Of a stretch of DNA of 64,000 nucleotides, positions 1-64,000 are shown piece by piece (within the stretch, counting starts at the first letter, position 1; every line of letters starts with the position of its first letter). The stretch spans positions 838,001 to 902,000 of the forward strand of contig CP018227.1 of assembly GCA_016865035.1 (NCBI GenBank). Reading direction: 5' to 3'. The DNA is from Kordiimonadales bacterium IMCC3096. GTDB taxonomy: Bacteria; Pseudomonadota; Alphaproteobacteria; Minwuiales; Minwuiaceae. The notes under the pieces are model-generated. The model ran no database searches. It saw only the letters and a list, made by a program, of their open reading frames with translations, and was not told the origin of the DNA. A program made the translations under genes and the position numbers.

Positions 1-891
1 TGCCGCCATCACGGCCATGGCATTGCTGACCCAGTGCTGGCCGGGAATGCCGATGCACAGCGCCGCCTCGTGCCCGTTCAGCCGCGCCTCGACACAGGAA
101 GCCTCCGGCTTCAGGGAGATACGGACAGCGCGATATTCCGCCGTCTCGGCCAGGCCGAAGTTCACGATCCGGGCGACCCCGGCCCGCTGTGCGGCAGCAA
201 CCAGTTGCGCGTGGCAGTCATTGTCCGCGGGCAGCACGGCAACGCCGTCGTCCGTCAGCCCCTCGAAGATCTCCGCCTTGGCATCCGCGATCTCGCTGAT
301 CGAACCGAAAGCCGCCAGGTGTGCGGCCTCGACCGTCGTGATCACCGCAACATCGGGGCGCACCATTGCGGTCAGCGCCCGAATCTCGCCCGGGTGGTTC
401 ATGCCCATCTCAAGCACCGCCACCCCGGTCTCGCGGGGCATCCGGGCGAGTGTCAGTGGCACACCCCAGTGATTGTTGTAGCTCTTCTCCGACGCATGCA
501 CGGCAACACCGGATGCGGTCAGACAATGCGCCAGCGCCGCCTTCGTGCTGGTCTTGCCGCAGGAACCGGTAACACCGATGATGCGGGCATCCGTCCGTGC
601 CCGGGCGGCAACGCCCAGCGCCTCCAGCCCCGCCATGGTATCCGTGACCAGCAGCAGGCACGCCGGATCCACACCTTCGGGCCGGGCATGAACCATCGCC
701 GCAACCGCGCCGGCATCCAGTGCGGCGGCAACATGGTCATGACCGTCGGCATTGGGTCCGGCAAGGGCAATGAACAGGTCGCCCTTCGCCAAGGTCCGGC
801 TGTCGATCGAAACACCCGTCGCCGACCATGATCCGGCGACTGCGCCGCCGGTGGCATCCGCGGCTTCACGGGCTGTCCAGAGCACGCTCAT
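1..891 (-). CDS. murF: MurF, UDP-MurNAc-tripeptide--D-Ala-D-Ala ligase (3' end outside window)
   Basis: Cytoplasmic ligase that adds D-alanyl-D-alanine to the UDP-MurNAc-tripeptide made by MurE, completing the peptidoglycan stem peptide. Translating down from 891 gives 297 uninterrupted codons to the window edge; MurF proteins are usually about 450-480 residues, so the C-terminal part is missing here. The N-terminal substrate-binding region includes DSRTLAKGDLFIAL. The ATP-binding loop GVTGSCGKTSTK lies at residues 106-117, followed by the Mur-ligase segment EMGMNHPGEI. The ATG overlaps the murE stop codon (ATGA at 888-891), so translation is probably coupled. It is the last gene visible in the dcw operon. 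Identity is secure from motifs and position. Confidence 0.96.
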   Translation of the reverse strand, partial: MSVLWTAREAADATGGAVAGSWSATGVSIDSRTLAKGDLFIALAGPNADGHDHVAAALDAGAVAAMVHARPEGVDPACLLLVTDTMAGLEALGVAARARTDARIIGVTGSCGKTSTKAALAHCLTASGVAVHASEKSYNNHWGVPLTLARMPRETGVAVLEMGMNHPGEIRALTAMVRPDVAVITTVEAAHLAAFGSISEIADAKAEIFEGLTDDGVAVLPADNDCHAQLVAAAQRAGVARIVNFGLAETAEYRAVRISLKPEASCVEARLNGHEAALCIGIPGQHWVSNAMAVMAA

Positions 892-2318
892 GCCTGGCCC
901 TCCAGTGCCGCGCGGGTCTCGGTCATGTCATCGAAGGGAAGCACCCGGTCACCGATCTTCTGTCCGGTCTCATGCCCCTTGCCCGCGACCAGCAGCACAT
1001 CACCGTCCTGCATCAGGCCGACACCGTGGCGGATTGCGGCTGCCCGGTCCCCGATCTCGATACCCCCGGGACAGGCGGCCATGATGGCCTGACGAATGGC
1101 TGACGGATCCTCGGTGCGCGGATTGTCATCGGAGACGATGGCGATGTCGGCCAGGGTCGCGGCAATCTCACCCATCATCGGGCGCTTCTGCGTGTCCCGG
1201 TCCCCGCCGCAGCCGAACACCACGATCAACCGACCGGCCGTCAGGGGGCGCAGCGTGCGCAGCACGGCGGCAAGCGCGTCCGGCTTGTGCGCATAATCGA
1301 CAAAAGCGGCGGCGCTGCCCCTGGACCCGGCCAGGTGCAGACGGCCAGGTGCCCCCTCAAGCTCGGGCAGCGCCGCCAGGCTCCCTCGGAACGCGGAGCC
1401 GAGGGAAACGGAAAGGGCGACCGCAGCAGTGACATTCTCCGCCTGGAACGCCCCGATCAGGGGAAGCCGGATGGTCAGCGTCTCGCCCGCGTGGCTGATC
1501 GTGACGGTCTGGCCATCCAGCCGCGCGTCATCGATCGAGAAACGGAAATCGGCCTTGCCGGTGCCATAGCTGACGACCCGCAGGCCCGCGGCCCGTGCCG
1601 CCTCCGTCACATCAGCCGAGACCGCATCATCGGCATTGATGACCGCAGGCGCACCCGTCGGCAGCAGATCCCGAAACAGCCGCAGCTTTGCATTCAGGTA
1701 GTCGGCACGGTCCCGGTGATAGTCGAGATGGTCGTGCCCCAGGTTGGTGAAGATCGCACCCGACAGCTTCAGCCCGTCGAGACGTCGCTGTACAAGTCCA
1801 TGGCTGGAGGCTTCCAGCGCCAGATGGGTGACGCCGCTGTCCGCCAGCGCCGCCACGTCGCGATGCAGTGCCACGGGATCAGGTGTCGTCAGCGATCCGG
1901 CGGAAAATCCGTCCGGCCCCTGGATGCCCAGCGTGCCGAGGCTCGCCGCCCGCAGGCCCTGCGCGGCCCATATCTGGCGCAGGAACCAGACGACCGACGA
2001 CTTGCCGCTGGTGCCGGTCACCGCCGCCACCGTCTCCGGCTGCGTGCCATAGAACCGGGCCGCCATCCGCGCCAGGCAGCTCCGGGCGTCCTGCCCGACG
2101 ACCACGGGAACATCCGCCGACAACGGACGTTCCGCCAGCACCGCAACGGCGCCGCGGGCGACCGCATCGGCCACGAAGCGGCTGCCATCCGTCTGCGTGC
2201 CGCCAAGGGCCGCGAACAGGAAGCCGGGTTTCACATCCCGGCTGTCCGCCGTGATGCCGGTGATCTCCAGTGCGGCGTTGCTGCCTGCCTTGCTGCCCAT
2301 CAGGTCAGAGAGTCGCAT
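888..2318 (-). CDS. murE: MurE, UDP-MurNAc-L-Ala-D-Glu--meso-diaminopimelate ligase
   Basis: Adds the third stem-peptide residue to UDP-MurNAc-L-Ala-D-Glu in the cytoplasm. The 476-residue length is normal for MurE. The ATP loop TGTSGKSS is at residues 101-108. The DNPR motif at about 398-401 (DDNPRTED) is the known specificity signature for meso-diaminopimelate rather than lysine, so the cell wall should be of the Gram-negative A1-gamma type. The reading frame is open 33 codons further upstream, but MRLSDL is the family-like N-terminus and was chosen. The start lies 14 bases inside the end of ftsI and the stop overlaps murF, so all three are very probably co-translated. Confidence 0.97.
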   Translation of the reverse strand: MRLSDLMGSKAGSNAALEITGITADSRDVKPGFLFAALGGTQTDGSRFVADAVARGAVAVLAERPLSADVPVVVGQDARSCLARMAARFYGTQPETVAAVTGTSGKSSVVWFLRQIWAAQGLRAASLGTLGIQGPDGFSAGSLTTPDPVALHRDVAALADSGVTHLALEASSHGLVQRRLDGLKLSGAIFTNLGHDHLDYHRDRADYLNAKLRLFRDLLPTGAPAVINADDAVSADVTEAARAAGLRVVSYGTGKADFRFSIDDARLDGQTVTISHAGETLTIRLPLIGAFQAENVTAAVALSVSLGSAFRGSLAALPELEGAPGRLHLAGSRGSAAAFVDYAHKPDALAAVLRTLRPLTAGRLIVVFGCGGDRDTQKRPMMGEIAATLADIAIVSDDNPRTEDPSAIRQAIMAACPGGIEIGDRAAAIRHGVGLMQDGDVLLVAGKGHETGQKIGDRVLPFDDMTETRAALEGQA

Positions 2319-4068
2319 CGCGTCCTCCCCTGGCCTTCTTCGCGAGCGGGTCAGCGGAAGGCGGCAGCGCCAGCGCGCGCAGGATCTCCGGATCCAGCTC
2401 ATCGACCGGGGCAACACCCAGCAGCGGCGCCACGCGCCTGATGATGCGTCCGACGGTGGGCGCCGCGTTCCAGCCCGCCGTCATGTAGTTATAGGTCTGC
2501 TTGGTCCCCTGCGGCTCGTCCAGCATGGCGAGCACGACGTAGCGCGGGGCCTGCATCGGGAAGACGCCAACGAAGGAGGTGATCAGCCGCTTGCGCGCAT
2601 AGCCCTTCTCGATGGCCTTCTCGGCCGTGCCGGTCTTGCCGCCGACGACATAGCCCTGCGCCGCCGCACTGCGTCCTGTCCCGTCCGCCACGACAAGGCG
2701 CAGCAGCTTGCGGATGCTGTCGGATGTCTTCTCGGAAATCACCCGACGCAGGGTTGCCGGATTGTCCAGAGACCGCTTCAGCAACGTCGGCTCGATCAGG
2801 TTGCCGCCATTGACCATGGCACCGATGGCGGTGGCCAGATGCAGCGGCGATACCGAGAGCCCGTGCCCGAAGCCGATGGTCATGGTTTCCAGCTCACCCC
2901 AGCGATAGGGCAGTTGCGGCGCCACCAGTTCGGGGATCTCGATCGCCGCCCGCTCCAGCAGACCGAGCGAGCCGAGAAACTTGCGCTGGTTCTCGGTTCC
3001 GACATCCACGGCCATCTTCGCGGCACCGATGTTGGAGGAGAACTTGAAGATCTCCGCCACCGTCATCTCACGCTTCTTGGCGTGATGGTCGCGAATGCGG
3101 AAACGGCCGAAACGGATCGGGTCGGTGGCGTCATAGCTGTCGCTCAGCCGCTTGCCCGCCTCCAGCGCCATGGCCGCCGTGAAGGTCTTGAAGGTCGACC
3201 CCATTTCGTAGCGGCCATAGGTGGCGCGATTGAAGAACGCATCCTCGCGCAGCGACTCCCGCAGGTTGGCATCGAAATCCGGCAGGGAGACCATGGAGAG
3301 GATCTCGCCATTGGTCACATCCATGACCAGCGCCGCGCCACCAATTGCGGAGAAGGTCTCGACCGCCCGCGCCAGTTCGGCCCGCACCGCATGCTGCACA
3401 CCGAGATTGATGGAGCTCGCGACCGGCGGGTTGGAGGGATCCAGAAGCCGGTCCTCGACACCACGCTCCAGCCCCGCACGCCCCTGACGTTCGGAGTCCA
3501 TGAAGCCGACCACATGGGCAGTCAGACGTCCGTTGGGATAGCTGCGGGTGACCGTCGGCACCAGACTGATGGACGGATCACCGACGCGCATCACCGCCGC
3601 CACCTGATCCGGCGTCAGGCGCCAGCGCAGCCAGAGCGCGCCCTTCGCCTTCTCCAGCCGCTCCAGCACCCGCGCGGGCGTGGTGTCCCCCAGCGCCTCA
3701 GCCAGACGCCAGGCCAGCCGGTCCGGCCTCCGCACCTTGCGGGTCTCGATGGACAATGCATGTGTCGGCAGATCCACCGCCAGCAACTGCCCATCCCGAT
3801 CAGTGATCGCGGAGCGGGTCCGCCATTTCGCAGGCAGCTCCGGCGCCACGGCAACCGTTGCCGCCTCCGCCGCCATGCCGGACCCCAGATCCGGCTTGGA
3901 CAGATGGATCACGCGGGCAGAGAGCGCCGTGAAACCGATCGCGAAGGCGAGTCCCAGCATGGTCAGGCGTCGGCGCACGCGGGTGATGTCGCTGCCCGGC
4001 AACTGACACTGCAGGTCGCTCTGCGCCAGTTCGGTGCCGGGCGGCCTGTCGAACAGGGTCCGGTTCAT
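2305..4068 (-). CDS. ftsI: FtsI (PBP3), septal peptidoglycan transpeptidase
   Basis: Class B penicillin-binding protein of the divisome that cross-links septal peptidoglycan in the periplasm. The 587-residue product has a short cytoplasmic N-terminus, one membrane span at about residues 35-52, a pedestal domain and a transpeptidase domain. The three active-site motifs are intact: STFK at 291-294 (acylated Ser291), SSN at 344-346 and KTGT at 478-481. The ATG overlaps the ftsL stop (ATGA at 4065-4068) and the 3' end overlaps murE by 14 bases. Gene order ftsL-ftsI-murE-murF is the standard dcw order, which separates it from other class B PBPs. Confidence 0.97.
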   Translation of the reverse strand: MNRTLFDRPPGTELAQSDLQCQLPGSDITRVRRRLTMLGLAFAIGFTALSARVIHLSKPDLGSGMAAEAATVAVAPELPAKWRTRSAITDRDGQLLAVDLPTHALSIETRKVRRPDRLAWRLAEALGDTTPARVLERLEKAKGALWLRWRLTPDQVAAVMRVGDPSISLVPTVTRSYPNGRLTAHVVGFMDSERQGRAGLERGVEDRLLDPSNPPVASSINLGVQHAVRAELARAVETFSAIGGAALVMDVTNGEILSMVSLPDFDANLRESLREDAFFNRATYGRYEMGSTFKTFTAAMALEAGKRLSDSYDATDPIRFGRFRIRDHHAKKREMTVAEIFKFSSNIGAAKMAVDVGTENQRKFLGSLGLLERAAIEIPELVAPQLPYRWGELETMTIGFGHGLSVSPLHLATAIGAMVNGGNLIEPTLLKRSLDNPATLRRVISEKTSDSIRKLLRLVVADGTGRSAAAQGYVVGGKTGTAEKAIEKGYARKRLITSFVGVFPMQAPRYVVLAMLDEPQGTKQTYNYMTAGWNAAPTVGRIIRRVAPLLGVAPVDELDPEILRALALPPSADPLAKKARGGRDATL

Positions 4069-4412
4069 GGCCGCACCTTCCCGCTCGACGGATCAACGAC
4101 GCCCTTCGCGACCGTCAGGCCGTTCAGTTCGTCCATCAATGGCTGCAGGTCCGCATCGGAGGCGATCATGCGACCCACATCCGGTGGCGCCAGCGGCAGA
4201 TGCAGTGCTGCCAGCTCCTCCAGCCGTTCGGGCCGGGTCAGATAGCTCCACTCCACATCCAGCACATGGATGTCGCGGCGGGTTTCGGCGATCTCGTGCT
4301 CCACCCGCACCGCCTCGTCTTCCGCGGCGTCATAGCGACGTTCGCTCTCGTAGACCGCACCGATGGCGAGGGCAGCGATGAACAGGGCGAGCATGAGGAA
4401 CAGGCGGCTCAT
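4065..4412 (-). CDS. ftsL: FtsL-like cell division protein
   Basis: Small bitopic divisome protein expected to act with FtsB and FtsQ to activate FtsWI. The 115-residue product has a very short N-terminus, one membrane helix at about residues 2-20 (LFLMLALFIAALAIGAV), then a charged heptad-like stretch (about 24-58) consistent with the periplasmic coiled coil, and a short tail. FtsL is poorly conserved, so the call rests on size, topology, the LDVEWSYLTRPERLEELA segment typical of alphaproteobacterial FtsL, and its place between rsmH and ftsI. It overlaps both neighbours by four bases. Confidence 0.9.
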   Translation of the reverse strand: MSRLFLMLALFIAALAIGAVYESERRYDAAEDEAVRVEHEIAETRRDIHVLDVEWSYLTRPERLEELAALHLPLAPPDVGRMIASDADLQPLMDELNGLTVAKGVVDPSSGKVRP

Positions 4413-5404
4413 GCGGCCAACTCCTCGAAACCTTCGGATTCGGGCCAGGCCGGGGCATCAAGGCGCTCGGCCAGACGCAGACGGGCAGAGCGGGACCGCG
4501 GGTTCGCGGCAACCTCCGCCTCGTCCGCCTTTTCCGCGCCACGACTGACCAACCTGAAGGAGGGCGCCGGAGCCTCCACGATCACCGGACGATGCCGGGA
4601 AGCACCCGGCGCGTTGCCCGTGCGAGGCGTCAGGAACCGTTTCACCATCCGGTCCTCGAGGCTGTGGAAGCTGACAACGGCCAGCCGTCCGCCGGGACGC
4701 AGCAACTGCTCCGACGCGATCAGGCCACGGCGCAGTTCCCCCAGTTCGTCGTTCACGACAATGCGGATCGCCTGAAACACTCGCGTGGCCGGATGAATGC
4801 GGCCTGGCTTCGTCGGCGCGGCGCGCGCGACGATGGCGGCAAGCTCCGCCGTGCTGCGGATCGGCCGGTCAACCCGCACCTTGTCGATGGCGCGGGCGAT
4901 GGGTCGGGATTTCCGCTCCTCGCCAAAGCGGTAGAAGATGTCGGCCAGACGCTCCACCGGCCAGTCGTTGACGATCTCCGCCGCCGTCAGCGGACCATCA
5001 CCCATGCGCATGTCCAGCGGGCCATCATGCTGGAAGGAGAATCCCCGCTCCGCCTGATCCAGTTGCGGTGAGGACACGCCGAGATCCATCGCGATACCGT
5101 CCAGGCTGTCGATGCCGATGCCCGCCAGCAGCGCGGCCATGTCGCCAAAGCACCCTTCCAGCACGGTCAGCCGACCGTCGAACCGTTCCGCGTCCTGCCT
5201 TGCCGCCGCGATCGCGCGCGGGTCACGGTCAATCGCGATCACCTGGCAGTCACAGGCATTCAGCCACTGACGGGTGTAGCCGCCCAATCCATAGGTGCAG
5301 TCCAGGTAGCGCCGTCCGGCGGACAGGGCCAGCCCCCGCGCCACCGCCGTGCCCATGACCGGAACATGACCCTCGCGCGGCTCGACAGATGCGCGTTCCA
5401 TCAT
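4409..5404 (-). CDS. rsmH: RsmH (MraW), 16S rRNA m4C1402 methyltransferase
   Basis: S-adenosylmethionine-dependent enzyme that methylates N4 of C1402 in 16S rRNA. The 331-residue product has the N-terminal HVPVM block, the SAM-binding DCTYGLGGYTRQWL segment, MDLGVSSPQLDQAERGFSF, PLDMRMG and the C-terminal VVSFHSLEDRMVK block, all RsmH signatures. The frame stays open far upstream, but the real start is one of two adjacent ATGs at 5404 or 5401; 5404 overlaps the mraZ stop (ATGA at 5401-5404) and is preferred. It follows mraZ in the same operon, as in most bacteria. Confidence 0.97.
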   Translation of the reverse strand: MMERASVEPREGHVPVMGTAVARGLALSAGRRYLDCTYGLGGYTRQWLNACDCQVIAIDRDPRAIAAARQDAERFDGRLTVLEGCFGDMAALLAGIGIDSLDGIAMDLGVSSPQLDQAERGFSFQHDGPLDMRMGDGPLTAAEIVNDWPVERLADIFYRFGEERKSRPIARAIDKVRVDRPIRSTAELAAIVARAAPTKPGRIHPATRVFQAIRIVVNDELGELRRGLIASEQLLRPGGRLAVVSFHSLEDRMVKRFLTPRTGNAPGASRHRPVIVEAPAPSFRLVSRGAEKADEAEVAANPRSRSARLRLAERLDAPAWPESEGFEELAA

Positions 5405-5907
5405 GCGTCCTCGTCTGGCAGCGAGGTGACCTGAACCTGTGGCGCCCGACGGCTCCGCGCCAGCGCCCCGCGATGTTTCTCGCGGGAGCGGATGCGCGCG
5501 GCCTCCAGCACTTCCCTGGAGCGTTCCGGGCTGAGCAGATAGAACCGGTCGGCGCGCCCCATGAAGACGACCTGATCGGTGACGCCAATCGCTTCCTGCA
5601 GCTCCGGCGACAGCACGACGCGGCCATCCTTGTCGAAGGACAGGGTATTCGCCCCGCCGAACAGGTAGGTGGCAAGATCCTCCACCTCCTCCGACTGCGG
5701 ATCCTTTTCCTCCAGCCGTTCGAAGATGCCTTCCAGCACCCGGCGCGGAAACGCCTCCATGACCCCATCCTTGTAGGACGGGATCACCATCATTTCGGAA
5801 TCTCCCTGTTCTTCCAGAAGCGCACGAAAGCGGGCCGGGATCGATACACGGCCCTTGCCGTCGATCCGGTGCGTGAAACTGCCGGAGAAGTAATTCGCTC
5901 CCGGCAC
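5401..5907 (-). CDS. mraZ: MraZ, transcriptional regulator of the dcw cluster
   Basis: MraZ is an AbrB-like DNA-binding protein that forms rings and represses its own operon in bacteria where it has been studied. The product carries the N-terminal GKGRVSIPARFR block and a second copy of the fold around KDGRVVLSPELQEA, the expected two-repeat arrangement. Two GTG starts are possible. The upstream one (5919) has no ribosome-binding site at a proper distance. The GTG at 5907 has GGAG six bases upstream and gives MPGANYFSGSFTHRIDG, so 5907 is chosen (168 residues). The extended C-terminal tail (RSREKHRGALARSRRA and beyond) is basic. Its promoter and candidate operator lie at 5953-6061. Confidence 0.95.
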   Translation of the reverse strand: MPGANYFSGSFTHRIDGKGRVSIPARFRALLEEQGDSEMMVIPSYKDGVMEAFPRRVLEGIFERLEEKDPQSEEVEDLATYLFGGANTLSFDKDGRVVLSPELQEAIGVTDQVVFMGRADRFYLLSPERSREVLEAARIRSREKHRGALARSRRAPQVQVTSLPDEDA

Positions 5908-6016
5908 ATTCGGCTCCACTTGTTCGTGTTTCGGCCCTATCGCCCTCCGCCCTGGATGCCAATGGGATGGTGATGGGTCGGCACACCTGCCTCATGGCAC
6001 TTCACGGGATCACACG

Positions 6017-6045
6017 GGAATACGTGGTCTCTCATGGTAAGTCAA
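6017..6045 (-). promoter_or_regulatory. Predicted sigma-70-type promoter of the dcw operon (mraZ promoter)
   Basis: Reading the minus strand, TTGACT (6045-6040) and TATTCC (6022-6017) are separated by exactly 17 bases. Transcription would start near 6010 and leave a leader of about 100 bases before the mraZ GTG at 5907. No other junction downstream to murF has room for a promoter. The hexamers sit inside the phased YGG array described separately, which would suit repression by MraZ. Prediction from sequence only. Confidence 0.6.
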
Positions 6046-6057
6046 TGGGTGAGAGAC
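6027..6057. repeat. 8-bp perfect inverted repeat in the mraZ promoter
   Basis: GTCTCTCA at 6027-6034 and TGAGAGAC at 6050-6057 are exact inverted copies with a 15-base spacer. The dyad overlaps the predicted -35 element at 6040-6045 of the dcw promoter and two units of the YGG array. It may be a separate regulator site or chance; it is not a terminator, as no T-tract follows. Confidence 0.45.
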
Positions 6058-6193
6058 GGGTTCGACAGTTCTCCAGCCAAAAATCCGACACAAATCTGTT
6101 AATGTGACCAATGACTTGTGTTAACAATTGCCTGGCCCATGAATGAAACAGGAACATGGCTTTCACACGGCAATCCGGGGGAGGAACAGGGGC

Positions 6194-7003
6194 ATGACCG
6201 AGACGCGATATGCGATTTCAGCGTTCAACACGGCGTTCGAGAGCGAGAACCGCATCCACGATGACGGCGTGGCGCAGAGGTTCGGCTTCGAGGGCGGGCT
6301 GGTGCCCGGTGTCGATGACTATGCCTACATGACGCGGGCGGCGCTGATCCTGCTTGGCCCGGATTTCCTGGCGCGCGGGCACATGACCTGCCGTTTCGAC
6401 AGACCGGTCTATGACGGTGAAACGGTCGATGTGATCGGCGAGACCACGTCCGACAATGGCGTCGATATCCGGATCGAGGCACGCGGTGCGATCGCCGCGA
6501 CCGGCACGGCACGGCTGACCGAAGACTCGGCGCTGCCCACCCCTGATGTGGCCGGATTCCCGACCGGACCCATGCCGTCCCATGACGAACGACCAAAGGC
6601 CGGACCCGAGAGCCTGCCGGAGGGCAGGGTGATGGGCACAATGCACGAGACCATCGACGCGGCGACACACGCGCAGTACCTGAAGGACGTGCGGGAGGAA
6701 CATCCGCACTACGCCGAGTCCGGGCTGGTGCATCCCGGCTTCCTGCTGCGCCGTGCGAACACCATCCTGCGGGACACCGTCCGGCTCGGCCCCTGGATCC
6801 ACGTCGGCAGCGCGATCCAGCATCTGGGCACCCTGAACGTCGGCAGCACGCTGGAAACCCGTGCCGTGGTTTCCCGCCTGTACGACCACAAGGGCCATGG
6901 TTTCGTAAAACTGGATGTGCTGCTGATCGGTGACGGCAGCAAGCCTGTTGCCAGCATCCACCATACGGCCATATACGAACCACGTCAGATCCGGGCAGCC
7001 TGA
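6194..7003 (+). CDS. MaoC-like hotdog-fold protein of unknown substrate
   Basis: A 269-residue cytoplasmic protein resembling the MaoC/hotdog superfamily of acyl-thioester hydratases and dehydratases. The segment GFEGGLVPGVDDYAYMTR near residues 35-52 resembles the family block GGLVPG. A second half with LVHPGFLLRRANTIL and GSAIQHLGTLNVGSTLETRAVV suggests a double-hotdog layout. No clear catalytic Asp-His pair was identified, so activity is uncertain. The ATG at 6194 is chosen over one at 6143 because a purine-rich GAGGAACAGGGG precedes it. The gene is divergent from the dcw operon and 33 bases before lpxR, with which it may be co-transcribed. A thioesterase function is an alternative. Confidence 0.65.
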   Translation: MTETRYAISAFNTAFESENRIHDDGVAQRFGFEGGLVPGVDDYAYMTRAALILLGPDFLARGHMTCRFDRPVYDGETVDVIGETTSDNGVDIRIEARGAIAATGTARLTEDSALPTPDVAGFPTGPMPSHDERPKAGPESLPEGRVMGTMHETIDAATHAQYLKDVREEHPHYAESGLVHPGFLLRRANTILRDTVRLGPWIHVGSAIQHLGTLNVGSTLETRAVVSRLYDHKGHGFVKLDVLLIGDGSKPVASIHHTAIYEPRQIRAA

Positions 7004-7035
7004 CCCTCGGCCGTTCCGCCTGCCCCGCCCAACGG

Positions 7036-8082
7036 ATGCTTACCATGCCGTCAACGCGTTGCCTGTTCTCCGCCCTGTTACTCGTCACGGCAATGTGGGC
7101 CGTGCAGTCGCAGGCTCAGGACCTTCCGAAGACCGGGAACGGGGCGGGGACCGGGGAAAAGAAGGAGGTCGAGTATGGCACCCTGTCCATCGTGGTGGAG
7201 AATGATTACTTCGCCGGGACGGATCAGGAGTACACCAACGGCTTCCGCGTCGCCTATCTGCGCCCCAAGGGCAGTGTCAGTGACCTGACCGCCCTGCTCG
7301 GCCGGACGCTGCTGGGCGTGCAGGACCGGCGCAAGCTCTATGGCGGAGTGGCTTTCGGACAGAACCTCTACACACCGTCGGATATCACCCAGTCGGCCCC
7401 ACAGCCGGGTGACCACCCCTATGCGGGCTGGCTCTACGGCGAGGTTGCAGCCATCGCAGATGACGACACCCATGTGGAGACCGTGACCGCCAACATCGGC
7501 ATCGTCGGACCGCTGGCCCTGGGCGAGTTCGTGCAGAACACCTTTCACCAGTTGATCGACAGCGATATTGCCCAGGGCTGGGACAACCAGCTGTCCAATG
7601 AACCCGGGCTGATCATCAGCTACGACAGGACATGGCGCCCGTTCAAGGAACAGACCCGTCCCTGGGGTTTCGATCTGCTGCCCAGCGCCGGACTCAGTCT
7701 CGGCAATGTGCTGACCCAGGGCATGGCGGGCCTGACGCTGCGCCTCGGTCCCGATCTGGAGAACGATCTGGGCCCGCCACGCATCCGGCCCAGCCTTGCC
7801 GGTGGCGGCTTCATCGACCCCGACGCGCGCAGGCTGAACTGGTACTTCTTCGGCGGCGTGCAGAGCAGGCTCGTCCTGCGCAACATCTTTCTGGACGGCA
7901 ACAGCTTCCGCAACAGCGCGCGGGTGAACAAGCGCAATCTGGTGCACGACTTCCAGATCGGGGCTGCCGTGCGATGGGAAGGCCTGCGGTTGAGCTGGAC
8001 GATGGTGCGTCGGACGGAGGAGTTCGCGGGCCAGGCCGATCCCCATACATTCGCGGCGATCACGCTGACGGCACGATACTGA
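7036..8082 (+). CDS. LpxR-like outer-membrane lipid A deacylase (DUF2219 family)
   Basis: LpxR proteins are 12-stranded outer-membrane barrels that remove the 3'-acyloxyacyl chain of lipid A. The 348-residue product has a signal peptide ending near VQSQAQ (about residue 28) and a mature region starting with the characteristic block VVENDYFAGTDQEYTNGFR, containing the conserved Asn-Asp and Thr-Asn residues of the family. DHPYAGWLYGEV is the family's H-P-Y-A-G-W motif, and the C-terminus ends in aromatic Tyr as in many barrel proteins. Length fits the family. No strong ribosome-binding site precedes 7036; ATG at 7045 is an alternative. The specific activity is not proven here. Confidence 0.88.
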   Translation: MLTMPSTRCLFSALLLVTAMWAVQSQAQDLPKTGNGAGTGEKKEVEYGTLSIVVENDYFAGTDQEYTNGFRVAYLRPKGSVSDLTALLGRTLLGVQDRRKLYGGVAFGQNLYTPSDITQSAPQPGDHPYAGWLYGEVAAIADDDTHVETVTANIGIVGPLALGEFVQNTFHQLIDSDIAQGWDNQLSNEPGLIISYDRTWRPFKEQTRPWGFDLLPSAGLSLGNVLTQGMAGLTLRLGPDLENDLGPPRIRPSLAGGGFIDPDARRLNWYFFGGVQSRLVLRNIFLDGNSFRNSARVNKRNLVHDFQIGAAVRWEGLRLSWTMVRRTEEFAGQADPHTFAAITLTARY

Positions 8083-8142
8083 ACCGAGATTGAGCATTGG
8101 CGATGAAATCCATCCATTATTGATGGAATTCGGGCACCCTTT

Positions 8143-8158
8143 CGCGTATTTTTACGCC
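8143..8158. repeat. Small hairpin in the lpxR to CYTH-CHAD intergenic region
   Basis: GCGTA (8144-8148), TTTT loop and TACGC (8153-8157) form a perfect 5-bp stem. A second weak hairpin, TCCATC/GATGGA, lies at about 8109-8127. Neither has a GC-rich stem followed by a T-run on the plus strand, so a terminator for lpxR is not well supported. The rest of 8083-8193 is AT-rich for this genome and probably holds the promoter of the downstream genes. Confidence 0.3.
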
Positions 8159-8193
8159 CTGCAACGCTCTATTTCAGGATTTCAGGGAAAACC

Positions 8194-8247
8194 ATGTCGG
8201 TTTCAACAAAATCAATCATCAATTTTCTGAATTTTTCCGACTCATGA
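8194..8247 (+). CDS. 17-codon leader ORF coupled to the CYTH-CHAD gene
   Basis: ATG at 8194 is preceded by AGGGA at a suitable distance and opens 17 codons (MSVSTKSIINFLNFSDS). Its TGA (8245-8247) overlaps the ATG of the next gene as ATGA (8244-8247). The CYTH-CHAD ATG has only a T-rich stretch upstream with no visible ribosome-binding site, so translation reaching it from this short frame would explain its expression. The peptide resembles nothing I recognise. It could also be a chance frame in AT-rich leader DNA. Confidence 0.45.
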   Translation: MSVSTKSIINFLNFSDS

Positions 8248-9773
8248 ACAAGAATGAGATGCGAGAGATCGAAATAAAGCTGGAAGGACGAAGTCAATCC
8301 CTTGATTCTGCCTTCAAGTCACTTGGCAGTGCACTGGCGAGAACGACAGGCGTCACCAGCATCTATTTCGATACAGCGGACAGGCGTCTCTGGTCCCGAG
8401 GTCTTACCTTGCGGCTTCGGGCCAAGGATGGCCGCCACGAACTCACCATGAAGCGCGAGACCGGTGGACTGGAGCGTGGTGAATGGTCTGCCGTGATCGA
8501 CGGGCCTGTCCCGGATCCGGGAGCATTGCCGAGCGGCGCGCCACGGGAGGAGTTCGGCCTGATCCTGCCGGAGGAACTGACCGAATGGCACCGGACCGAG
8601 GTGCGTCGGCAGAAGAAGATTGCCAATATCGGGGATGCCACGGTGGAGGTCTCGCTGGACCGGGGCCGGATCCTGGCCGCCGGACGGGAGATGCCGGTCG
8701 AGGAACTGGAGATCGAACTGCTGGGCGGACCGGAGAATTCGGTCGCACGGATCGCGCGGGCACAGGTGATGCAGCGCAGCGTCCATGTCGCCGTGGAATC
8801 CAAGGCAGCGCGCGGCGTGGCGCTGGCGGAGGGCGGTTCGCCCGCCTGGCGCAAATTCAAGCGCCCTGTCCTGACCCGGTCTGACACCGTGGCCTCCGCC
8901 TTCGCGACCATTGTTTCCGCCACGGCCCGGCAGGTCGCCGGCAACCTGGCCGCGAGCCGTGACGGATCGGACCCGGAGGGTGTGCACCAGTTGCGGGTGG
9001 GACTGCGCAGGCTCCGGTCGGCCCTGTCCCTGTTTCGCGATCACCTCGGTCCGTCGGCGGAGGGGCTGAAGACCGATGCGCGCTCGGCACTGCAGGCCAT
9101 GGGCCCTGCCCGGGATCTGGACGTCTTTCTGACCCAGATGCTGCCGCCGGTGGAGGCTGCGAATCCCGCTTCGCAACCACTCCAGCGCCTTCGTGAGGCC
9201 GCGGAGCTGGCACGCGGGACCGCCTATGCGGACCTGCGGACCACGCTGGATGCTCGCCCCTTCAACCGCATGCTCATGGATCTGCTGGGCGCCCAGGACG
9301 TGACCCTGCTGCTGAGCGGCACGCCCGACGCGCCGCTGACGCCCGTCGCGACCGGGCTGCTGCGCAAGCGCCACAGGAAACTGATGCGGACCGCCGAAGG
9401 CTTCGCCACCATGCCCCTGGAGCAGCGCCACGAGGTGCGGATCGCGGCAAAGAAGCTCCGCTATGCCATCGATTTTCTGGGTGGTCTGTTCCCGGGTGAT
9501 GCCGCCCGGACATACCGCAAGGGCATGTCACGATTGCAGGATGACCTGGGGCACCTGAACGATGCCGCGGTGACGTCGGATCTGGTCGATCACCTGGCCA
9601 CCGGGGATGCGGAGGCCCAGATCGGGGCGGCCATGGTGAAGGGCTGGTATGCCCATCGGCTGGCGGCGATCGAGCCGGAAATGGTCGACGCCTGGCTGGC
9701 CTTCAGCAACACTCCGGTCTTCTGGAAACAGCCTGGGCCACGCAAGAGCGGCAAGAAGGAGAAACGGCAGTGA
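8244..9773 (+). CDS. CYTH-CHAD domain protein (polyphosphate-related)
   Basis: Two-domain protein of 509 residues. The N-terminal CYTH (triphosphate tunnel metalloenzyme) domain spans about 7-200 and opens with the hallmark ExExK motif in EIEIKLEG (residues 8-15), followed by RLRAKDGRHELTMKRETG. CYTH enzymes act on triphosphates or inorganic polyphosphate. The C-terminal CHAD domain (about 220-490) has the helical histidine-containing repeats HQLRVGLRRLRSALSLF and RHEVRIAAKKLRYAIDFL; CHAD proteins bind polyphosphate and are known to localise to polyphosphate granules. It begins inside the stop codon of a 17-codon leader and its own stop overlaps the following ParA gene (GTGA at 9770-9773). 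An internal start at 8259 is possible. Confidence 0.93.
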   Translation: MNKNEMREIEIKLEGRSQSLDSAFKSLGSALARTTGVTSIYFDTADRRLWSRGLTLRLRAKDGRHELTMKRETGGLERGEWSAVIDGPVPDPGALPSGAPREEFGLILPEELTEWHRTEVRRQKKIANIGDATVEVSLDRGRILAAGREMPVEELEIELLGGPENSVARIARAQVMQRSVHVAVESKAARGVALAEGGSPAWRKFKRPVLTRSDTVASAFATIVSATARQVAGNLAASRDGSDPEGVHQLRVGLRRLRSALSLFRDHLGPSAEGLKTDARSALQAMGPARDLDVFLTQMLPPVEAANPASQPLQRLREAAELARGTAYADLRTTLDARPFNRMLMDLLGAQDVTLLLSGTPDAPLTPVATGLLRKRHRKLMRTAEGFATMPLEQRHEVRIAAKKLRYAIDFLGGLFPGDAARTYRKGMSRLQDDLGHLNDAAVTSDLVDHLATGDAEAQIGAAMVKGWYAHRLAAIEPEMVDAWLAFSNTPVFWKQPGPRKSGKKEKRQ

Positions 9774-10393
9774 TCTCGGTACTGGTCGTGAATGCGAAGG
9801 GCGGCTGCGGCAAGACCACTGTCGCGACAAATCTGGCCACGGCCTTCGCGAATGCCGGTCAGCGCACCGGACTGGCGGAGTGTGACCGCCAGGGCTCAAG
9901 CCTGAAATGGCTGAAGAGCCGCCCCGCCACCGCGGCCCCCATCGAGGCGCTGGACTGGCGCAAGGGCCAGGGCGAGGTGCCGAAGAAGCTGGCACGGCTG
10001 GTGATTGACGCAGGTGCCGGCGTCGACTCGGAAAAGGTCCGCACCCTGCTGAAGGACGCGGACATGATCGTCATGGCTGTCCTGCCATCCGTCTTTGACG
10101 AGGCCGCGACGAAACGCTTCCTGAAGCGGGTTGATGAACTGAAACCCGTTCAGAAGGGTCGGAAACCGGTGATGGTGATCGGCAACCGGGTCCGCGCCAA
10201 CACCCGGGCAGCGCGGGAACTGGACGAGTTCCTGGCTTCACTCGGTCATGACGTGGTGACCCGCCTGACGGACCGCGCGCTGTATCAGGATGTCGCGCGC
10301 CAGGGTCTCGGCATCTTCGATCTGCCCCCGTCCCGCCGTGCCAGCGTCATCGATGACTGGCTGCCCATGGTTCGGCGGATCGAGGAAATCTGA
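9770..10393 (+). CDS. Orphan ParA/MinD-family ATPase
   Basis: Small (207-residue) P-loop ATPase of the deviant Walker A family that positions DNA or large protein cargo. The motif NAKGGCGKTT (residues 8-17) has the signature lysine (Lys10) and catalytic-loop lysine (Lys15). ECDRQGSSLKW matches the family's D-x-D-x-Q-G-S switch and LVIDAGAGVD is the Walker B region. There is no ParB partner and no parS-like site, so chromosome segregation is unlikely. Size and composition resemble orphan ParAs such as McdA or VirC1-like proteins. The GTG start overlaps the stop of the CYTH-CHAD gene, tying the two functionally; a role in placing polyphosphate granules is inference. Confidence 0.87.
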   Translation: MISVLVVNAKGGCGKTTVATNLATAFANAGQRTGLAECDRQGSSLKWLKSRPATAAPIEALDWRKGQGEVPKKLARLVIDAGAGVDSEKVRTLLKDADMIVMAVLPSVFDEAATKRFLKRVDELKPVQKGRKPVMVIGNRVRANTRAARELDEFLASLGHDVVTRLTDRALYQDVARQGLGIFDLPPSRRASVIDDWLPMVRRIEEI

Positions 10394-10405
10394 AACCGGA
10401 CCGGT

Positions 10406-11608
10406 TCAGACCGCGCCCTCGTCCGGCACATATGGTCCCGCCTGACGGAAGGGGGAGAAGCGGTCGAGATAGTCGATCTCCCGCTGCACTTCCTCACGCT
10501 CATGCTGCAGGTAGTCGGCAACGGCCCTGCGAAATCCGGGGTCCGCGATCCAGTGGACGGAGCGTGTTGTGGTCGGCAGATAGCCGCGTGCCAGCTTGTG
10601 CGGCCCCTGCGCCCCTGCCTCCACCCGCGACAGGCCATGGTCGATGGCCCATTCGATGGCGCGGTAGTAGCAGAGCTCGAAATGCAGGAAGCGGTGGTCC
10701 TCCACACAGCCCCAGTAGCGACCATAGAGGGTGTCGGTGCCCACCAGGTTCAGCGCCCCGGCGATATAGCGTCCGTCGCGCCGGGCCAGCATCAGCACGA
10801 CGCTATCGCCGCAGCGCTCCCCCAGCAGTGACCAGAAGGTGCGGTTGAGGTAGGGCTGGCCCCACTTGCGGCTGCCCGTATCGATGTAGAACTGGTGAAA
10901 CGCGTCCCAGTGATCCTCGGTCAGCGCATCCCCGGTCACCGTCTCGACCTCAATGTCGTTCGACAGCGCCTCCCGCCGCTCCTTGCGTATGGCCTTGCGC
11001 TTGCGCGACGACAGGTTCTCCAGAAAGGCGTCGAAGTCGGCGTATTCCTGGTTCACCCAGTGGAACTGTTCCCCGGTGCGCAGCAGCAGGCCCATGTCGG
11101 TGGCAACGGTTGCCTCCCGCTCCGTCAGGAAGTTGATGTTCAGGCCGGAGACCTTGAACTGTGTAGCGACCTGGATACCGCCCTGCAGCAGCAGCCGCGC
11201 GGTCTGATCGAAGTCCTGTCCATTGCGGACAAGCAGTCGCGGTCCCGTGGCCGGCGTGAAGGGCACGGCAGCGAGCAGCTTCGGATAATAGCGGCCGCCC
11301 GCACGCTCGAAGGCATTGGCCCAGCCATGGTCGAAGATGTACTCCCCCTGACTGTGGGACTTCAGGTACATCGGCATGGCCCCGACCAGGGTACCGGCCG
11401 GATCTTCCAGCAGCAGATGCTGCGGCATCCAGCCCTCGTCCGCCGAAGCACAGCCCGCATCCTCCAGCGCCTTCAGGAAGGCGTGGCGGGTGAACGGATT
11501 TTCCGGCCCCGCGCAGGCGTCCCAGTCCGCTGCGGGCACCGCCGCAATCTCCGACGCCACGCGCAGGGTATAGGCGTCCGCATCATCATCGGGTGTCGTG
11601 GATGTCAT
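10406..11608 (-). CDS. FemAB-like/GNAT-fold protein (DUF482 family)
   Basis: A 400-residue protein of the PF04339 (DUF482, FemAB-like) group, a family with tandem GNAT-like folds whose biochemical activity is unestablished. Recognisable blocks are NPFTRHAFLKALEDAGC near the N-terminus, FDHGWANAFERAGGRYYPKL, NLSSRKRKAIRKERREA, WGQPYLNRTFWSLL and VEAGAQGPHKLARGYLP. The last two are highly characteristic of the family. It is soluble, with no signal peptide. It is the last gene of a minus-strand group that includes the acyl-CoA ligase upstream (33-base gap). FemAB homology suggests aminoacyl transfer to a lipid or peptide acceptor, but that is inference. Confidence 0.88.
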   Translation of the reverse strand: MTSTTPDDDADAYTLRVASEIAAVPAADWDACAGPENPFTRHAFLKALEDAGCASADEGWMPQHLLLEDPAGTLVGAMPMYLKSHSQGEYIFDHGWANAFERAGGRYYPKLLAAVPFTPATGPRLLVRNGQDFDQTARLLLQGGIQVATQFKVSGLNINFLTEREATVATDMGLLLRTGEQFHWVNQEYADFDAFLENLSSRKRKAIRKERREALSNDIEVETVTGDALTEDHWDAFHQFYIDTGSRKWGQPYLNRTFWSLLGERCGDSVVLMLARRDGRYIAGALNLVGTDTLYGRYWGCVEDHRFLHFELCYYRAIEWAIDHGLSRVEAGAQGPHKLARGYLPTTTRSVHWIADPGFRRAVADYLQHEREEVQREIDYLDRFSPFRQAGPYVPDEGAV

Positions 11609-11641
11609 CGCGGACCAGCCAACAGGGCCAAAGCGCCGGGG

Positions 11642-13201
11642 TCAACCGACAAGACGGCCCTTGCCCTCCCAGAACCGGGCACGGATGGCCTTCTTGTCCG
11701 GCTTGCCGATCGGGGTAACGGGAATCTCATCGACAAACTCCACCGACTTCGGCGCATGCACGGCGCCCTTGCTGTCCCGCACCATGCGCATCAGGACCTC
11801 CGGATCCGGCTGCGTGCCGGGCCGGGCCACGATGATGGCCTTCACCGCCTCACCCCACTTCTCGTCCGGCACCCCGATCACGGCGGCCATGGCGACGTCG
11901 CCGTGGGAGGTCAGCACATCCTCGATCTCACGGGGGAATACGTTGAAACCACCGGAAACGATCATGTCCTTCTTGCGGTCGACGATATAGAGGAAGCCGC
12001 GATCGTCCAGCCGTGCCACGTCACCTGTGTGCAGCCAGCCGCCGCGCAGGGTTTCCTCCGTCTGCTCCGGGCGCTTCCAGTAGCCGTCCATGATCTGGCG
12101 CGAGCGCACGCAGATCTCGCCGGGCTCACCCTCCGGCACCTCGTTCAGGTCATCGTCCAGCAGCCTGACCTGAACGCTGGCATTGGGGTGGCCGCAGGAC
12201 GCGAACAGTTCCGGCTGACTGGCATCATGATCGGCCTTCGACAGCACGGAGATCGGATAGCCCTCCGTCTGCCCGTAGAGCTGTCCGAAGACAGGGCCGA
12301 TCCGTTCGATTCCCTCCACCAGCCGTGTCGGCGACATGGGTGACGCGCCGTACAGCAGGTACTCCAGGCTGGAAAGGTCGCGTTTCTCCAGTTCCGGGCT
12401 GTCCAGCAGCATGTAGATCATGGTCGGCACCAGCAGCGTCATGCTGATCCGCTCCTGCTCGATGGTGGTGAGCACCTTGCCCGGATCGAAGCCGTTCATG
12501 AAGGTCACCGTGCCGCCCAGGTGCAGCACCGCAGGCAGTTTCGTGCCGCCGACATGGCTGATGGGCGCGACGGCCAGGTAGTTGGTGAAATCGGGAAACT
12601 CGAAGTCAGCCAGGATCGCATTGGCCATGGCCACGAAAGCCGGATGGGTACGGACCGCGCCCTTCGGCTGCCCTGTCGTGCCGCCGGTATAGCTCAGCCA
12701 GACCCGGTCGCTGGTCTCCGCCTCCACCACCGCAGTCACCGCACCGATATCTTCTGCCGCCGCGCGAAGGTCAGTACCGTAGTCGGCGGGTCCGAGCGTC
12801 AGGACACCGGTCAGGCGATCTACCTTCTCCGCCAGTTCACGGCCACGCACGGCATAGTTCTCCACGTCGACCAGCAGCCAGTCGGTCTCCGAGTCCTCCA
12901 GGATGAACTGATGGTCCGCCAGGCTGCCAAGCGTGTGCAGTGGCGTCATGCACAGTCCCAGCGCCTGCGCCGCGACACCCGCCAGATAGGCCTCCGCCCG
13001 GTTGGCGTTCAGCATGGCAATGTGCTGGCCGCGCCGGATTCCGAGCCGCTTGTAGACCGCCTGGTAGCGCCCGATCAGGTCCAGCGCGGCGCGATAGGTA
13101 TAGCGTCCGCCGTAGCCGTCGAAGGCAACCTTGTCGCCGTGACGGCGGAAGGCACGAAACAGCAGGTCACCCACTGTCAGCCCGTCATACGGAACACCCA
13201 T
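11642..13201 (-). CDS. AMP-dependent acyl-CoA synthetase (fatty-acid-type ligase)
   Basis: Adenylate-forming enzyme that activates a carboxylic acid with ATP and joins it to CoA. The 519-residue product has the AMP-binding P-loop-like motif YTGGTTGQPKGA at about 182-193, a GQTEGYP-type A5 motif, the HTGDVARLDDRGFLYIVDR hinge motif and the C-terminal catalytic-lysine region with VTPIGKPDKKAIR. Substrate cannot be read from sequence; medium- or long-chain fatty acid, or a feruloyl-type acid, are options. It lies 33 bases before the DUF482-family gene on the same strand. A second paralogous ligase is at 28576-30180. Confidence 0.92.
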   Translation of the reverse strand: MGVPYDGLTVGDLLFRAFRRHGDKVAFDGYGGRYTYRAALDLIGRYQAVYKRLGIRRGQHIAMLNANRAEAYLAGVAAQALGLCMTPLHTLGSLADHQFILEDSETDWLLVDVENYAVRGRELAEKVDRLTGVLTLGPADYGTDLRAAAEDIGAVTAVVEAETSDRVWLSYTGGTTGQPKGAVRTHPAFVAMANAILADFEFPDFTNYLAVAPISHVGGTKLPAVLHLGGTVTFMNGFDPGKVLTTIEQERISMTLLVPTMIYMLLDSPELEKRDLSSLEYLLYGASPMSPTRLVEGIERIGPVFGQLYGQTEGYPISVLSKADHDASQPELFASCGHPNASVQVRLLDDDLNEVPEGEPGEICVRSRQIMDGYWKRPEQTEETLRGGWLHTGDVARLDDRGFLYIVDRKKDMIVSGGFNVFPREIEDVLTSHGDVAMAAVIGVPDEKWGEAVKAIIVARPGTQPDPEVLMRMVRDSKGAVHAPKSVEFVDEIPVTPIGKPDKKAIRARFWEGKGRLVG

Positions 13202-13275
13202 GATCCAACCCTCCCCCGGAACTATCTGAAGCGAAGTCTAGAGAGTTACGCCGCACGATGGAATCGGTACCCGCC

Positions 13276-13479
13276 TCAGACCGGCGGATCCGGCAGGGGT
13301 TGCCAGTGGCTCGGCTTCACCTGTGTCGCGCCGCTGTCGTACCAGCCGGAGCCGAACAGGCGGCGCTTCATCCAGACAGCCGTGATGATGGCGCCGCGCC
13401 CGCCCTGATATTCCGGGACATAGACGAGGATAGGCATGCCGTCCTGCGGTGCCGTGCGTATGGGAAGCCAGCCAGCCAT
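13276..13479 (-). CDS. Small DUF551-like protein
   Basis: A 67-residue protein with the layout of DUF551-type proteins: an N-terminal WLPIRTAPQDGMPILVYVP block and a C-terminal SHWQPLPDPP block. These small proteins are frequent in phages and in alphaproteobacterial chromosomes and have no assigned function. It is a single gene flanked by short gaps, with no other phage gene nearby. The ATG at 13479 gives the family-like N-terminus. There are no membrane segments or cysteines. Confidence 0.72.
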   Translation of the reverse strand: MAGWLPIRTAPQDGMPILVYVPEYQGGRGAIITAVWMKRRLFGSGWYDSGATQVKPSHWQPLPDPPV

Positions 13480-13541
13480 GACCCTATCGCAGCAGGGATC
13501 GGGCGGTCAGGCAACCGCCTCGATCACACTGTGCGGAATGG

Positions 13542-15395
13542 TCAGGTGCTGTGCCAGCGATTGGTCGGCGTGAAGCCCGTGATCACCGGCTCACGCGGAT
13601 CGTTCACCCAGACTTCCCGGTCCGGGTGCATGCCGCCCCCCTGCAGCGCCGAAACGCCGGAACGGCGCATCCGGTTCAGCAGGCGCGTATCGGCAACACC
13701 GCAGTTCGGATGAATACCGCCGTTTGCATCGACAGTTGCCTGCCATGCAGCCATGCGGGCATCGAACACCGCCTTGTCCATCAGTTCGGTGCAGTTGAGT
13801 TCGTTGCTGTTCAGGTCGGCCGTGATCTCGTCACCATTCTCGATCAGGGCAATGGGGCCACCCAGCGCGGCCTCCGGTCCGACATGGCCGATCACCAGCC
13901 CCACCGAACCGCCGGAGAAGCGCGCATCGGTCATCAGGCCGACGACGATCCCCTTCTCCCGACACAGGGTCGTGATGCGGGAGGTCGAATCCAGCATTTC
14001 CGGCATGCCGGGCGCACCGCTCGGCCCCTCGTAGCGGACGATGATCATGTCGCCGTCGCTGAAGATCTCCGGCTGGGTATCCAGTGCTTCCAGCAGACCG
14101 GCCTCGCCCTCGAACACCCTGGCCTTGCCGCGGAAGATGTTGTTCTCCAGACCGCCCTCGACACCGGCCAGTTTCAGGATCGCGCTGTAGCCGGGGGAGA
14201 GATTGCCGCCGAGCAGGCGCAGGCCGCCCGTCGGCTTGTAGGGCTTGGCCACCGGATGAATCACGTCGCCGTCCGCCGCGGGCGGATCCAGACGGGCCAC
14301 CTGCTCGGCCAGTGTCTCGCCGGTGCAGGTTGGCACGTCGCCGTTCAGCAGTCCGGCATCCATCAGTTCCCGGACGATGACCTGAACGCCGCCGACCCGG
14401 TCGATGTCCACCATCGAATAGCGACCATAGGGACGTGCATCCGTCAGGACCGGCACGACGTTCTTCGACAGGTGATTGAATTCCTCCGGCGTCATGATGT
14501 CCTGCCAGAAGTTGGCAAACCCGGCGGCGCGGGCGATCTCCGGCGTGTGCAGCACGACATTGGTCGAACCGCCGATCGCCATGGCCACGATGACCGCATT
14601 GCGGATGGAATCGCGCCCGACGATGTCACGCGGGCGGGTATTGCTGTCGATCAGCCCCTTCAGATAGTCGACCAGTTCATTCGGGAACTGCTCCATCCGG
14701 CGCGGGTCGTCGGACGGCGGCGCCACCATGTGCAGCGGCTGCATGCCGACCACGCCGATGAAGGTCTGCATGGTATTGTAGGTGAACATGCCACCGCAGC
14801 TGCCATAGCCCGGGCAGGCGACGCAGGCGATGTGCTTGCGGAACTCCTCGTCCTCACTGCCCGCGACCTGATAGGCGGAGACCAGATCGATGGTCTCGTT
14901 CGATTTCGGATCGACGGCCGGGTGGATCGAGCCGTCCGACATCATGATGGCAGGCTGATTGTGTTCCAGCAGGGCGGCCAGGGTGCCGACCGGCGGCTTG
15001 TCACAGGCAACGACAGCCACGGTGCCGGCCAGGCCGCTGGCGCTCAGATGCTCGCAGACGCTGTCGTGGGTGACTTCGCGACCGATCAGGGAATAGCGCA
15101 TCTCCCGCGTGCCGTTGCGGATACCGTCGGAGGTCGCGACCGTGAACTCCGGCTGCACCAGCCGCATGGAAAGCTGACCCGGCTCCCGGCCCAGCCGCTG
15201 GCGCAGGCTCTCGTGGATCGCCTCCACCTTGCGCTGCACGCCGATGTAGCACTGGCTGTCGCCCTTGTTGCCGATCACGCCGACGGACGGTTCATGGATC
15301 AGGTCCATGTCCGCGCCGAGTTCCCGGGCAATGCCATAGGCCTGGGCGTTGCGGCCCGGATGATTGTCAATCAGGACAGGCTTTTCATTCGACAC
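13542..15395 (-). CDS. IlvD/Edd-family dehydratase (dihydroxy-acid dehydratase-like)
   Basis: Iron-sulfur dehydratase family that contains dihydroxy-acid dehydratase (branched-chain amino acid synthesis), phosphogluconate dehydratase and sugar-acid dehydratases. The 617-residue length fits. Conserved features are VGNKGDSQ-like N-terminal residues (VIGNKGDSQCYIG), the cluster-region CDKPPVG, the block CPGYGSCGGMFTYNTMQ equivalent to the canonical GACGGMYTANTM, AIGGSTNVVLH and the C-terminal YEGPSGAPGMPEM, DARFSGGSVGLVIGHVGPEA. The CPGYGSCGG segment and CDKPPVG differ from textbook IlvD (CDKxxPG), so the substrate may not be dihydroxyisovalerate. It is transcribed alone, downstream of tRNA-Asn on the same strand. 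Confidence 0.88.
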   Translation of the reverse strand: MSNEKPVLIDNHPGRNAQAYGIARELGADMDLIHEPSVGVIGNKGDSQCYIGVQRKVEAIHESLRQRLGREPGQLSMRLVQPEFTVATSDGIRNGTREMRYSLIGREVTHDSVCEHLSASGLAGTVAVVACDKPPVGTLAALLEHNQPAIMMSDGSIHPAVDPKSNETIDLVSAYQVAGSEDEEFRKHIACVACPGYGSCGGMFTYNTMQTFIGVVGMQPLHMVAPPSDDPRRMEQFPNELVDYLKGLIDSNTRPRDIVGRDSIRNAVIVAMAIGGSTNVVLHTPEIARAAGFANFWQDIMTPEEFNHLSKNVVPVLTDARPYGRYSMVDIDRVGGVQVIVRELMDAGLLNGDVPTCTGETLAEQVARLDPPAADGDVIHPVAKPYKPTGGLRLLGGNLSPGYSAILKLAGVEGGLENNIFRGKARVFEGEAGLLEALDTQPEIFSDGDMIIVRYEGPSGAPGMPEMLDSTSRITTLCREKGIVVGLMTDARFSGGSVGLVIGHVGPEAALGGPIALIENGDEITADLNSNELNCTELMDKAVFDARMAAWQATVDANGGIHPNCGVADTRLLNRMRRSGVSALQGGGMHPDREVWVNDPREPVITGFTPTNRWHST

Positions 15396-15585
15396 GGCGT
15401 CAGTCTCCCCAAGTTTGGTCAGCGCGCCACGACCACCCGTTCGACAGGCAATGCGGCACCACGGCTGCTTTGGCCGTCATATGAATGAGATTGCCCCCCC
15501 TGATCAAGTCCGGGGGACGCAGATCGCACCGGGATCGATCCACACAATGGGACCTTATCCGCAAAATGCAGTCCGTAATGCACAA

Positions 15586-15615
15586 GGCCCGCGCCTTCAT
15601 GGGAAGGAACGGGCC
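15586..15615 (-). terminator. Hairpin just downstream of tRNA-Asn, possible terminator
   Basis: GGCCCG (15586-15591) pairs with CGGGCC (15610-15615), and inside it CCTTC (15594-15598) pairs with GAAGG (15603-15607) around a 4-base loop. It begins eight bases after the tRNA 3' end in the direction of tRNA transcription. No U-run follows on the minus strand (only TTGTGCATT), so termination may be weak or the structure may help 3'-end processing. Confidence 0.42.
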
Positions 15616-15623
15616 CTGAAAAA

Positions 15624-15698
15624 TGGCTCCCCGGGTAGGATTCGAACCTACGACCAATCGGTTAACAGCCGATTGCTCTACCGCTGAGCTACCGAGGA
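15624..15698 (-). tRNA. tRNA-Asn (anticodon GUU)
   Basis: The minus strand folds into a complete cloverleaf: acceptor stem TCCTCGG / CCGGGGA with one T-G pair, D arm GCTCAGCGGTAGAGC, anticodon stem ATCGG / CCGAT around loop CTGTTAA (anticodon GTT, asparagine), variable loop TGGTC, T arm GTAGG-TTCGAAT-CCTAC, discriminator G and an encoded CCA. Total 75 bases including CCA. It lies upstream of the IlvD/Edd gene and antisense to the leader of the OmpA-like gene. All invariant T-loop bases are present. Confidence 0.98.
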
Positions 15699-15820
15699 TC
15701 ACGGAAGCGGATGAGGGCATAGCAAAGCGGGGGCGGATTGACCAGAGGAAATTGTCGACCGTCTGGCCCGGCTCTTGCGCAGGACAGGTGCAGTCAGTGC
15801 ATTCGAGGGGAATCGACAAA

Positions 15821-17221
15821 ATGCGACGTTTCGCTTGGGCCATCGTGGCCTCATTCATCAGCTTCGGCGCCATGGCGCAGGAGGCAGAGACAGACAAGGC
15901 CGCCGTCGCGGTCGAACCACCTGCGGCAGATGCCACCATCGAGGAGATCACCTGCGCCTGCGAAACCGACGTCAATGGCCTGTTCGTGGCCGCACTCGAC
16001 TTCATCCGCAAGGCTGACAAACCCGGCGTGCTGCCGCTGGAGCGCTATCGCCTCTATGGCCTTGCCTGGAAGCGGTTCGAGCGGATCATCGACATCTATC
16101 CTGATTCATGGGTGGCCGTGCGCCTGCTGGCCAACCAGCCGATTGGCGGCTTCCAGTACTGGAACTTCAAGCGCAAGTACCGCCTCGCCTCCGTTGAGGC
16201 CTGCGGGCTGGAGGAAGGGGCACCCGGTGACTGCCCGGCGATCCTGGCCGAGCATGTCGCGGCCCTGGTGCTGGAGCTGCAGAACACGGAGAACCGCGTG
16301 ATCGAGGTACAGACCATCATCACCCGGATGGAATCCACCTTCTCGACGCAGATCAGCCAGCTGACCCAGATCAGCCAGGAAGTCGGCAAGCTGCGCGCGG
16401 AGGCCGCCGCGTTCGACAAGGAGAAACGCGACCTGCTGGCCCAGTTGGCCGAGATCCAGTCGCTCGCCGACCGCTACCAGAAGAACCTGCGCAATGCGGC
16501 GCAGAAACGTCGCGAGGCGGAGACCGAGCGTGACCAGACCCTGGCCCTCCTGCAAGCCGCCAATGCACGCTTCGATGAGGCAACGGCGGAACTGGTCAGT
16601 GCCCGCGCCCAGCTTCAGGGATCGGAAACAGGCATCGACAAGATCGAGTTCGGCAAGGTTCAGGGCCGCCTGACCGCCGCCACCAACCGCGTCGACCAGC
16701 TGGAGAAGGAACTGGCGCAGGCAAACGCCCGCTTCGAGAACCTGGAAGCCCGCGATGACGTGCAGATCATCGGGTACCGGACCTCCTTCCTTGAGCGGGT
16801 GAACGAACTCGGTGGTGTCGCGAATGCCGAGGAGATCGACGGCGAGCGCATCGTCTTCAGTTCCGAAGTCCTGTTCGACGTCGCCAAGGCCAGCCTGCGC
16901 CCCATCGGCAAGTCACGCCTTGATGCCTTCGCCAAGGCTGTCCTCGCCGCCGCGCCCGACATCCCGGCGGAGATCGACTGGGCACTTCAGATCGACGGCC
17001 ATACGGACAATCGGCCGATCTCGACACCGCAGTTTCCCTCCAACTGGGAACTGTCGATTGCCCGTTCGCTCTCCGTCGTGCGCTACCTGATCGAACAGGG
17101 CATCCCGAAGAACCGCCTGGTGGCAGCCGGCCATGCCGAGTTCCATCCGCGCGACACAGGGACAAGCGAGGAAGCCTTCCAGCGCAACCGCCGCGTGGAG
17201 GTCCGCTTCCTGGAGAACTGA
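15821..17221 (+). CDS. OmpA/MotB-domain envelope protein with long coiled coil
   Basis: A 466-residue exported protein predicted to bind peptidoglycan non-covalently. It has a signal peptide (MRRFAWAIVASFISFGAMAQ, cleavage after about residue 20), a short globular region with two cysteines in EEITCACET, a long heptad-rich coiled coil at about 145-330, and a C-terminal OmpA domain (about 345-466) with VLFDVAKASLRPIGK, IDGHTDNRPI and RRVEVRFLE. It has no transmembrane helix of MotB type, so a periplasmic or outer-membrane-associated scaffold is likelier than a stator. The frame is open through the antisense tRNA to 15623, but only the ATG at 15821 gives a signal peptide. A strong terminator follows. 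Confidence 0.9.
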   Translation: MRRFAWAIVASFISFGAMAQEAETDKAAVAVEPPAADATIEEITCACETDVNGLFVAALDFIRKADKPGVLPLERYRLYGLAWKRFERIIDIYPDSWVAVRLLANQPIGGFQYWNFKRKYRLASVEACGLEEGAPGDCPAILAEHVAALVLELQNTENRVIEVQTIITRMESTFSTQISQLTQISQEVGKLRAEAAAFDKEKRDLLAQLAEIQSLADRYQKNLRNAAQKRREAETERDQTLALLQAANARFDEATAELVSARAQLQGSETGIDKIEFGKVQGRLTAATNRVDQLEKELAQANARFENLEARDDVQIIGYRTSFLERVNELGGVANAEEIDGERIVFSSEVLFDVAKASLRPIGKSRLDAFAKAVLAAAPDIPAEIDWALQIDGHTDNRPISTPQFPSNWELSIARSLSVVRYLIEQGIPKNRLVAAGHAEFHPRDTGTSEEAFQRNRRVEVRFLEN

Positions 17222-17248
17222 CCGGTCCGTTCCGGAGCCGGAATCAGA

Positions 17249-17290
17249 AAGGGGGTGCTGCGGGACCAATGCCGCAGCACCCCCTTCTTT
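17249..17290 (+). terminator. Rho-independent terminator after the OmpA-like gene
   Basis: A perfect 15-bp stem (17249-17263 with 17272-17286; core GGGGGTGCTGCGG) encloses an 8-base loop and is followed by a T-rich TTCTTTCTT. This is a textbook intrinsic terminator 28 bases after the stop codon. The opposite-strand side also ends in TTTC, so it may serve the convergent SDR gene too. Confidence 0.93.
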
Positions 17291-17321
17291 CTTGCGGCAG
17301 CGTCCTACCGCCAGGTGGCGG

Positions 17322-18200
17322 TCATTCCACGTCGCGCACGTCACCGCCCTGCCCTGTCGTGCCGCGGTTGACGCCTGCCTTCGACTTGAACATGGCATCC
17401 TGGCCATGGCCCCAGATGTCCGGCGCAGCCCCCAGTACGCCGCCATCCACCACAAGCGTGTGGCCGGTAACGAACTCACTGTCGTCGGAGGCGAGGAACA
17501 GCGCGGCACCCGCAATGTCCGCCCCCTCGCCCAGCCGTGGCCAGGGCGTCTTCGCCTGCGCCATCTTTTCCATCATCTCCGCCCGGCCCGAATGCAGCAG
17601 CGGTGTCCGGATGGCCCCCGGCGCGATGGCATTGACGCGGATACGATCCTCCGCAAGGTCCCCTGCGAGGGCGCGCGTCAGGTTCACCACTGCGGCCTTC
17701 GCGGCGGAATAGGCGATCGGACCCGCCCCGCCGGAAAGCCCTGCGATGGACGCGGTCGAGATGATGGAACCGCCTGAACCCTGCTTCTGCATCTGCCGGG
17801 TCGCATACTTGCAGCCCAGGAAAACGCCCCGCACCAGAACGGCAAACGTGTAGTCCCATTCATCGACCGTGGTGTCGGTGACCGGCCCGAAGGCACCGCC
17901 GACACCCGCATTGTTGAACATGCAGTCCAGCCGGTCGAAACGGTCGACAGCGGTGCCGACCAGTGTGGCCACGTCCGCTTCTTCCGAAACATCGCAACGC
18001 ACGAAGGCAATGCGATCGCCATACCCGGCTGCGGTTGCCTCCCCGATCAGGGCATCGCCATTGACCTGATTGAGATCACCGATGACGACGGCGGCACCTT
18101 CTGCCAGAAACCGTTCCGCAGTTGCCTTGCCCATCCCCGACGCACCGCCGGTGATCACTGCAACACGCCCTGACAGGCGACCTGAATTCTCTCCGGACAT
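17322..18200 (-). CDS. Short-chain dehydrogenase/reductase (SDR, classical type)
   Basis: NAD(P)-dependent oxidoreductase of the classical SDR family, 292 residues. The cofactor motif TGGASGMG is near residue 21, NNAG follows at about 98 (MFNNAGVGGAFG), the catalytic Ser-Tyr-Lys triad is in STASIAGLSG and YSAAKAA, and the substrate-side loop is IAPGAIRTPLL. An acidic residue after the second strand (VIGDLNQ) suggests NAD preference. The ATG at 18200 is chosen because GGGGAGG sits five bases upstream; an in-frame codon at 18221 lacks one. The substrate is unknown. The gene stands alone between the terminator and the hybrid kinase. Confidence 0.9.
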   Translation of the reverse strand: MSGENSGRLSGRVAVITGGASGMGKATAERFLAEGAAVVIGDLNQVNGDALIGEATAAGYGDRIAFVRCDVSEEADVATLVGTAVDRFDRLDCMFNNAGVGGAFGPVTDTTVDEWDYTFAVLVRGVFLGCKYATRQMQKQGSGGSIISTASIAGLSGGAGPIAYSAAKAAVVNLTRALAGDLAEDRIRVNAIAPGAIRTPLLHSGRAEMMEKMAQAKTPWPRLGEGADIAGAALFLASDDSEFVTGHTLVVDGGVLGAAPDIWGHGQDAMFKSKAGVNRGTTGQGGDVRDVE

Positions 18201-18289
18201 ACGAACCTCCCCGTTCTCCAACTGGCCAGAACGGGAAGTCTAGAGCGTTCGTTCAGCGGATGGTATGGGCAGACAATGCAATGCTGCTG

Positions 18290-21016
18290 TCAGGCAGCCG
18301 CGGCATCACCACAGCGCTGCGGCCGGACGAACTTCGACACTTCGCGCAGCAGATCGTCGGGCGGCAGGGCCGGATCGATACGCGGTTCCGGTCCGCTGCC
18401 GCCATCTTCCGATGGCGATGCGAGCAGCACGACCTTCATCTCCATCCAGTTCGACTGTGACTTGAGTCTCTCCAGGACCTCCGGTCTGCCAAACCTGCTC
18501 GAGATGTCGATCATCAGGATATCCGGCCCGAATGTCTGCAGGTCCGGCAGATTGTCGGGGCTCTCGAAGAACAGGCACGAGATCCCCAGGTCATCCAGCG
18601 TGTCGCCGACCGGTTCGATCACGTCGATCTGGTCGCTGAAGACCAGAACCCGTGGCTCGGCGTGGACGCGGGAGATGCGTGCCGCGGCGCTGGTCAGGGC
18701 CTCTGCCGATACCGGCTTCGTCAGCCAGTCGACCGCGCCAAGTGCCAGTCCCTGCGCCGCTTCATCCGTGACGGAGACAATGACAACCGGAATGTTCGCC
18801 AGCCTCGAATCTTCCTTCAGCGCCCCGAGGACCTGCCAACCGTCCATCTCCGGCATGGCAATATCCAGCAGAATCAGGTCGGGCACCGTTGTCCGGACCT
18901 CGGCAAGGCCGCTTTCACCATCCTGCGCGACCCTCGTGCGGAAGCCGCTGCGTTCAAGCACCCGGCGATAGATGTCCAGCGCATCCAGATCATCATCGAT
19001 GATCAGGGCCAGCGGTCCGACGGCGTCCATTGCCTCGGGCAGAACAGGCGACGCCATGCCCGACAACAGCGTCGCGGACCGGCCATCATCATGCATCTCC
19101 TCCAGCGAGACCGGCACGACAAGGGTGAAGGTCGAACCGATGCCAGGCTTGCTGGTCACCGTGATATCGCCTCCCATCATCTGCACCAGCCGACGGGTGA
19201 TTGTCAGGCCGAGGCCGGTACCTTCGCGTTCCCGCGTCAGGGTGCCGTCGGCCTGCTCGAAAGGCTCGAATACCTTGTCGAGCTGCTCCTCCGACATCCC
19301 GATCCCCGAATCACGCACGACGAACGAGACGGCGTCCCGATCCTTGATCTCGGTCCGGCCGACGATCAGTTCGACGTCACCATTCTCGGTGAATTTCGAC
19401 GCGTTGGAGAGCAGGTTCAGCAGACACTGGAACAGGCGCTTGCGGTCCGATTCGATATGCAGTCCCGGCACCTGCAGATCCAGGAGAAGGTTGTTCCCGA
19501 ACCGTTCGGCAATGGGGCGAACCGTGCTCATCGCCTCATCGACCAGCGCCGCGACATCCACCGCTTCCAGATCCAGACTGACGCGACCGGCCTCGACCTT
19601 GGCCAGATCCAGCACCTCGTTGATCAGGGTCAGCAGATGGCGCCCGGATTTCTCGATCCGGTGCAGGTCATCGACCGTGCCTGCATCGCCCTGATCCTCG
19701 AAATCCTCGATCAGCATCTCGGTGTACCCGATGATCGCGTTCAGCGGGGTCCGCAGTTCATGGCTCATGTTGGCCAGGAACGAACTCTTGGCCGAATTCG
19801 CGGCCTCGGCCACCTCCATCGCTTCCTTCAGTTCCTGGGTCCGTTCCGCAACCTTTGCCTCCAGACCGTCGTAGGCGGCGCGCAGGGCCTTCTCGGCCTG
19901 CCGACGTTCGGTCACGTCGTGCGTCACGCTGGCAAAGCCCGACAGTTCACCCGCACCGTCATAGACCGGGTGGAACGTGACACTGGCCCAATAGGTGCTT
20001 CCGTCCTTGCGCCGCCGCTTCATCTCCGCCTCGAACCGGCCCCGGAGGCTGGCCTCCGACAAGGCCCGCGCCAGAATGCGCGGGGCGTTCTCGGCATCCG
20101 CATCAAACAGGGCGCAGGACCGGCCCAGTACCTCCTCCGCGCTGAAACCATCCAGACGCGCGGCGCCGTCGTTCCAGGATGATACCCGGCCCGCCGGGTC
20201 CAGCATGATGATGGCATAGTCCTGCAGGCCGTTGACCATCAGGCGAAAGCGTTCCTCGCTGCGTCTGATCCTCTCCGTGCCGGCACGCAGGTTCTCGGTA
20301 ACCCGCCTGTCGATCAGGGCTGTCGCCAGCCCGACGCCGAAGAGCAGCACGGCCCCCAGCGCGACGGCTGCAGCCAGGACGCCGGAATTCACGACCGAGT
20401 CGGTATGGACCAGGGCATCGGCGCGCAGCCTGAATGTTGCCGCCGCCATGCCGCAGTAATGCATGCCGACAGCCGCAAAGGTCATCAGGCAGGCGCTGCC
20501 CAGTCGCCAGGTGAGGGATTCAAGATTGAAGCAGAGCCACAGCGCCGCCATCGATGCCAGGATCGCGATGGCGAAAGAGGCGACGAAGAGGACCGGATCG
20601 TAGACGATCTCGACCGGCATGCGCATTGCCGCCATGCCCATGTAGTGCATGCCCGCGATACCAAGCCCCATGCACAGGCCGCCTGCCAGCAGCATGATGA
20701 AGCTGGACCCCAGGGACCTGACGATCGCCAGACCGGCCCAGGTGAAGACCACGGCCAAACCCATCGAACCGATGGTCTTGGGCGTGTCAAACAGCACCGT
20801 CACGACGGGCAGTTCCATCCCGAGCATGGCGATGAAATGCATCGACCAGATGCCACCGCCCAGGGCAAATGCGGCAAACAATGTCCAGCCAGCCGCCGCG
20901 CCCACACTCGCATCCCGGGCGCGGGATGCGAGTGTGGGCGCGGAAAAGGCCGAGAACGCACATATGCCCACCGCGAGCAGCACCAGCGTCATATCGTGAT
21001 GTTGTGACAGTTCCAT
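18290..21016 (-). CDS. MHYT-PAS hybrid sensor histidine kinase with C-terminal receivers
   Basis: A 908-residue membrane kinase. About seven N-terminal helices carry three MHYT motifs (MHFIAM 59-64, MHYMGM 123-128, MHYCGM 185-190), a sensor proposed to bind copper and respond to a diatomic gas or redox. A PAS/PAC module spans about 245-370, a short coiled coil follows, then HisKA with His419 in [11 protein letters not shown] and an HATPase domain with N-box [17 protein letters not shown] and GTGLGL. A receiver domain follows with Asp718 ([13 protein letters not shown]) and Lys767. A last domain (about 788-895) looks like a degenerate second receiver. ATG 21016 has GGAGG upstream. It is divergent from another kinase across CtrA-type boxes. 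Confidence 0.93.
20896..20943. repeat. Perfect 22-bp inverted repeat with 4-base loop inside a coding region
   Basis: The left arm 20896-20917 and right arm 20922-20943 are exact reverse complements, separated by GGCG. The structure lies entirely within the first membrane-domain codons of the MHYT kinase (about residues 25-40, [15 protein letters not shown]). Because it is self-complementary and in phase, the opposite strand also encodes [15 protein letters not shown]. No T-run follows on either strand. Confidence 0.9.
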
Positions 21017-21056
21017 TCGCGAACCTCCGTGCACGAAGGATCATGGCGCGAAGGGG

Positions 21057-21071
21057 TTAAGTACGCATTAA
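21057..21071. promoter_or_regulatory. CtrA-type box (perfect TTAA-N7-TTAA)
   Basis: TTAA at 21057-21060 and TTAA at 21068-21071 are separated by seven bases, the full consensus of the alphaproteobacterial cell-cycle regulator CtrA. It lies between the divergent starts at 21016 and 21175. TTAA is rare in this GC-rich window, which makes chance less likely. Confidence 0.6.
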
Positions 21072-21107
21072 GTCATGGCGCCGGCCTTGATCGCGACATT
21101 CTGCGGC

Positions 21108-21122
21108 TTAACCAAATGTTCA
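21108..21122. promoter_or_regulatory. Second CtrA-type box (TTAACC half-site, one mismatch)
   Basis: TTAA at 21108-21111, seven bases, then TTCA at 21119-21122: a CtrA box with a strong TTAACC half and one mismatch in the other. It lies 51 bases from the perfect box, close to the REC-HisKA gene start at 21175. Activator or repressor function cannot be told from the sequence. Confidence 0.45.
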
Positions 21123-21174
21123 GCCGCCAGTGTCTAGATGGAGATATGCCCATTCCGCTAGGAGCCGGAGCAAG

Positions 21175-22467
21175 ATGGACAACGAAGAGAAGCCGCGCGT
21201 CCTGGTCGTTGACGACCTCGAGGCCAATCGCGCCATGCTGGCGCGTCGTCTGACGCGCCGCGGATACGACACGGTCATGGCGGAAGATGGCCCGAATGCC
21301 CTGCGCCTGATCGACGAGAGCGAGTTCGACATCATCCTTCTCGACATCATGATGCCGGGCATGAGCGGGCTTGAGGTCCTGCGCCTGATCCGGGCGAACC
21401 GCAGCCCCGCGATCCTGCCGGTGATCATGGTGACGGCCATCCACGAGAAGGATGGAATCGCCGAGGCGATCAAGCTGGGGGCCAACGACTACATCACCAA
21501 GCCTGTCGACCTGGACATCACCCTGGCGCGGATGCAGACCCAGATTGACCGCCGCCGTGCGGAGCTGTCGCTGCACGCCGCGAACGAGAGCCTGAAGCGA
21601 CGCGTCGAGGAACGCACCCGTGACCTGGAGAAGATGAACTTCGACCTGCGCAACGAGATCAAGCAGCGGCAATCGCTGGAGGAAGGCCTGCGTCAGGAAA
21701 AGAAGCGCGCAGAGGCGGCGAACCGTGCGAAATCCGAGTTTCTGGCCACCATGAGCCATGAGCTGCGGACCCCGCTGAATTCGATCATCGGATTCTCGGA
21801 TCTGATCCGACAGCAGCTTGAATCCGACGCCACGGCCGACACGGCGAAGTTCGGTGAATACGCCTGCTACATCAACGAAAGCGGTCAGCATCTGCTGCGC
21901 ATCGTCAACGACATTCTGGATCTGACCAAGGTCGATGCCGGCAAGACGATCCTGAACGAATCGCACACATCGGTCGCCGACCTGGTCGACCGCTCGATCC
22001 GCCTCGTCGAGTCGCTGGCGCAGAAGCACGGGATCAGGATCGACTTCGGCGGCGAACTGGAGAATGTGGAGCTGTTCTGCGACGAGATCCTGATGCGGCG
22101 GGCCCTGCTGAACATGATCAGCAATGCCGTGAAGTTCTCGAATACCGGCGGCCATGTCGAAATCCGGGCGGAGATCGATACCAACGGCGATCTGCACCTG
22201 ATCGTTGCGGACACCGGCATCGGCATCAAGCCGGAAGACATCCCCCGCGTCATGGAAGCCTTTGGTCAGGCAGACGCCACCCATTCCCGGAAACATGAGG
22301 GAACCGGGCTCGGGGTCCCGCTGACGAAATCGCTGGTGGAACTGCATGGCGGACGGTTCGAGATGGACAGCGAGCCTGGCGTCGGCACCACGGTCAGCCT
22401 GGTACTGCCTGGCAAGCGGCTGGAGATCATCAGCGATGAACCGGTTTCGGCCAATTCCGCCGCCTGA
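21175..22467 (+). CDS. Response regulator-histidine kinase (REC-HisKA-HATPase)
   Basis: A soluble 430-residue protein with a receiver at the N-terminus and a kinase behind it. The receiver has VVDD (12-14), phospho-acceptor Asp57 (IILLDIMMPGMSG) and Lys109 (ITKP). A coiled linker (about 125-185) leads to HisKA with His195 ([11 protein letters not shown]) and an HATPase domain with N-box LLNMISNAVKFS, DTGIGI and GTGLG. It lacks transmembrane segments, so it probably takes its input from another kinase through Asp57. It is divergent from, and 158 bases away from, the MHYT hybrid kinase. ATG 21175 follows AGGAGCCGGAG and gives the usual receiver N-terminus; frame upstream to 21130 is ignored. 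Confidence 0.93.
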   Translation: MDNEEKPRVLVVDDLEANRAMLARRLTRRGYDTVMAEDGPNALRLIDESEFDIILLDIMMPGMSGLEVLRLIRANRSPAILPVIMVTAIHEKDGIAEAIKLGANDYITKPVDLDITLARMQTQIDRRRAELSLHAANESLKRRVEERTRDLEKMNFDLRNEIKQRQSLEEGLRQEKKRAEAANRAKSEFLATMSHELRTPLNSIIGFSDLIRQQLESDATADTAKFGEYACYINESGQHLLRIVNDILDLTKVDAGKTILNESHTSVADLVDRSIRLVESLAQKHGIRIDFGGELENVELFCDEILMRRALLNMISNAVKFSNTGGHVEIRAEIDTNGDLHLIVADTGIGIKPEDIPRVMEAFGQADATHSRKHEGTGLGVPLTKSLVELHGGRFEMDSEPGVGTTVSLVLPGKRLEIISDEPVSANSAA

Positions 22468-22485
22468 TCCGGCTGTTCCGGTGTC

Positions 22486-23316
22486 TCAGTCCGGCACCTT
22501 GACATCGGTCAGTGCGAGAATCTCGCACGCGTCCTGTGCCGACATGCCGACCCGCAGTCCCAGGAAACGCGCAACATCATTCACTGCGGAAAGCACACCG
22601 GTTTCATAGGTGGAGCGGCCATCCCCGATCCGCGCGCTGCTGCATCCGACCGTCGCGCCGGCGATCCGGCGCGCATCCAGCGCGCCCAGCCGACTGAAGC
22701 CCCAGCCCTGCGGCCCGCCGCCCGCGTCATTGAACAGGGCCGCGAACGCCTCACGGCGAATGGCGTAGGCCGGATTGCCCCCCACCAGCGCACCATGTGA
22801 AGCGGTCACGACAATCTGGCCATCATCCTCAGGGCGCACCTGCGAGGCGGAGTCCAGCAGCACGATACGGCGCAGGGCCCCGGGCAACGCGACGACCTCC
22901 CGGCGCTCGTCCATCTCCGCGACCGGCATGTCCGAAACCGGTGCCAGAAGCAGCGCCTCCGCCGCGTCTTCCACCGACATGCCGGGCCGGACGCCGACAG
23001 TCAGCGCCAGAGGATTGACATGACTGATGACGCCACGCTGCAACGTGTCGACCGCATCGCCGATCCGACAACTCATGCTGTCGACCACGGCGGCAGCCAC
23101 GCCGTGCGCATGGCAATGATCCAGACAGGCAAGTCCGGCGGCTGCCATGCCATTGCCCGCGTCGTTCAGGATGACCGCGCGTACACCGGCCCGCAGGGCG
23201 CAGGCTGCAGGAAACAGCCCGCCGTGGCTGCCACTGACGACAACGGCCCCCGAAGCCTCTGGCGGCAGGCTGGTGATCGTGTCCGCCAGGACAATGCCAT
23301 AGGGTCTCTCGGTCAT
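22486..23316 (-). CDS. Unrecognised protein with an internal tandem duplication
   Basis: A 276-residue soluble protein I cannot place in a family. It consists of two homologous halves (about 23-124 and 170-270). Shared positions read: G-x-x-V-V-x-x-SHG, then NDAG-x-G, a central LD, RIGD, a T, GV-x-S-x-VN-x-x-A, G-x-R-x-GMS-x-x-DA-x-E-x-L. Both copies keep SHG, NDAG, RIGD and VN, which suggests a two-fold-symmetric active site or binding fold. The two linked halves differ enough to be an old duplication. ATG 23316 was chosen over upstream codons for the compact N-terminus. It is divergent from the dehydrogenase E1 operon (109-base gap), which hints at related metabolism. Confidence 0.75.
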   Translation of the reverse strand: MTERPYGIVLADTITSLPPEASGAVVVSGSHGGLFPAACALRAGVRAVILNDAGNGMAAAGLACLDHCHAHGVAAAVVDSMSCRIGDAVDTLQRGVISHVNPLALTVGVRPGMSVEDAAEALLLAPVSDMPVAEMDERREVVALPGALRRIVLLDSASQVRPEDDGQIVVTASHGALVGGNPAYAIRREAFAALFNDAGGGPQGWGFSRLGALDARRIAGATVGCSSARIGDGRSTYETGVLSAVNDVARFLGLRVGMSAQDACEILALTDVKVPD

Positions 23317-23346
23317 CTGCGCGCCATTCCTGAAATCATTGGTCTG

Positions 23347-23363
23347 CCGGTCGGATTGACCGG
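23347..23363. promoter_or_regulatory. Dyad symmetry between the duplicated-domain gene and the E1 operon
   Basis: CCGGTC at 23347-23352 and GACCGG at 23358-23363 are exact inverted copies with a 5-base spacer, in the 109-base divergent gap. It could be an operator serving both directions, but a 6-bp dyad in GC-rich DNA is weak evidence. Confidence 0.3.
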
Positions 23364-23425
23364 ATTTGCCAGGCTCCCCTATCGTGAACCCAACAGGCGC
23401 AATTGCCAATGCGGAGGGGGGGATC

Positions 23426-24415
23426 ATGAGCAACAGGGGAAACCTGGACCGGAACCGGTTTCTTGCCTACCACCGCGAGATGCTGCGCATCCGTGCCCTT
23501 GAGGAAACCGCGCTGGAAGGCCTGAAGCAGGGCCTCGTCCTGGGGGCCATCCATCCCTCCATCGGGCAGGAAGCGATTGCCGCCGGTGTCGCCGGACAAC
23601 TGCGTCGCGACGACATCCTGCTCTCCACCCACCGGGGTCATGGGCATACGCTGGCCAAGGGCGCCGATCCGGAAGCCATGATGCGCGAACTGTTCGGTCG
23701 CCAGGGCGGCAATTGCGGTGGCAAGGGCGGTTCCATGCACATTGCCGATTTCTCCGTCGGCATGCTGGGGGCGAATGGCGTGGTGGGCGCGAACATCGTC
23801 ATTGCCACGGGCGCGGCGCACGCGATCCGGCTGCATGGCGACGACCGCATCGTCGCCTGCTTCTTTGGCGACGGCGCCATCAACCGCGGCCCGTTTCTGG
23901 AGGGGTTGAACTGGGCAGCGGCCTTCGACCTGCCGGTGCTGTTCATCTGCGAGGACAACGGCTTCGCGGCAACCACACGCAGCGCCGACCTGACCGCCGG
24001 GCCCGGCCCGGCCGCCCGCGCCGCATCCTTCGGCATGGACGCGGAATCGATTGACGGCAACGACATCACCATCGTGGCGGAAACTGCCGAATCCCTGATC
24101 GACCGGGTCCGGCGGAATCGCAAGCCCGCATTCCTGCACGCAAGGACCTACCGGCTGACGGGCCACACGGGGGCCGACCCGGCCACCTATCGCCCGGCGA
24201 CGGAGGTCGAGCAGGCGTGGCAGAACGACCCCATCGCCCGTTCCCGCGCCCTGCTGGTCGCTGCGGGCGTGGAAACAGAGGTGTTCGACACGATGGAACG
24301 GGCCGTCGCGGCGGAGATGAAACAGGTCTTCGAGGCCGCCCGGAACGCCCCATGGCCGGACCCCGCAGAAGGGCTGACCGACGTTCTGGACGCCCGCGCG
24401 CCGGAGGTGGCGTGA
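23426..24415 (+). CDS. 2-oxoacid/acetoin dehydrogenase E1 component, alpha subunit
   Basis: Thiamine-diphosphate enzyme subunit that decarboxylates a 2-oxo acid or acetoin and passes the acyl group to lipoyl-E2. The 329-residue product has the E1-alpha core: HPSIGQEAIAAGVAG, STHRGHGHTLAKG, GGKGGSMHIAD and the ThDP/Mg motif from GDGAINRGPFLEG to CEDNGFA (GDG to N spacing about 28). The HRGHGH pattern and KGGSMHI favour the acetoin/pyruvate dehydrogenase type over branched-chain enzymes. ATG 23426 follows GGAGGGGGGATC; upstream in-frame ATG at 23366 is less likely. The stop overlaps the beta-subunit ATG. No E2 or E3 gene is present nearby. Confidence 0.9.
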   Translation: MSNRGNLDRNRFLAYHREMLRIRALEETALEGLKQGLVLGAIHPSIGQEAIAAGVAGQLRRDDILLSTHRGHGHTLAKGADPEAMMRELFGRQGGNCGGKGGSMHIADFSVGMLGANGVVGANIVIATGAAHAIRLHGDDRIVACFFGDGAINRGPFLEGLNWAAAFDLPVLFICEDNGFAATTRSADLTAGPGPAARAASFGMDAESIDGNDITIVAETAESLIDRVRRNRKPAFLHARTYRLTGHTGADPATYRPATEVEQAWQNDPIARSRALLVAAGVETEVFDTMERAVAAEMKQVFEAARNAPWPDPAEGLTDVLDARAPEVA

Positions 24416-25389
24416 TGGCGGAGATGACCTATGCCGCTGCCGGGGCAGCTGCGCTGTCCGAGACCATGGAGGCGGATCGGACCGTCTGGGCGCTGGGGGA
24501 GGATCTGGGACGCGGCGGCGTCTTCGGTCAATACGCGGGGCTGGAGGCACGGTTCGGCGCGGAGCGCATTGTCTCCACCCCGATCTCCGAAGCCGCGATC
24601 ATGGGAGTCGGGGTCGGGGCCGCCATGACCGGGACCCGTCCGGTCGTGGAGATGCGGTTCGCGGACTTCGCGCTCTGTGCCACGGATGAACTGATCAACC
24701 AGGCCGCCAAGGCCCGCTTCATGTTCGGCGGCCAGACCCGAGTCCCCCTGACGGTGCGGATGCCGGTCGGCATGTGGCGGTCATCCGCCGCGCAGCACAG
24801 CCAGTCGCTGGAGGCGCTGTACACGCACATTCCCGGGCTGGTGGTGATGATGCCGGCCACACCTGCCGACAACCACGCCATGCTGAAGGCCGCGATCCTG
24901 AGCGACGATCCGGTCGTCTACCTGGAGCACAAGAACCTCTGGCCCCTCTCAGGCGAGGTGCCGGACGATGCCGCGCCCTATCGCATCGGAACGGCGGGGG
25001 TGGCGCGGCAGGGCAGTGATCTCACCATCGTCACCTGGTCCGCGACGCTGCATGACATTCTGGCGGCCGCCGGGCGGGCCGCACAGGCCGGGGTGGCGGA
25101 TATCGAGGTGCTGGACCTGCGCACGCTCTGGCCCTGGGACAAGGCCTGCGTGTTGCAGAGCGTGCGCCGCACCGGGCGGCTGCTGATCGCCCATGAGGCG
25201 GTGGTCGTCGGCGGATTCGGCGCGGAGGTCGCGGCAACGGTTGCGGAGGAACTGCATTCGGACCTGAAGGCCCCCGTCCGCCGGATCGGGGCACCGAAGC
25301 TGCCTATCGGTTACGCGCCAACCCTGGAGAACGAGATCAGGCTGGGGCCTGACCGTCTGGACGCCGCCATCGCGCGCATGATGTCCTGA
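24415..25389 (+). CDS. 2-oxoacid/acetoin dehydrogenase E1 component, beta subunit
   Basis: Partner of the preceding alpha subunit, 324 residues, forming the alpha2-beta2 E1 heterotetramer. Features are WALGEDLGRGGVFGQYAGL, ERIVSTPISEAAIMGVGVGAAM, the transketolase-type region with EMRFADFALCATDELINQAAK, and the C-terminal transketolase domain with LIAHEAVVVGGFGAEVAA. The ATG at 24415-24417 shares its A with the alpha-subunit TGA (TGATG), so the two are translationally coupled; GTG at 24412 is an alternative start. The region downstream (25390-25512) shows no further complex gene, so E2 and E3 must be supplied from elsewhere. Confidence 0.92.
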   Translation: MAEMTYAAAGAAALSETMEADRTVWALGEDLGRGGVFGQYAGLEARFGAERIVSTPISEAAIMGVGVGAAMTGTRPVVEMRFADFALCATDELINQAAKARFMFGGQTRVPLTVRMPVGMWRSSAAQHSQSLEALYTHIPGLVVMMPATPADNHAMLKAAILSDDPVVYLEHKNLWPLSGEVPDDAAPYRIGTAGVARQGSDLTIVTWSATLHDILAAAGRAAQAGVADIEVLDLRTLWPWDKACVLQSVRRTGRLLIAHEAVVVGGFGAEVAATVAEELHSDLKAPVRRIGAPKLPIGYAPTLENEIRLGPDRLDAAIARMMS

Positions 25390-25512
25390 GGAGCCTGACA
25401 CGCCCGCCAGCGCTCTTGTCACGGGCTTCCGACCGCAGGAGTTGATTTGCAATTCCCGCTGACAGATCCAACATTCGGGTAGAGGTTTGGCCCTGAAACC
25501 CGGAGTGAAGTG

Positions 25513-26085
25513 ATGTTCGGAATGTCTCGTCTGAGTGCTGGCCAGTACCGGTCTGTTGCCCTGCTGGTCTTCTCCGTTTTCCTGTTCCAGTTGCAGCCTG
25601 CAGCGGCCCAGCTTCGCGTCGATGATGCGCTGGACCCTGAAGAGGTTCTGGAGGAGGAACTCCGGTCACCATACTACGCGATCACCGATGGTGGGCCGAC
25701 CCGTGCCCAGCGACCGCTGGTGGACCGGATCCCGATGCGCGGCGTGATGGACCGGGGTGGCAGCGGCCTGGTCGATGTCGTCTATACCAAGCGCACCGGA
25801 CAGATCCTCACCGACCTGAGTGGCCATGCGCTCTATGCGACGGAAAAGGACACGGCCTACGGCAAGTCCTCCCTGTCGGGTGCGGCCCTGGAGAACTGGC
25901 GCCCCCTTACGGTCAGCAAGGACCTGCGCACCTATGGACTGTGGGGCAAGGCATGGAACGAGGCCCTGCAGGTCTGGGTCCTGACCATGGCCGACAAGCC
26001 GCTCTATACCTACACCGGTGATACGGAGGCAGGTGTCGCCAATGGTGTCGGCAACGGCTGGTACACGATGGAAGTGATCAGCTGA
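25513..26085 (+). CDS. Secreted protein with Lipoprotein_15-type repeats
   Basis: A 190-residue exported protein with a signal peptide (hydrophobic RSVALLVFSVFLFQL, cleavage near PAAAQ, about residue 33). The mature part has two repeats of the PF03640/COG4315 pattern: GHALYATEKDTAYGKSS with NWRPL, then DKPLYTYTGDTEAGVANG with W and Y. In most family members the first repeat contains cysteines (C-x-x-x-C); here they are replaced (SSLSGAALENW) and there is no lipobox Cys, so it is a soluble periplasmic version. Function of the family is unknown. An alternative GTG start lies one codon upstream at 25510. It is transcribed alone after the E1 genes. Confidence 0.8.
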   Translation: MFGMSRLSAGQYRSVALLVFSVFLFQLQPAAAQLRVDDALDPEEVLEEELRSPYYAITDGGPTRAQRPLVDRIPMRGVMDRGGSGLVDVVYTKRTGQILTDLSGHALYATEKDTAYGKSSLSGAALENWRPLTVSKDLRTYGLWGKAWNEALQVWVLTMADKPLYTYTGDTEAGVANGVGNGWYTMEVIS

Positions 26086-26143
26086 CCGACATTTCCACGG
26101 CTGGAGGCAGACGGCGATCGGGGATGATCGGTCGCCCTGCCCC

Positions 26144-26935
26144 TCAGTCGAGGTGCGCCGCCATGAAGGTTGCCGCATCGACCGGCTTGCCGAACAGGTA
26201 GCCCTGTCCCAGGTCGCACCCGGCGTCGTGCAGGTGATCGCGTTGGGCGACAGTCTCGATCCCCTCTGCCACCGTGCCCATCGACATGCCATGCGCCAGC
26301 GCCAGACTGCTGGCCACGATGGCCTTGCAGGCTGTGTCGTCAGGCAGACCTGCGGTGAAGGCCCGGTCGATCTTGAGGCTGTCGCAAGGCAGGTTCTGCA
26401 CCCGCAACAGAGATGAATAACCGGTTCCGAAGTCGTCTATGGCAATGTGAAAGCCATGATCGTGCAAGGCCTGCAGTGCCCGCGCCGCACCCGGCCCAGG
26501 CGGCGGCGCGGTCTCGGTCAGTTCCAGATGCAGGTCTTCAGGCGCCATGCCGCAGTCGTCGATGGCCTGTTTCAGATCGCCGACCCACCCCGGTGAATCG
26601 AGCTGGGTCGGCGAAACATTGACCGAAACGAACATTCCCTGCGCGGCACGCCTGGTTTCCCGCCAGCACGCCAGGTCATCGAGTGCCGTCTGCAGTGCAA
26701 ATGCACCCGGACCGGACAGCAGCCCCTCCGGCTCCGCGAAACCCATGAACGTGTTCGGCGACACCGTGCCGCGCGTGGCGTGGGTCCAGCGCAACAGCGC
26801 CTCCGCCCCCACGACACGGGACGTGGCCAGTTCGACAATGGGTTGGTAGGCGATGGAGAGTTCGCCGCGTCCCTCCGCTGCAACGAACTCTCCGCTCAGC
26901 CAGACCGCGTGATGCGCGTCGGATAGGTCGGGCAT
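26144..26935 (-). CDS. Stand-alone EAL-domain cyclic-di-GMP phosphodiesterase
   Basis: A 263-residue protein that is almost entirely an EAL domain, expected to hydrolyse cyclic-di-GMP to pGpG. The signature is EALLRW (Glu45), followed by VNVSPTQL (metal Asn), ELTET, DDFGTGYSSL (metal Asp pair plus loop 6), KIDR (catalytic-site Lys), VAEGIE and QGYLFGKP. All metal-binding and catalytic residues appear intact, so it should be active. It has no GGDEF, PAS or membrane segment, hence regulation would be through expression or partner proteins. It is the last of four minus-strand genes, with a 48-base gap from the LysE gene. Confidence 0.93.
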   Translation of the reverse strand: MPDLSDAHHAVWLSGEFVAAEGRGELSIAYQPIVELATSRVVGAEALLRWTHATRGTVSPNTFMGFAEPEGLLSGPGAFALQTALDDLACWRETRRAAQGMFVSVNVSPTQLDSPGWVGDLKQAIDDCGMAPEDLHLELTETAPPPGPGAARALQALHDHGFHIAIDDFGTGYSSLLRVQNLPCDSLKIDRAFTAGLPDDTACKAIVASSLALAHGMSMGTVAEGIETVAQRDHLHDAGCDLGQGYLFGKPVDAATFMAAHLD

Positions 26936-26983
26936 CTTACACCCTCCGGGCTGAACGGTTGGAAACAGACAGGGTCGATGCTG

Positions 26984-27601
26984 TCACCCGTCCAGCATAC
27001 CCTGTCCCTGCAACAGTGCCAGCACGACGACGATGACCATCGCCAGCGCCATCAGGATATTGATCCGGCGCTGGGTGGCGGGTGCCAGTGCCATGCGTTT
27101 CAGGGAGACCCCGAGGTAGAGCCAGGCGAAGTGGACCGGCACCCAGATGATGTTGATCAGCACGAACTTGACGATGATCTCGGTGGTCGTGCTCTCGAAC
27201 CCGAGCGGAAAGCTGACGAACAGGGTGCCGTGGATCACATAGGCCTTCGGATTGACGAACTGCAGGAAGATGCCATCGACCGCGCCGGGCACCTTCACGG
27301 CCCGCGCGAAGGCTATCGTCGAACCGGCCAGTGCGATCCGGGCCGCCAGATAGAACAGGAAGGCGACGGAGACCACCAGGAAGACCAGTTGCAGCTCCGG
27401 CACCGTTTCCAGCACCACGGCGAGACCGCTGACCACCGCGATGGCCACGAGGTTGGTTCCGAGCCAGAGCCCGGCGATGTAGCGCACTCCGGTGCGATAG
27501 CCGAAACCCGACCCGACCCCGGCAACCGAGAGCACGCCCGGTCCGGGGGTGATGATCAGCAGGAAGAACGCCCCCGTGAAATAGATCAGCGCCTCGATCA
27601 A
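26984..27601 (-). CDS. LysE/RhtB-family amino acid exporter
   Basis: An inner-membrane exporter of the LysE/RhtB superfamily, 205 residues with about six hydrophobic segments. The N-terminal ITPGPGVLSVAGVGSGFGYRTG and the mid-protein FVNPKAYVIHG are the two family signatures. The cargo is not predictable; homoserine, threonine, lysine or another amino-acid-like metabolite is possible. The ATG overlaps the stop of the preceding 2OG-oxygenase gene (ATGA, 27598-27601), so the exporter may remove a product of that enzyme; this is inference. Confidence 0.9.
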   Translation of the reverse strand: MIEALIYFTGAFFLLIITPGPGVLSVAGVGSGFGYRTGVRYIAGLWLGTNLVAIAVVSGLAVVLETVPELQLVFLVVSVAFLFYLAARIALAGSTIAFARAVKVPGAVDGIFLQFVNPKAYVIHGTLFVSFPLGFESTTTEIIVKFVLINIIWVPVHFAWLYLGVSLKRMALAPATQRRINILMALAMVIVVVLALLQGQGMLDG

Positions 27602-28566
27602 GCGCCCACGGTCCCGTCACGCGCAGCCTCGGTCTTGCGGTAGCCGAAGGATTCGTTGATCCGCGACAGGATATGAGCGCCCGCCGTGGTCACCTCCGCC
27701 CCGTCTGCTGCCGCCACCCCCACCAGATCGGCGGGGTTCACTGGCGCATTGAAGTCCGGGTCATGGAAGGTGGCGATGGACAGGCGTTCCGCCACGTGCC
27801 GGTTGGTGGCGCGATGCAGGGTCGAGCGATAGCGTCCCGCCGTCCAGCGTGCCATCAGATCCCCGGCATTGATCACCAGCGACCCAGGCACGGGCGGCGC
27901 GGCGATCCAGGTGCCATCCGGCAGACAGACCTCCAGCCCGCCATTGTCATCCTGCCAGAGCAGCGTGATCAGGCCGAAGTCGGTATGCGGCGCGACGCCG
28001 AACTGGTCGTCCCCCAGCGCGCGGGGCTGCTGCGGATACCAGACGGCCTGCGTCCGTTGCAGCGGTTTGGTATAGAACGGCGCGAAGAAGTCACGCTCCA
28101 CCCCGAGGCTCAGCGCCACGCCCTGCAACAGCCGCTGGCCACAGTCCGCGATCGCCGCGTAGTAGGCTTCGAAGACGCTGCGGAACGCTGCGGGCGCGTC
28201 GGGCCAGATGTTCGGCCCGCGCAGCGGCTGACCGGCCATCACGTCCGGATCATCCAGCGGCAGGTCGAGGCCGATCTGGAAGAACTCCTTGTGGTCCGGG
28301 CGCTTCGCCCCGTACATGCGCGCATCACCCAGTGCGTTGAAACCGCGATGGTGCCGGGTCACGGCCACCTTGCGCTTCTGCTCCACCGGCAGGCGAAAGA
28401 AACCTCTCGCTGCCTCCACGGCAGCGGCAATGACCTGGTCCGGCACACCATGACCGGTGATGTAGAAGAACCCGCTGCGCTGCATGGCAGTGGCGATCTG
28501 CGCCGGCACGCCGCCGCCTTCGGGGCGTGACGGGTGCGACAGGTCGATGATCGGAATATCGCTCAC
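27598..28566 (-). CDS. Isopenicillin-N-synthase-like 2OG-Fe(II) oxygenase
   Basis: Non-heme iron dioxygenase of the DIOX/isopenicillin N synthase group, 322 residues. The N-terminal domain has IPIIDLSHPSR and GFFYITGHGVP. The catalytic domain has the iron triad HTDFG (HxD) and a distal His in LHRATNR, with an R-x-S type 2-oxoglutarate site (RLSIATFHDP). The usual substrate of bacterial members is unknown. The start MSDIPIIDL is standard for the family. It is followed without a gap by the LysE-type exporter and preceded by an acyl-CoA ligase, 9 bases away, suggesting one operon. Confidence 0.92.
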   Translation of the reverse strand: MSDIPIIDLSHPSRPEGGGVPAQIATAMQRSGFFYITGHGVPDQVIAAAVEAARGFFRLPVEQKRKVAVTRHHRGFNALGDARMYGAKRPDHKEFFQIGLDLPLDDPDVMAGQPLRGPNIWPDAPAAFRSVFEAYYAAIADCGQRLLQGVALSLGVERDFFAPFYTKPLQRTQAVWYPQQPRALGDDQFGVAPHTDFGLITLLWQDDNGGLEVCLPDGTWIAAPPVPGSLVINAGDLMARWTAGRYRSTLHRATNRHVAERLSIATFHDPDFNAPVNPADLVGVAAADGAEVTTAGAHILSRINESFGYRKTEAARDGTVGA

Positions 28567-28575
28567 GAAAACTTC

Positions 28576-30180
28576 TCAGCTGACATTGCGCCCGGCCTTC
28601 TCCCAGTAGGGCTTGCGCAGTTCGCGCTTCAGGATCTTGCCCGTGGGGTTGCGCGGCAGTTCATCGATGAAGTCCACCGACTTGGGGCACTTGTAATGGG
28701 CGATACGTTCGCGGGCATAGGCGATCAGTTCGCCCTCCGTCACCTCGGCACCGGCCTTCTTCACGATCACGGCCTTGACGGCCTCCCCCCAGCGTTCGTC
28801 CGGGACACCGATGATCGCGACATCGGCAATCGCCGGATGGCCGAACAGGGCGCTCTCCACCTCCGCCGGATAGATGTTCTCACCGCCCGAGATCACCATG
28901 TCCTTCACCCGGTCGTAGATGTAGAGGAACTGCTCGTCATCGAAGTATCCGGCGTCGCCGGTATGCAGCCAGCCATCCTTCAGCGTGCTCGCGGTGGCAT
29001 CGGGCAGATTCCAGTAACCCGACATCAGGGTGGTGGAGCGCAGGATGATCTCCCCCACCTCACCGGTCGGTACGTCCTTGCCGGTTTCATCGACCACGCG
29101 GATCTCGTAGCCCGGCGCGGCCCGGCCACAGGCCCGCAGGCGCTCAGGCTTCGACAGGTCATGTTCGTCGGGGCTCATGTAGACGCCGCCGCCATTGCTC
29201 TCCGTCATCCCGTAGGCCTGGCCGAACTTGTTGCCGATGACCTCGATGGCCTGACGCAGCAGTTCCGCCGGAATGGGGGCCGCGCCGTACCAGATCTCGT
29301 CGATGGAGGAGAAATCCGTCTCCGCGCAGCCCGGCGACTGCAGCAGGAAATTGATCAGCGCAGGCACCATGAAGGACTTGGTCACCCGGTACTGCGGAAT
29401 CAGCTTCAGGATCTCGCCTGGCACCGCCTCCGCCATGATCACCGTCATGGCCCCGACGTACAGGCCGGCCAGGGCATTGTTCAGGCCACCGACATGGTAC
29501 AGCGGCATGCAGATCAGGTTCACGTCCGACGCGGTCCAGCGGCCATAGGCCTTGGTCTCGTTGGAACTCAGGATCGGCCAGAGCTCGAAGCAGCTGAAGT
29601 GGCTGAGCTGGACTCCCTTCGGGTGCCCCGTGGTGCCGCTGGAATAGAGCTGCGCCGCAATATCCGTCGCCAGCACCGGCACCATCGGATCGACATCGGC
29701 CTGCCGTCCGTACCATTCGCGCAGGTCATCCGGTTCGGCGACGCCCTCGGTCCGGCCATCGATCGCCAGGATGGTCTCCACGGCCGGCATCTCGCCCCGA
29801 TGGTCCGTGCCCAGATGGTGATAGCCGGGGCCAAGCACCAGCACACGCGCACCACTGTCGTTGATGATGTAGGCCATCTCCGGCACCGCGAGGCGCCAGT
29901 TCACCGGCACCAGCACCGCACCGGCCTTGGCACAGCCATAGTAGAGGGCGATGAAATCATCGGAATTCTTCGCGATCAGGCCGACCCGCTCACCGGGACG
30001 AATGCCCGCGGCAATCAGACCGTTGGCGATGCAACTGGCCTGGCGGTCCAGGGTCGCATAGTCCGTTCGCCGTTCGCCGAAGACCAGCGCAATACTGTCA
30101 CCGCTGTCGCGGGCATGCCTCCGCAGCACGTCAGCCACATTGCGGCGATCCTCGCCATCCGTTGCAGTATTGCCAGTCAT
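28576..30180 (-). CDS. AMP-dependent acyl-CoA synthetase (second paralogue)
   Basis: Adenylate-forming ligase of 534 residues, paralogous to the one at 11642-13201. Motifs include YSSGTTGHPKGVQLSH, YGMTESNGGGVYMSP, HTGDAGYFDDEQFLYIYDR and the C-terminal lysine motif PTGKILKRELR. The length and the MTESN motif fit fatty-acid or aryl-acid CoA ligases. Substrate is unknown. The ATG at 30180 has GGGGAGG six bases upstream; an ATG at 30186 is too close to that site. It heads the minus-strand unit 30180-26144. Confidence 0.92.
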   Translation of the reverse strand: MTGNTATDGEDRRNVADVLRRHARDSGDSIALVFGERRTDYATLDRQASCIANGLIAAGIRPGERVGLIAKNSDDFIALYYGCAKAGAVLVPVNWRLAVPEMAYIINDSGARVLVLGPGYHHLGTDHRGEMPAVETILAIDGRTEGVAEPDDLREWYGRQADVDPMVPVLATDIAAQLYSSGTTGHPKGVQLSHFSCFELWPILSSNETKAYGRWTASDVNLICMPLYHVGGLNNALAGLYVGAMTVIMAEAVPGEILKLIPQYRVTKSFMVPALINFLLQSPGCAETDFSSIDEIWYGAAPIPAELLRQAIEVIGNKFGQAYGMTESNGGGVYMSPDEHDLSKPERLRACGRAAPGYEIRVVDETGKDVPTGEVGEIILRSTTLMSGYWNLPDATASTLKDGWLHTGDAGYFDDEQFLYIYDRVKDMVISGGENIYPAEVESALFGHPAIADVAIIGVPDERWGEAVKAVIVKKAGAEVTEGELIAYARERIAHYKCPKSVDFIDELPRNPTGKILKRELRKPYWEKAGRNVS

Positions 30181-30295
30181 TCTCATCCTCCCCGAAGCAG
30201 CCGCGAGTGTTCCCGCAAGGTCCCGCCGCGTCAACCGCATCGCGCGGCTATCGGTCACAATGCCAAGGCAGCGGGCCTGACGCAGTTTGCGCCGC

Positions 30296-30796
30296 ATGCA
30301 GACCGCCTCGCAGAAACAGACAACCATCGCCGCCTTCGTGCTGCGCCAGCTCTTGCTGCTCGCCCTCGGCGGGGCGGCACTCTGGTGGGGCTGGAGCCTT
30401 GACCGGTGCGCGGCGGACCCGCCGATCCTCTGGCCGCTCGCGCTTGTGGTCTGGGTGACGCAGAGCATGTTCTGGCTCGGCTGGCGGCACCACGACGTGA
30501 AGCTGCTGTTCCTGCTTTCCGGCGGCTGGGTCGGCGTCGCCTCCAGCGCGGCCGTGCTGATCATCTTCGTTGGCGCGGCTGTCGCCTCCGCCGGGGATCA
30601 GACCACCATCCGCATCGGTGCCCTGATTGCCATGCTGCTGCCGCTGATCATCCTGCCGCGCATTGCACCGCTCTGGCCCAGCCAGCGAAAACCTGTCGGC
30701 CTGCTGCACCATCTCGTGCGCAGCATCTTCGTGATCATCCAGTATGGCGGCATCGGCCTGCTGATCGCTGCGATCATGCGGTTCTGCCCGACCTGA
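30296..30796 (+). CDS. Small integral membrane protein of unknown function
   Basis: A 166-residue hydrophobic protein with about five predicted transmembrane helices (roughly 10-30, 45-65, 70-98, 105-125 and 138-160). Short loops contain WRHHD and RKPVGLLHH. I recognise no family. No good ribosome-binding site precedes ATG 30296; an upstream TTG at 30287 is an alternative. The strong hydrophobic periodicity supports a real gene. It is divergent from the acyl-CoA ligase and 157 bases upstream of hemA. Confidence 0.55.
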   Translation: MQTASQKQTTIAAFVLRQLLLLALGGAALWWGWSLDRCAADPPILWPLALVVWVTQSMFWLGWRHHDVKLLFLLSGGWVGVASSAAVLIIFVGAAVASAGDQTTIRIGALIAMLLPLIILPRIAPLWPSQRKPVGLLHHLVRSIFVIIQYGGIGLLIAAIMRFCPT

Positions 30797-30862
30797 AGCT
30801 GGTCATGGCCGGCCCGCGTGACGCGGAATTGTCGCATCCGTCACACTCGCCGCAAGCGGGTT

Positions 30863-30891
30863 TTGACGGCACAATGCGCGCCCGATATGTC
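30863..30891 (+). promoter_or_regulatory. Predicted sigma-70 promoter of hemA
   Basis: TTGACG (30863-30868) and TATGTC (30886-30891) are 17 bases apart. The start site would be near 30898, about 55 bases before the hemA ATG. No FNR/FixK-type TTGAT-N4-ATCAA box is visible nearby. Confidence 0.6.
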
Positions 30892-30953
30892 TACCCTCTC
30901 CAGTACCGAAAGGGCCGGAGACGGAATCCAGAACCAGTCGAAAGGTTCCACCA

Positions 30954-32183
30954 ATGGATTATGCGAAAGTCTTCTCCAGCGCCGTGCAGTCGCTGCATGA
31001 AGAGAAGCGGTATCGCGTCTTCACCGAACTGGAACGCCACGCCGGACATTACCCGCGCGCCACCAACCATTCCGGAGGCAACAAGCCCGATGTGGTCGTC
31101 TGGTGTTCCAACGACTACCTGTGCATGAGCCAGAGCCCCATCGTGACCACCGCGATGAAGGACGCCATCGACCGGATGGGCGCCGGCGCAGGCGGCACCC
31201 GCAACATCTCCGGCACCAACCATCCGCTGGTGGAACTGGAACGGGAACTGATCGATCTGCATGGCAAGGAGGCCGCGCTGGTCATGACCTCCGGCTTTGT
31301 CGCCAACGAGGCCGCGATCTCCACCATCGCCCAGTTCCTGCCCGACTGTGTCATCTTCTCCGATGAACTGAACCATGCCTCCATGATCGCCGGCATCCGT
31401 CATTCCGGGGCCGAGAAGAAGATCTTCCGCCACAATGACGTCGATCACCTGCGGCAGTTGCTGGAGGAGACCGATCCGGACCGGCCGAAACTGCTGATCT
31501 TCGAATCCGTCTACTCCATGGACGGCGACATTGCCCCGCTGGAGAAGTTCTGCGACCTGGCCGACGAGTTCGGGGCGCTGACCTACCTGGACGAGGTGCA
31601 TGCGGTGGGCATGTACGGCCCGCGCGGCGGCGGCGTGGCGGAGCGTGAGAAGGTCATGGACCGCATCGACGTGATCCAGGGCACGCTGGCCAAGGGCTTC
31701 GGCGTCATCGGCGGCTATATCGCCGCCTCCGCCGATCTGGTGGACACCGTGCGCTCCTACGCCCCCGGCTTCATCTTCACCACGGCACTGCCCCCCGGCG
31801 TCGCGGCTGGCGCGGTTGCCAGCATCCGCCACCTGAAGACCAGCAATCTGGAGCGGGAGCAGCAGCAGGAGCGCGCCGCCACCCTGAAACGCCGTCTGGC
31901 CGAGGTCGGGCTGCCGGTGATGCGGTCCAACACCCACATCGTCCCGGTGCTGGTCGGTGACCCGGCCCTGTGCAAGCAGGCAACCGACATGCTGCTGGAC
32001 GTGCATGGCATCTACATCCAGCCGATCAACTATCCCACGGTGCCCCGCGGCACCGAACGGCTGCGCATCACCCCCGGCCCGCGCCACAGCGATGAGCTGA
32101 TGGATGAACTGGTCGAGGCGCTGCTGGCCGTTTGGGAAACGCTCGGCCTGCCCCTGAACGGCGCGGCGGCGGCGGCGGAGTAG
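30954..32183 (+). CDS. hemA: 5-aminolevulinate synthase
   Basis: PLP enzyme that condenses glycine and succinyl-CoA to 5-aminolevulinate, the first step of heme and other tetrapyrroles in alphaproteobacteria. The 409-residue protein begins [23 protein letters not shown], typical of the family. The PLP-binding lysine is Lys247 in GTLAKGFG. Other conserved parts are [41 protein letters not shown] and [10 protein letters not shown]. It distinguishes the organism from those using glutamyl-tRNA reductase. It is transcribed alone from the promoter at 30863 and converges with the thioesterase gene four bases beyond its stop. Confidence 0.97.
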
Positions 32184-32187
32184 GCCG

Positions 32188-32640
32188 TCAGGCTCCTTTC
32201 GGTTTGCGCTGCAGCACCCGTCCCGTCGCGGTGGCCGTGACGACGATCTCGCCATCGGCGTCGAACAGGCGGCCGGACAGGAAGGCCACCGACTTGCCCA
32301 GCTTCTCGACCTGACCCTCGGCGAAGAGTTCCCCGGGCTTGCCACCGTTCAGGAAGCTGACCTTCAGTTCCAGGGTCGGGATGATGATGCCGAAGTTACC
32401 CCTGATGATGCAGGCGACAGCCATGGCCTCGTCGACCATGGCGGTCAGGATGCCGCCCTGGACGACACCGATGCCGTTCATGAATTCCGGCCGGGCCGTG
32501 TAGCGCACCCGCGCCCAGCCCCGGTCCGGGTCGCAGTCCATCAGATACTGCCCCAGCAGTTCGCTGGCCGGGGCCAGCGGGCGGCTGCGCAGGATGCGGA
32601 GCGCACGCTCGCGCTTCGTCTCTTCAATGCTTTCAGACAT
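32188..32640 (-). CDS. PaaI-like hotdog thioesterase
   Basis: A 150-residue single-hotdog protein of the PaaI/YigI acyl-CoA thioesterase type. The catalytic core is GIGVVQGGILTAMVDEAMAVA, with Asn-Gly and the conserved VQGG and Asp/Glu in MVDEA, followed by PTLELKVSFLNGGKPGELFAEGQV and KSVAFLSGRLFDADG. The substrate, an acyl- or aryl-CoA, is not known. It converges with hemA and lies 19 bases after the small methyltransferase on the same strand, so the two may be co-transcribed. Confidence 0.9.
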   Translation of the reverse strand: MSESIEETKRERALRILRSRPLAPASELLGQYLMDCDPDRGWARVRYTARPEFMNGIGVVQGGILTAMVDEAMAVACIIRGNFGIIIPTLELKVSFLNGGKPGELFAEGQVEKLGKSVAFLSGRLFDADGEIVVTATATGRVLQRKPKGA

Positions 32641-32659
32641 TGCGGGTCCGTCCGTTCGT

Positions 32660-33148
32660 TCAGATGCGTTTGTGGATGTGATAGCGCCCGGGACGCACGC
32701 CCTGCGGCAGGTCCTGTGGCGCGAAAGCCGGATCCGGCAGCGGCTGGTCGCTGACCAGGATCGTTCCCGCCTGCGACAGGGGCAACAGCAGCGGTGCGAT
32801 CATCGCGGCCATGGCGACACTGGCGGCCTTGTCCCCGGTTCCGGTGTCGGCATGGATCAGTGCCACCGAGCGGCCGATCATCCGCGCGGCCCGCGGCAGG
32901 GTTTCGAGGAAATCGCCCAGCAGCAGGTCCTCATCGGCGGGAATGCAGTCCGGATGGGCGTTCACCTGACGCTCGAACACCAGAATCCGGCGGTCAGGCA
33001 GCAGGCTGCGCAGATGGTCGAAGGTGCGTCCGTTGCCCAGGCCAAGCTCCAGCACATCGCCGGAAAGACCGTCGATGGCGGATGCGGCCCAGTCGAGACA
33101 CGCGCGCTGCGCGCAAAGGCGTTCGATGACGGAATCGAGGCGACTCAT
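32660..33148 (-). CDS. Small SAM-dependent methyltransferase (Methyltransf_17-like)
   Basis: A 162-residue protein resembling PF12692 methyltransferases. The SAM-binding glycine-rich loop is VLELGLGNGRTFDHL (about 32-46), with an acidic ribose-binding residue in FERQVNAH, and LIHADTGTGDKA acts as the fourth-strand motif. It is shorter than most class I methyltransferases and probably lacks a separate substrate domain. The target is unknown. It sits 31 bases after the cyclic-nucleotide-binding gene in the same direction and may belong to its transcription unit. Confidence 0.82.
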   Translation of the reverse strand: MSRLDSVIERLCAQRACLDWAASAIDGLSGDVLELGLGNGRTFDHLRSLLPDRRILVFERQVNAHPDCIPADEDLLLGDFLETLPRAARMIGRSVALIHADTGTGDKAASVAMAAMIAPLLLPLSQAGTILVSDQPLPDPAFAPQDLPQGVRPGRYHIHKRI

Positions 33149-33179
33149 CTTCGCTGAACCGGGCCGGTCCCGTCCGGCC

Positions 33180-33650
33180 CTAGTCGACCCCCTGCAGCTT
33201 GTTCAGGTCATTGCGGGCCTGCTGCAGGTCCTGCGTCGTCCGGTCGAGGCGGAAGGCGATCTCCCGCATGATCTCGATGGTCATCTGCGGGAACTCCGAA
33301 ACCAGGCGATAGAACAGGTCCTTGGTGATCCGCAGGGTGACAAGCTCGGTCTTGGCCTTGATCGTGGCCGTTCGGGGGATGTCGCACAGGATCGCGATCT
33401 CGCCGAAGAAGCTGTTCTTGTGCAACTGCGCGACGGTCAGCGGCCCGTTCGGCAGATTCACGATCACGTCCGCATCGCCCTGCACGATGACATACATGGA
33501 ATCGCCGGGCTCCCCCTGTTCGCAGACCATCTCCCCGGCAGGGAACGTCAGCCGCTCCGAGGTAAAGGCCAGCAGCTTCAGCTTCGACTGTTCCACCTTC
33601 TGGAACATCGGGATCTGACGCAGCAGTTCGACTTCTTCATTCAGGCTCAA
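33180..33650 (-). CDS. Stand-alone cyclic-nucleotide-binding domain protein
   Basis: A 156-residue protein made of one CRP-type cNMP-binding domain (about 8-130) and a C-terminal helix (about 131-156), with no DNA-binding helix-turn-helix. The binding cassette FFGEIAILCDIPRTATI has the Gly-Glu and Arg-Thr residues that hold cAMP or cGMP. The only reasonable start is TTG at 33650, preceded by GGGGAG eight bases upstream, giving MSLNEEVELLRQIPMF. It follows the unusual ABC transporter (14-base gap) and is probably co-expressed with it. It may sense cyclic nucleotide for the transporter; that link is inference from position. Confidence 0.88.
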   Translation of the reverse strand: MSLNEEVELLRQIPMFQKVEQSKLKLLAFTSERLTFPAGEMVCEQGEPGDSMYVIVQGDADVIVNLPNGPLTVAQLHKNSFFGEIAILCDIPRTATIKAKTELVTLRITKDLFYRLVSEFPQMTIEIMREIAFRLDRTTQDLQQARNDLNKLQGVD

Positions 33651-33663
33651 GGTCGTATCTCCC

Positions 33664-36390
33664 CTAGGCGGCTTCGGCTGCGATAAGCTGGGAAAGCGCG
33701 GTGCCTTCCTTGCTGAGTTCCTCGAAGCTGCCACTCTCCACAATGCGTCCGCCCTTCATGACCAGCACATGATCGAAGCGTTCCGCCATCGCCGGGCGAT
33801 GCACACCCCAGATGATGGAACGACCCTCGAAGTCGGTCAGAAGGCCATCGAGAATCCGTGCCTGGCTGCTGGTATCCAGCGATGCCGTGGCCTCGGTCAG
33901 GATCAGGACATCCGGACGTTTCACCACTGCACGGGCAAGGGCCAGTTTCTGGCGCTGGGCACCGGTCAGGCGCGAACCGCCGATACCGACCTCGAACTCC
34001 AGACCAACCTCCGACACCGTCTCGATGATGCCCAGTTCCGCCATGACCTCCCGCATCAGGGAACCGACACGGTCCTGCGCCTGCGCCTGACCGTAGGCGA
34101 TCTTGCCGAACAGGATGTTGTCCTGAATGTTGGCCGCGGCGTTGTAGCGGTCCGGATCGAAGAAGGCGACCGAGCCGGACAGGTCGTCAGGCAGGTTCTC
34201 GGCAAAGGCCTTGCGCGCCTCCAGCACCTTCATCTTCACCGCGTCGTCGATGATACCGAGACGGTGCCTTGCCTGTACCAGCTTGAACGGCAGCGACATC
34301 AGCTTCGCGCGCTCATGCGGCTTCAGCCCATCCAGCTGGTCCTTGGTATATTGCGCCAGCAGACCCTGCAGCTCCGGCAGGTCGTCCGACGAGACAAAGC
34401 TGAACTGCTGGAACAGTTCGTGGTCCGGAGGCAGGTCGGAGAACAGTTCGACCATGGTAGCGGCGGCCTGATAGCCCATGCTGACCATCTGATCCGTCAT
34501 GCCGACCTTCTCCAGCACCTCCAGGATGTAGGGGTGGTCCGCCAGATGGTCGAGATCGAAGGTATCGCCGACCGGCGTGCCGAACAGCAGGTTCTCGGCC
34601 AGGGACGCATTGGAATTGTACGCCGCCGGGTCGAACCGTTCGATCAGGACGGCCAGGGACGGGTCCGTCAGCCGCTCGTCGAGCGCCTTGCGCACCTTCA
34701 GCACACCCTCGGCGATATCGCTCCGCTTCTCCGGATCGATCCGCCCGCGCAGGCCGAACTGATAGACATCCTCGTCCAGTCCGACGACCTTCAGCGCCTC
34801 GATACCCGCGCGGCGCAGGCCGACATTGTCCTCGACCCCGGCGGCACCATAGTCCACCCAGTCTGCGGCGAGGTCGTAATCCAGATTGCCTGAAGCCTGC
34901 GCCTCGGTGACGTAGCTGTCGCGCTCCTTCTTCCTGTCGCCCTCGTAGGTCGCTTCCTTCAGCGGCCGATGCTTCAGGCCGTAGAAAAGGTTGTCCCCGA
35001 GCGTCAGGTTGAAGATGAACGGCGCATTGTCGACGAAGGAAATCCGCCGTCCCGTGACCGCTTCCGGCAGGCCCTGCAGCAGGTGCTCGCCATAGTTGAC
35101 CGTGCCACGGTCCGGGTCGATCAGCCGGGCCATCACCTCGGCCAGCTCATCACGCCCGGATCCGCCGCCGCCCACCAGGGCGACCCGCTTGTCCAGGCCA
35201 AGCGTGAAACTGACCGAGTCGAGAATGCTGTTGTTCTGGTCGTCGGTCAGGGTGACGCCGCTGGCCTTGATCTCGCCTTCGAAGCGGACCGGGCTTTCCG
35301 GCTCGCTCATCAGACGCTCTTCCTCGAACAGTCCGGCCGGGGCGAACTGCTCCACCACCTGCTCGTACTTGATGCGGGCGTCGGCCTGACGCTGGTAGTA
35401 GCCCAGCAGTTCCTTCCAGGGCGCGCCGATTTCCTTGTGCGCACTGATGGCGGCGAACAGGGTACCCAGGTCAAGCTCGCCCTTGATCACCAGATAGCCG
35501 CCGATGGAATAGAACATCACCGGACCGAGCTGCTGGATGAAGTTGTTCACGAACTTGATGATGAACTTCCAGATGTAGATCTGCAGGCGGATGTAATAGA
35601 TGCCGTTCAGCCGCTCGGAGAATGTCGCCAGCTCCAGGTTGGAGGCGTCATGGGCATGGATTTCGCCGATGCCCGTGACCGTCTCACCGATCTTCTCCGA
35701 CAGTTTCCGGACGCGCTTGACGCGTTCCTTGCCCAGCAGGTTCACACGCTTCTGCAGTTTCGGGATGATGTAGAACTGCAGCGGGTAGAGCGCGACGGCG
35801 GCCAGCGCCAGCTTCCAGTCCGCGATCAGCATGTAGCCGAGCGACATCAGCATGATGCCGCCCTGCATCACCGGCAGGGAGAAACATTCGCCGACGAAAC
35901 CGCCCAGCGGCTCCACCTCGCCGGTGATCATGGAGATCACCTCACCCTGGCTGGTCTTCTTGAACGTCGGCTTGGGGAACCGCAGGATGCGCTGGAACAG
36001 GGCATAGCGCAGGCGCCGCAGCATGCGTTCCGCCGTGACACCGCGATAGACGTTCAGCGCGTACTTGATGCCCTGCAGCAGCAGGATGTTCAGCAGGAAC
36101 AGACCCACGAGGACAAAGAGGAAAATGACCTGATCGAACTCGGGCCCGATGTTGAAGACGGCCTCAGGAAAGTCGATCGTTGTCTTGACCGATTTCTCGA
36201 TGGTCGAGCCATCAGCCTGGGTCACCATTTCGGGAACCTTGCGGAAGCCCTGAATACCCTCGTTCACGATCTTCTCGACCAGCGTGTAGCCGAGCATCGT
36301 GAACGGCATGTTCACCACCGCAAGCAGCACCAGGACGATCTGCTGGCGATAGCTGTATTTCAGGATGAAACTGAATACGTTCCGTTCCAA
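33664..36390 (-). CDS. Atypical ABC exporter with degenerate NBD and large insertion
   Basis: A 908-residue half-transporter-type protein. Residues 1-345 form an exporter transmembrane domain; the NBD begins near 368. Walker A reads VGGGGSGRD (406-414): the invariant Lys is Arg413 and the Ser/Thr is Asp414. The Q-loop Gln is missing (FVDNAPF, 452-458). The signature is LTGAQ (808-812), and in Walker B (LILTEATASLD) the Asp is Thr832, while Glu833 and His864 remain. Walker A and signature are about 395 residues apart instead of about 105, so roughly 290 residues are inserted. DNLFYG (466-471), ENLLFG (599-604) and DNILFG (757-762) look like three copies of one module. The start is TTG at 36390 after GAGGGGGAAGC. 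ATP hydrolysis seems unlikely by the usual mechanism. Confidence 0.88.
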   Translation of the reverse strand: MERNVFSFILKYSYRQQIVLVLLAVVNMPFTMLGYTLVEKIVNEGIQGFRKVPEMVTQADGSTIEKSVKTTIDFPEAVFNIGPEFDQVIFLFVLVGLFLLNILLLQGIKYALNVYRGVTAERMLRRLRYALFQRILRFPKPTFKKTSQGEVISMITGEVEPLGGFVGECFSLPVMQGGIMLMSLGYMLIADWKLALAAVALYPLQFYIIPKLQKRVNLLGKERVKRVRKLSEKIGETVTGIGEIHAHDASNLELATFSERLNGIYYIRLQIYIWKFIIKFVNNFIQQLGPVMFYSIGGYLVIKGELDLGTLFAAISAHKEIGAPWKELLGYYQRQADARIKYEQVVEQFAPAGLFEEERLMSEPESPVRFEGEIKASGVTLTDDQNNSILDSVSFTLGLDKRVALVGGGGSGRDELAEVMARLIDPDRGTVNYGEHLLQGLPEAVTGRRISFVDNAPFIFNLTLGDNLFYGLKHRPLKEATYEGDRKKERDSYVTEAQASGNLDYDLAADWVDYGAAGVEDNVGLRRAGIEALKVVGLDEDVYQFGLRGRIDPEKRSDIAEGVLKVRKALDERLTDPSLAVLIERFDPAAYNSNASLAENLLFGTPVGDTFDLDHLADHPYILEVLEKVGMTDQMVSMGYQAAATMVELFSDLPPDHELFQQFSFVSSDDLPELQGLLAQYTKDQLDGLKPHERAKLMSLPFKLVQARHRLGIIDDAVKMKVLEARKAFAENLPDDLSGSVAFFDPDRYNAAANIQDNILFGKIAYGQAQAQDRVGSLMREVMAELGIIETVSEVGLEFEVGIGGSRLTGAQRQKLALARAVVKRPDVLILTEATASLDTSSQARILDGLLTDFEGRSIIWGVHRPAMAERFDHVLVMKGGRIVESGSFEELSKEGTALSQLIAAEAA

Positions 36391-36596
36391 GCCGCTTCCC
36401 CCTCACGCATGGCGCATGCTGGTTGCCACCCCCGGCCCAGCACCGCGCAGACGTTCTCTGTCACGAACCTTAGTGGACCGCGCCCCCTGCGACAATCGCG
36501 ATGCTTGGCCACCGACAAGCCGTTTGCCGCCACGTGACGATTCTGCCATAGTCCCGCGCAACACCAGCCGGAACAATCGGCGCAATGGGGAATAGA

Positions 36597-37814
36597 ATGG
36601 CGAACGGAAAAGGTTCGCGTGTCCTGATCTACAGCCACGATACTTTCGGGTTGGGACACCTGCGGCGTTGCCGGGCAATTGCCCATTCGCTGGTCGAGAA
36701 CAACAAGAACCTGTCGGTGCTGATACTGTCGGGTTCGCCGATCATCGGCAGCTTCGACTTTCGCGCCCGCGTGGATTTCGTGCGCGTCCCCGGTGTCATC
36801 AAGCTGCGCAACGGCGAATATACCTCGCTGAACCTGCATCTGGATATCGAGGACATGCTGGCGCTGCGCGCGTCGATCATCCAGCACACGGCGGAAAGCT
36901 TCGATCCCGACATCTTCATCGTCGACAAGGAACCGCTGGGCCTGCGGGGCGAGGTCATGCCGACGCTGGAGATGCTGAAGAAGCGCGGCACCCGGCTGGT
37001 ACTCGGCCTGCGCGACGTCATGGACGAACCGAAGCTGCTGGTACCCGAATGGCAGCGCAAGAACGTGCTGCCGGCGCTGGAAGACCTGTACGACGACATC
37101 TGGGTCTATGGCCTGCCGCAGATCTGCAACCCGCTGGAAGGACTGGAAATTCCGGAGAGCGTGTCGCGCAAGATGGTCTACACCGGTTATCTGCCCCGGC
37201 GGCCGAGCACCGCGCCTTCCGTTTCCCTGCCGGAGATCACCAACCGCCCGTTCCTGCTCGTCACGACCGGTGGTGGCGGTGACGGCGATGCGCTGATCGA
37301 CTGGGTCCTGCGCGCCTATGAGACCGATCCGCTGCTGCCCTATCCGGCGCTGCTGGCGCTTGGTCCCTTCATGGCCCCGGAACTGCAGGCCGGGTTCCAT
37401 GAACGTGCCGCGAAGCTGGACAGGGTGGAGGCCATTACCTTCGACCCGCATTTCGAGAACCTGATGGCCAGCGCGGCAGGGGTGGTCGCCATGGGCGGCT
37501 ACAACACCTTCTGCGAGGTGCTCTCGCTGGACAAGCGCGCCATCATCGTGCCGCGCAGCGTGCCCCGGATGGAACAGACGATCCGCGCGGAACGCGCTGC
37601 GGCGCTCGGCCTGGTGCAGATGACACCGCTGGACGATGACCGCGACCCGGAGGTCATGGCCGCCGCGATCCGTGCCCTGCCGCGCCAGAAGAAGCCTTCC
37701 GACATCGTCGTCCCCGGCCTGCTGGAGGGCCTGACCAACGTCAACCGCCTGGCCGCGCCATGGCTGGACCGGAAGGGGAAGGTCAGGACCAGTGCCGTGC
37801 GGAAGATGTTCTGA
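36597..37814 (+). CDS. Glycosyltransferase with GT28-like C-terminal domain (COG4671-like)
   Basis: A 405-residue two-domain GT-B-type glycosyltransferase. The N-terminal domain has HDTFGLGHLRRCRAIAH, which matches predicted glycosyl transferases of the COG4671 type. The C-terminal donor-binding domain has LLVTTGGGGDG, and AAGVVAMGGYNTFCEVLSL with IIVPR, comparable to the MurG donor loop. Donor and acceptor sugars are unknown. ATG 36597 has GGGGA seven bases upstream; one four codons upstream is also possible. It is divergent (206-base gap) from the ABC transporter and heads the glycan-like cluster on the plus strand. Confidence 0.88.
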   Translation: MANGKGSRVLIYSHDTFGLGHLRRCRAIAHSLVENNKNLSVLILSGSPIIGSFDFRARVDFVRVPGVIKLRNGEYTSLNLHLDIEDMLALRASIIQHTAESFDPDIFIVDKEPLGLRGEVMPTLEMLKKRGTRLVLGLRDVMDEPKLLVPEWQRKNVLPALEDLYDDIWVYGLPQICNPLEGLEIPESVSRKMVYTGYLPRRPSTAPSVSLPEITNRPFLLVTTGGGGDGDALIDWVLRAYETDPLLPYPALLALGPFMAPELQAGFHERAAKLDRVEAITFDPHFENLMASAAGVVAMGGYNTFCEVLSLDKRAIIVPRSVPRMEQTIRAERAAALGLVQMTPLDDDRDPEVMAAAIRALPRQKKPSDIVVPGLLEGLTNVNRLAAPWLDRKGKVRTSAVRKMF

Positions 37815-37908
37815 ACGGTTCCGCCGCCCGTGTGACCCTGCCCCTGCGACGATCCGACCGTGGTCCACCGGACTTTGCGTTTCATCCATCAGGGACTAAA
37901 TACGCCTC

Positions 37909-38652
37909 ATGGCGATCAATGATTTCATCGAAGCACAGCAGTTCGTGCCCGCCGAAGCAGGCGATCTGCTGACGGTAGAGCAGGCGGAGCAGTACAACAG
38001 GGACGGCTACGTCATCCTGAAGGACTGGATCCCGCAGGCTCAACTCGCGCGGATACGCCCGGATGTGGAACGGCTGGTGGCGGAGAACCATCGTCGGCAG
38101 AAGGACATCAACACGAAGTCCGCTGCGGTCGATGAGATGATGCGTTCCGACCGGATCCAGGGCCTGATCGAGGCGGCAAACGGGCCGTCCACGCTGCTGC
38201 AGAGCTTCGCATTCACCAAGCTGCCGCAGGAAGTGCGGACCAAGCACTGGCACCAGGATGGTGTCTACTGGGGTCTGAGCGATTCCCGCGTGTGCTGTGT
38301 CTTCGTGCCCATGACGGCGACGAACGAGGACAATGGCTGCATCTGGATGGTTCCCGGCACCCACAAGCTGGGACGCATCTTTCACGATGTGGCCACTGAC
38401 GAGTTCGGGCTGGAGAACCTGCGCTGCGAGATGAGCGCGTTCCGCGAACCGGTGCCGATGGTGCTGGAGGCCGGTGACGCCGTCCTGGCGCACACCTACA
38501 CGGTCCATGCCTCGTTCCACAATCGTACCGATGAACCGCGGATCAGCCTCGGCTTCCACTTCCGCAACGTGGCGACGGAACTGCAATTGCCCGCACCCTA
38601 CCGTCGGGAGCAGGAACGTCGCCTTGGTCGTGATCCGGCCCGCGCGGCCTGA
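37909..38652 (+). CDS. Phytanoyl-CoA dioxygenase (PhyH)-family 2OG-Fe(II) oxygenase
   Basis: Non-heme iron dioxygenase of the PhyH family, 247 residues. The iron ligands are H and D in HWHQDGVYWG and the distal His within HTYTVHASFHNRT; the 2-oxoglutarate-binding Arg is probably in the following RISLGFHF segment. GCIWMVPGTHKLG is a family block. Many bacterial PhyH enzymes act on natural products or lipids; no substrate can be read here. The gene lies between the first glycosyltransferase (94-base gap) and the TylF-type methyltransferase (19-base gap) and is likely part of the same cluster. Confidence 0.9.
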   Translation: MAINDFIEAQQFVPAEAGDLLTVEQAEQYNRDGYVILKDWIPQAQLARIRPDVERLVAENHRRQKDINTKSAAVDEMMRSDRIQGLIEAANGPSTLLQSFAFTKLPQEVRTKHWHQDGVYWGLSDSRVCCVFVPMTATNEDNGCIWMVPGTHKLGRIFHDVATDEFGLENLRCEMSAFREPVPMVLEAGDAVLAHTYTVHASFHNRTDEPRISLGFHFRNVATELQLPAPYRREQERRLGRDPARAA

Positions 38653-38671
38653 ACGACAGGCGGTCCAGACA

Positions 38672-39454
38672 ATGGTCAACATGAAACTGAAGAAGCTGGC
38701 CCTGCGCTACGGCTACGACTTCACGTTCCGCAAGCTGCCGCAGCACGGGTTGCGCAACCGGCAGATGAAGCTGCCGCGGGACATGGAGCCGATCTTCAGC
38801 GAGATCTTCGGCAAGGTGGGCGACCACACCCTGACCACACCGGACTGCGTTCACGCGCTCTATGCCGCCACGAAACATGTGGTGGAGCAGGACATTCCCG
38901 GCGATTTCGTCGAATGCGGCGTCTGGCAGGGCGGAAGTGCCATGACCATGGCGCTGACCCTGCTGCACATGGGCGTCACCGACCGCAACATCTACCTCTA
39001 TGACACCTACACCGGCATGGTGAAACCGGAGGAGATCGACATCCGCCAGCGCGATGGATCGGACACGATCAGCCGCTGGGAGATGCAGCAGCGCGATGAC
39101 CACAACGAATGGTGCTACGCGCCCATCGATCAGGTGAAGGCCAATCTGGCCAGCACCGGCTATCCGGAGGACCGGCTGATCTACGTGAAGGGCGTGGTGG
39201 AGGAAACCATTCCGGAGGTTGCGCCGGACCGGATCGCCCTGCTGCGGCTGGACACCGACTGGTACCGGTCCACCCGCCACGAACTCGATCATCTCTATCC
39301 GCGGCTCACCACCGGCGGCTTCCTGATCATCGACGACTATGGGGCCTATGCCGGCGCGCGTCAGGCCACGGACGAATATTTCGCCGAGAAGGGCAATCGC
39401 CCCTACCTGAACCGCATCGACACGGCCGCACGGATTGCGGTCAAGCCGGCTTGA
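38672..39454 (+). CDS. TylF/MycF-family O-methyltransferase
   Basis: A 260-residue methyltransferase of the TylF family, Mg-dependent enzymes that methylate sugar hydroxyls of macrolides and glycans. It contains FVECGVWQGGSAMTMALTLL (SAM loop), YLYDTYTGMV, LLRLDTDWYRSTRHELDHL (metal and catalytic Asp) and LIIDDYGAYAGARQA. These blocks are the TylF hallmark. ATG 38672 is chosen; ATG 38681 is an alternative and the true start of the frame upstream is spurious. The stop overlaps the TTG of the next glycosyltransferase (TTGA). Sugar O-methylation in the product of this cluster is a reasonable inference. Confidence 0.92.
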   Translation: MVNMKLKKLALRYGYDFTFRKLPQHGLRNRQMKLPRDMEPIFSEIFGKVGDHTLTTPDCVHALYAATKHVVEQDIPGDFVECGVWQGGSAMTMALTLLHMGVTDRNIYLYDTYTGMVKPEEIDIRQRDGSDTISRWEMQQRDDHNEWCYAPIDQVKANLASTGYPEDRLIYVKGVVEETIPEVAPDRIALLRLDTDWYRSTRHELDHLYPRLTTGGFLIIDDYGAYAGARQATDEYFAEKGNRPYLNRIDTAARIAVKPA

Positions 39455-40677
39455 GCACTGCCCCTCCCGCGACCGGGCGGGTGGCCTTCGTCCTGAAGGG
39501 CTATCCCCGGCTTTCGGAGACCTTCATCGCCCAGGAGATCCTGGCGCTGGAACAGCGCGGCCTGGCCATCGACATCTGGTCCCTGCGCCATCCGACCGAT
39601 ACGACAAGCCATCCCGTGCATCAGGACATCGCGGCCCCGGTCAGCTATCTGCCCGAATATCTGCGCGATGAGCCTGCACGGGTCCGCCAGGCGTGGCGCA
39701 CATGTTCCGCCTGGCCGACCTGGCAGGCTGCCACTGCCCTGTTCGGGCGGGACTACCGGCGCGATCCGACCGTGAACCGTGTGCGCCGCTTCGGGCAGGC
39801 CGTGGTGCTGGCCGCCGAACTGCCGCCGTCGGTCACCCGCCTGCACGCCCATTTCCTGCACACTCCGGCCTCCACCACCCGCTATGCCGCGCTGCTGAAG
39901 GGGCTGCCGTGGAGTGTCTCCGCGCATGCCAAGGACATCTGGACCAGCCCGGCGTGGGAGAAGCGGGAGAAACTTGCCGACTGCGCCTTCGCCGTGACCT
40001 GCACCGCAGCGAATGCCGATCATCTGGCCGAACTGGCACCGGAAGGGCGGGTCAGTCTGGTCTATCACGGGCTTGACCTGACGCGTTTTCCCCCTGCCCC
40101 CGCTACGCGTCCCGCGAACCCTGTGCCGGTCATCCTGTCCGTCGGGCGGGCGGTCACGAAGAAGGGCTATCCGGTGCTGCTGAAGGCGCTGGCGGAGATC
40201 GGTCTGCCTTGGCGGTTCATCCATATCGGGGGCGGGGAGCAACTCGCCGAACTGAAACAGCAGGCGGAAGCGCTTGGCATTGCCGACCGGATCGACTGGC
40301 GCGGCCCGCAACCGCAGCAGGCGGTGCTGGAGGCCTGCCGACAGGCGGACCTGTTCGTGCTGGCCAGCCGGATCGCCGATGATGGTGACCGGGACGGCCT
40401 GCCCAATGTGCTGATGGAGGCGCAGAGCCAGGGGCTGCCGGTGGTCGCCACCGCTGTCTCGGCCATCCCGGAGCTGGTGCGGGACGGGGAGACCGGTCTG
40501 CTGGTCCCCCCTGACGATCCGCAGGCGCTGGCCGCTGCGCTGTCACGGATGCTGCGTGATCCGGCGGCACGAAAGGCCATGGGTCAGGCAGGTGAGGCCA
40601 GGGTCCGGTCAGCCTTTGATCTGGACCGATGCATTGACCGGCTGGCCGCGAAATTCGGATTGGAGGCACGGGAATGA
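39451..40677 (+). CDS. Family 4-type glycosyltransferase (GT-B)
   Basis: A 408-residue retaining-type GT4 glycosyltransferase. It has RVAFVLKGYPRLSETFIAQEIL at the N-terminus, a catalytic-domain SVGRAVTKKGYPVLLKAL segment, GDRDGLPNVLMEAQSQGLPVVAT (the EX7E-type region near 325-345) and GLLVPPDD. The TTG start at 39451 overlaps the TylF stop codon (TTGA), indicating translational coupling. The open frame continues upstream inside tylF but in a wrong context. It is followed by the epimerase-like gene with a 4-base overlap. Acceptor and donor are unknown. Confidence 0.9.
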   Translation: MSTAPPATGRVAFVLKGYPRLSETFIAQEILALEQRGLAIDIWSLRHPTDTTSHPVHQDIAAPVSYLPEYLRDEPARVRQAWRTCSAWPTWQAATALFGRDYRRDPTVNRVRRFGQAVVLAAELPPSVTRLHAHFLHTPASTTRYAALLKGLPWSVSAHAKDIWTSPAWEKREKLADCAFAVTCTAANADHLAELAPEGRVSLVYHGLDLTRFPPAPATRPANPVPVILSVGRAVTKKGYPVLLKALAEIGLPWRFIHIGGGEQLAELKQQAEALGIADRIDWRGPQPQQAVLEACRQADLFVLASRIADDGDRDGLPNVLMEAQSQGLPVVATAVSAIPELVRDGETGLLVPPDDPQALAAALSRMLRDPAARKAMGQAGEARVRSAFDLDRCIDRLAAKFGLEARE

Positions 40678-41543
40678 GGCTGTTCTGTTTCGGATATGGC
40701 TTCTCCACCAAGACCCTGGCACCACAGCTGCGCCAGCGCGGCTTCTCGATCGCGGCAACCGAGCGGACGGCCGGGTCCCTGCCCGCTGATGTGGCAGGGG
40801 TGGCCTTCGACGGGCGTGCCCCACTGCCCGACGGGGCGCTGGATGGCGTCACCCACATTGTTGCGTCGATCCCCCCGGACGATGACGGCGATCCGGTACT
40901 GCGCCACGCACGCGGGCAGATCCTCGCCTGTGCGACGTTGGAGTGGGTGGCCTATCTCTCCACCACCGGGGTCTATGGCGACCGGCAGGGTGGCTGGGTG
41001 GACGAAACCGGGGAACTGAAGCCCGCCGGGCGGCGCGGGGAACGGCGGGTGCTGGCGGAACGGCAATGGCTGGACCTGCAGGACGAAACCGACGCCGCCG
41101 TTCAGATCTTCCGCCTCGCCGGAATCTACGGCCCCGGACGCAATGGTTTCAGGGCCCTGCGGGAGGGTACCGCACGGCGGGTGATCCGGGACGGTCAGGT
41201 ATTCTCCCGCATCCATGTCGCGGATATCGCCCGGACCCTGCTGGCCTCCATCGACCGCCCCCGGCGCGCGGGCATCTACAACGTCTGCGATGACGAACCG
41301 GCACCGCCGCAGGATGTGGTGGAATTCGCGGCCAATCTGCTGGGCATGCCTGTCCCGCCCGACACCCCGTTCGAGGAGGCCAACCTGAGCCCGATGGGCC
41401 GCAGCTTCTATGGGGAGAGCAAACGGGTCAGCAATGATCTGATCAAGTCGGAACTGGGTGTGAAGCTGCAGTACCCGGACTATCGCAGCGGTCTGCGGGC
41501 CGTCCTGGCGCAGGAACAGGACGACGCCAAACAGCCAGGCTGA
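40674..41543 (+). CDS. NAD(P)-dependent epimerase/dehydratase-like protein (YeeZ-like)
   Basis: An extended-SDR/Rossmann protein of 289 residues. It resembles YeeZ-like proteins: FCFGYGFSTKTLAPQL at the nucleotide-binding end, YLSTTGVYGDRQGGWVDETG, FRLAGIYGPGRNGF, VFSRIHVADIARTL and GIYNVCDDEPAPPQDV. The Gly-rich FGYGFST pattern differs from the GxxGxxG of canonical epimerases, as in YeeZ. Its substrate is unestablished. It overlaps the GT4 gene (ATGA, 40674-40677) and is the last gene of the plus-strand cluster before tpiA on the opposite strand. Confidence 0.85.
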   Translation: MRLFCFGYGFSTKTLAPQLRQRGFSIAATERTAGSLPADVAGVAFDGRAPLPDGALDGVTHIVASIPPDDDGDPVLRHARGQILACATLEWVAYLSTTGVYGDRQGGWVDETGELKPAGRRGERRVLAERQWLDLQDETDAAVQIFRLAGIYGPGRNGFRALREGTARRVIRDGQVFSRIHVADIARTLLASIDRPRRAGIYNVCDDEPAPPQDVVEFAANLLGMPVPPDTPFEEANLSPMGRSFYGESKRVSNDLIKSELGVKLQYPDYRSGLRAVLAQEQDDAKQPG

Positions 41544-41544
41544 T

Positions 41545-42309
41545 CTATTCCCTGACGGGTGCCGCCGCCGCGATGCTCAGGAAATCGGCCGCCTTCAGGC
41601 TGGCACCGCCCACCAGGGCGCCATCGACCCCCTCGAGCGCGAGCAGTTCAGCGGCGTTGCCCGGCTTTACCGAGCCGCCATAGAGGATCCGCAGGGTATC
41701 GACGTCGCCGATCCGGGCCGCCGCCGTGGCACGGATCGCCGCATGGGCCTCCACGATGTCATCGGTGGACGGGGTCAGGCCGGTGCCGATGGCCCAGACA
41801 GGCTCGTAGGCAACGACCGTGTTCACCATCGTGGCACCTTCCGGCAGCGAGCCGCTGACCTGCCGCTGCAGCACCGCCAGGGTCTCGCCCGCGCGCCGCT
41901 CCGCCTCCGTCTCGCCGACACAGACGATGGCGATCAGACCGGCGCGCAGCGCAGCCTCCGCCTTGGCCTTGACGATAGCGTCGGTTTCACCGTGATCCGT
42001 GCGCCGTTCCGAATGGCCGACGATGACGTGGCTGCCGCCCAGATCGGCGATCATCTCCGCCGACACATCGCCGGTGTGTGCGCCACTGACCTCCGCGTGG
42101 CAGTCCTGTCCCGCGACGGCCACGCGGTCGGCAATGCCTCGTTCGAACAGCGTGATGCGCAGGGGCGAGATCAGGGTCGCGGGCGGCGCGATCAGCAGAT
42201 GCACATGTGCGGCGACCGAGAGCCCTTCGGCGAGTGCCGTGGCTTCGCGCGCAGCATCACCGGCAAGGCCGTTCATCTTCCAGTTTCCCGCGATCAGCAT
42301 CTTGCGCAT
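41545..42309 (-). CDS. tpiA: Triosephosphate isomerase
   Basis: Glycolytic TIM-barrel enzyme that interconverts dihydroxyacetone phosphate and glyceraldehyde-3-phosphate. The 254-residue protein has the substrate-binding AGNWKMNG (Asn-Lys), the catalytic His in VIVGHSERR, the catalytic Glu in [11 protein letters not shown] and the phosphate-binding YGGSVKPGN. Length and motifs are canonical. The ATG at 42309 follows GGGGGCAGGAC. It is divergent from the PpiD-like gene and convergent with the epimerase-like gene, one base apart. Confidence 0.97.
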
Positions 42310-42502
42310 GTCCTGCCCCCGTCAATTCAGCCCGTTCACCAACCCCAAGCATCCGCTGTCGGGGCCGCCAAGCCAACCGATTCGCGCCCCGCAGCCCAAA
42401 TCCGCCTGATCCCGCCGAGAACGCGCCTTCCGCAGGTTGCGGATGCACCGCCTGATGCGTAATGTCCGCCATCCTCAATATCACGGACATCAGCGGCGGA
42501 TC

Positions 42503-44407
42503 ATGATCAGCAATCTCGGCAAGGGCGCAGGCAAGTGGGTCGTACGAATCCTGCTGGTCCTGCTCATTCTCAGTTTCGCCTTCTGGGGGATCAACGACTA
42601 CATCACCGGCCCGACCAATCCGCCGGTGGCGGACGTCGGCGGGGAAGTGATCGACGCCAGCACGTTCGCGAACGAGGCGAGCCGCCGCCTGCGCCTGCTC
42701 CAGCAACAGCAGAACATGGTGCTGCAGCCGCGCGAGGCACTGGCATTCGGCATCTATGACCAGGTGCTGTCGTCGCTGATCGACCGCCGGACGCTGAACC
42801 TGCGGGCGACGGAACTCGGCCTTGCCGTGCCGGACTCCGCCGTCAGTGCGGCGGCCCACGCCAACCCGAACTTCCAGAACCAGCTCGGCCAGTACGATCC
42901 TGTCCGGTTCGAGCAGGTGATCCGCCAGCTTGGCTACCGCTCCCCCAATGCCTTCGCCGAGGATCTGCGCGGTGACCTGATCCGTCGTCAGATCCAGGCA
43001 TCCGTGACTGCCGGGCTGGAGGTGGGCGTCAATGCCTACGCCAGGGCCCTGTTCGCGTTCCAGAACGAGGCGCGGAACATCCGTTTCATCTCCGTGCCGA
43101 ATGACCGTCTGGCCGACACGGCACCGCCGAGCGAGAACGATCTGACGACCTATCACGAAGCCCACCCGGAGCTGTTCTCCACCCCGGAACGCCGTCGCAT
43201 CCTGCTGATCGACCTGTCCCCCGAGATCATCGCCCAGGATATCGTCGTGGATGACGCGGAGATCGAGCAGGCCTATCAGGATCAGATCGCCAGCTTCAGC
43301 GTTGCGGGTTCCCGCACGGTGGATCAGGCGATCTTCCCGGACGAGGATGCGGCCAACGCCGTGCTGGCCAGCGTGAACGAGGGCCTGTCCTTCGCTGCCG
43401 CCGTGGAGAAGCAGAACGGCAACGCACCGACCAGCCTGGGCACCGTGCGCCCCGGCGACGTACCGGGTGATCTCGGCGACGCCGTGTTCAACGCGTCGGT
43501 CGGTGAGGTTGCCGGACCGGTGCAGACCGCCTTTGGCTGGCATCTGGTGCAGGTCACCGAGGTGACGGAGGCGACCACGCGACCGCTTGCGGAGGTGCGC
43601 GAGGAATTGCTGAACGCCATCCGGATCGAGCACGCGCTGGAACGCGTCATTGATCTCGGTAACCAGGTCGAGGACGAACTGGCTGGTGGCAACCGGTTGC
43701 GCGCTGTCGGCGATGCCGTCGGTGTCGCGGTGCGGGAGATTGGTCCCATTGACCGCAATGGTGTCGACATGAACGGCGCGGAACTGGATACGCCGCTGCC
43801 GCCGCAGGCTCTCGAGATAGCCTTCGCGCAGACCCAGGACGAGGACCTGGAGCGGCATGAAACCAGCGATGGCGGCTACTTCGTTGTCGAGGTCGTGGAG
43901 GTCATGGAACCGGAACTGCGCCCCTTCGCCGAGGTGGAAACGGAAGTGACAGCGGCATGGCGGGCAGAGAACCTGGCCAAAGCTGCCGCCGACGTGCGCA
44001 ACAAGTTGCTGGAGCGCCTGCAGGCAGGCACCACGCTTGACGGACTGGCCAGCGAGTTCGATGTGACGGTGCAGACCGCAGACAGCGTGACCCGCCAGGG
44101 CGGCGCACCGGAGCTGGCGGGCAACCTGCGCTCGGTCGTCTTCTCGGCCCAGGCCGGAGACCATGCGGCCGGTGCGCACGCCAGCGAACCCGCCCAGGTC
44201 CTGGCCGAGGTTGTGGAGATCGTCGAGGCCAATCCGCTCGAGAGTGCTGGCCAGATTGCGGCACTGGAGGCCGCCATCGGTGAATCCATGGCCGAGGATG
44301 CCTTCGCCACCTATCAGCAGCAGTTGCGGGACGAGTTCGGCGTCGGGGTCAATCGCCAGGCGATGATCCAGGCCATCGATCCGGCCCTGCTGCGCGACAT
44401 CGAATAG
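42503..44407 (+). CDS. PpiD/SurA-like membrane-anchored periplasmic chaperone
   Basis: A 634-residue inner-membrane-anchored folding factor for envelope proteins. The N-terminus MISNLGKGAGKWVVRILLVLLILSF holds one signal-anchor helix. SurA-N-like helical region follows to about 225 and a parvulin PPIC domain at about 230-370 with FAAAVEKQN, TSLGTVRPGDVPGDLGDAVFN and FGWHLVQVTEVTE. The C-terminal half is another helical-domain repeat as in PpiD. ATG 42503 gives the anchor; the upstream open frame from 42437 is less likely. Only 44 bases separate it from trpE, so they probably share a transcript. Confidence 0.9.
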   Translation: MISNLGKGAGKWVVRILLVLLILSFAFWGINDYITGPTNPPVADVGGEVIDASTFANEASRRLRLLQQQQNMVLQPREALAFGIYDQVLSSLIDRRTLNLRATELGLAVPDSAVSAAAHANPNFQNQLGQYDPVRFEQVIRQLGYRSPNAFAEDLRGDLIRRQIQASVTAGLEVGVNAYARALFAFQNEARNIRFISVPNDRLADTAPPSENDLTTYHEAHPELFSTPERRRILLIDLSPEIIAQDIVVDDAEIEQAYQDQIASFSVAGSRTVDQAIFPDEDAANAVLASVNEGLSFAAAVEKQNGNAPTSLGTVRPGDVPGDLGDAVFNASVGEVAGPVQTAFGWHLVQVTEVTEATTRPLAEVREELLNAIRIEHALERVIDLGNQVEDELAGGNRLRAVGDAVGVAVREIGPIDRNGVDMNGAELDTPLPPQALEIAFAQTQDEDLERHETSDGGYFVVEVVEVMEPELRPFAEVETEVTAAWRAENLAKAAADVRNKLLERLQAGTTLDGLASEFDVTVQTADSVTRQGGAPELAGNLRSVVFSAQAGDHAAGAHASEPAQVLAEVVEIVEANPLESAGQIAALEAAIGESMAEDAFATYQQQLRDEFGVGVNRQAMIQAIDPALLRDIE

Positions 44408-44451
44408 CGGTCGCGGCCGACCGGCCCGACCCGATCAGGAGAGCCTGAGCC

Positions 44452-45975
44452 ATGGCCTTCACACCAAGCGCGGATGACTTTGCCACCCGGTATGACGCGG
44501 GTGAGGGCCAGGTGGTCTGGACCGAGATCGTCGCCGACCTGGAAACCCCGGTTTCCGCCTTCATGAAGCTGGCGGACGGCCGCCCGAACGTCTTCCTGCT
44601 GGAATCGGTGGAAGGTGGCGCCGTGCGCGGTCGCTATTCCTTCATCGGCATGAAGCCGGACCTGATCTGGCGCGCGCATGGCAACAGCGCCGAGATCAAC
44701 CGCTCCGCCCGGTTCGACCCGGACGCGTTCGAGCCCTGTGCCGAACCGACGCTGGAGAGCTTCCGCAAGCTTGTGGCGGAGATGCATATCGACATGCCGC
44801 ACCAGTTGCCGCCCATGTCGGCGGGGCTGTTCGGCTACATGGCCTACGACACCGTGAAGCTGATGGAACGGCTGCCCGCCGCCAACAGGGACGTGCTGGG
44901 TGTGCCCGACGCGCTGTATGTGCGCCCGACCGTCATCGCCATCTTCGATTCCGTGCGCGACATGGTCAGCATCGTGACACCGGTCTGGCCGCAGCCCGGC
45001 GTCGGCGCACGCCAGGCCTACAACCGGGCCTGCGAGCGGCTGGCGGATACGGTGGCCGATTTCGAACGCGCCCTGCCCTACAGCCGCAGCGGCGTGGACA
45101 ATCTGGCAAGCCTGCCGGAGCCGAAGTCCAACATGACCCGGCCCGAGTACTACGCCATGGTGGAGAAGGCGAAGGAGTACATCCGCGCCGGCGACATCTT
45201 CCAGGTGGTGCCGTCGCAGCGCTTCGAGGTGCCATTCGAACTGCCGCCGTTCGCGCTCTACCGCGCCCTGCGCCGGACCAATCCCTCGCCGTTCCTGTAC
45301 TACCTGAATTTCGGCGATTTCTCCGTCGTCGGTTCCAGCCCGGAGATCCTGGTGCGCGTGCGCGATGGCCTGGTCACGGTCCGCCCGCTTGCCGGAACCC
45401 GACCGCGCGGAGCGACCCCGGCGGAGGATCTGGCGCTGGAGAAGGAGCTGCTTGCCGATCCGAAGGAACTGGCGGAACACCTGATGCTGCTCGACCTGGG
45501 CCGCAACGACGTGGGCCGTGTGGCGAAGATCGGCACCGTGAAGGTGACCGAGGAGTTCGCCATCGAACGCTACAGCCAGGTCATGCACATTGTCTCCAAC
45601 GTGGAAGGGGAGATGGACCCGGCGCATGATGCGCTGGACGCCCTGATCGGCGGCTTCCCGGCCGGCACCGTCAGCGGTGCGCCGAAGATCCGCGCCATGG
45701 AGATCATCGACGAGCTGGAGAGTGACAAGCGCCACCTCTACGCGGGGGGCATCGGCTATTTCTCGGCCAGCGGTGCCATGGACACGGCAATCGTGCTGCG
45801 CACCGCCATCGTCAAGGACGGGGTCATGCATGTGCAGGCCGGCGGCGGCGTGGTCGCCGACAGTGACCCGGAAGCCGAGTATCAGGAGACGGTGAACAAG
45901 GCCAAGGCCCTGATGCGCGCGGCGGAGGAAGCCGTCCGCTTCGCCCAGAGCGGTGGCGTCAACGCGCCGCGCTGA
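44452..45975 (+). CDS. trpE: Anthranilate synthase component I
   Basis: Converts chorismate and ammonia (supplied by TrpG) to anthranilate, first step of tryptophan synthesis. The 507-residue protein has the tryptophan-feedback region LLESVEGGAVRGRYSF at about 47-62, and the chorismate-binding domain with PSPFLYYLNFGDFSVVGSSPE, RPLAGTRPRGATPAED, LDLGRNDVGRVA, AGTVSGAPKIRAMEI and GGIGYFSASGAMD. A short leader (44 bases) contains no visible Trp-rich attenuator peptide. The 3' end overlaps the opposite-strand DUF610 gene by 17 bases, which separates trpE from trpGDC. TrpE rather than PabB is indicated by length and the LLES motif. Confidence 0.97.
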   Translation: MAFTPSADDFATRYDAGEGQVVWTEIVADLETPVSAFMKLADGRPNVFLLESVEGGAVRGRYSFIGMKPDLIWRAHGNSAEINRSARFDPDAFEPCAEPTLESFRKLVAEMHIDMPHQLPPMSAGLFGYMAYDTVKLMERLPAANRDVLGVPDALYVRPTVIAIFDSVRDMVSIVTPVWPQPGVGARQAYNRACERLADTVADFERALPYSRSGVDNLASLPEPKSNMTRPEYYAMVEKAKEYIRAGDIFQVVPSQRFEVPFELPPFALYRALRRTNPSPFLYYLNFGDFSVVGSSPEILVRVRDGLVTVRPLAGTRPRGATPAEDLALEKELLADPKELAEHLMLLDLGRNDVGRVAKIGTVKVTEEFAIERYSQVMHIVSNVEGEMDPAHDALDALIGGFPAGTVSGAPKIRAMEIIDELESDKRHLYAGGIGYFSASGAMDTAIVLRTAIVKDGVMHVQAGGGVVADSDPEAEYQETVNKAKALMRAAEEAVRFAQSGGVNAPR

Positions 45976-46879
45976 CCTGCACCAGATCGGAGAGCCGAAC
46001 CAGGCGGAACCGTGTCCGGTCGAGGTTCGCGACGAATGCGTCCAGCGCATCCAGTGTCCGCCGGTGCGGGTGCCCTATGGCGATGGCCTGCCCGGTCGCT
46101 GACGCAATCTCCAGCGTACGCCGCAACTGCGCCGCCGCCATCGCGCCTGTACCATCAGCGTCCAGAAACACGTCGCGCGACAGCGTCGGCAGTCCGGCCT
46201 GTTCCGCCGCCCCTGCGGCGACAGTGTCCGCCGTGGTCCGGGAATCCAGGAAGAACAGGCCCCGCCCCGCCAGCCGCGCCATGATCCGGTCCATGGCCTC
46301 CCGGTCCGCCGTCAGCCGGCTGCCCATGTGGTTGTTCATGCCATCCAGCCGGTCGAATTTCGCCAGTGCCGCGTCCAGACGGGCGATTTGCTCCGCCGGT
46401 GGCTGATCCGCCAGCAGTGCTCCGGGACCGGGATTTGCCGGGCCGATCGGCTCCATCGGCATGTGCAGCAGGACAGTGCGCCCCGCCCCGCGTGCGCCGT
46501 TCGCCAGTTCGCGCACATTGTCGGCATAGGGCAGGAAGGCGAAGGTCACGGCGACCGGCAGGCCGGAGGCGCGTTTCAGGGCGGCCCGGTCCGGCCCCAT
46601 GTCGTCCAGCACGATGGCAATGCGCGCGCGACCGTCGGTTTCACGCGACGGGACGGTCGCGGTCAGTCGCGGGAAGATCGCCACCAGCCGGTCCAGTGCC
46701 GGACTGCCGTCGGGCGCTCTGGCATCCATCCGCTGACCCGGGTGAAGCACCGTCGGCTCCACCACCCGGTCCGGCCAGAACAGCGCCAGCGCCAGCACGC
46801 CGAGGGCCAGCAGCAGAACGCCAAGCCCCAATCGACGCACCTGTCGCGTCCTTCCACCCCTGCCCTGATGCTGCGACAT
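45959..46879 (-). CDS. Divergent polysaccharide deacetylase (DUF610) family protein
   Basis: An envelope-associated protein of 306 residues with a membrane anchor near the N-terminus (LGLGVLLLALGVLALALFW, about 17-36). The core matches the COG2861 family of divergent polysaccharide deacetylases: RIAIVLDDMGPDR, VTFAFLPYADNV, LLHMPMEP, MNNHMGSRLT, FFLDSRTTADT and AIGHPHRRTLDAL. The metal-binding Asp and His pattern of the family is present (LDD, HMGS). Periplasmic acetyl or polymer modification is likely but unproven. It is antisense between trpE and trpG and its 3' end overlaps trpE. ATG 46879 begins with a basic N-terminus. Confidence 0.9.
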   Translation of the reverse strand: MSQHQGRGGRTRQVRRLGLGVLLLALGVLALALFWPDRVVEPTVLHPGQRMDARAPDGSPALDRLVAIFPRLTATVPSRETDGRARIAIVLDDMGPDRAALKRASGLPVAVTFAFLPYADNVRELANGARGAGRTVLLHMPMEPIGPANPGPGALLADQPPAEQIARLDAALAKFDRLDGMNNHMGSRLTADREAMDRIMARLAGRGLFFLDSRTTADTVAAGAAEQAGLPTLSRDVFLDADGTGAMAAAQLRRTLEIASATGQAIAIGHPHRRTLDALDAFVANLDRTRFRLVRLSDLVQVSAAR

Positions 46880-46977
46880 GCTTGACGCCCCGCGTTCGCA
46901 CTGTTTTCTTGACGCCGCCCTGACGGTGCGGCGGAATTCGGCGCGCCCTCCGGCGCTGTTCGCCTGGGACCGACACC

Positions 46978-47562
46978 ATGATTCTGCTGATCGATAACTA
47001 TGACAGTTTCACCTATAACCTCGTTCACTATCTGGGCGAACTGGGTGCCAGGGTCACAGTCTGGCGAAACGACATGATCAGCGTGGAGGATGCACTCGCC
47101 CTGAAGCCGGAGGCAGTGGTGCTTTCCCCCGGCCCCGGTCGGCCGGAGAGTGCCGGCATCTCCCTTGATCTGGTGCGCAATGCGCCTGCGGATCTGCCGA
47201 TCTTCGGCGTCTGCCTGGGCCACCAGACCATCGGGCAGGCCTTCGGTGCCGAGGTCGTGCGCGCCGAAGAACTGATGCATGGCAAGATGTCCAGGGTCCA
47301 CCACGCGGGCACGGGCGTCTTCGAGGGGCTGCCCGACGGCTTCTCCGCCACGCGCTACCATTCGCTCACCGTCGCGCCGGCCAGTGTGCCGGACGTGCTG
47401 GAGGTCACCGCCCGCACCGAGGATGGGGTGATCATGGGCCTGCAGCATCGGGACCGCCCGGTGCACGGGGTCCAGTTCCACCCGGAGAGCATTGCCTCGG
47501 AGCATGGCCATGCATTGCTCGGCAACTTCCTGAATTCTGCCGGACTGAAGAGGGCAGCCTGA
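46978..47562 (+). CDS. trpG: Anthranilate synthase component II (glutamine amidotransferase)
   Basis: Class I glutamine amidotransferase subunit that supplies ammonia to TrpE. The 194-residue protein has [21 protein letters not shown], the oxyanion motif [11 protein letters not shown], the nucleophilic Cys in [11 protein letters not shown] and the His-Glu pair in [14 protein letters not shown]. Its stop shares a base with the trpD ATG (TGATG, 47560-47564). It is the first gene of trpGDC-moaC-moeA. The 98-base upstream gap contains two TTGACGCC copies (46882 and 46909) that could hold a promoter, but no clear hexamer pair was found. Confidence 0.97.
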
Positions 47563-48599
47563 TGACCAACGAGATCGAGACCTTCAAGGGGCTGATCGGC
47601 CGCGTGGCCGAGCGCCAGGAACTTTCCGTGGAGGATGCCCGCACCGCCTTCGACATCATGATGTCCGGCGATGCCACGCCGTCGCAGATGGGCGCATTCC
47701 TGATGGCGCTGCGGGTGCGTGGTGAAACGGTCGATGAACTGACCGGCGGCGCCATGGCCATGCGGGCCAAGGCCCAGGGCATCACCGCCCCGGCCAACGC
47801 CATCGACACCTGCGGCACCGGCGGCGATGCCAAGGGCACATGGAACGTCTCCACCGCGGTCAGCTTCGTGCTGGCGGCCCATGACATTCCGGTGGCCAAG
47901 CACGGCAATCGCGCCCTGTCCTCCAAGACCGGTGCGGCGGACGTGCTGACCGCGCTGGGCGTCAACATCGAATGCCCGTTCCCGCTGGTGGAGAAGTCTC
48001 TCAGGGATGCCTGCATCGGGTTCCTGATGGCCCCGCGCCATCACGGTGCGATGCGCCACGTCGGCCCGACACGGGTGGAACTGGGGACACGCACGATCTT
48101 CAACCTGCTTGGACCGCTGTCCAACCCGGCAGGTGCAAAGCGTCAGATCATGGGCGTGTTCGCGAAGCAGTGGGTCGAGCCTCTGGCCCATGTGCAGAAC
48201 CAGCTTGGCGCAGACCGTGTCTGGGTCATGCATGGCGCGGACGGCATGGATGAACTGACCACCACCGGTGTTACCCACGTGGCCGAACTGGCGAACGGCC
48301 AGGTCCGCACCTTCGACGTCACCCCGGAAGACGCCGGTCTGGCCGTCGCATCACCGGATGACCTGAAAGGCGGGGAACCGGCTGAGAACGCGGCAGCCCT
48401 GCGCGGGGTGCTGCAGGGGCAGAAGAATGCCTTCCGCGACATCGTGCTGCTGAACGCCGCCGCCGGTCTGATCGTTGCCGAGAAGACGGAGACCCTGCGT
48501 GAGGGCGCGGCAATGGCGGCAGAGGTGCTGGACAACGGCAGGGCGCTGGCACGGCTGGAGCAGCTTGTCGCCATCTCCAATGAAACCGGAGGGGCCTGA
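47562..48599 (+). CDS. trpD: Anthranilate phosphoribosyltransferase
   Basis: Transfers phosphoribose from PRPP to anthranilate in tryptophan synthesis. The 345-residue protein has the PRPP-binding CGTGGDAKGTWNVSTA, the KHGNRALSSKTGAADVLTALG block, the acidic GADGMDELT motif and the anthranilate-contacting region DACIGFLMAPRHHGAMRHV. It overlaps trpG and is followed three bases later by trpC, consistent with one operon. Confidence 0.97.
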   Translation: MTNEIETFKGLIGRVAERQELSVEDARTAFDIMMSGDATPSQMGAFLMALRVRGETVDELTGGAMAMRAKAQGITAPANAIDTCGTGGDAKGTWNVSTAVSFVLAAHDIPVAKHGNRALSSKTGAADVLTALGVNIECPFPLVEKSLRDACIGFLMAPRHHGAMRHVGPTRVELGTRTIFNLLGPLSNPAGAKRQIMGVFAKQWVEPLAHVQNQLGADRVWVMHGADGMDELTTTGVTHVAELANGQVRTFDVTPEDAGLAVASPDDLKGGEPAENAAALRGVLQGQKNAFRDIVLLNAAAGLIVAEKTETLREGAAMAAEVLDNGRALARLEQLVAISNETGGA

Positions 48600-48602
48600 G
48601 GC

Positions 48603-49436
48603 ATGACGACGGACACCGGCACGGTTCTCGACCGCATCTGCGCCGACAAGCGTGAGCATATCGCCGCCTGCAAGGCAGAACGTCCGCTGGCCGCCGTCGA
48701 GGCTGCCGCCCGGGCGGCGGATGCGCCCCGGGGCTTCATCGCTGCGCTGGAGCGGGACCAGGCGGCCGGGCGCTACGGGCTGATCACGGAGATCAAGAAG
48801 GCATCCCCGTCGAAGGGACTGATCCGCGCCGACTTCGATCCGCCGTCGCTGGCCCGCGCCTATGAGGCAGGCGGCGCATCGTGCCTGTCGGTACTGACCG
48901 ACATTCCCTACTTCCAGGGCGCGGACGGCTATCTGGTCGCGGCACGGACCGCCGTGTCGCTGCCTGCGCTGCGCAAGGACTTCATGCTCGACACCTACCA
49001 GGTGGCGGAGGCACGGGCACTCGGGGCCGACTGCATCCTGCTGATCATGGCGGCGCTGTCGGACGGTCAGGCGAAGGAACTGGAGGACGCGGCCCTCGGC
49101 TGGGGCATGGATGTCCTGGTGGAGGTGCATGACATCGGCGAACTCGAACGGGCCCGCACCCATCTGAAGAGCCGCCTGATCGGCATCAACAACCGCAATC
49201 TCAAGACCCTCGACGTCAGCCTGGAGACCACCATCGCCTGCGCCCGCGCCCTGCCGGACGATTGTGTCGCCGTCAGCGAGAGTGGCCTGAACAGCCGCGC
49301 CGATCTGGACCGCATGGCCGAAGCGGGCTGCCGCAGCTTCCTGATCGGGGAGAGCCTGATGCGTCAGGATGATGTTTCCGCCGCCGTTCAGGCGCTGCTG
49401 CGGGATCCGGCCGCCGCCCTGCAGGCAGCGTCCTGA
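48603..49436 (+). CDS. trpC: Indole-3-glycerol-phosphate synthase
   Basis: TIM-barrel enzyme that ring-closes CdRP to indole-3-glycerol phosphate. The 277-residue protein has the catalytic Glu/Lys region [71 protein letters not shown] and the phosphate-binding [11 protein letters not shown]. It is not fused to TrpF, which lies elsewhere. Spacing to trpD is 3 bases and to moaC 2 bases. Confidence 0.97.
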
Positions 49437-49438
49437 CC

Positions 49439-49918
49439 ATGTCCGGTTTCACCCATTTCGACGACAAGGGTGCCGCCCGCATGGTCGATGTCGGGGACAA
49501 GGACGAGACCGAGCGCACGGCCACCGCGGAGGCGCGGATCGTCATGCAGCCGGAGACGCTGGCGCTGATCCGGGAAGGCCGGGCAAAGAAGGGCGATGTG
49601 CTGGGTGTCGCGCGACTGGCCGGGATCATGGGGGCGAAGAAGACGCCGGACCTGATCCCGCTCTGCCACCCGCTCGCCCTGACCAATGTCGAACTGGAAC
49701 TGACCACGGAAGACACGCCCGACCCCGCCGTCGTCATCCGCGCCACCTGTCGGCTGCGGGGCAAGACCGGCGTGGAGATGGAGGCGCTGACCGCCGCCTC
49801 CGTCGCCGCCCTGACCGTCTATGACATGTGCAAGGCCGTGGACCGGGGCATGGAGATCCGGAACGTGCGGCTGCTGTTCAAGGACGGCGGCAAGTCCGGG
49901 CGCTACGTGGCGCCATGA
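49439..49918 (+). CDS. moaC: Cyclic pyranopterin monophosphate synthase MoaC
   Basis: Molybdenum-cofactor enzyme that converts the GTP-derived cyclic intermediate produced with MoaA to cyclic pyranopterin monophosphate. The 159-residue protein has the signature [21 protein letters not shown], with the catalytic Lys residues, [28 protein letters not shown] and the C-terminal GGKSGRYV. Its stop overlaps the moeA ATG (ATGA, 49915-49918). It is placed between trpC and moeA, the alphaproteobacterial arrangement. Confidence 0.97.
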
Positions 49919-51120
49919 TCCCCGTCGCGGAAGCACGCACGCGGATCCTGGCGCAGATGCCGCAGATGCCTGCCGAGTGGATCTCGATCGCCGAGGCTGA
50001 TGGCCGCGTGCTGGCCGAACCGGCCATTGCCCAGCGCACCCAGCCGCCCGCCGACCTCTCGGCCATGGATGGGTATGCGGTCCTGGGATCGGATGTCGTA
50101 TCTGCCGGGGCCAGCCTGACATGCATCGGTGAGTCGGCGGCGGGCCACGCCTTCGACGGCGAGGTGAAACCGGGCGAGTGCGTCCGCATCTTCACAGGTG
50201 CCCCCCTGCCCCCGGGCACCGACACGATCCTGATCCAGGAAGATGCCGAGGTTTCAGGCACCACGGTCGTGACCACGGAGGCCCTGAAGACTGGCACCTA
50301 CGTGCGTCGCGCCGGGCTGGACTTCCGTGCCGGTGAAACAGGTCTTCAGCCGGGCCGGGACATTGGTCCCCGCGACCTCGGCCTGCTTGCCGCGATGAAT
50401 GTGCCCTGGGTCGGCGTGCGCAGGCGTCCGCGTATCGCGCTGCTCTCGACCGGTGACGAGCTCGTGCGGCCGGGCGAGTCGCTGGGTCCGAACCAGATCG
50501 TCTCCTCCAACGCCATTTCGCTGGCGGCGCTGGTCCGCCGCGCCGGGGCGGAACCGGTCGATATCGGCATCGCGGAGGACCGGCCCGACGCGCTGGCGGA
50601 GGCAGCCGCCCGAGCAGTCGGCTGCGACATGCTGGTGACGCTCGGCGGGGCCTCCGTCGGTGACCACGACCTGGTGCAGGACGTGCTGGGGGACAAGGGG
50701 CTGGCGCTGGACTTCTGGCGCATTGCCATGCGTCCCGGCAAGCCGCTGATGTTCGGGCAGTTCGGTGACGTGCGCCTGCTGGGCCTGCCCGGCAACCCGG
50801 TCTCCGCCGTGGTCTGCGGCCTGCTGTTCCTGCGCCCCGCCATCCGCCGGATGCTGGGGGCGGAGGATGTGGAACCGGAGGTCCGCACGGCGACGCTGGG
50901 CCGCGATCTCGGCACCAACGACCGGCGGGAGGACTATCTGCGCAGCGAACTGCATCTCGACGCGGAGGGGCATGCGACCGTCACCCCCTTTGCGCGCCAG
51001 GACTCATCGATGCTGCATGTCCTCTCCCGCGCCGGAGCACTCGCCATACGTGCACCCCACGCGGAGGCGCTGAAGGCCGGAAGCCCGATTCCCTATATCC
51101 CCCTGACCGGGATGATCTGA
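49915..51120 (+). CDS. moeA: Molybdopterin molybdenumtransferase MoeA
   Basis: Inserts molybdate into adenylated molybdopterin, completing the molybdenum cofactor. The 401-residue protein has the N-terminal [11 protein letters not shown]-type motif ([13 protein letters not shown]), [47 protein letters not shown] and [12 protein letters not shown], all MoeA signatures. It begins inside the moaC stop codon. The open frame extends 29 codons upstream but the overlap and N-terminus favour 49915. A hairpin follows the stop and may end the operon before lexA. Confidence 0.97.
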
Positions 51121-51121
51121 G

Positions 51122-51158
51122 ACCCGGCGGCGGAACCACATGGGGACCAACGCCGGGT
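51122..51158 (+). terminator. Weak hairpin after moeA, possible terminator
   Basis: ACCCGGCG (51122-51129) pairs perfectly with CGCCGGGT (51151-51158) across a 21-base loop, starting one base after the moeA stop codon. No T-run follows, so intrinsic termination is uncertain. Confidence 0.35.
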
Positions 51159-51185
51159 TGAAACAGGAACATTGACGGAATTCCG

Positions 51186-51200
51186 GAACTTTCATAGAAC
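51186..51200. promoter_or_regulatory. LexA SOS box (alphaproteobacterial direct-repeat type)
   Basis: GAAC (51186-51189), seven bases, GAAC (51197-51200): on the minus strand GTTC-N7-GTTC, the LexA-binding consensus of Alphaproteobacteria. It lies 110 bases upstream of the lexA start, so lexA is probably autoregulated. Position relative to a promoter is not certain, as no clear -35/-10 pair was seen. Confidence 0.75.
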
Positions 51201-51309
51201 ATAGGCGGTCTAACCAAGTGATTCGTTTCGGGTTTCACGACCCGGACCGGCCGTGCGGAAGGACGAACCAGCAACGCACACACAGATGTGCCCTCAGCGG
51301 GGGATCGCC

Positions 51310-52038
51310 ATGCTGACCCGGAAACAGCACGAACTGCTTCTGTTCGTGGACAGTCACCTGAACGAGAATGGTGTCTCACCGTCATTCGACGAGATGAAGG
51401 ACGCCCTGAACCTGAAGTCCAAGTCGGGCATTCACCGCCTGATCTCGGCGCTGGAGGAACGGGGCTTCATCCGTCGCCTGCCTCATCGCGCCCGCGCACT
51501 GGAAGTCCTGCGCTTGCCGGACGCCGCCACTCCCGCGGGCCGCCGCGCCTCCGGGGAGCCGGTGCTGAGCTCCAGCGGTTTCCGGCCGACGGTGGTCAAC
51601 AACCCGGATCTGCCGCTGTCCTCCGCGCCGCCGCCCACTTCCCGCGCCGCCAGCGATACGGTCAGCCTGCCACTCTATGGCCGGATTGCCGCCGGCACAC
51701 CGATCGAGGCCCTGCGCGACCATTCGAACTATGTCGATGTACCGTCCCACATGGTCGGACGCGGCGAACATTACGCACTGGAAGTCGCCGGTGACTCCAT
51801 GATCAACGCTGGCATTCTCGACGGCGACACGGTGATCGTGGAACGCGGCGACGTAGCAGAAAATGGCAGCATCGTCGTGGCCCTGGTGGAGGGGGAGGAA
51901 GTCACCCTGAAACGCCTGCGCCGTCGCAGCAACGCCATCGCGCTGGAGCCGGAGAACCCGGCCTACGAGACGCGGATCTATCGCCCCGACCAGGTACGGG
52001 TCCAGGGACGTCTCGTGGCCCTGTTCCGGCAATATTGA
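51310..52038 (+). CDS. lexA: LexA, SOS-response repressor
   Basis: Transcriptional repressor of the DNA-damage regulon, self-cleaved when stimulated by RecA filaments. The 242-residue protein has an N-terminal winged helix ([40 protein letters not shown]), a linker of about 45 residues rich in Pro and Ser, and the peptidase S24 domain with the Ala128-Gly129 cleavage site ([10 protein letters not shown]) and Ser163/Lys201 dyad ([15 protein letters not shown]). It is longer than E. coli LexA because of the linker, which is common in alphaproteobacteria. ATG 51310 has a GGGGG run six bases upstream. Its operator is at 51186-51200. Confidence 0.97.
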
Positions 52039-52071
52039 GCCTGGCAGTCCGGAACAGACCGCGCGGCGGCA

Positions 52072-54234
52072 TCATTGTCGCCAGTAGTGTTCGCTGCGCG
52101 GTATCGGTCGCCACACCCAGGGGCGGTCGCCCCGATGGGCGTTGACCGACTGGACCGAGGGGCCTGAACGGGCGCTGAGGTGCAGCGTGTGCGGCCCATC
52201 GCGCCAGAGGTCGAAGAAGTCCACGACCACCCGCGCCGATGGGCAGCGCCCACGCACCGGGACCGTGGCAATCACCACATCCGCGCGACCGCAGTCGTCG
52301 CGCACCGCGCGCTCGTCCACCGGCAGCGCGATCATCCAGCCGTCGCGGCGCAGGATGCAGCCCAGCAGGTCGCAGCGCAGACTGCCGTCGGCGCTGGCGC
52401 CGTCCAGTGGCCAGCGACCGCCCGGTTCCGAAGTACCGGAGCGCGCCAGCCATTGCTGCGCCACGAACTTCTCCCGCCGCAGCGTCGACAGCAGCAGCCC
52501 GCCGTCCTGCGCGGTGACGGCAGCAAGGCGACCGTCGCCAGTGACCCGGACCAGCGGGGCATCCGCCACATAGGGACTCGCCATCCCGAGCAGGATCGCC
52601 AGCCAGCCGAGGTTCCGCCAGCCCCCTGACCAGAGGCACAGCCAGAGTCCGCCGAGGGTCACCGTGACCAGTCCGGCGGCAGGCATGGCGGGCACCAGCC
52701 GTACCGCCCCCTCCAGCGCCGCCACGCCATGCGCGATCCGAAGGATCAGGTCGATCCCCTGGCCCATCAGCCAGAGCGGCGCGGCCTCCAGCCCCAGCGG
52801 CATGGCGATCAGGGCAAGCGTCCCGGCAGGCATGACCCAGAAGCCCGTGACCGGCACGGCGGCCAGGTTGGCAATGACGCCATAATCCGCAACCCGTCCG
52901 AAGTGGTAGATCGCGAAAGGTGCGGTCGCCAGACCGGCGATGACCGTGGTGACACCGACCCCGGCAAGATAGATCAGCATCCGGCCTGCGGGCCCCGTCT
53001 CCCGCGTCCGGTGCAGCATGCGGTCGCCAAACCGCTCGTAGGCCGCGACGAGGGCGGTCACGGCGGCGAAGGACATCTGGAAACCCGGCTCCGTCAGGGC
53101 CTCCGGCGTCATCAGCAGCACCGCGAGCGCCGCGATGGCCACGGTCCGCAGGGAGATCGCGCGTCTGTCGGTCAGAACCGCCAGCATCACCAGCGCCACC
53201 ATGATGAAGGCGCGGATGGTCGGCACCGATGCACCGGTCAGCACCAGATAGAACAGGCCGCCGAACAGCGCGGCGACGGCAGCGATCTTCTTGATCGGCC
53301 AGTTCAGGGCAATGGACGGTCGCAGGGCCAGGCCGAAGCGGATCAGCCAGAACAGGAAACCGCTGACCAGCCCCATGTGCAGCCCGGAGATGGCGAGCAG
53401 GTGCGCCAGCCCGGCGTCCCGCAGCGCCTGGGTGTCGTCCCCCGGAATGCCGCCCCTGTCTCCGATCAGCAGCGCCACCGCCACGCCACCAGCCGCACCC
53501 CCCAGAACGGTCCTGATCCGCGCCGCCATGTGATCGCGCAGCCGAGGCAAGGCCTGGTCCGCGGCTGATCCGGGTTCAACGACCCGAACCGGTCCAAGGG
53601 CGTAGCCACTGCCGCCGATGCCCCGGAAGAACGCATGACGCTGGAAATCGAACGCCCCCGGTTCCACCGGTGGCGATGGGGGCAGCAGATTGGCCAGAAC
53701 TTCGACAAGGTCGCCTGGCCGCGCCGTATCGCCGTGGGTGCGGATCGTCACCCGTACCCGATGCGGCAGATCGTCGGCGTGCAGCTTCCCGAACGCAGAA
53801 GGCCGGATCGTCAGGCGCGTGTCCCCCTCCCGCAGCTCGACCCGCTCCACCACGCCGGAAAGCTGCGACGGGCCGATCTCGGCTGGCAGGACCGGGGCGG
53901 CAACCAGCAGTGTCCGCAGGACAGCCGCCGCCAGCCCCAGGGCAACGAGACCGAACACAAGCGCGACCGGGGCCAGGGCGGTACCGCGGAGCTGCCACAT
54001 GGCGAACAGGGCCAGCAGAGCGATGACGGCGGCAAGGGGCCAGTCCGGCTCGACGGGGAGCGCGAAGTAGACGCCGATCCCGCTGGCGAACACCACGGGC
54101 AGCCAGAAGAACAGGCGTCCACGCTCCTGCGCCAGCAGGGCACCGAGGGTATCCACGGGACGCGCGAGGGCGGCCCCGCTGATTGCCACCATCGTTCCCA
54201 GTCGTCTCGTCACCTGCCGGGCGATGTGATACAT
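52072..54234 (-). CDS. ComEC/Rec2-family competence membrane protein
   Basis: Predicted inner-membrane channel for single-stranded DNA import, 720 residues. It has an N-terminal DUF4131-like domain with membrane helices (about 40-110), the competence domain with [29 protein letters not shown] (ISGLHM is the family signature), several further helices and a C-terminal domain of about 170 residues. The C-terminus is degenerate compared with the metallo-beta-lactamase domain of Bacillus ComEC: no HxHxDH motif is visible, as in other alphaproteobacterial forms I know. ATG 54234 was kept; one at about residue 15 is an alternative. It is divergent from gltX. Whether the organism is transformable is unknown. 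Confidence 0.92.
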
Positions 54235-54286
54235 GACCGCCTCCCGCCCGGGACTTTATGTCTTTCTGCCAAATGGAGAAACATTG

Positions 54287-55681
54287 ATGGCGCGTTCGGA
54301 AGTGGTGACGCGGTTCGCCCCCTCCCCCACCGGGTTCCTGCATATCGGCGGAGCACGGACGGCCCTGTTCAACTGGCTGTTCGCCCGGCACCATGGCGGG
54401 CGGTTCCTGCTGCGGATCGAGGATACGGACCGCCAGCGCTCCACGACGGAAGCCATCGACGCGATCTTCGATGGCCTGAACTGGCTGGGCCTGCAGGGCG
54501 ACGAGGAACCCGTGTTCCAGTTCGCACGCGCCGCGCGTCACGCCGAGGTGGCGCAGATGCTGCTGGACAGCGGCAATGCCTATCGCTGCTACACCAGCCC
54601 GGAGGAACTCACCGCGATGCGGGAGGCCCAGCGCGCCGCCGGTCAGCCCGTTCGCTATGACGGACGCTGGCGCGACCGCGACCCGGGGGAGGCACCGGCA
54701 GGTGTCGATCCCGTCATCCGGCTGCGCGCGCCACAGACCGGCAGCACGGTGATCGCCGATGCGGTGCAGGGTGATGTGACCTTCCAGAACGACCAGCTCG
54801 ACGATCTGATCCTGCTGCGCGCGGACGGCACGCCGACCTACATGCTGTCCGTCGTCGTCGATGATCACGACATGAACGTCAGCCACGTCATCCGGGGGGA
54901 CGACCATCTGGTCAATGCCGCGCGGCAGAGCCTGATCTATCAGGCACTCGGCTGGGACGTGCCCGTATTCGCGCATATTCCGCTGATCCATGGTGCGGAC
55001 GGTGCGAAACTTTCGAAGCGGCACGGCGCGCTGGGCGTGGATGCCTATCGGGAGATGGGATACCTGCCAGAGGCGGTATTGAATTACCTCGTTCGACTGG
55101 GCTGGTCACATGGTGACGACGAGATCTTCTCCATGGAGCAGGCCATCGAGTGGTTCGGGCTCGACGCCATCGGGCGCGGTGCCTCGCGGTTCGACTTCGC
55201 CAAGCTGGAAAACCTGAACGGCCACTACCTGCGTGAAGGCGACAATGACCGCCTGACCGGGCTGGTTGCCGAACGCCTGGGAATCGCGGGCGATGCCGTG
55301 GCCGTTGCCAGGATCAACGGCCTGATGGACGGCCTGAAGGAACGGGCGAAGACCATCATCGAACTGGCCGACAGCGCCGCCTTCCTGGTGGCATCACGGC
55401 CACTGAGCATGAATGCCAAGGCGGCGAAGCTGATCGACGGCGATGCGAAGGGCGTTCTGGCCGGTGTCCGGGCCGCACTTGCAGCATTGCAGGGCTGGGA
55501 TGCAGAAAGCACAGACGCGGCTGTGCGGGCCTATGCGGAATCGAACGAACTGAAGCTCGGCAAGGTCGCTCAGCCATTGCGCGCGGCGCTGACAGGCTCC
55601 AACATGTCGCCCGGCATCTTTGACGTTCTGGTGGCCCTGGGCCGCGAGGAATCCCTGGCGCGGATCGACGATTGCCTCTGA
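54287..55681 (+). CDS. gltX: Glutamate--tRNA ligase
   Basis: Charges tRNA-Glu (and perhaps tRNA-Gln, in organisms with GatCAB) with glutamate. The 464-residue class I synthetase has the HIGH-type motif [18 protein letters not shown] and the KMSKS-type motif KLSKRHG, with [25 protein letters not shown] and a C-terminal anticodon-binding helical domain. ATG 54287 is chosen ([16 protein letters not shown]); the frame is open 18 codons further up. It stands between the divergent comEC and gltA, 52 bases from comEC. Confidence 0.96.
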
Positions 55682-55742
55682 CGCGCTATCTTGGGGTCCA
55701 CGCGAAGGGGACGCGGGACGTGTGCAATGGTCCGGCTTTGGG

Positions 55743-55748
55743 TATAAT
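55743..55748 (+). promoter_or_regulatory. Candidate -10 element of gltA
   Basis: A perfect TATAAT at 55743-55748, followed by G, lies 75 bases upstream of the gltA ATG in the 141-base gap after gltX. No good -35 hexamer is found at 16-18 bases upstream, so the promoter may depend on an activator or be weak. Confidence 0.4.
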
Positions 55749-55822
55749 GTTTCGCACGTGCGGTATCGATTTTCGAATGCCGACGAAGTAGCGTGCGGAT
55801 GCAACAGATGAGGGGTCAGATA

Positions 55823-57127
55823 ATGGATGAAGCGAAGAAAACCGGCAGTGCCAGCCTTGCGACCGGCGGGGGATCAAGCATCGAATTCGATGTCCTTTCC
55901 GGTACGGTTGGTCCTGACGTTGTTGATATCCGCAAGCTCTATGCCCAGACAGGGCAGTTTACCTACGATCCTGGCTTCACCTCGACAGCCAGTTGCCAGT
56001 CGGAGATTTCCTATATCGACGGCGACGCCGGGGTGCTGCTGCATCGCGGCTACAGCATCGACGAACTGGCGGAACATTCCGATTATCTGGAAGTCTGCTA
56101 CCTGCTGCTGAATGGCGAGCTGCCGTCGGCGGAGGAGAAGGCGGACTACGTGAATACCGTCACGCGCCACACGATGCTGCATGACCAGATGAACTACTTC
56201 TTCCGTGGCTTCCGCCGTGACGCGCATCCGATGGCGATCATGGTCGGCGTCGTTGGCGCGATGAGCGCCTTCTACCACGACTCCACGGACATCAATGACC
56301 CGAAGCAGCGCGAGATCGCGTCCTACCGCCTCGTCGCGAAGATGCCGACCATCGCAGCCTGGGCCTACAAGTATTCCATCGGCCAGCCCTTCATCTATCC
56401 GAAGAACGACCTGACCTATTCGGAGCGTTTCCTGGACATGATGTTCGCCGTCCCGGCGGAGGAATACCGGATCGATCCGATCCTGGCCAAGGCGATGGAC
56501 AAGATCTTCATCCTGCATGCGGATCATGAGCAGAACGCATCGACCTCGACCGTCCGCCTTGCGGGTTCGTCGGGTGCCAACCCGTTTGCCTGCATCGCAG
56601 CCGGCATCGCCAGTCTCTGGGGTCCGGCACATGGCGGCGCCAACGAGGCGGTGCTGAAGATGCTGAACGAGATCGGCACGCCGGATCGCGTCGGCGAGTT
56701 CGTGAAGAAGGCCAAGGACAAGGACGATCCGTTCCGCCTGATGGGCTTCGGTCACCGCGTCTACAAGAACTACGATCCGCGCGCGACCGTGATGCAGGCC
56801 ACCTGCCACGAGGTTCTGGACCGGCTGGGCGTGCAGGACGATCCGCTGCTGCAGATCGCCATGGCGCTGGAGAAGGTCGCCCTGGAAGATCCGTACTTCG
56901 TCGAGAAGAAGCTGTATCCGAACGTCGATTTCTACTCGGGCATCATCCTGAAGGCGATGGGCTTCCCCGTGGACATGTTCACGGTGCTGTTCGCCCTGGC
57001 ACGGACCGTCGGCTGGGTCGCCCAGTGGAACGAGATGATCCAGGATCCGCACCAGAAGATCGGTCGCCCGCGCCAGCTCTACACGGGTCCGGCGCAGCGT
57101 TCGTTCGTACCGCTCCACAAGAGGTAA
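55823..57127 (+). CDS. gltA: Citrate synthase (type II)
   Basis: Condenses acetyl-CoA and oxaloacetate into citrate, the entry of the tricarboxylic acid cycle. The 434-residue size and [52 protein letters not shown] and the C-terminal [17 protein letters not shown] match the large, allosteric bacterial enzyme. Catalytic His residues (in LHADHEQN and GFGHRVYK) and the following Asp are present. Starts at 55808 and 55823 are both possible; 55823 is chosen for its AGGGG at eight bases. It precedes a short ORF encoding a small membrane protein. Confidence 0.97.
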
Positions 57128-57133
57128 GGACCA

Positions 57134-57352
57134 GTGGCCCGAAACCGGGCTGTCGGCACGACCCGGGGCGCCGGACGCGCGCCCCGGGTCGGCATTGCCG
57201 CAGGCGGAAGGCGTTTCGACACCCCCGCCCGCGTTGCATTCCTGCATGCCGCGAACGACAACCGGCCAACTGGGCGGCGGCGCCTCGTGCTGCGCATCGC
57301 GGCGGCATGTGCGGTTGGAGTCCTGCTGGCAGGCACGCTTCTGGCCGGATAG
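57134..57352 (+). CDS. Small basic protein with a C-terminal membrane helix
   Basis: A 72-residue protein, rich in Arg and Gly, with a soluble basic N-terminal part and a C-terminal hydrophobic segment (about 50-72, LRIAAACAVGVLLAGTLLAG). It contains AANDNRP, a short motif frequently seen in small alphaproteobacterial proteins of unknown role. The GTG start at 57134 follows AAGAGGTAAGGACCA, six bases after the gltA stop, so it may be cotranscribed with gltA. No family is recognised; the frame could also be non-coding. Confidence 0.45.
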   Translation: MARNRAVGTTRGAGRAPRVGIAAGGRRFDTPARVAFLHAANDNRPTGRRRLVLRIAAACAVGVLLAGTLLAG

Positions 57353-57356
57353 ACGC

Positions 57357-57866
57357 TCAGAGGTCCAGTTCGAAGTAGATCAGCGCCGGAGTGTCTGATT
57401 GTCCGGTATCTGATTTTCCGGTGTCCGTGGCCCCGGTTCCTGCATCCGGTCCCGTGAGCCTGCGAAACCCCATCGATTCATAGAGACCGATTGCCGCCGT
57501 CATGCTGGTCGCCGTGTCCAGCCGCAGGCTGCGATAGCCGAGCGAGCGGGCCGAGACAACGACCTGTTCGGCCAGCTTGCGCCCTGCCCCCAGCCCCCGG
57601 GCGGCCTCGCCCAGATACAGCCGTTTCATCTCCGCGACGCCCTCGCCGAAGCGGCGCAGCGCAACGACGCCCACGGCTTCCCCACCGTTCCGGGCCAGCA
57701 GCAGATCTCCGCCCGGTGGCACATACTCGCCCGGAAAGCGCGCCATCTCCGCGTCGAAGTCCTGGAAGCACAGATCGAAGTCGAGGCTTTCCGAATAGGC
57801 GAGGAACAGCTTCCGCGCGGCCTCGATGTCCGCAGCCGTACGTGCCGGACTGATCGACAGGGCCAT
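57357..57866 (-). CDS. GNAT-family N-acetyltransferase
   Basis: A 169-residue GNAT-fold acetyltransferase. The acetyl-CoA-binding A motif is EMKRLYLGEAARGLGAGRKLAEQV (R/Q-x-x-G-x-G/A pattern), followed by GLYESMGF as motif B. The last 25 residues (rich in Thr, Asp and Gly) are low complexity. Substrate is unknown. It lies 19 bases from the nicotinate phosphoribosyltransferase gene on the same strand and converges with the small ORF after gltA. Confidence 0.9.
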   Translation of the reverse strand: MALSISPARTAADIEAARKLFLAYSESLDFDLCFQDFDAEMARFPGEYVPPGGDLLLARNGGEAVGVVALRRFGEGVAEMKRLYLGEAARGLGAGRKLAEQVVVSARSLGYRSLRLDTATSMTAAIGLYESMGFRRLTGPDAGTGATDTGKSDTGQSDTPALIYFELDL

Positions 57867-57885
57867 CGTTTCAGATCCGCCCGGT

Positions 57886-59091
57886 TCAGGTGCGCCGGAG
57901 CAGGAACTCCCGCCCCAGCTTCACGCGTGGTTCACCGTCATATTCGATGATGTCCGCAGTGGCATAGGTTTCCGTCCAGCGGTCAGGCAGGTAGGACCCC
58001 GTGCCGACCACATTGATCGGTGCCTTGACCGACCCCATGACCCGGCACTTCTCCGGCCCGAAGCCCGATGAAGCCACGATCTTGACGTTCTGGAAGCCTT
58101 CCAGGTCCAGCCGCTCCCGCAGATGGAAGATGGCGGCGGCCGAAACCCCGGTGCCGATCAGATAGCGCAGCTCCGTCTCGTTGCGGTACTGCCGTGTCGC
58201 GTTCGGCACATGCCGTTCCAGCACCGCATAGGATGAACTCGGATCCAGCCCCTCCACATAGCGGCTGCCGTGGGTGTCGAGGCGGATGGACATGTTGCCC
58301 TCGCTCGCCACGTCCGGAAAACGCCGGCAGACGGTCAGGGCGTCCGTCACCTCGCGCCCGAAATAGTCCACCAGCACGGTGATCGGATCGTCCGGATAGA
58401 CCTCCCGGAACATCTCCGCCGCGCGCAGGGTAGATCCGGCATATCCGATCAGGGCATGCGGCATGGTGCCGAGGCCGCTGTCCTGGCCAAAGAAGTGCGC
58501 CGTTGCGTCGGTCGCATTGCCGATGAAACCGACGACGTCCGGATTGTCCCGCTTGGCTGCCACCGAGCCGACCGAGGCGGCATAGGCCATCAGTTCGGCC
58601 ATGTCGGGACCGGTGCAATGGCGGGCATCCATCGCCAGGAACCCGGCATAGGGCAGGTCGCTGCACATGGCGAATGCATTGTAGGCCGCGACACAGGCGG
58701 CCCCCAGCTTCTGCAGGTACAGCGTTTCCAGGTCCACCAGATGCTTCAGGCTGCCGCTGATGTAGAACAGCGGATCACCGGCACCGACCCAGTCGCCCTC
58801 CGTGTGGCAGAGCTCGATCTTGAAGGTGACCCCCCGCTCGTCCGCCGCCTTCTCCAGCAGCGCCACAGCCAGCCGCGGCGAGAAGATGACCGGGCGGCGC
58901 ATGAACACGGCATAGGTGACCGGCATGTCACCCAGTTGCGAGACGATCGCCTTGGTCCGGCGGAAATAGTGATCCGTCCGGTCGGCAATGTCATGTTCCA
59001 GCGCCGGATCCGGCACCCGGTCGTTGGCGGCACCGGGCGCGTCGGAGCGCCCGACTACACGAAGTTCAGGAAGCTTCCCGGAGGGCGACAT
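57886..59091 (-). CDS. Nicotinate phosphoribosyltransferase-like protein
   Basis: A 401-residue enzyme of the nicotinate/quinolinate phosphoribosyltransferase superfamily, expected to form nicotinate mononucleotide from nicotinate and PRPP for NAD salvage. Recognisable segments are [14 protein letters not shown] near the N-terminus, [70 protein letters not shown] and [31 protein letters not shown]. Exact naming rests on overall similarity; a related ribosyltransferase acting on another base is possible. ATG 59091 is chosen; the codon before it is GTG. It overlaps the end of the DAHP synthase gene by 26 bases. Confidence 0.82.
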
Positions 59092-60451
59092 CACGCTCTC
59101 CCCTTTGCTTTCTCAGCATCTCCGCAATCAGGAACGCCAGTTCCAGGGCCTGGCTGGCATTCAGCCGCGGATCGCAATGGGTGTGGTAGCGGTCGGACAG
59201 GGTCTCGTCGGAGATTGCCTGCGCGCCGCCGAGGCACTCGGTCACATCCTGACCGGTCATCTCGAAATGCACGCCACCGAGATATGAACCTTCGGCGATA
59301 TGCACCTCGAAGACTTCCTTGACCTCCTGCAGGATCCGGTCGACGGGCCGGGTCTTGTAACCGGAGGCCGACTTGATGGTGTTGCCGTGCATCGGGTCAC
59401 AGGACCAGACCACCGTCCGGCCCTCCTGCTGTACCCGGCGCACCAGGCTGACCAGATGGTCACCCGCATTGCCCGCGCCATAGCGGGAGATCAGCGTGAT
59501 CCGCCCGGCCTCGTTATCCGGGCTGAGGGCGTCGAGCAGACGCATCAGGCCGTCCGCGTCCAGACTCGGGCCACACTTGATGCCGATGGGATTGGTGATC
59601 CCGCGCATGAACTCGACATGCGCCTCGTCCGGGTCGCGGGTGCGGTCACCGATCCACAGCATGTGGGCGGAGGTATCGATCCAGGTGCCGGTGGTCGAAT
59701 CCATGCGCGTCAGCGCTTCCTCGTAGCGCAGCAGCAGCGCCTCGTGACTGGTGTAGAAATCCACCTGCCCCACGGAGGGTGAGCTGTCGGCACTGATGCC
59801 GCAGGCTTCCATGAACGCCAGCGCATCGGCGATGCGGTCGGCCATCTCCTGATAGCGTTCACCGGCCGGGCTGTCGGCGACGAAGCCCATGTTCCACTGG
59901 TGCACCCGGTTCAGGTCCGCGAAACCGCCCTGGGCGAAGGCCCGCACCAGGTTCAGCGTGCTGGCCGACTGGGCATAGGCCCGCAGCATGCGGTCCGGGT
60001 TCGGCTGCCGCGCGATGGGGTCTTCCTCGATCGCATTGATGATGTCACCGCGATAGATCGGCAGCTCGACACCATTCACCACCTCGGTGGGCGATGACCG
60101 CGGCTTGGCGAACTGGCCGGCCAGACGCCCGACCTTCACAACCGGCAACTGGGCGCCGTAGGTCAGGACAACGGCCATCTGCAGCAGCACCTTGAAGGTG
60201 TCGCGGATATTGTCGGCATGGAACTCGGCAAAGCTCTCGGCGCAGTCGCCACCCTGCAGCAGGAAGGCCCGGCCCGCGGCCACCTCGGCCAGACGGGACT
60301 TCAGGTTCCGGGCCTCACCCGCAAAGACCAGCGGCGGGTTCCGCCGCAGCCGCGCCTCGACGTCGTCCAGCGCCGCCTTGTCCGCATAATCCGGCATCTG
60401 CCTCGCGGGCTTCTTCTGCCAGGATTGCGGGGTCCAGTTCGTCGCAGCCAT
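59066..60451 (-). CDS. Class II 3-deoxy-D-arabino-heptulosonate-7-phosphate synthase
   Basis: First enzyme of the shikimate pathway, joining erythrose-4-phosphate and PEP. The 461-residue length and [36 protein letters not shown] and [20 protein letters not shown] are the plant/bacterial class II (AroG type II) hallmarks; there is no N-terminal regulatory domain of type I. ATG 60451 has GGAG upstream in its leader. It is transcribed from the promoter at 60506-60534. It feeds chorismate to the trp genes found upstream in this window. Confidence 0.95.
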
Positions 60452-60480
60452 CGTACCAACTCCAGAAACACATCGGTGAT

Positions 60481-60498
60481 GCCCTGAATACGCAGGGC
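60481..60498 (-). promoter_or_regulatory. 5'-leader hairpin of the DAHP synthase mRNA
   Basis: GCCCTG and CAGGGC flank a 6-base loop (60481-60486 with 60493-60498), a perfect 6-bp stem at the predicted mRNA 5' end. Such structures can protect the transcript from 5'-end-dependent decay. A tryptophan or chorismate-sensing role is not suggested by the sequence. Confidence 0.4.
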
Positions 60499-60505
60499 AG
60501 CGCAC

Positions 60506-60534
60506 CTTATAAGTGCTGGGCGGTTGAATGAAAA
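60506..60534 (-). promoter_or_regulatory. Predicted promoter of the DAHP synthase gene
   Basis: On the minus strand, TTTTCA (60534-60529) and TATAAG (60511-60506) are separated by 17 bases. The start would be near 60499, giving a leader of about 50 bases, immediately followed by the hairpin at 60481-60498. Confidence 0.55.
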
Positions 60535-60595
60535 CGGCGGATTTTCAGGACTCCCGCCCCGAGATGCCGTCACGTCAGCATTGCGGCCTGCCGGT

Positions 60596-61489
60596 TCAGC
60601 CCGCGGCGTGCGTGTTGATGAACGCGCCGGCCCGCCCGATGGCTTCCCGCGCCTCGGTCAGCATCGGGCCGAACAGGTGCCAGACATGGATCATTCCGCC
60701 CGCTTCCTCCAGCGAGGAATTGACTCCGGCAGCCAGGGCATTGCGGTGCAGCCGACGCGCGTCATCCAGCAGGGTTTCCCGCGTGCCCACCTGGATCAGC
60801 AGGGGCGGCAGACCGGTCAGATCGGCATGCATCGGCGCGGCCAGCGGTGATTTCGGATCGGCACCGCCGAGATACATGTCCGCCATCCGGCCCAGTCCCG
60901 GCTGCTTCACCATCGGATCGGCATCGTGCAGCGCCACCATGGACTCGCCCGTCCCCTCCAGATCCACCCAGGGGGAGATCGGCACGGCGCAGGCGGGCGT
61001 GGCCAGCCCCTTGTCGCGGATCGCGACCAGCGCGGCCACCGTCAGGCCGCCACCGGCGGAATCACCCGAAACCGCGATGTTTCCGGCCGGAATACCCTGG
61101 TCGAGCAGCCAGCCGTAGGCCGCGACCGCGTCATCGACGGCTGCCGGGAACGGGTGCTCCGGTGCCAGCCGGTAGTCGATGACCAGTACCTTCGCATCCG
61201 CCGCCTTCGACATGTTCGATGCCAGCGTCCGGTGCGTGTTCAGTGATCCGATGACATAACCACCGCCATGCAGATACAGAATGACGCGGTTCCCCGACAC
61301 GCCCTTTGCCGTGACCCATTCGGAAGGAACACCGCCTGCGTCGACTGTCTCCACCGTGGTGCCTTCGGGCACGGGCAGGAAGCCCGCAAGCTTCTCGAAC
61401 CGTTCCCGCATTTCCGCTGGCGGCAGGTTCTCCGCTGCCGGACGGCTGGTCAGCAGTTCAATCAGTGTGTCGAGTTCCTGAACGGTCAT
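60596..61489 (-). CDS. HSL-type alpha/beta hydrolase (carboxylesterase)
   Basis: A 297-residue soluble hydrolase of the hormone-sensitive-lipase esterase family. The oxyanion motif HGGGYVIG and nucleophile elbow GDSAGGG are intact, and the catalytic Asp and His are expected near HDADPM and GMIHVWHLF. Its likely substrates are short-chain esters. ATG 61489 follows GGGAGGGACC; upstream in-frame codons to 61615 lack family residues. It is divergent from the TVP38-family gene and converges on the promoter region of the DAHP synthase gene. Confidence 0.92.
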   Translation of the reverse strand: MTVQELDTLIELLTSRPAAENLPPAEMRERFEKLAGFLPVPEGTTVETVDAGGVPSEWVTAKGVSGNRVILYLHGGGYVIGSLNTHRTLASNMSKAADAKVLVIDYRLAPEHPFPAAVDDAVAAYGWLLDQGIPAGNIAVSGDSAGGGLTVAALVAIRDKGLATPACAVPISPWVDLEGTGESMVALHDADPMVKQPGLGRMADMYLGGADPKSPLAAPMHADLTGLPPLLIQVGTRETLLDDARRLHRNALAAGVNSSLEEAGGMIHVWHLFGPMLTEAREAIGRAGAFINTHAAG

Positions 61490-61654
61490 CGGTCCCTCCC
61501 CGGATGTTGGCCGTGTTGCTGCGCAAAGTCTGGCGCAGAACGGACGGAACCACAATGCAGGCAAACGCAGGGCACGATCACGCCCAGTTGGTTCGCCACG
61601 GGATCGCCGGTGCACTATGTGGGTGGCAGACCCACCTGTTCAGGCGGCTACCCG

Positions 61655-62413
61655 ATGGCGGACAACGATCAGAAAACCGGCGAAGACGTACCCGAGGCCG
61701 CATCGACCTCGGGGAAGTCGGTTGTCCGGCGTTTCCTGCCGCTGGCCATCATCGTGCTGGCGACAGGCCTGTTCCTGGCCCTGGACCTGCACCGGTTCAT
61801 AAGTTTCGACACGCTGCGTGACAATCGCGATACGCTGCAGGCCTTCGTCGACGAGAACGCCGTTGTCGCCGTCCTGATCTACATGGCGATCTACATGGTC
61901 GCCGTTGCCCTGTCGTTGCCGGGCGGGCTGGTGCTGACGGTCACCGGCGGCTTCCTGTTCGGCAATGTCTTCGGCACGCTCTGGGCGGTCATCGGGGCCA
62001 CGGTCGGCGCCACCGGCATCTTTCTGGCCGCCCGCACGGCACTGGGTGACAGCCTGCGCAAGAAGGCCGGACCGGCACTGAAGCGCATGGAGGACGGTTT
62101 CCGCAAGGATGCCTTCAACTATCTGCTGTTCCTGAGGCTCGTCCCCCTGTTCCCGTTCTTCGTCGTCAATCTGGTGCCCGCATTCCTCGGCGTGCCCACC
62201 CATACCTTCGTCATCGCCACGCTGATCGGGATCATTCCCGGCACGTTCGTCTTCGCGCAGGTCGGCCGGGGGCTGGACAGCGTTCTGGCCACCGGTGGCG
62301 AGCCCGATTTCACAACTGTCCTGACGACAGATGTCGTTATTGCGCTGGTTGCGCTGGCTGTTCTCTCGATCCTGCCGGTAGTCGTCAAGCGACTGAGGCG
62401 AAAGCCTGACTGA
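61655..62413 (+). CDS. TVP38/TMEM64 (VTT)-family membrane protein
   Basis: A 252-residue inner-membrane protein of the SNARE-associated/VTT (DedA-related) superfamily, whose members are implicated in lipid scrambling and undecaprenyl-phosphate recycling. It has five to six hydrophobic stretches, the conserved LPGGLVLTVTGGFLFGNVFG motif and ARTALGDSLR, plus RLVPLFPFFVVNLVPAFLG. A soluble N-terminal tail of about 27 residues precedes the first helix. ATG 61655 is preferred; longer upstream frames lack a helix pattern. Transport of what is unknown. It is followed by the Crp/Fnr-type regulator gene 118 bases downstream. Confidence 0.88.
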   Translation: MADNDQKTGEDVPEAASTSGKSVVRRFLPLAIIVLATGLFLALDLHRFISFDTLRDNRDTLQAFVDENAVVAVLIYMAIYMVAVALSLPGGLVLTVTGGFLFGNVFGTLWAVIGATVGATGIFLAARTALGDSLRKKAGPALKRMEDGFRKDAFNYLLFLRLVPLFPFFVVNLVPAFLGVPTHTFVIATLIGIIPGTFVFAQVGRGLDSVLATGGEPDFTTVLTTDVVIALVALAVLSILPVVVKRLRRKPD

Positions 62414-62531
62414 GCCCGACGTTACCGCAAAGGATTGCGGACAACTTGTGCGGTTCCGTTATACTACGCCGTTGATGGGAAGACAGGGTCGGCAGATGCC
62501 GCACCTGCGACGGGGTAAGTCAGAGGGTCGA

Positions 62532-63251
62532 ATGTCCGCACAGCAACAGGTACCGGGCAATCTGAGTGGTGTTGAACTGCTTGAAGGACTGCCGGAAGAA
62601 GAAATCCTCGCACTTGAACGACGCTGCACATGGCGCAGATTCAAGAACGGTGAGCAGATACTGGATCGCAACAACGACTCACGTGACGTGTTCTTCGTCA
62701 CCGAAGGCCAGGTACAGATCGTCAACTACTCGGCGTCGGGGCGGGAAATCGCCTACGCCACGGTCCGGCAGGGCGGATACTTCGGTGAGCTGGCAGCCAT
62801 CGACGGCCAGTCGCGTTCCGCCTCCGCCGTCGCGGTGGGCAGTTGCGTGCTGGCACTCGTCGCCCCCAACGCCTTCATGGAATATGTCGCCAACCACCCA
62901 GGCGCGGCGCACCAGGTGATGCAGCGGCTGGCCAAGATCATCCGCACCTGTGACGAGCGGATCATGGACCTGTCGACGCTGGGTGCCGTGCAGCGTGTCT
63001 ATCTCGAATTGCTGCGCCTGGCCGAAGAGGATCCGGTCACACCCGGGTCCTGGGTGATCTATCCGATGCCGACCCAGAGCAACATCGCCGCCCGCGCCTC
63101 CACGACGCGCGAGACCGTGGCGCGCGTCATCGGCCAGTTGGCGCAGGAAGAGATCGTGAAGAAGAAGGGCAAGAGCCTCTATATCTGGGACAGGGATTCC
63201 CTCGCCTTCCGCGCCGAGCGCATGGCGGGCCCGGAGACGCTGGCGCGATGA
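62532..63251 (+). CDS. Crp/Fnr-family transcriptional regulator
   Basis: A 239-residue cNMP-binding-domain transcription factor. The N-terminal domain has GYFGELAAIDGQSRSASAVAV, matching the phosphate-binding cassette (Gly-Glu, Arg-Ser) of CRP. The C-terminal winged helix is TQSNIAARASTTRETVARVIGQL. It lacks the four N-terminal cysteines of FNR, so it is more likely a cAMP/cGMP receptor than an iron-sulfur oxygen sensor. ATG 62532 with GAGGG upstream was chosen; ATG 62475 would add a basic N-terminus. The upstream gap has TATACT at 62460-62465 as a weak -10. Confidence 0.92.
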   Translation: MSAQQQVPGNLSGVELLEGLPEEEILALERRCTWRRFKNGEQILDRNNDSRDVFFVTEGQVQIVNYSASGREIAYATVRQGGYFGELAAIDGQSRSASAVAVGSCVLALVAPNAFMEYVANHPGAAHQVMQRLAKIIRTCDERIMDLSTLGAVQRVYLELLRLAEEDPVTPGSWVIYPMPTQSNIAARASTTRETVARVIGQLAQEEIVKKKGKSLYIWDRDSLAFRAERMAGPETLAR

Positions 63252-63309
63252 ACCCTGCCCGGGTGCCGGAACTCAGACGATCCTGCGCCTGACAAGGCCC
63301 ACCCGTCGG

Positions 63310-64000
63310 ATGATCAGCGGACGCACGAAACTGATCGCCCATCTCGGTCTGCCGATCGGGAGCTTCATGGCGCCCATGATCTACAATCCCTATTTCGAGA
63401 AACACGACATCGATGCGGTCGTGATGCCGATGGGCTGTCAGGAAGCCGACTACGCGACGTTCCTGCCGCAGGTGGCGCGGCTGTCCAACTTCCTCGGCGC
63501 GCTTGTCACCATGCCCTACAAGACCGCGACCGTGGCCCTGCTGGATGAGGTCACCACGACGGTCTCCGTTGCCGGAGCCTGCAACGCCGTCAGGCGCGGC
63601 ACGGATGGTCGGCTGATCGGCGACATGTTCGACGGCGAGGGCTTCGTTCGCGGCGTCAGGCGAAAGGGGCGTGGGATTCGGGGATCGCGCGTTCTGGTGA
63701 TCGGCAGCGGCGGCGTCGGGTCGGCGATCTCCGCCTCCCTGGCCGGGTCCGGCGCGGCCTGCATCGGCCTGCGCGACACCAACCACCGGATCATGGACGG
63801 GCTGGCCAGTCGGCTGACGGCGTTCTTTCCGGACCTGACCGTGCAGACCGACGCCCCTGCCGACGGCGGCTGGGACGTGATCGTCAATGCCACGCCTCTG
63901 GGCATGAACGCCAGTGACCCGATGCCGATGGATGTTTCCGCCGTCGCCCCCTCCACGCTGATCGGCGAGGTCGTGATGGCGCGCGAGATCACGCCCTTTC
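63310..64000 (+). CDS. Shikimate dehydrogenase-like protein (5' part; truncated by window)
   Basis: The first 230 codons of a shikimate dehydrogenase-family NAD(P)-dependent reductase, starting MISGRTKLIAHLGLPIGSF. The N-terminal catalytic domain has the Lys of LVTMPYKTATVALLD (shikimate-binding Lys) and MFDGEGF in place of the usual NTDGxG, keeping the catalytic Asp. The dinucleotide-binding motif GSGGVGSAISASLAGSGA is intact. The remaining roughly 40-60 residues lie outside. The variation NTD to MFD suggests a non-canonical substrate, as in quinate/aminoshikimate-type paralogues. The start at 63310 lacks a strong ribosome-binding site. Confidence 0.85.
   Translation, partial: MISGRTKLIAHLGLPIGSFMAPMIYNPYFEKHDIDAVVMPMGCQEADYATFLPQVARLSNFLGALVTMPYKTATVALLDEVTTTVSVAGACNAVRRGTDGRLIGDMFDGEGFVRGVRRKGRGIRGSRVLVIGSGGVGSAISASLAGSGAACIGLRDTNHRIMDGLASRLTAFFPDLTVQTDAPADGGWDVIVNATPLGMNASDPMPMDVSAVAPSTLIGEVVMAREITPF

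Follow-up and report, generated by a model that had tools for sequence, protein, structure and literature searches.

We report a conserved gene pair of Alphaproteobacteria in which a CYTH-CHAD protein, a candidate adaptor on polyphosphate (polyP) granules, is encoded directly ahead of an orphan ParA ATPase. The gene neighbourhoods, namely the common pairing and three lineages with polyP kinase or exopolyphosphatase genes, support a polyphosphate function of this ParA. PolyP is a phosphate and energy store of bacteria, and that the ParA spaces or partitions its granules with the CYTH-CHAD protein as granule adaptor appears to us slightly more probable than its opposite. Granule positioning is a plausible function of the pair, reached by inference and backed by the neighbourhood evidence. 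The observations behind it are a conserved coupled gene pair, ATPase motifs together with a predicted fold, intact polyP-contacting residues, operons with polyP genes, and joint presence and absence of the two partners. An earlier note on this DNA had proposed such a system: its polyphosphate function is favoured by the pairing and by the three lineages with polyP enzyme genes, whereas neither a conserved leader nor a conserved activating peptide stood up.

Architecture of the gene pair

The window, a stretch of 64,000 nucleotides from Kordiimonadales bacterium IMCC3096, contains the features listed in Table 1. The four-base overlap of the two genes described in the earlier note was confirmed from the ORF coordinates, and ParA translation is expected from the sequence to be coupled to that of the CYTH-CHAD protein across it. 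The claim that the locus lacks ParB proved correct as well: no ParB or ParG-like gene adjoins parA, whose neighbours are the CYTH-CHAD gene, the LpxR-like gene upstream and a FemAB-like gene (Pfam) downstream on the opposite strand, an arrangement that does not amount to a ParABS system. At least five other ParA/MinD-type ATPases are encoded in the source genome, and the window ParA is distinct from them. A second small ParA-like ATPase of the same genome (locus L002, G000:C1:971640-972206) has a 215-codon frame and is 27% identical to the window ParA.

Table 1. Features of the CYTH-CHAD/ParA locus, with positions counted from the first letter of the window.
Feature	Position	Strand	Remarks
LpxR-like outer-membrane lipid A deacylase gene	7036-8082	+	upstream of the leader, 111-base gap
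Leader ORF, 17 codons (MSVSTKSIINFLNFSDS)	8194-8247	+	ATG to TGA; ATGA overlap with the CYTH-CHAD start
CYTH-CHAD gene	8244-9773	+	509 aa, ATG start; candidate polyP-granule adaptor
CYTH (triphosphate tunnel) domain	8259-8816	+	PF01928, 7e-17, residues 6-191
CHAD domain	8913-9587	+	PF05235, 8e-52, residues 224-448; polyP-contacting H, R, R, R, R, Y retained
C-terminal tail of CYTH-CHAD, rich in Lys and Arg (...PGPRKSGKKEKRQ)	9705-9770	+	limited to some genomes of the genus
GTGA shared by the CYTH-CHAD stop and the ParA start	9770-9773	+	four bases
Orphan ParA ATPase gene	9770-10393	+	207 aa, GTG start; Pfam CbiA/ParA 1e-13
Deviant Walker A of ParA, KGGCGKTT	9797-9820	+	K10, G11, G12, G14 and K15 invariant (alignments A1 and A3)

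The coupled 17-codon leader that had been placed in front of the pair does exist, and sister genome G001 also possesses an ATGA-coupled leader of 17 codons with a weakly similar peptide, but its recurrence ends there. No such leader is found in G002, G004, G005 and G008, while the open frames of G003 and G006 at this position are all longer, with 38 or 51 codons. With a match in one sister genome only, the leader was rejected as a part of the system; by itself it could be due to chance or be lineage-specific.

All nucleotide-binding motifs are present in the window ParA, and D39 (Walker A') and D80 (Walker B) are invariant in alignments A1 and A3 just as the Walker A residues are. The AF2 model reached a pLDDT of 88.9 and a pTM of 0.89, and its top Foldseek matches were ParF of TP228 (4e-12), Synechocystis ParA (5e-12) and MipZ (4e-11). 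Judged by motifs and predicted fold, the protein can be assigned to the ParA/MinD deviant Walker A ATPases. The closest NCBIfam model, 'ParA family partition ATPase', scores below its cut-off. In a by-eye alignment, the DNA-binding arginines of chromosomal ParA are matched in part, with basic residues near the R195 region and no counterpart of R224; across the family, residues of this kind show little conservation.

All 12 tunnel sites of the window CYTH domain are intact including ExExK (E8, E10, K12, R57, R59, K70, R122, E135, D139, E154, E156 and K187), which is the pattern of YgiF-type CYTH/TTM polyphosphatases. Most pairs retain these catalytic-type residues, which are degenerate in loci L061 (9 of 12 sites), L059 and L071. 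For the CHAD domain, mutation of H253, R256, R260, R296, R418 and Y419 in CtCHAD is described to weaken polyP binding (PMC6537752), and the equivalents of these six residues are identical in 32 of 32 paired CHADs, while the outer basic patch is partly conserved among them. According to work cited in the same paper (PMC6537752), CHAD proteins of R. eutropha localise to polyP granules in vivo. Since the CYTH sites of L061, L059 and L071 have decayed with the CHAD contacts kept, catalysis looks dispensable to the pairing; going by residue conservation, polyP binding does not look so.

A disordered basic terminus is a feature expected of a ParA-activating partner (PMC10241942). Across the pairs, no conserved disordered basic ParA/MinD-activating peptide was found at either CYTH-CHAD terminus: only 7 residues precede the CYTH domain in the window protein, and this segment is short in other pairs with a clear start. 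The basic C-terminal tail is present in G000, G001, G002 and G005 and missing in G003, G006 and most other pairs, and being confined to part of the genus it was dropped as the activating peptide. A CHAD tree meant to prove that the paired CHADs form one clade was likewise set aside, as its backbone was too poorly resolved to lend support. A plasmid search with the CHAD protein returned mostly rhizobial CHADs.

Conservation and phylogeny of the pair

Each of the seven genomes of the genus has ParA directly after CHAD, as does one other genus of the family. For a wider view we used an even sample of 385 alphaproteobacterial genomes, in which the ParA family was delimited to 18 genomes at E 7e-70 or better, with the next best match at 2e-28. 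CHAD occurs in 17 of these 18 genomes versus 120 of the 367 others (Fisher 1.5e-7, a value that ignores kinship), PPK1 in 18 versus 225, and PhaC in 18 versus 226. Direct adjacency was observed in 10 of the 18, always with CHAD first and on the same strand: in four genomes of the source genus, in G059, G182, G277 and G353, in G088 and in G138. Another seven (G009, G022, G114, G154, G252, G253 and G343) encode CHAD elsewhere, and in the genome of G331 CHAD was not found.

A scan of named genomes extended the picture to at least eight alphaproteobacterial families, with CHAD immediately upstream in 19 of 80 ParA loci. Their hosts include six Azospirillum, Pelagibius marinus and an Inquilinus limosus MAG as well as members of Geminicoccaceae, Kiloniellaceae, Nisaea and Caenispirillum; Indioceanicola profundi contributes one more pair. 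CHAD is the neighbour family that recurs in the largest number of lineages of ParA loci, with the other flanking genes varying. CHAD and ParA overlap by up to 7 nt or stand up to 58 nt apart, with short gaps in most cases, and 4-nt overlaps occur in 4 of the 19 pairs (L065, L068, L075 and L081). Both genes are absent from G007 (f1), the remaining genome of the family, and from G202, G294 and G371 (f81), which all still carry PPK1 and PhaC. Because it is conserved in this way, the pair goes far beyond chance.

In a ParA tree of 107 rows, an alphaproteobacterial clade of 57 (SH-aLRT 96) holds all 33 CHAD-adjacent rows, and CHAD adjacency changes state seven times, far below the value for shuffled labels. 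The pair is either ancient with later losses or was gained repeatedly. By the criterion of the earlier note, its idea would fail if the ParA genes of related genomes usually lacked a CHAD neighbour, and the pairing proved common in the genus, in the family and in this clade (33 of 57 tree rows).

Beta- and gammaproteobacterial relatives of the ParA (35-41% identity) fall nearly all outside the clade. Their neighbours are UbiD, ScpB, EngA and others without an adjacent CHAD, which is encoded elsewhere in 10 of the 15 such genomes above the cut-off. CHAD lies about 3.3 kb from ParA in G632 and about 8 kb away in G609, on the same strand in both; we rejected this linkage as support for being too loose, with other genes intervening in G632. 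The locus in question of this non-alphaproteobacterial genome (L323, 1202-6970) strings the ParA relative, DUF6394, a TrkA-type channel and CYTH-CHAD along one strand of about 6 kb. Viral contigs contained distant ParAs only, with at most 31% identity over full-length matches.

Linkage to polyphosphate genes

In a Rhodospirillales MAG (L061, 3164-8953), CHAD, ParA, PPK2 (2e-106) and PPK1, the latter with all four domains, succeed one another on one strand. A Kiloniellaceae MAG (L084) shows the order PPK1, Na/Pi cotransporter, CHAD and ParA. In Labrenzia sp. THAF82 (L087, 54-5615) and Roseibium (L132, 324-5615), the ParA follows PPK1 and Ppx without an adjacent CHAD, and a ribonuclease D-like gene on the opposite strand separates it from Ppx. 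These two loci are a polyP link of the ParA that is independent of CHAD. A tblastn search with ppk1 on the loci of the phylum sample gave no matches.

Alphaproteobacterial CHAD genes away from ParA often have ppk1 as a same-strand neighbour at a distance of about 2 kb or less, in many genomes of the sample, for instance G045, G170, G172, G191, G269, G306, G312, G320, G345 and G383. The Azospirillum-type genomes G059, G182 and G277 carry a second CHAD near ppk1 beside the one paired with ParA.

Proposed mechanism and alternatives

In the mechanism that we propose, the CHAD domain would let the CYTH-CHAD protein coat polyP granules, where it would serve as cargo adaptor in direct contact with ParA. 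Dimers of ATP-bound ParA would attach to the nucleoid irrespective of sequence until granule-bound CYTH-CHAD triggers ATP hydrolysis and release. The resulting ParA gradient could space the granules and give each daughter cell a share, in the way that McdA handles carboxysomes. Several observations count against positioning: the basic activating peptide is not conserved, the beta- and gammaproteobacterial ParAs lie beside unrelated genes, and of the 18 ParA-bearing genomes of the class sample, seven carry CHAD at another site and one has none found. Generalised to a new class of ATP-driven organelle positioning, in which a ParA and a CYTH-CHAD adaptor act on polyP granules broadly in Alphaproteobacteria and perhaps in Acidithiobacillus, the proposal is tentative and falls somewhat short of an even chance.

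The first of these observations also feeds the main rival to positioning, a metabolic or regulatory ATPase role at the granule, where the ParA-like protein would regulate polyP metabolism, for example as an ATP-dependent switch on CYTH-CHAD or the kinases or through ATPase activity at the granule surface, without moving granules. We consider this unlikely, even though linkage to the polyP-metabolism genes PPK1, PPK2, Ppx and the phosphate transporter would fit it, as would the CYTH catalytic-type residues kept in most pairs, which suit an enzyme regulated by its neighbour, and the lack of a recognised ParA-activating peptide in CYTH-CHAD. The fold and motifs of the window ParA, however, are those of the cargo- and DNA-partitioning ParAs such as ParF and MipZ, whose known members pattern spatially, and L061 has kept its CHAD contacts and the pairing with a decayed CYTH domain (9 of 12), which suits a scaffold better than an enzyme.

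The ParA family might instead position another cargo such as PHB granules, a protein cluster or DNA, with CYTH-CHAD a mere frequent operon companion in one clade. The UbiD, ScpB, EngA and other neighbours of the wider beta- and gammaproteobacterial members speak for this reading, and as the gene for PhaC, the PHA synthase, is present in all 18 ParA-bearing alphaproteobacterial genomes of the sample, presence and absence alone do not separate PHB from polyP granules. Yet none of the 80 ParA loci has PhaC within its flanks, which extend to 5 kb at most, whereas polyP enzymes were seen in 4 of them, and PHB granules were rejected as cargo. Moreover, the CHAD-ParA order persists over deep divergence in differing surroundings, and the CHAD-less Roseibium and Labrenzia ParAs still sit near ppk1-ppx, so that we regard a different cargo as improbable and place it behind a metabolic role. 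Adjacency in one genome alone could arise by chance, and some relatives have the genes apart; a chance or purely positional association with no functional link is nevertheless very hard to reconcile with a pair that recurs in at least eight families in one order and on one strand, overlaps by 4 nt in several lineages, is absent as a whole from some relatives and stands in operons with polyP kinases.

Comparison with known systems

If positioning by the ParA holds true, ParA cargos would extend to phosphate storage bodies and CHAD proteins would gain a function beyond binding. The conserved ParA-CHAD pair is a concrete, deletable candidate positioning factor, also in hosts that are in culture, among them Azospirillum and Pelagibius. 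For polyP granules, a 2025 review of organelle positioning lists AlgP of Pseudomonas as the sole positioning factor, leaving its need for ATP open, and counts those of Caulobacter as still to be identified (PMC13052382). We found no published proposal of a ParA for polyP granules in the literature outside subscription papers and preprints, and the priority of ours is not certain.

Similar in gene content is the conserved folD-ppk1-parA-CYTH/CHAD cluster of Acidithiobacillus, which has been published with an interpretation as cAMP synthesis or signalling tied to polyP, or as copper resistance, and with no granule role for parA (PMC6416229, PMC10892726). It shares with our loci the combination of polyP kinase, parA and CYTH-CHAD, a likeness in published gene content, whereas ppk1 lies outside most alphaproteobacterial CHAD-ParA pairs. 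Should the positioning model be right, it would offer a role for the parA already known there beside ppk1 and CHAD. The window protein has the intact polyP-contacting His/Arg/Tyr set in common with the Ralstonia eutropha CHAD phosins and with the polyP-binding CHAD module in general; it is encoded next to a ParA, a combination that the literature we found describes for known phosins in Acidithiobacillus only.

On the ATPase side, fold and deviant Walker A are shared with ParF of TP228, the nearest solved relative, with MipZ and with chromosomal ParA; the window protein differs from this group in having neither an adjacent ParB/ParG gene nor an N-terminal DNA-binding domain. The proposed outcome, polyP granules evenly spaced on the nucleoid, resembles that of AlgP in Pseudomonas aeruginosa, a histone H1-like tether that has no ATPase, whereas the CHAD-ParA pair would be ATP-driven and is unrelated in sequence. 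McdA/McdB likewise combines a ParA-type ATPase that has no ParB with a neighbouring gene for a protein of a large cytoplasmic body, and its nucleoid ratchet is what we would by analogy predict for the CHAD-ParA pair. McdB carries a disordered, positively charged N-terminus, whereas that of CYTH-CHAD is short and a disordered activating tail was not found on it; in place of McdB, the partner would be a folded CYTH-CHAD protein and the cargo polyP granules.

Follow-up and report, generated by a model that had tools for sequence, protein, structure and literature searches.

The window, a stretch of 64,000 nucleotides from a single-contig alphaproteobacterial genome of 4.29 Mb whose nearest named relatives are Minwuia, carries on its minus strand a gene for a pseudo-ABC exporter. 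A gene for a cyclic-nucleotide-binding (cNMP) protein lies directly downstream, and a glycosyltransferase cluster is transcribed divergently. The features of the locus are as follows.

33664-36390, minus strand: pseudo-ABC exporter gene, 908 aa, TTG start, stop at 33664-33666 (ORF translation)
35347-36378, minus strand: transmembrane domain (TMD), residues ~5-348 (Pfam 79-316, AF2 helices, alignment to the TM287/288, TmrAB and MsbA chains)
35149-35172, minus strand: degenerate Walker A GGGGSGRD, residues 407-414 (translation and family composition)
34666-35064, minus strand: repeat unit 1, residues 443-575, with Q-loop hairpin 450-477, helix 523-548 and tail helix 557-575 (profile self-comparison and model)
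34186-34665, minus strand: repeat unit 2, residues 576-735, with hairpin 579-606, helix 618-641, an extra helical part 642-715 and tail helix 716-734 (profile self-comparison, insert model, weak structural alignment)
33997-34185, minus strand: repeat unit 3, residues 736-798, with hairpin 737-764 and helix 775-798, running into the signature (profile self-comparison)
33955-33969, minus strand: signature LTGAQ, residues 808-812 (translation); degenerate family-wide
33892-33909, minus strand: Walker B region, residues 828-833, with Thr832 in place of Asp and Glu833 retained (translation and family composition)
33180-33743, minus strand: cNMP protein, directly downstream, a 187-aa ORF conserved from about residue 36, so that the true start is probably inside (Pfam cNMP_binding, PF00027, 1e-20)
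32660-33148, minus strand: SAM methyltransferase (Methyltransf_17), possible third gene of the operon
36585-37814, plus strand: glycosyltransferase with a GT28-type C-terminal domain, divergent
39109-40677, plus strand: GT4 glycosyltransferase, part of the divergent cluster, whose true start is probably further in

Fold of the protein and its repeated insert

Pfam locates ABC_membrane at residues 79-316 (9e-28) and splits ABC_tran into two parts, residues 390-540 and a C-terminal stretch (7e-15). The whole chain is modelled by AF2 with a pLDDT of 85.5, the low-confidence stretches of the TMD being residues 185-201 and 313-322, and whole exporter chains align with the model at a Z score of ~29, with TM287/288, IrtAB and TmrAB among the best structural matches. 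Pfam, AF2 and the structural matches all give a TMD followed by an ABC nucleotide-binding domain (NBD) fold in a single chain, which bears out the earlier note in that the exporter fold has been kept. The NBD core superposes on all 239 of the 239 residues of the ComA NBD (Z 30.1, 1.7 Å); the NBD fold is therefore complete apart from the insert, which loops out of it. The best NCBIfam match is TIGR02203 (MsbA), at 214.5 bits against a cut-off of 602 bits, which places the protein outside the MsbA equivalogs, and the score lies below the cut-off for every NCBIfam model listed.

Walker A and the signature are 395 residues apart (413 to 808), and the protein carries about 290 residues, including the repeats, that MsbA-like exporters do not have. 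A profile-profile self-comparison of 325 window pairs spanning the whole protein reveals that every top-scoring pair joins two of the three modules, the best pair with any other region reaching only 2e-3. Units 2 and 3 are the most alike (557-606 versus 716-764, P=1e-17; 579-640 versus 737-797, P=4e-16), and significant pairs also join units 1 and 3 (439-471 versus 731-762, P=6e-7) and units 1 and 2 (525-548 versus 618-641, P=2e-5). Comparison of whole-segment profiles yields P=2e-13 for unit 2 versus 3, 3e-6 for 1 versus 2 and 1.5e-5 for 1 versus 3. The repeated stretch consists of the Q-loop hairpin and the helix that follows it in each unit, and the tail helix is common to units 1 and 2. 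The three modules that the earlier note had recognised from the motifs DNLFYG, ENLLFG and DNILFG are thus real and larger than these motifs.

Folded alone with AlphaFold, the insert reaches a pLDDT of 92.8, and each of the hairpins is modelled with a similar succession of strand, helix and strand, so that the disordered linker lacking repeats that the earlier note had held up as the counter-case does not describe it. Residues W511, R567, F650 and R726 of the enlarged helical region are invariant. In a VIA search with the insert, the best Z score is only 4.4 and ABC transporters fill the top five rows; in four of these, residues 589-731 lie compactly on the part between the Q-loop and the signature in the NBDs of MRP1, ABCB1, TM287/288 and ABCB19, at Z scores of 3.4-4.4, which are weak, so that the alignment counts as supporting evidence and not as proof. 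From the self-comparison and these models, we infer a tandem triplication of the segment of the helical (ABC-alpha) subdomain, including the Q-loop hairpin.

Two other origins were considered for parts of this region. Pfam families are found in the insert in none of 68 members, a search of the PDB for sequence relatives returned a sole match at chance level (E 0.89), and Foldseek returned no match at E≤0.001; on these empty searches, a known foreign domain is rejected. Profile comparison lends no support (P 0.07 and 0.014) to the tail helix being a copy of the signature helix and Walker B strand.

Erosion of the ATP site and constraint on the membrane part

The minus-strand translation confirms the substitutions reported in the earlier note, R413 and D414 in Walker A and T832 in Walker B, as well as the presence of E833 and H864 and the wide Walker A-signature spacing. 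Alignment to solved exporters places N455 at the position of the Q-loop Gln, which has been lost as the earlier note had it. The protein therefore lacks the full set of ATP-site residues of an ABC exporter (Walker A Lys and Ser/Thr, Walker B Asp, Glu and His), and LTGAQ and N455 stand in place of the LSGGQ signature and the Q-loop Gln.

These positions were counted in 89 aligned homologues and in a control of 19 canonical exporters from the same class (Alphaproteobacteria). None of the 89 retains all five of K, S/T, D, E and H: 66 keep 0-2 of them, 22 keep three and one keeps four, which is the nearest approach to an intact site among the homologues, and 28 members have none. Position 413 is K in 38, R in 37 and A in 11 members; position 414 is E in 38, D in 27 and S/T in only 12; and the Walker B Asp is replaced by N in 61 and by S in 10, with D in 11. 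The catalytic Glu (833) is E in 40/89 and the H-loop His is H in 29/89, its position varying freely, and Gln occupies position 455 in 18/89. All 19 control exporters have K, S/T, the Q-loop Q, the signature Ser and both Gly, D, E, the D-loop D and H, and 17 of them have the signature Gln.

The earlier note had called the signature intact. LTGAQ may be so read in this one protein, but only 13 members of the family keep the second Gly (A in 29, V in 11; lost in 76/89) and the Ser is S in 54 and lost in 35. The signature Gln Q812 (80/89) and the D-loop Asp D839 (82/89) are still common. The degenerate ATP site, which includes the signature, is a trait of the whole family, in line with the earlier picture of an exporter with degenerate ATP machinery. 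ATP hydrolysis has probably been lost. Complete loss of ATP binding, which the earlier note also proposed, is unproven: the NBDs may still bind some nucleotide or form a dimer that has a role, because the P-loop glycines and K/R413 remain in most members and Q812 and D839 are retained so widely.

Mean pairwise identities, calculated after thinning to ≤70% identity, are 57% in the TMD, 40% in the NBD core and 43% in the repeats of the family, whereas those of the control exporters are 28% in the TMD and 62% in the NBD. Among the Minwuia orthologues, dN/dS is 0.01-0.17 in the TMD and 0.08-0.28 in the repeats, and among the four closest Minwuia relatives it is 0.01-0.04 in the TMD and ~0.1 in the repeats. 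The highest value, 0.49, was obtained for the N-terminal part of the NBD when the two most distant Minwuia relatives were compared, every other region comparison being ≤0.28. Purifying selection thus acts on the membrane part and not on the ATPase site, the inverse of ordinary exporters, and invariant residues are scattered over the entire TMD. A pseudogene is ruled out by dN/dS below 0.5 everywhere together with the occurrence of the insert profile in 98 of 289 alphaproteobacterial genomes (87 of the 235 good ones, about one third).

Relatives and the cyclic-nucleotide neighbour

Every sampled genome of the same genus has a homologue, and so do many other Alphaproteobacteria, among them Sneathiella, Azospirillum, Inquilinus, Rhizobium, Shinella and Aureimonas. 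Plasmid or chromid copies are present in Rhizobium, Sinorhizobium meliloti (pSymB), Ruegeria and others (262 records, mostly annotated 'ABC transporter ATP-binding protein'). In a sample of 299 genomes of the phylum, of unspecified composition by class, all 21 matches fall within Alphaproteobacteria, and the family is likely restricted to this class. Three clear members bear record titles from elsewhere, Mycobacterium sp. KBS0706 (L065), Anaerolineae (L040) and Gammaproteobacteria (L070); these records are probably misnamed or mis-binned. The S. meliloti 1021 copy on pSymB (L150, 17598-20283) has a frame change near residue 139, and the record of strain 2011 matches in one piece; the change may be either a sequencing error or a real difference. 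No curated family reaches its cut-off and no description of the family was found in the open-licence literature, where absence is not proof, in agreement with the earlier note, which knew of no described family of this architecture.

In a tree of the TMD, the monophyly of the family against canonical exporters is solid, and the inner order is mostly without resolution. Paralogues that consist of the TMD only, with no NBD, are found in several Minwuia genomes and in one other genome; they form long branches of uncertain placement in the tree. Their existence is support, though not proof, for a TMD able to function when no ATPase domain is attached to it. Two of these NBD-less proteins (L143, 6540-7781; L144, 5787-6986) adjoin copper-resistance genes, with a multicopper oxidase and a cupredoxin at both loci, CopB in L144 and PCuAC in L143. 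The TMD-only relative in the genome of the window (L002, G000:C1:2601197-2601907) is broken by an in-frame TAG, and that of a congener (L103) is open over 320 residues.

The cNMP gene is the immediate same-strand neighbour of the pseudo-ABC gene, or fused to it, in 76 of the 83 loci with enough flank; a neighbouring cNMP gene is missing from the other seven, some of which are truncated. The cNMP protein has the phosphate-binding cassette (G-E ... R-[ST]-A), and in 78 sequences the cassette GEIAIL..PRTA is near-invariant (G114 100%, E115 99%, R124 100%, A126 99%). Pfam finds no DNA-binding domain in it. Fusion proteins, in which the pseudo-ABC chain continues at its C-terminus into the cNMP domain, number at least seven and come from four genomes (L022, L130, L131, L134, L135, L136 and L140); they argue for a physical complex. 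One genome (G119) encodes three fused paralogues (L131, L135, L140), whose ATP sites are among the most eroded. An adenylate/guanylate cyclase gene lies within the Rhizobium and Sinorhizobium clusters, and the genome of the window has 16 class III cyclase matches elsewhere. A cyclic nucleotide would probably be the controlling signal.

The methyltransferase gene is found downstream in 35 of 77 loci, the GT28-type glycosyltransferase gene is divergent in 55 of 69, and the GT4 gene is kept in many. The glycosyltransferases suggest that the locus is tied to an envelope glycan or glycolipid process, although one Ruegeria member has an unrelated neighbourhood. On plasmid pA of R. etli CIAT 652 (L153), the neighbours are annotated redA (membrane-anchored protein) and redB (glycosyltransferase), which hints at a phenotype study; no paper on redA/redB was found in the open-licence literature. 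PADLOC matches are to the generic ATPase and cNMP domains of Mads and Pycsar models, and a defence system is rejected, as the locus is broadly conserved beside glycan genes.

Proposed role and relation to known systems

The best explanation, in which belief and doubt are about evenly balanced, is that the family consists of exporter-derived membrane proteins that are independent of ATPase activity, regulated by a cyclic nucleotide and linked to glycans. As part of this joint explanation, and held with the same balance, the family would be an undescribed one derived from exporters. The ancestor would be a type IV (MsbA-like) ABC exporter whose ATPase engine was dismantled while the TMD and the overall NBD fold were retained, and the tripled Q-loop hairpin and helical subdomain would form an enlarged intracellular helical platform. 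The cNMP protein, adjacent or fused, would dock on the NBD or platform; binding of cAMP or cGMP could then be relayed through the platform, and the TMD would shift between states. Such a shift may gate or regulate, with no cycle of ATP hydrolysis, the passage of a substrate related to envelope glycans, this relation being a guess from the neighbouring genes. A bolder form of the proposal, which we regard as doubtful, is a cAMP/cGMP-gated channel or facilitator of ABC fold in which a relay through the triplicated subdomain replaces ATP hydrolysis, widespread in bacteria and evolved independently of CFTR.

It is unlikely, though it deserves serious weight, that the protein works as TM287 or BmrC do, as one degenerate half of an ABC heterodimer that lends its signature to the working ATP site of a canonical half whose gene lies elsewhere. 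Q812 and the D-loop Asp are conserved while the Walker residues decay, as in a degenerate protomer, and the best structural matches include TM287/288, IrtAB and TmrAB. Across the loci examined, however, no gene for a canonical exporter half recurs as a neighbour (a single Sinorhizobium record has two exporters ~12 kb from the pseudo-ABC locus). The loss of the second Gly and, in many members, of the Ser of the signature, an NBD that is less conserved than the TMD, the reverse of ordinary exporters, and the existence of NBD-less relatives also speak against it. The earlier note had left a choice between a switch to another regulator or energy source and pairing with a canonical subunit: another regulator gains from the adjacent or fused cNMP protein, and the pairing is weakly disfavoured because no exporter partner lies alongside and the signature that would serve it is itself degenerate.

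An ABC-derived ligand-gated channel or facilitator parallel to CFTR, with a passive path through the TMD that would be opened by the cyclic nucleotide, is a rather more remote prospect. The TMD as the most constrained region, the cNMP partner or fusion and the want of a fully canonical ATP site in any member are consistent with it, but the AF2 model is of low confidence in two stretches of this very domain (185-201 and 313-322). Improbable as well is a non-transporting, SUR-like regulator or scaffold that would serve as the membrane anchor of the cNMP sensor and of the glycan enzymes; the enlarged platform with its invariant W511, R567, F650 and R726 and the linkage to glycosyltransferases and methyltransferases would suit such a role, but the invariant residues throughout the TMD suggest a membrane function, and the enzymes are linked by neighbourhood only. 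An ATPase still working through an altered Mg/ATP site, with an acid at 414 and Asn in Walker B, is very improbable, because all five catalytic residues are gone from 28/89 members and the H-loop residue changes freely, despite a D or E at 414 in 65/89, which is not random, and a Glu833 kept in 40/89.

A degenerate NBD in one of the two halves is a familiar feature of paired exporters. If ATPase-independent, cyclic-nucleotide-regulated work by the family is true, the TMD of an ABC exporter does useful work without an ATPase cycle, with the hydrolytic residues and the signature both eroded, and many alphaproteobacterial class III cyclases gain a concrete candidate membrane effector. The family would then be a natural system for asking what roles NBDs have beyond hydrolysis, and it is carried by about one third of the sampled Alphaproteobacteria, model rhizobia among them. 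As its members are annotated 'ABC transporter ATP-binding protein', the transporter counts and energetics of these genomes are probably wrong for them.

The MsbA-like type IV exporters (TIGR02203) are alike in TMD fold, NBD fold and domain order, whereas here Walker A, Walker B, Q-loop and signature are eroded. TM287/288, TmrAB, TAP and BmrCD have both the fold and degenerate catalytic residues in common with the pseudo-ABC family; in these heterodimers the degeneracy is confined to one of the two sites and the other half is canonical, whereas here no partner is seen at the loci and the signature is degenerate too. The NHLP bacteriocin systems (TIGR03896) likewise combine an ABC exporter with a cNMP-binding companion, and the downstream cNMP protein matches TIGR03896 at 2e-9 over the cNMP domain, far under the family cut-off; the companion here is shorter, and the exporters of NHLP systems carry active NBDs. 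CFTR and SUR are eukaryotic full-length proteins with at least one ATP-competent site and are not close relatives of the pseudo-ABC family, which has neither a CFTR-type R domain nor a SUR-type Kir partner. CFTR is under cAMP/PKA control, and the two proteins provide a precedent for the exporter fold in signal-controlled work other than pumping.
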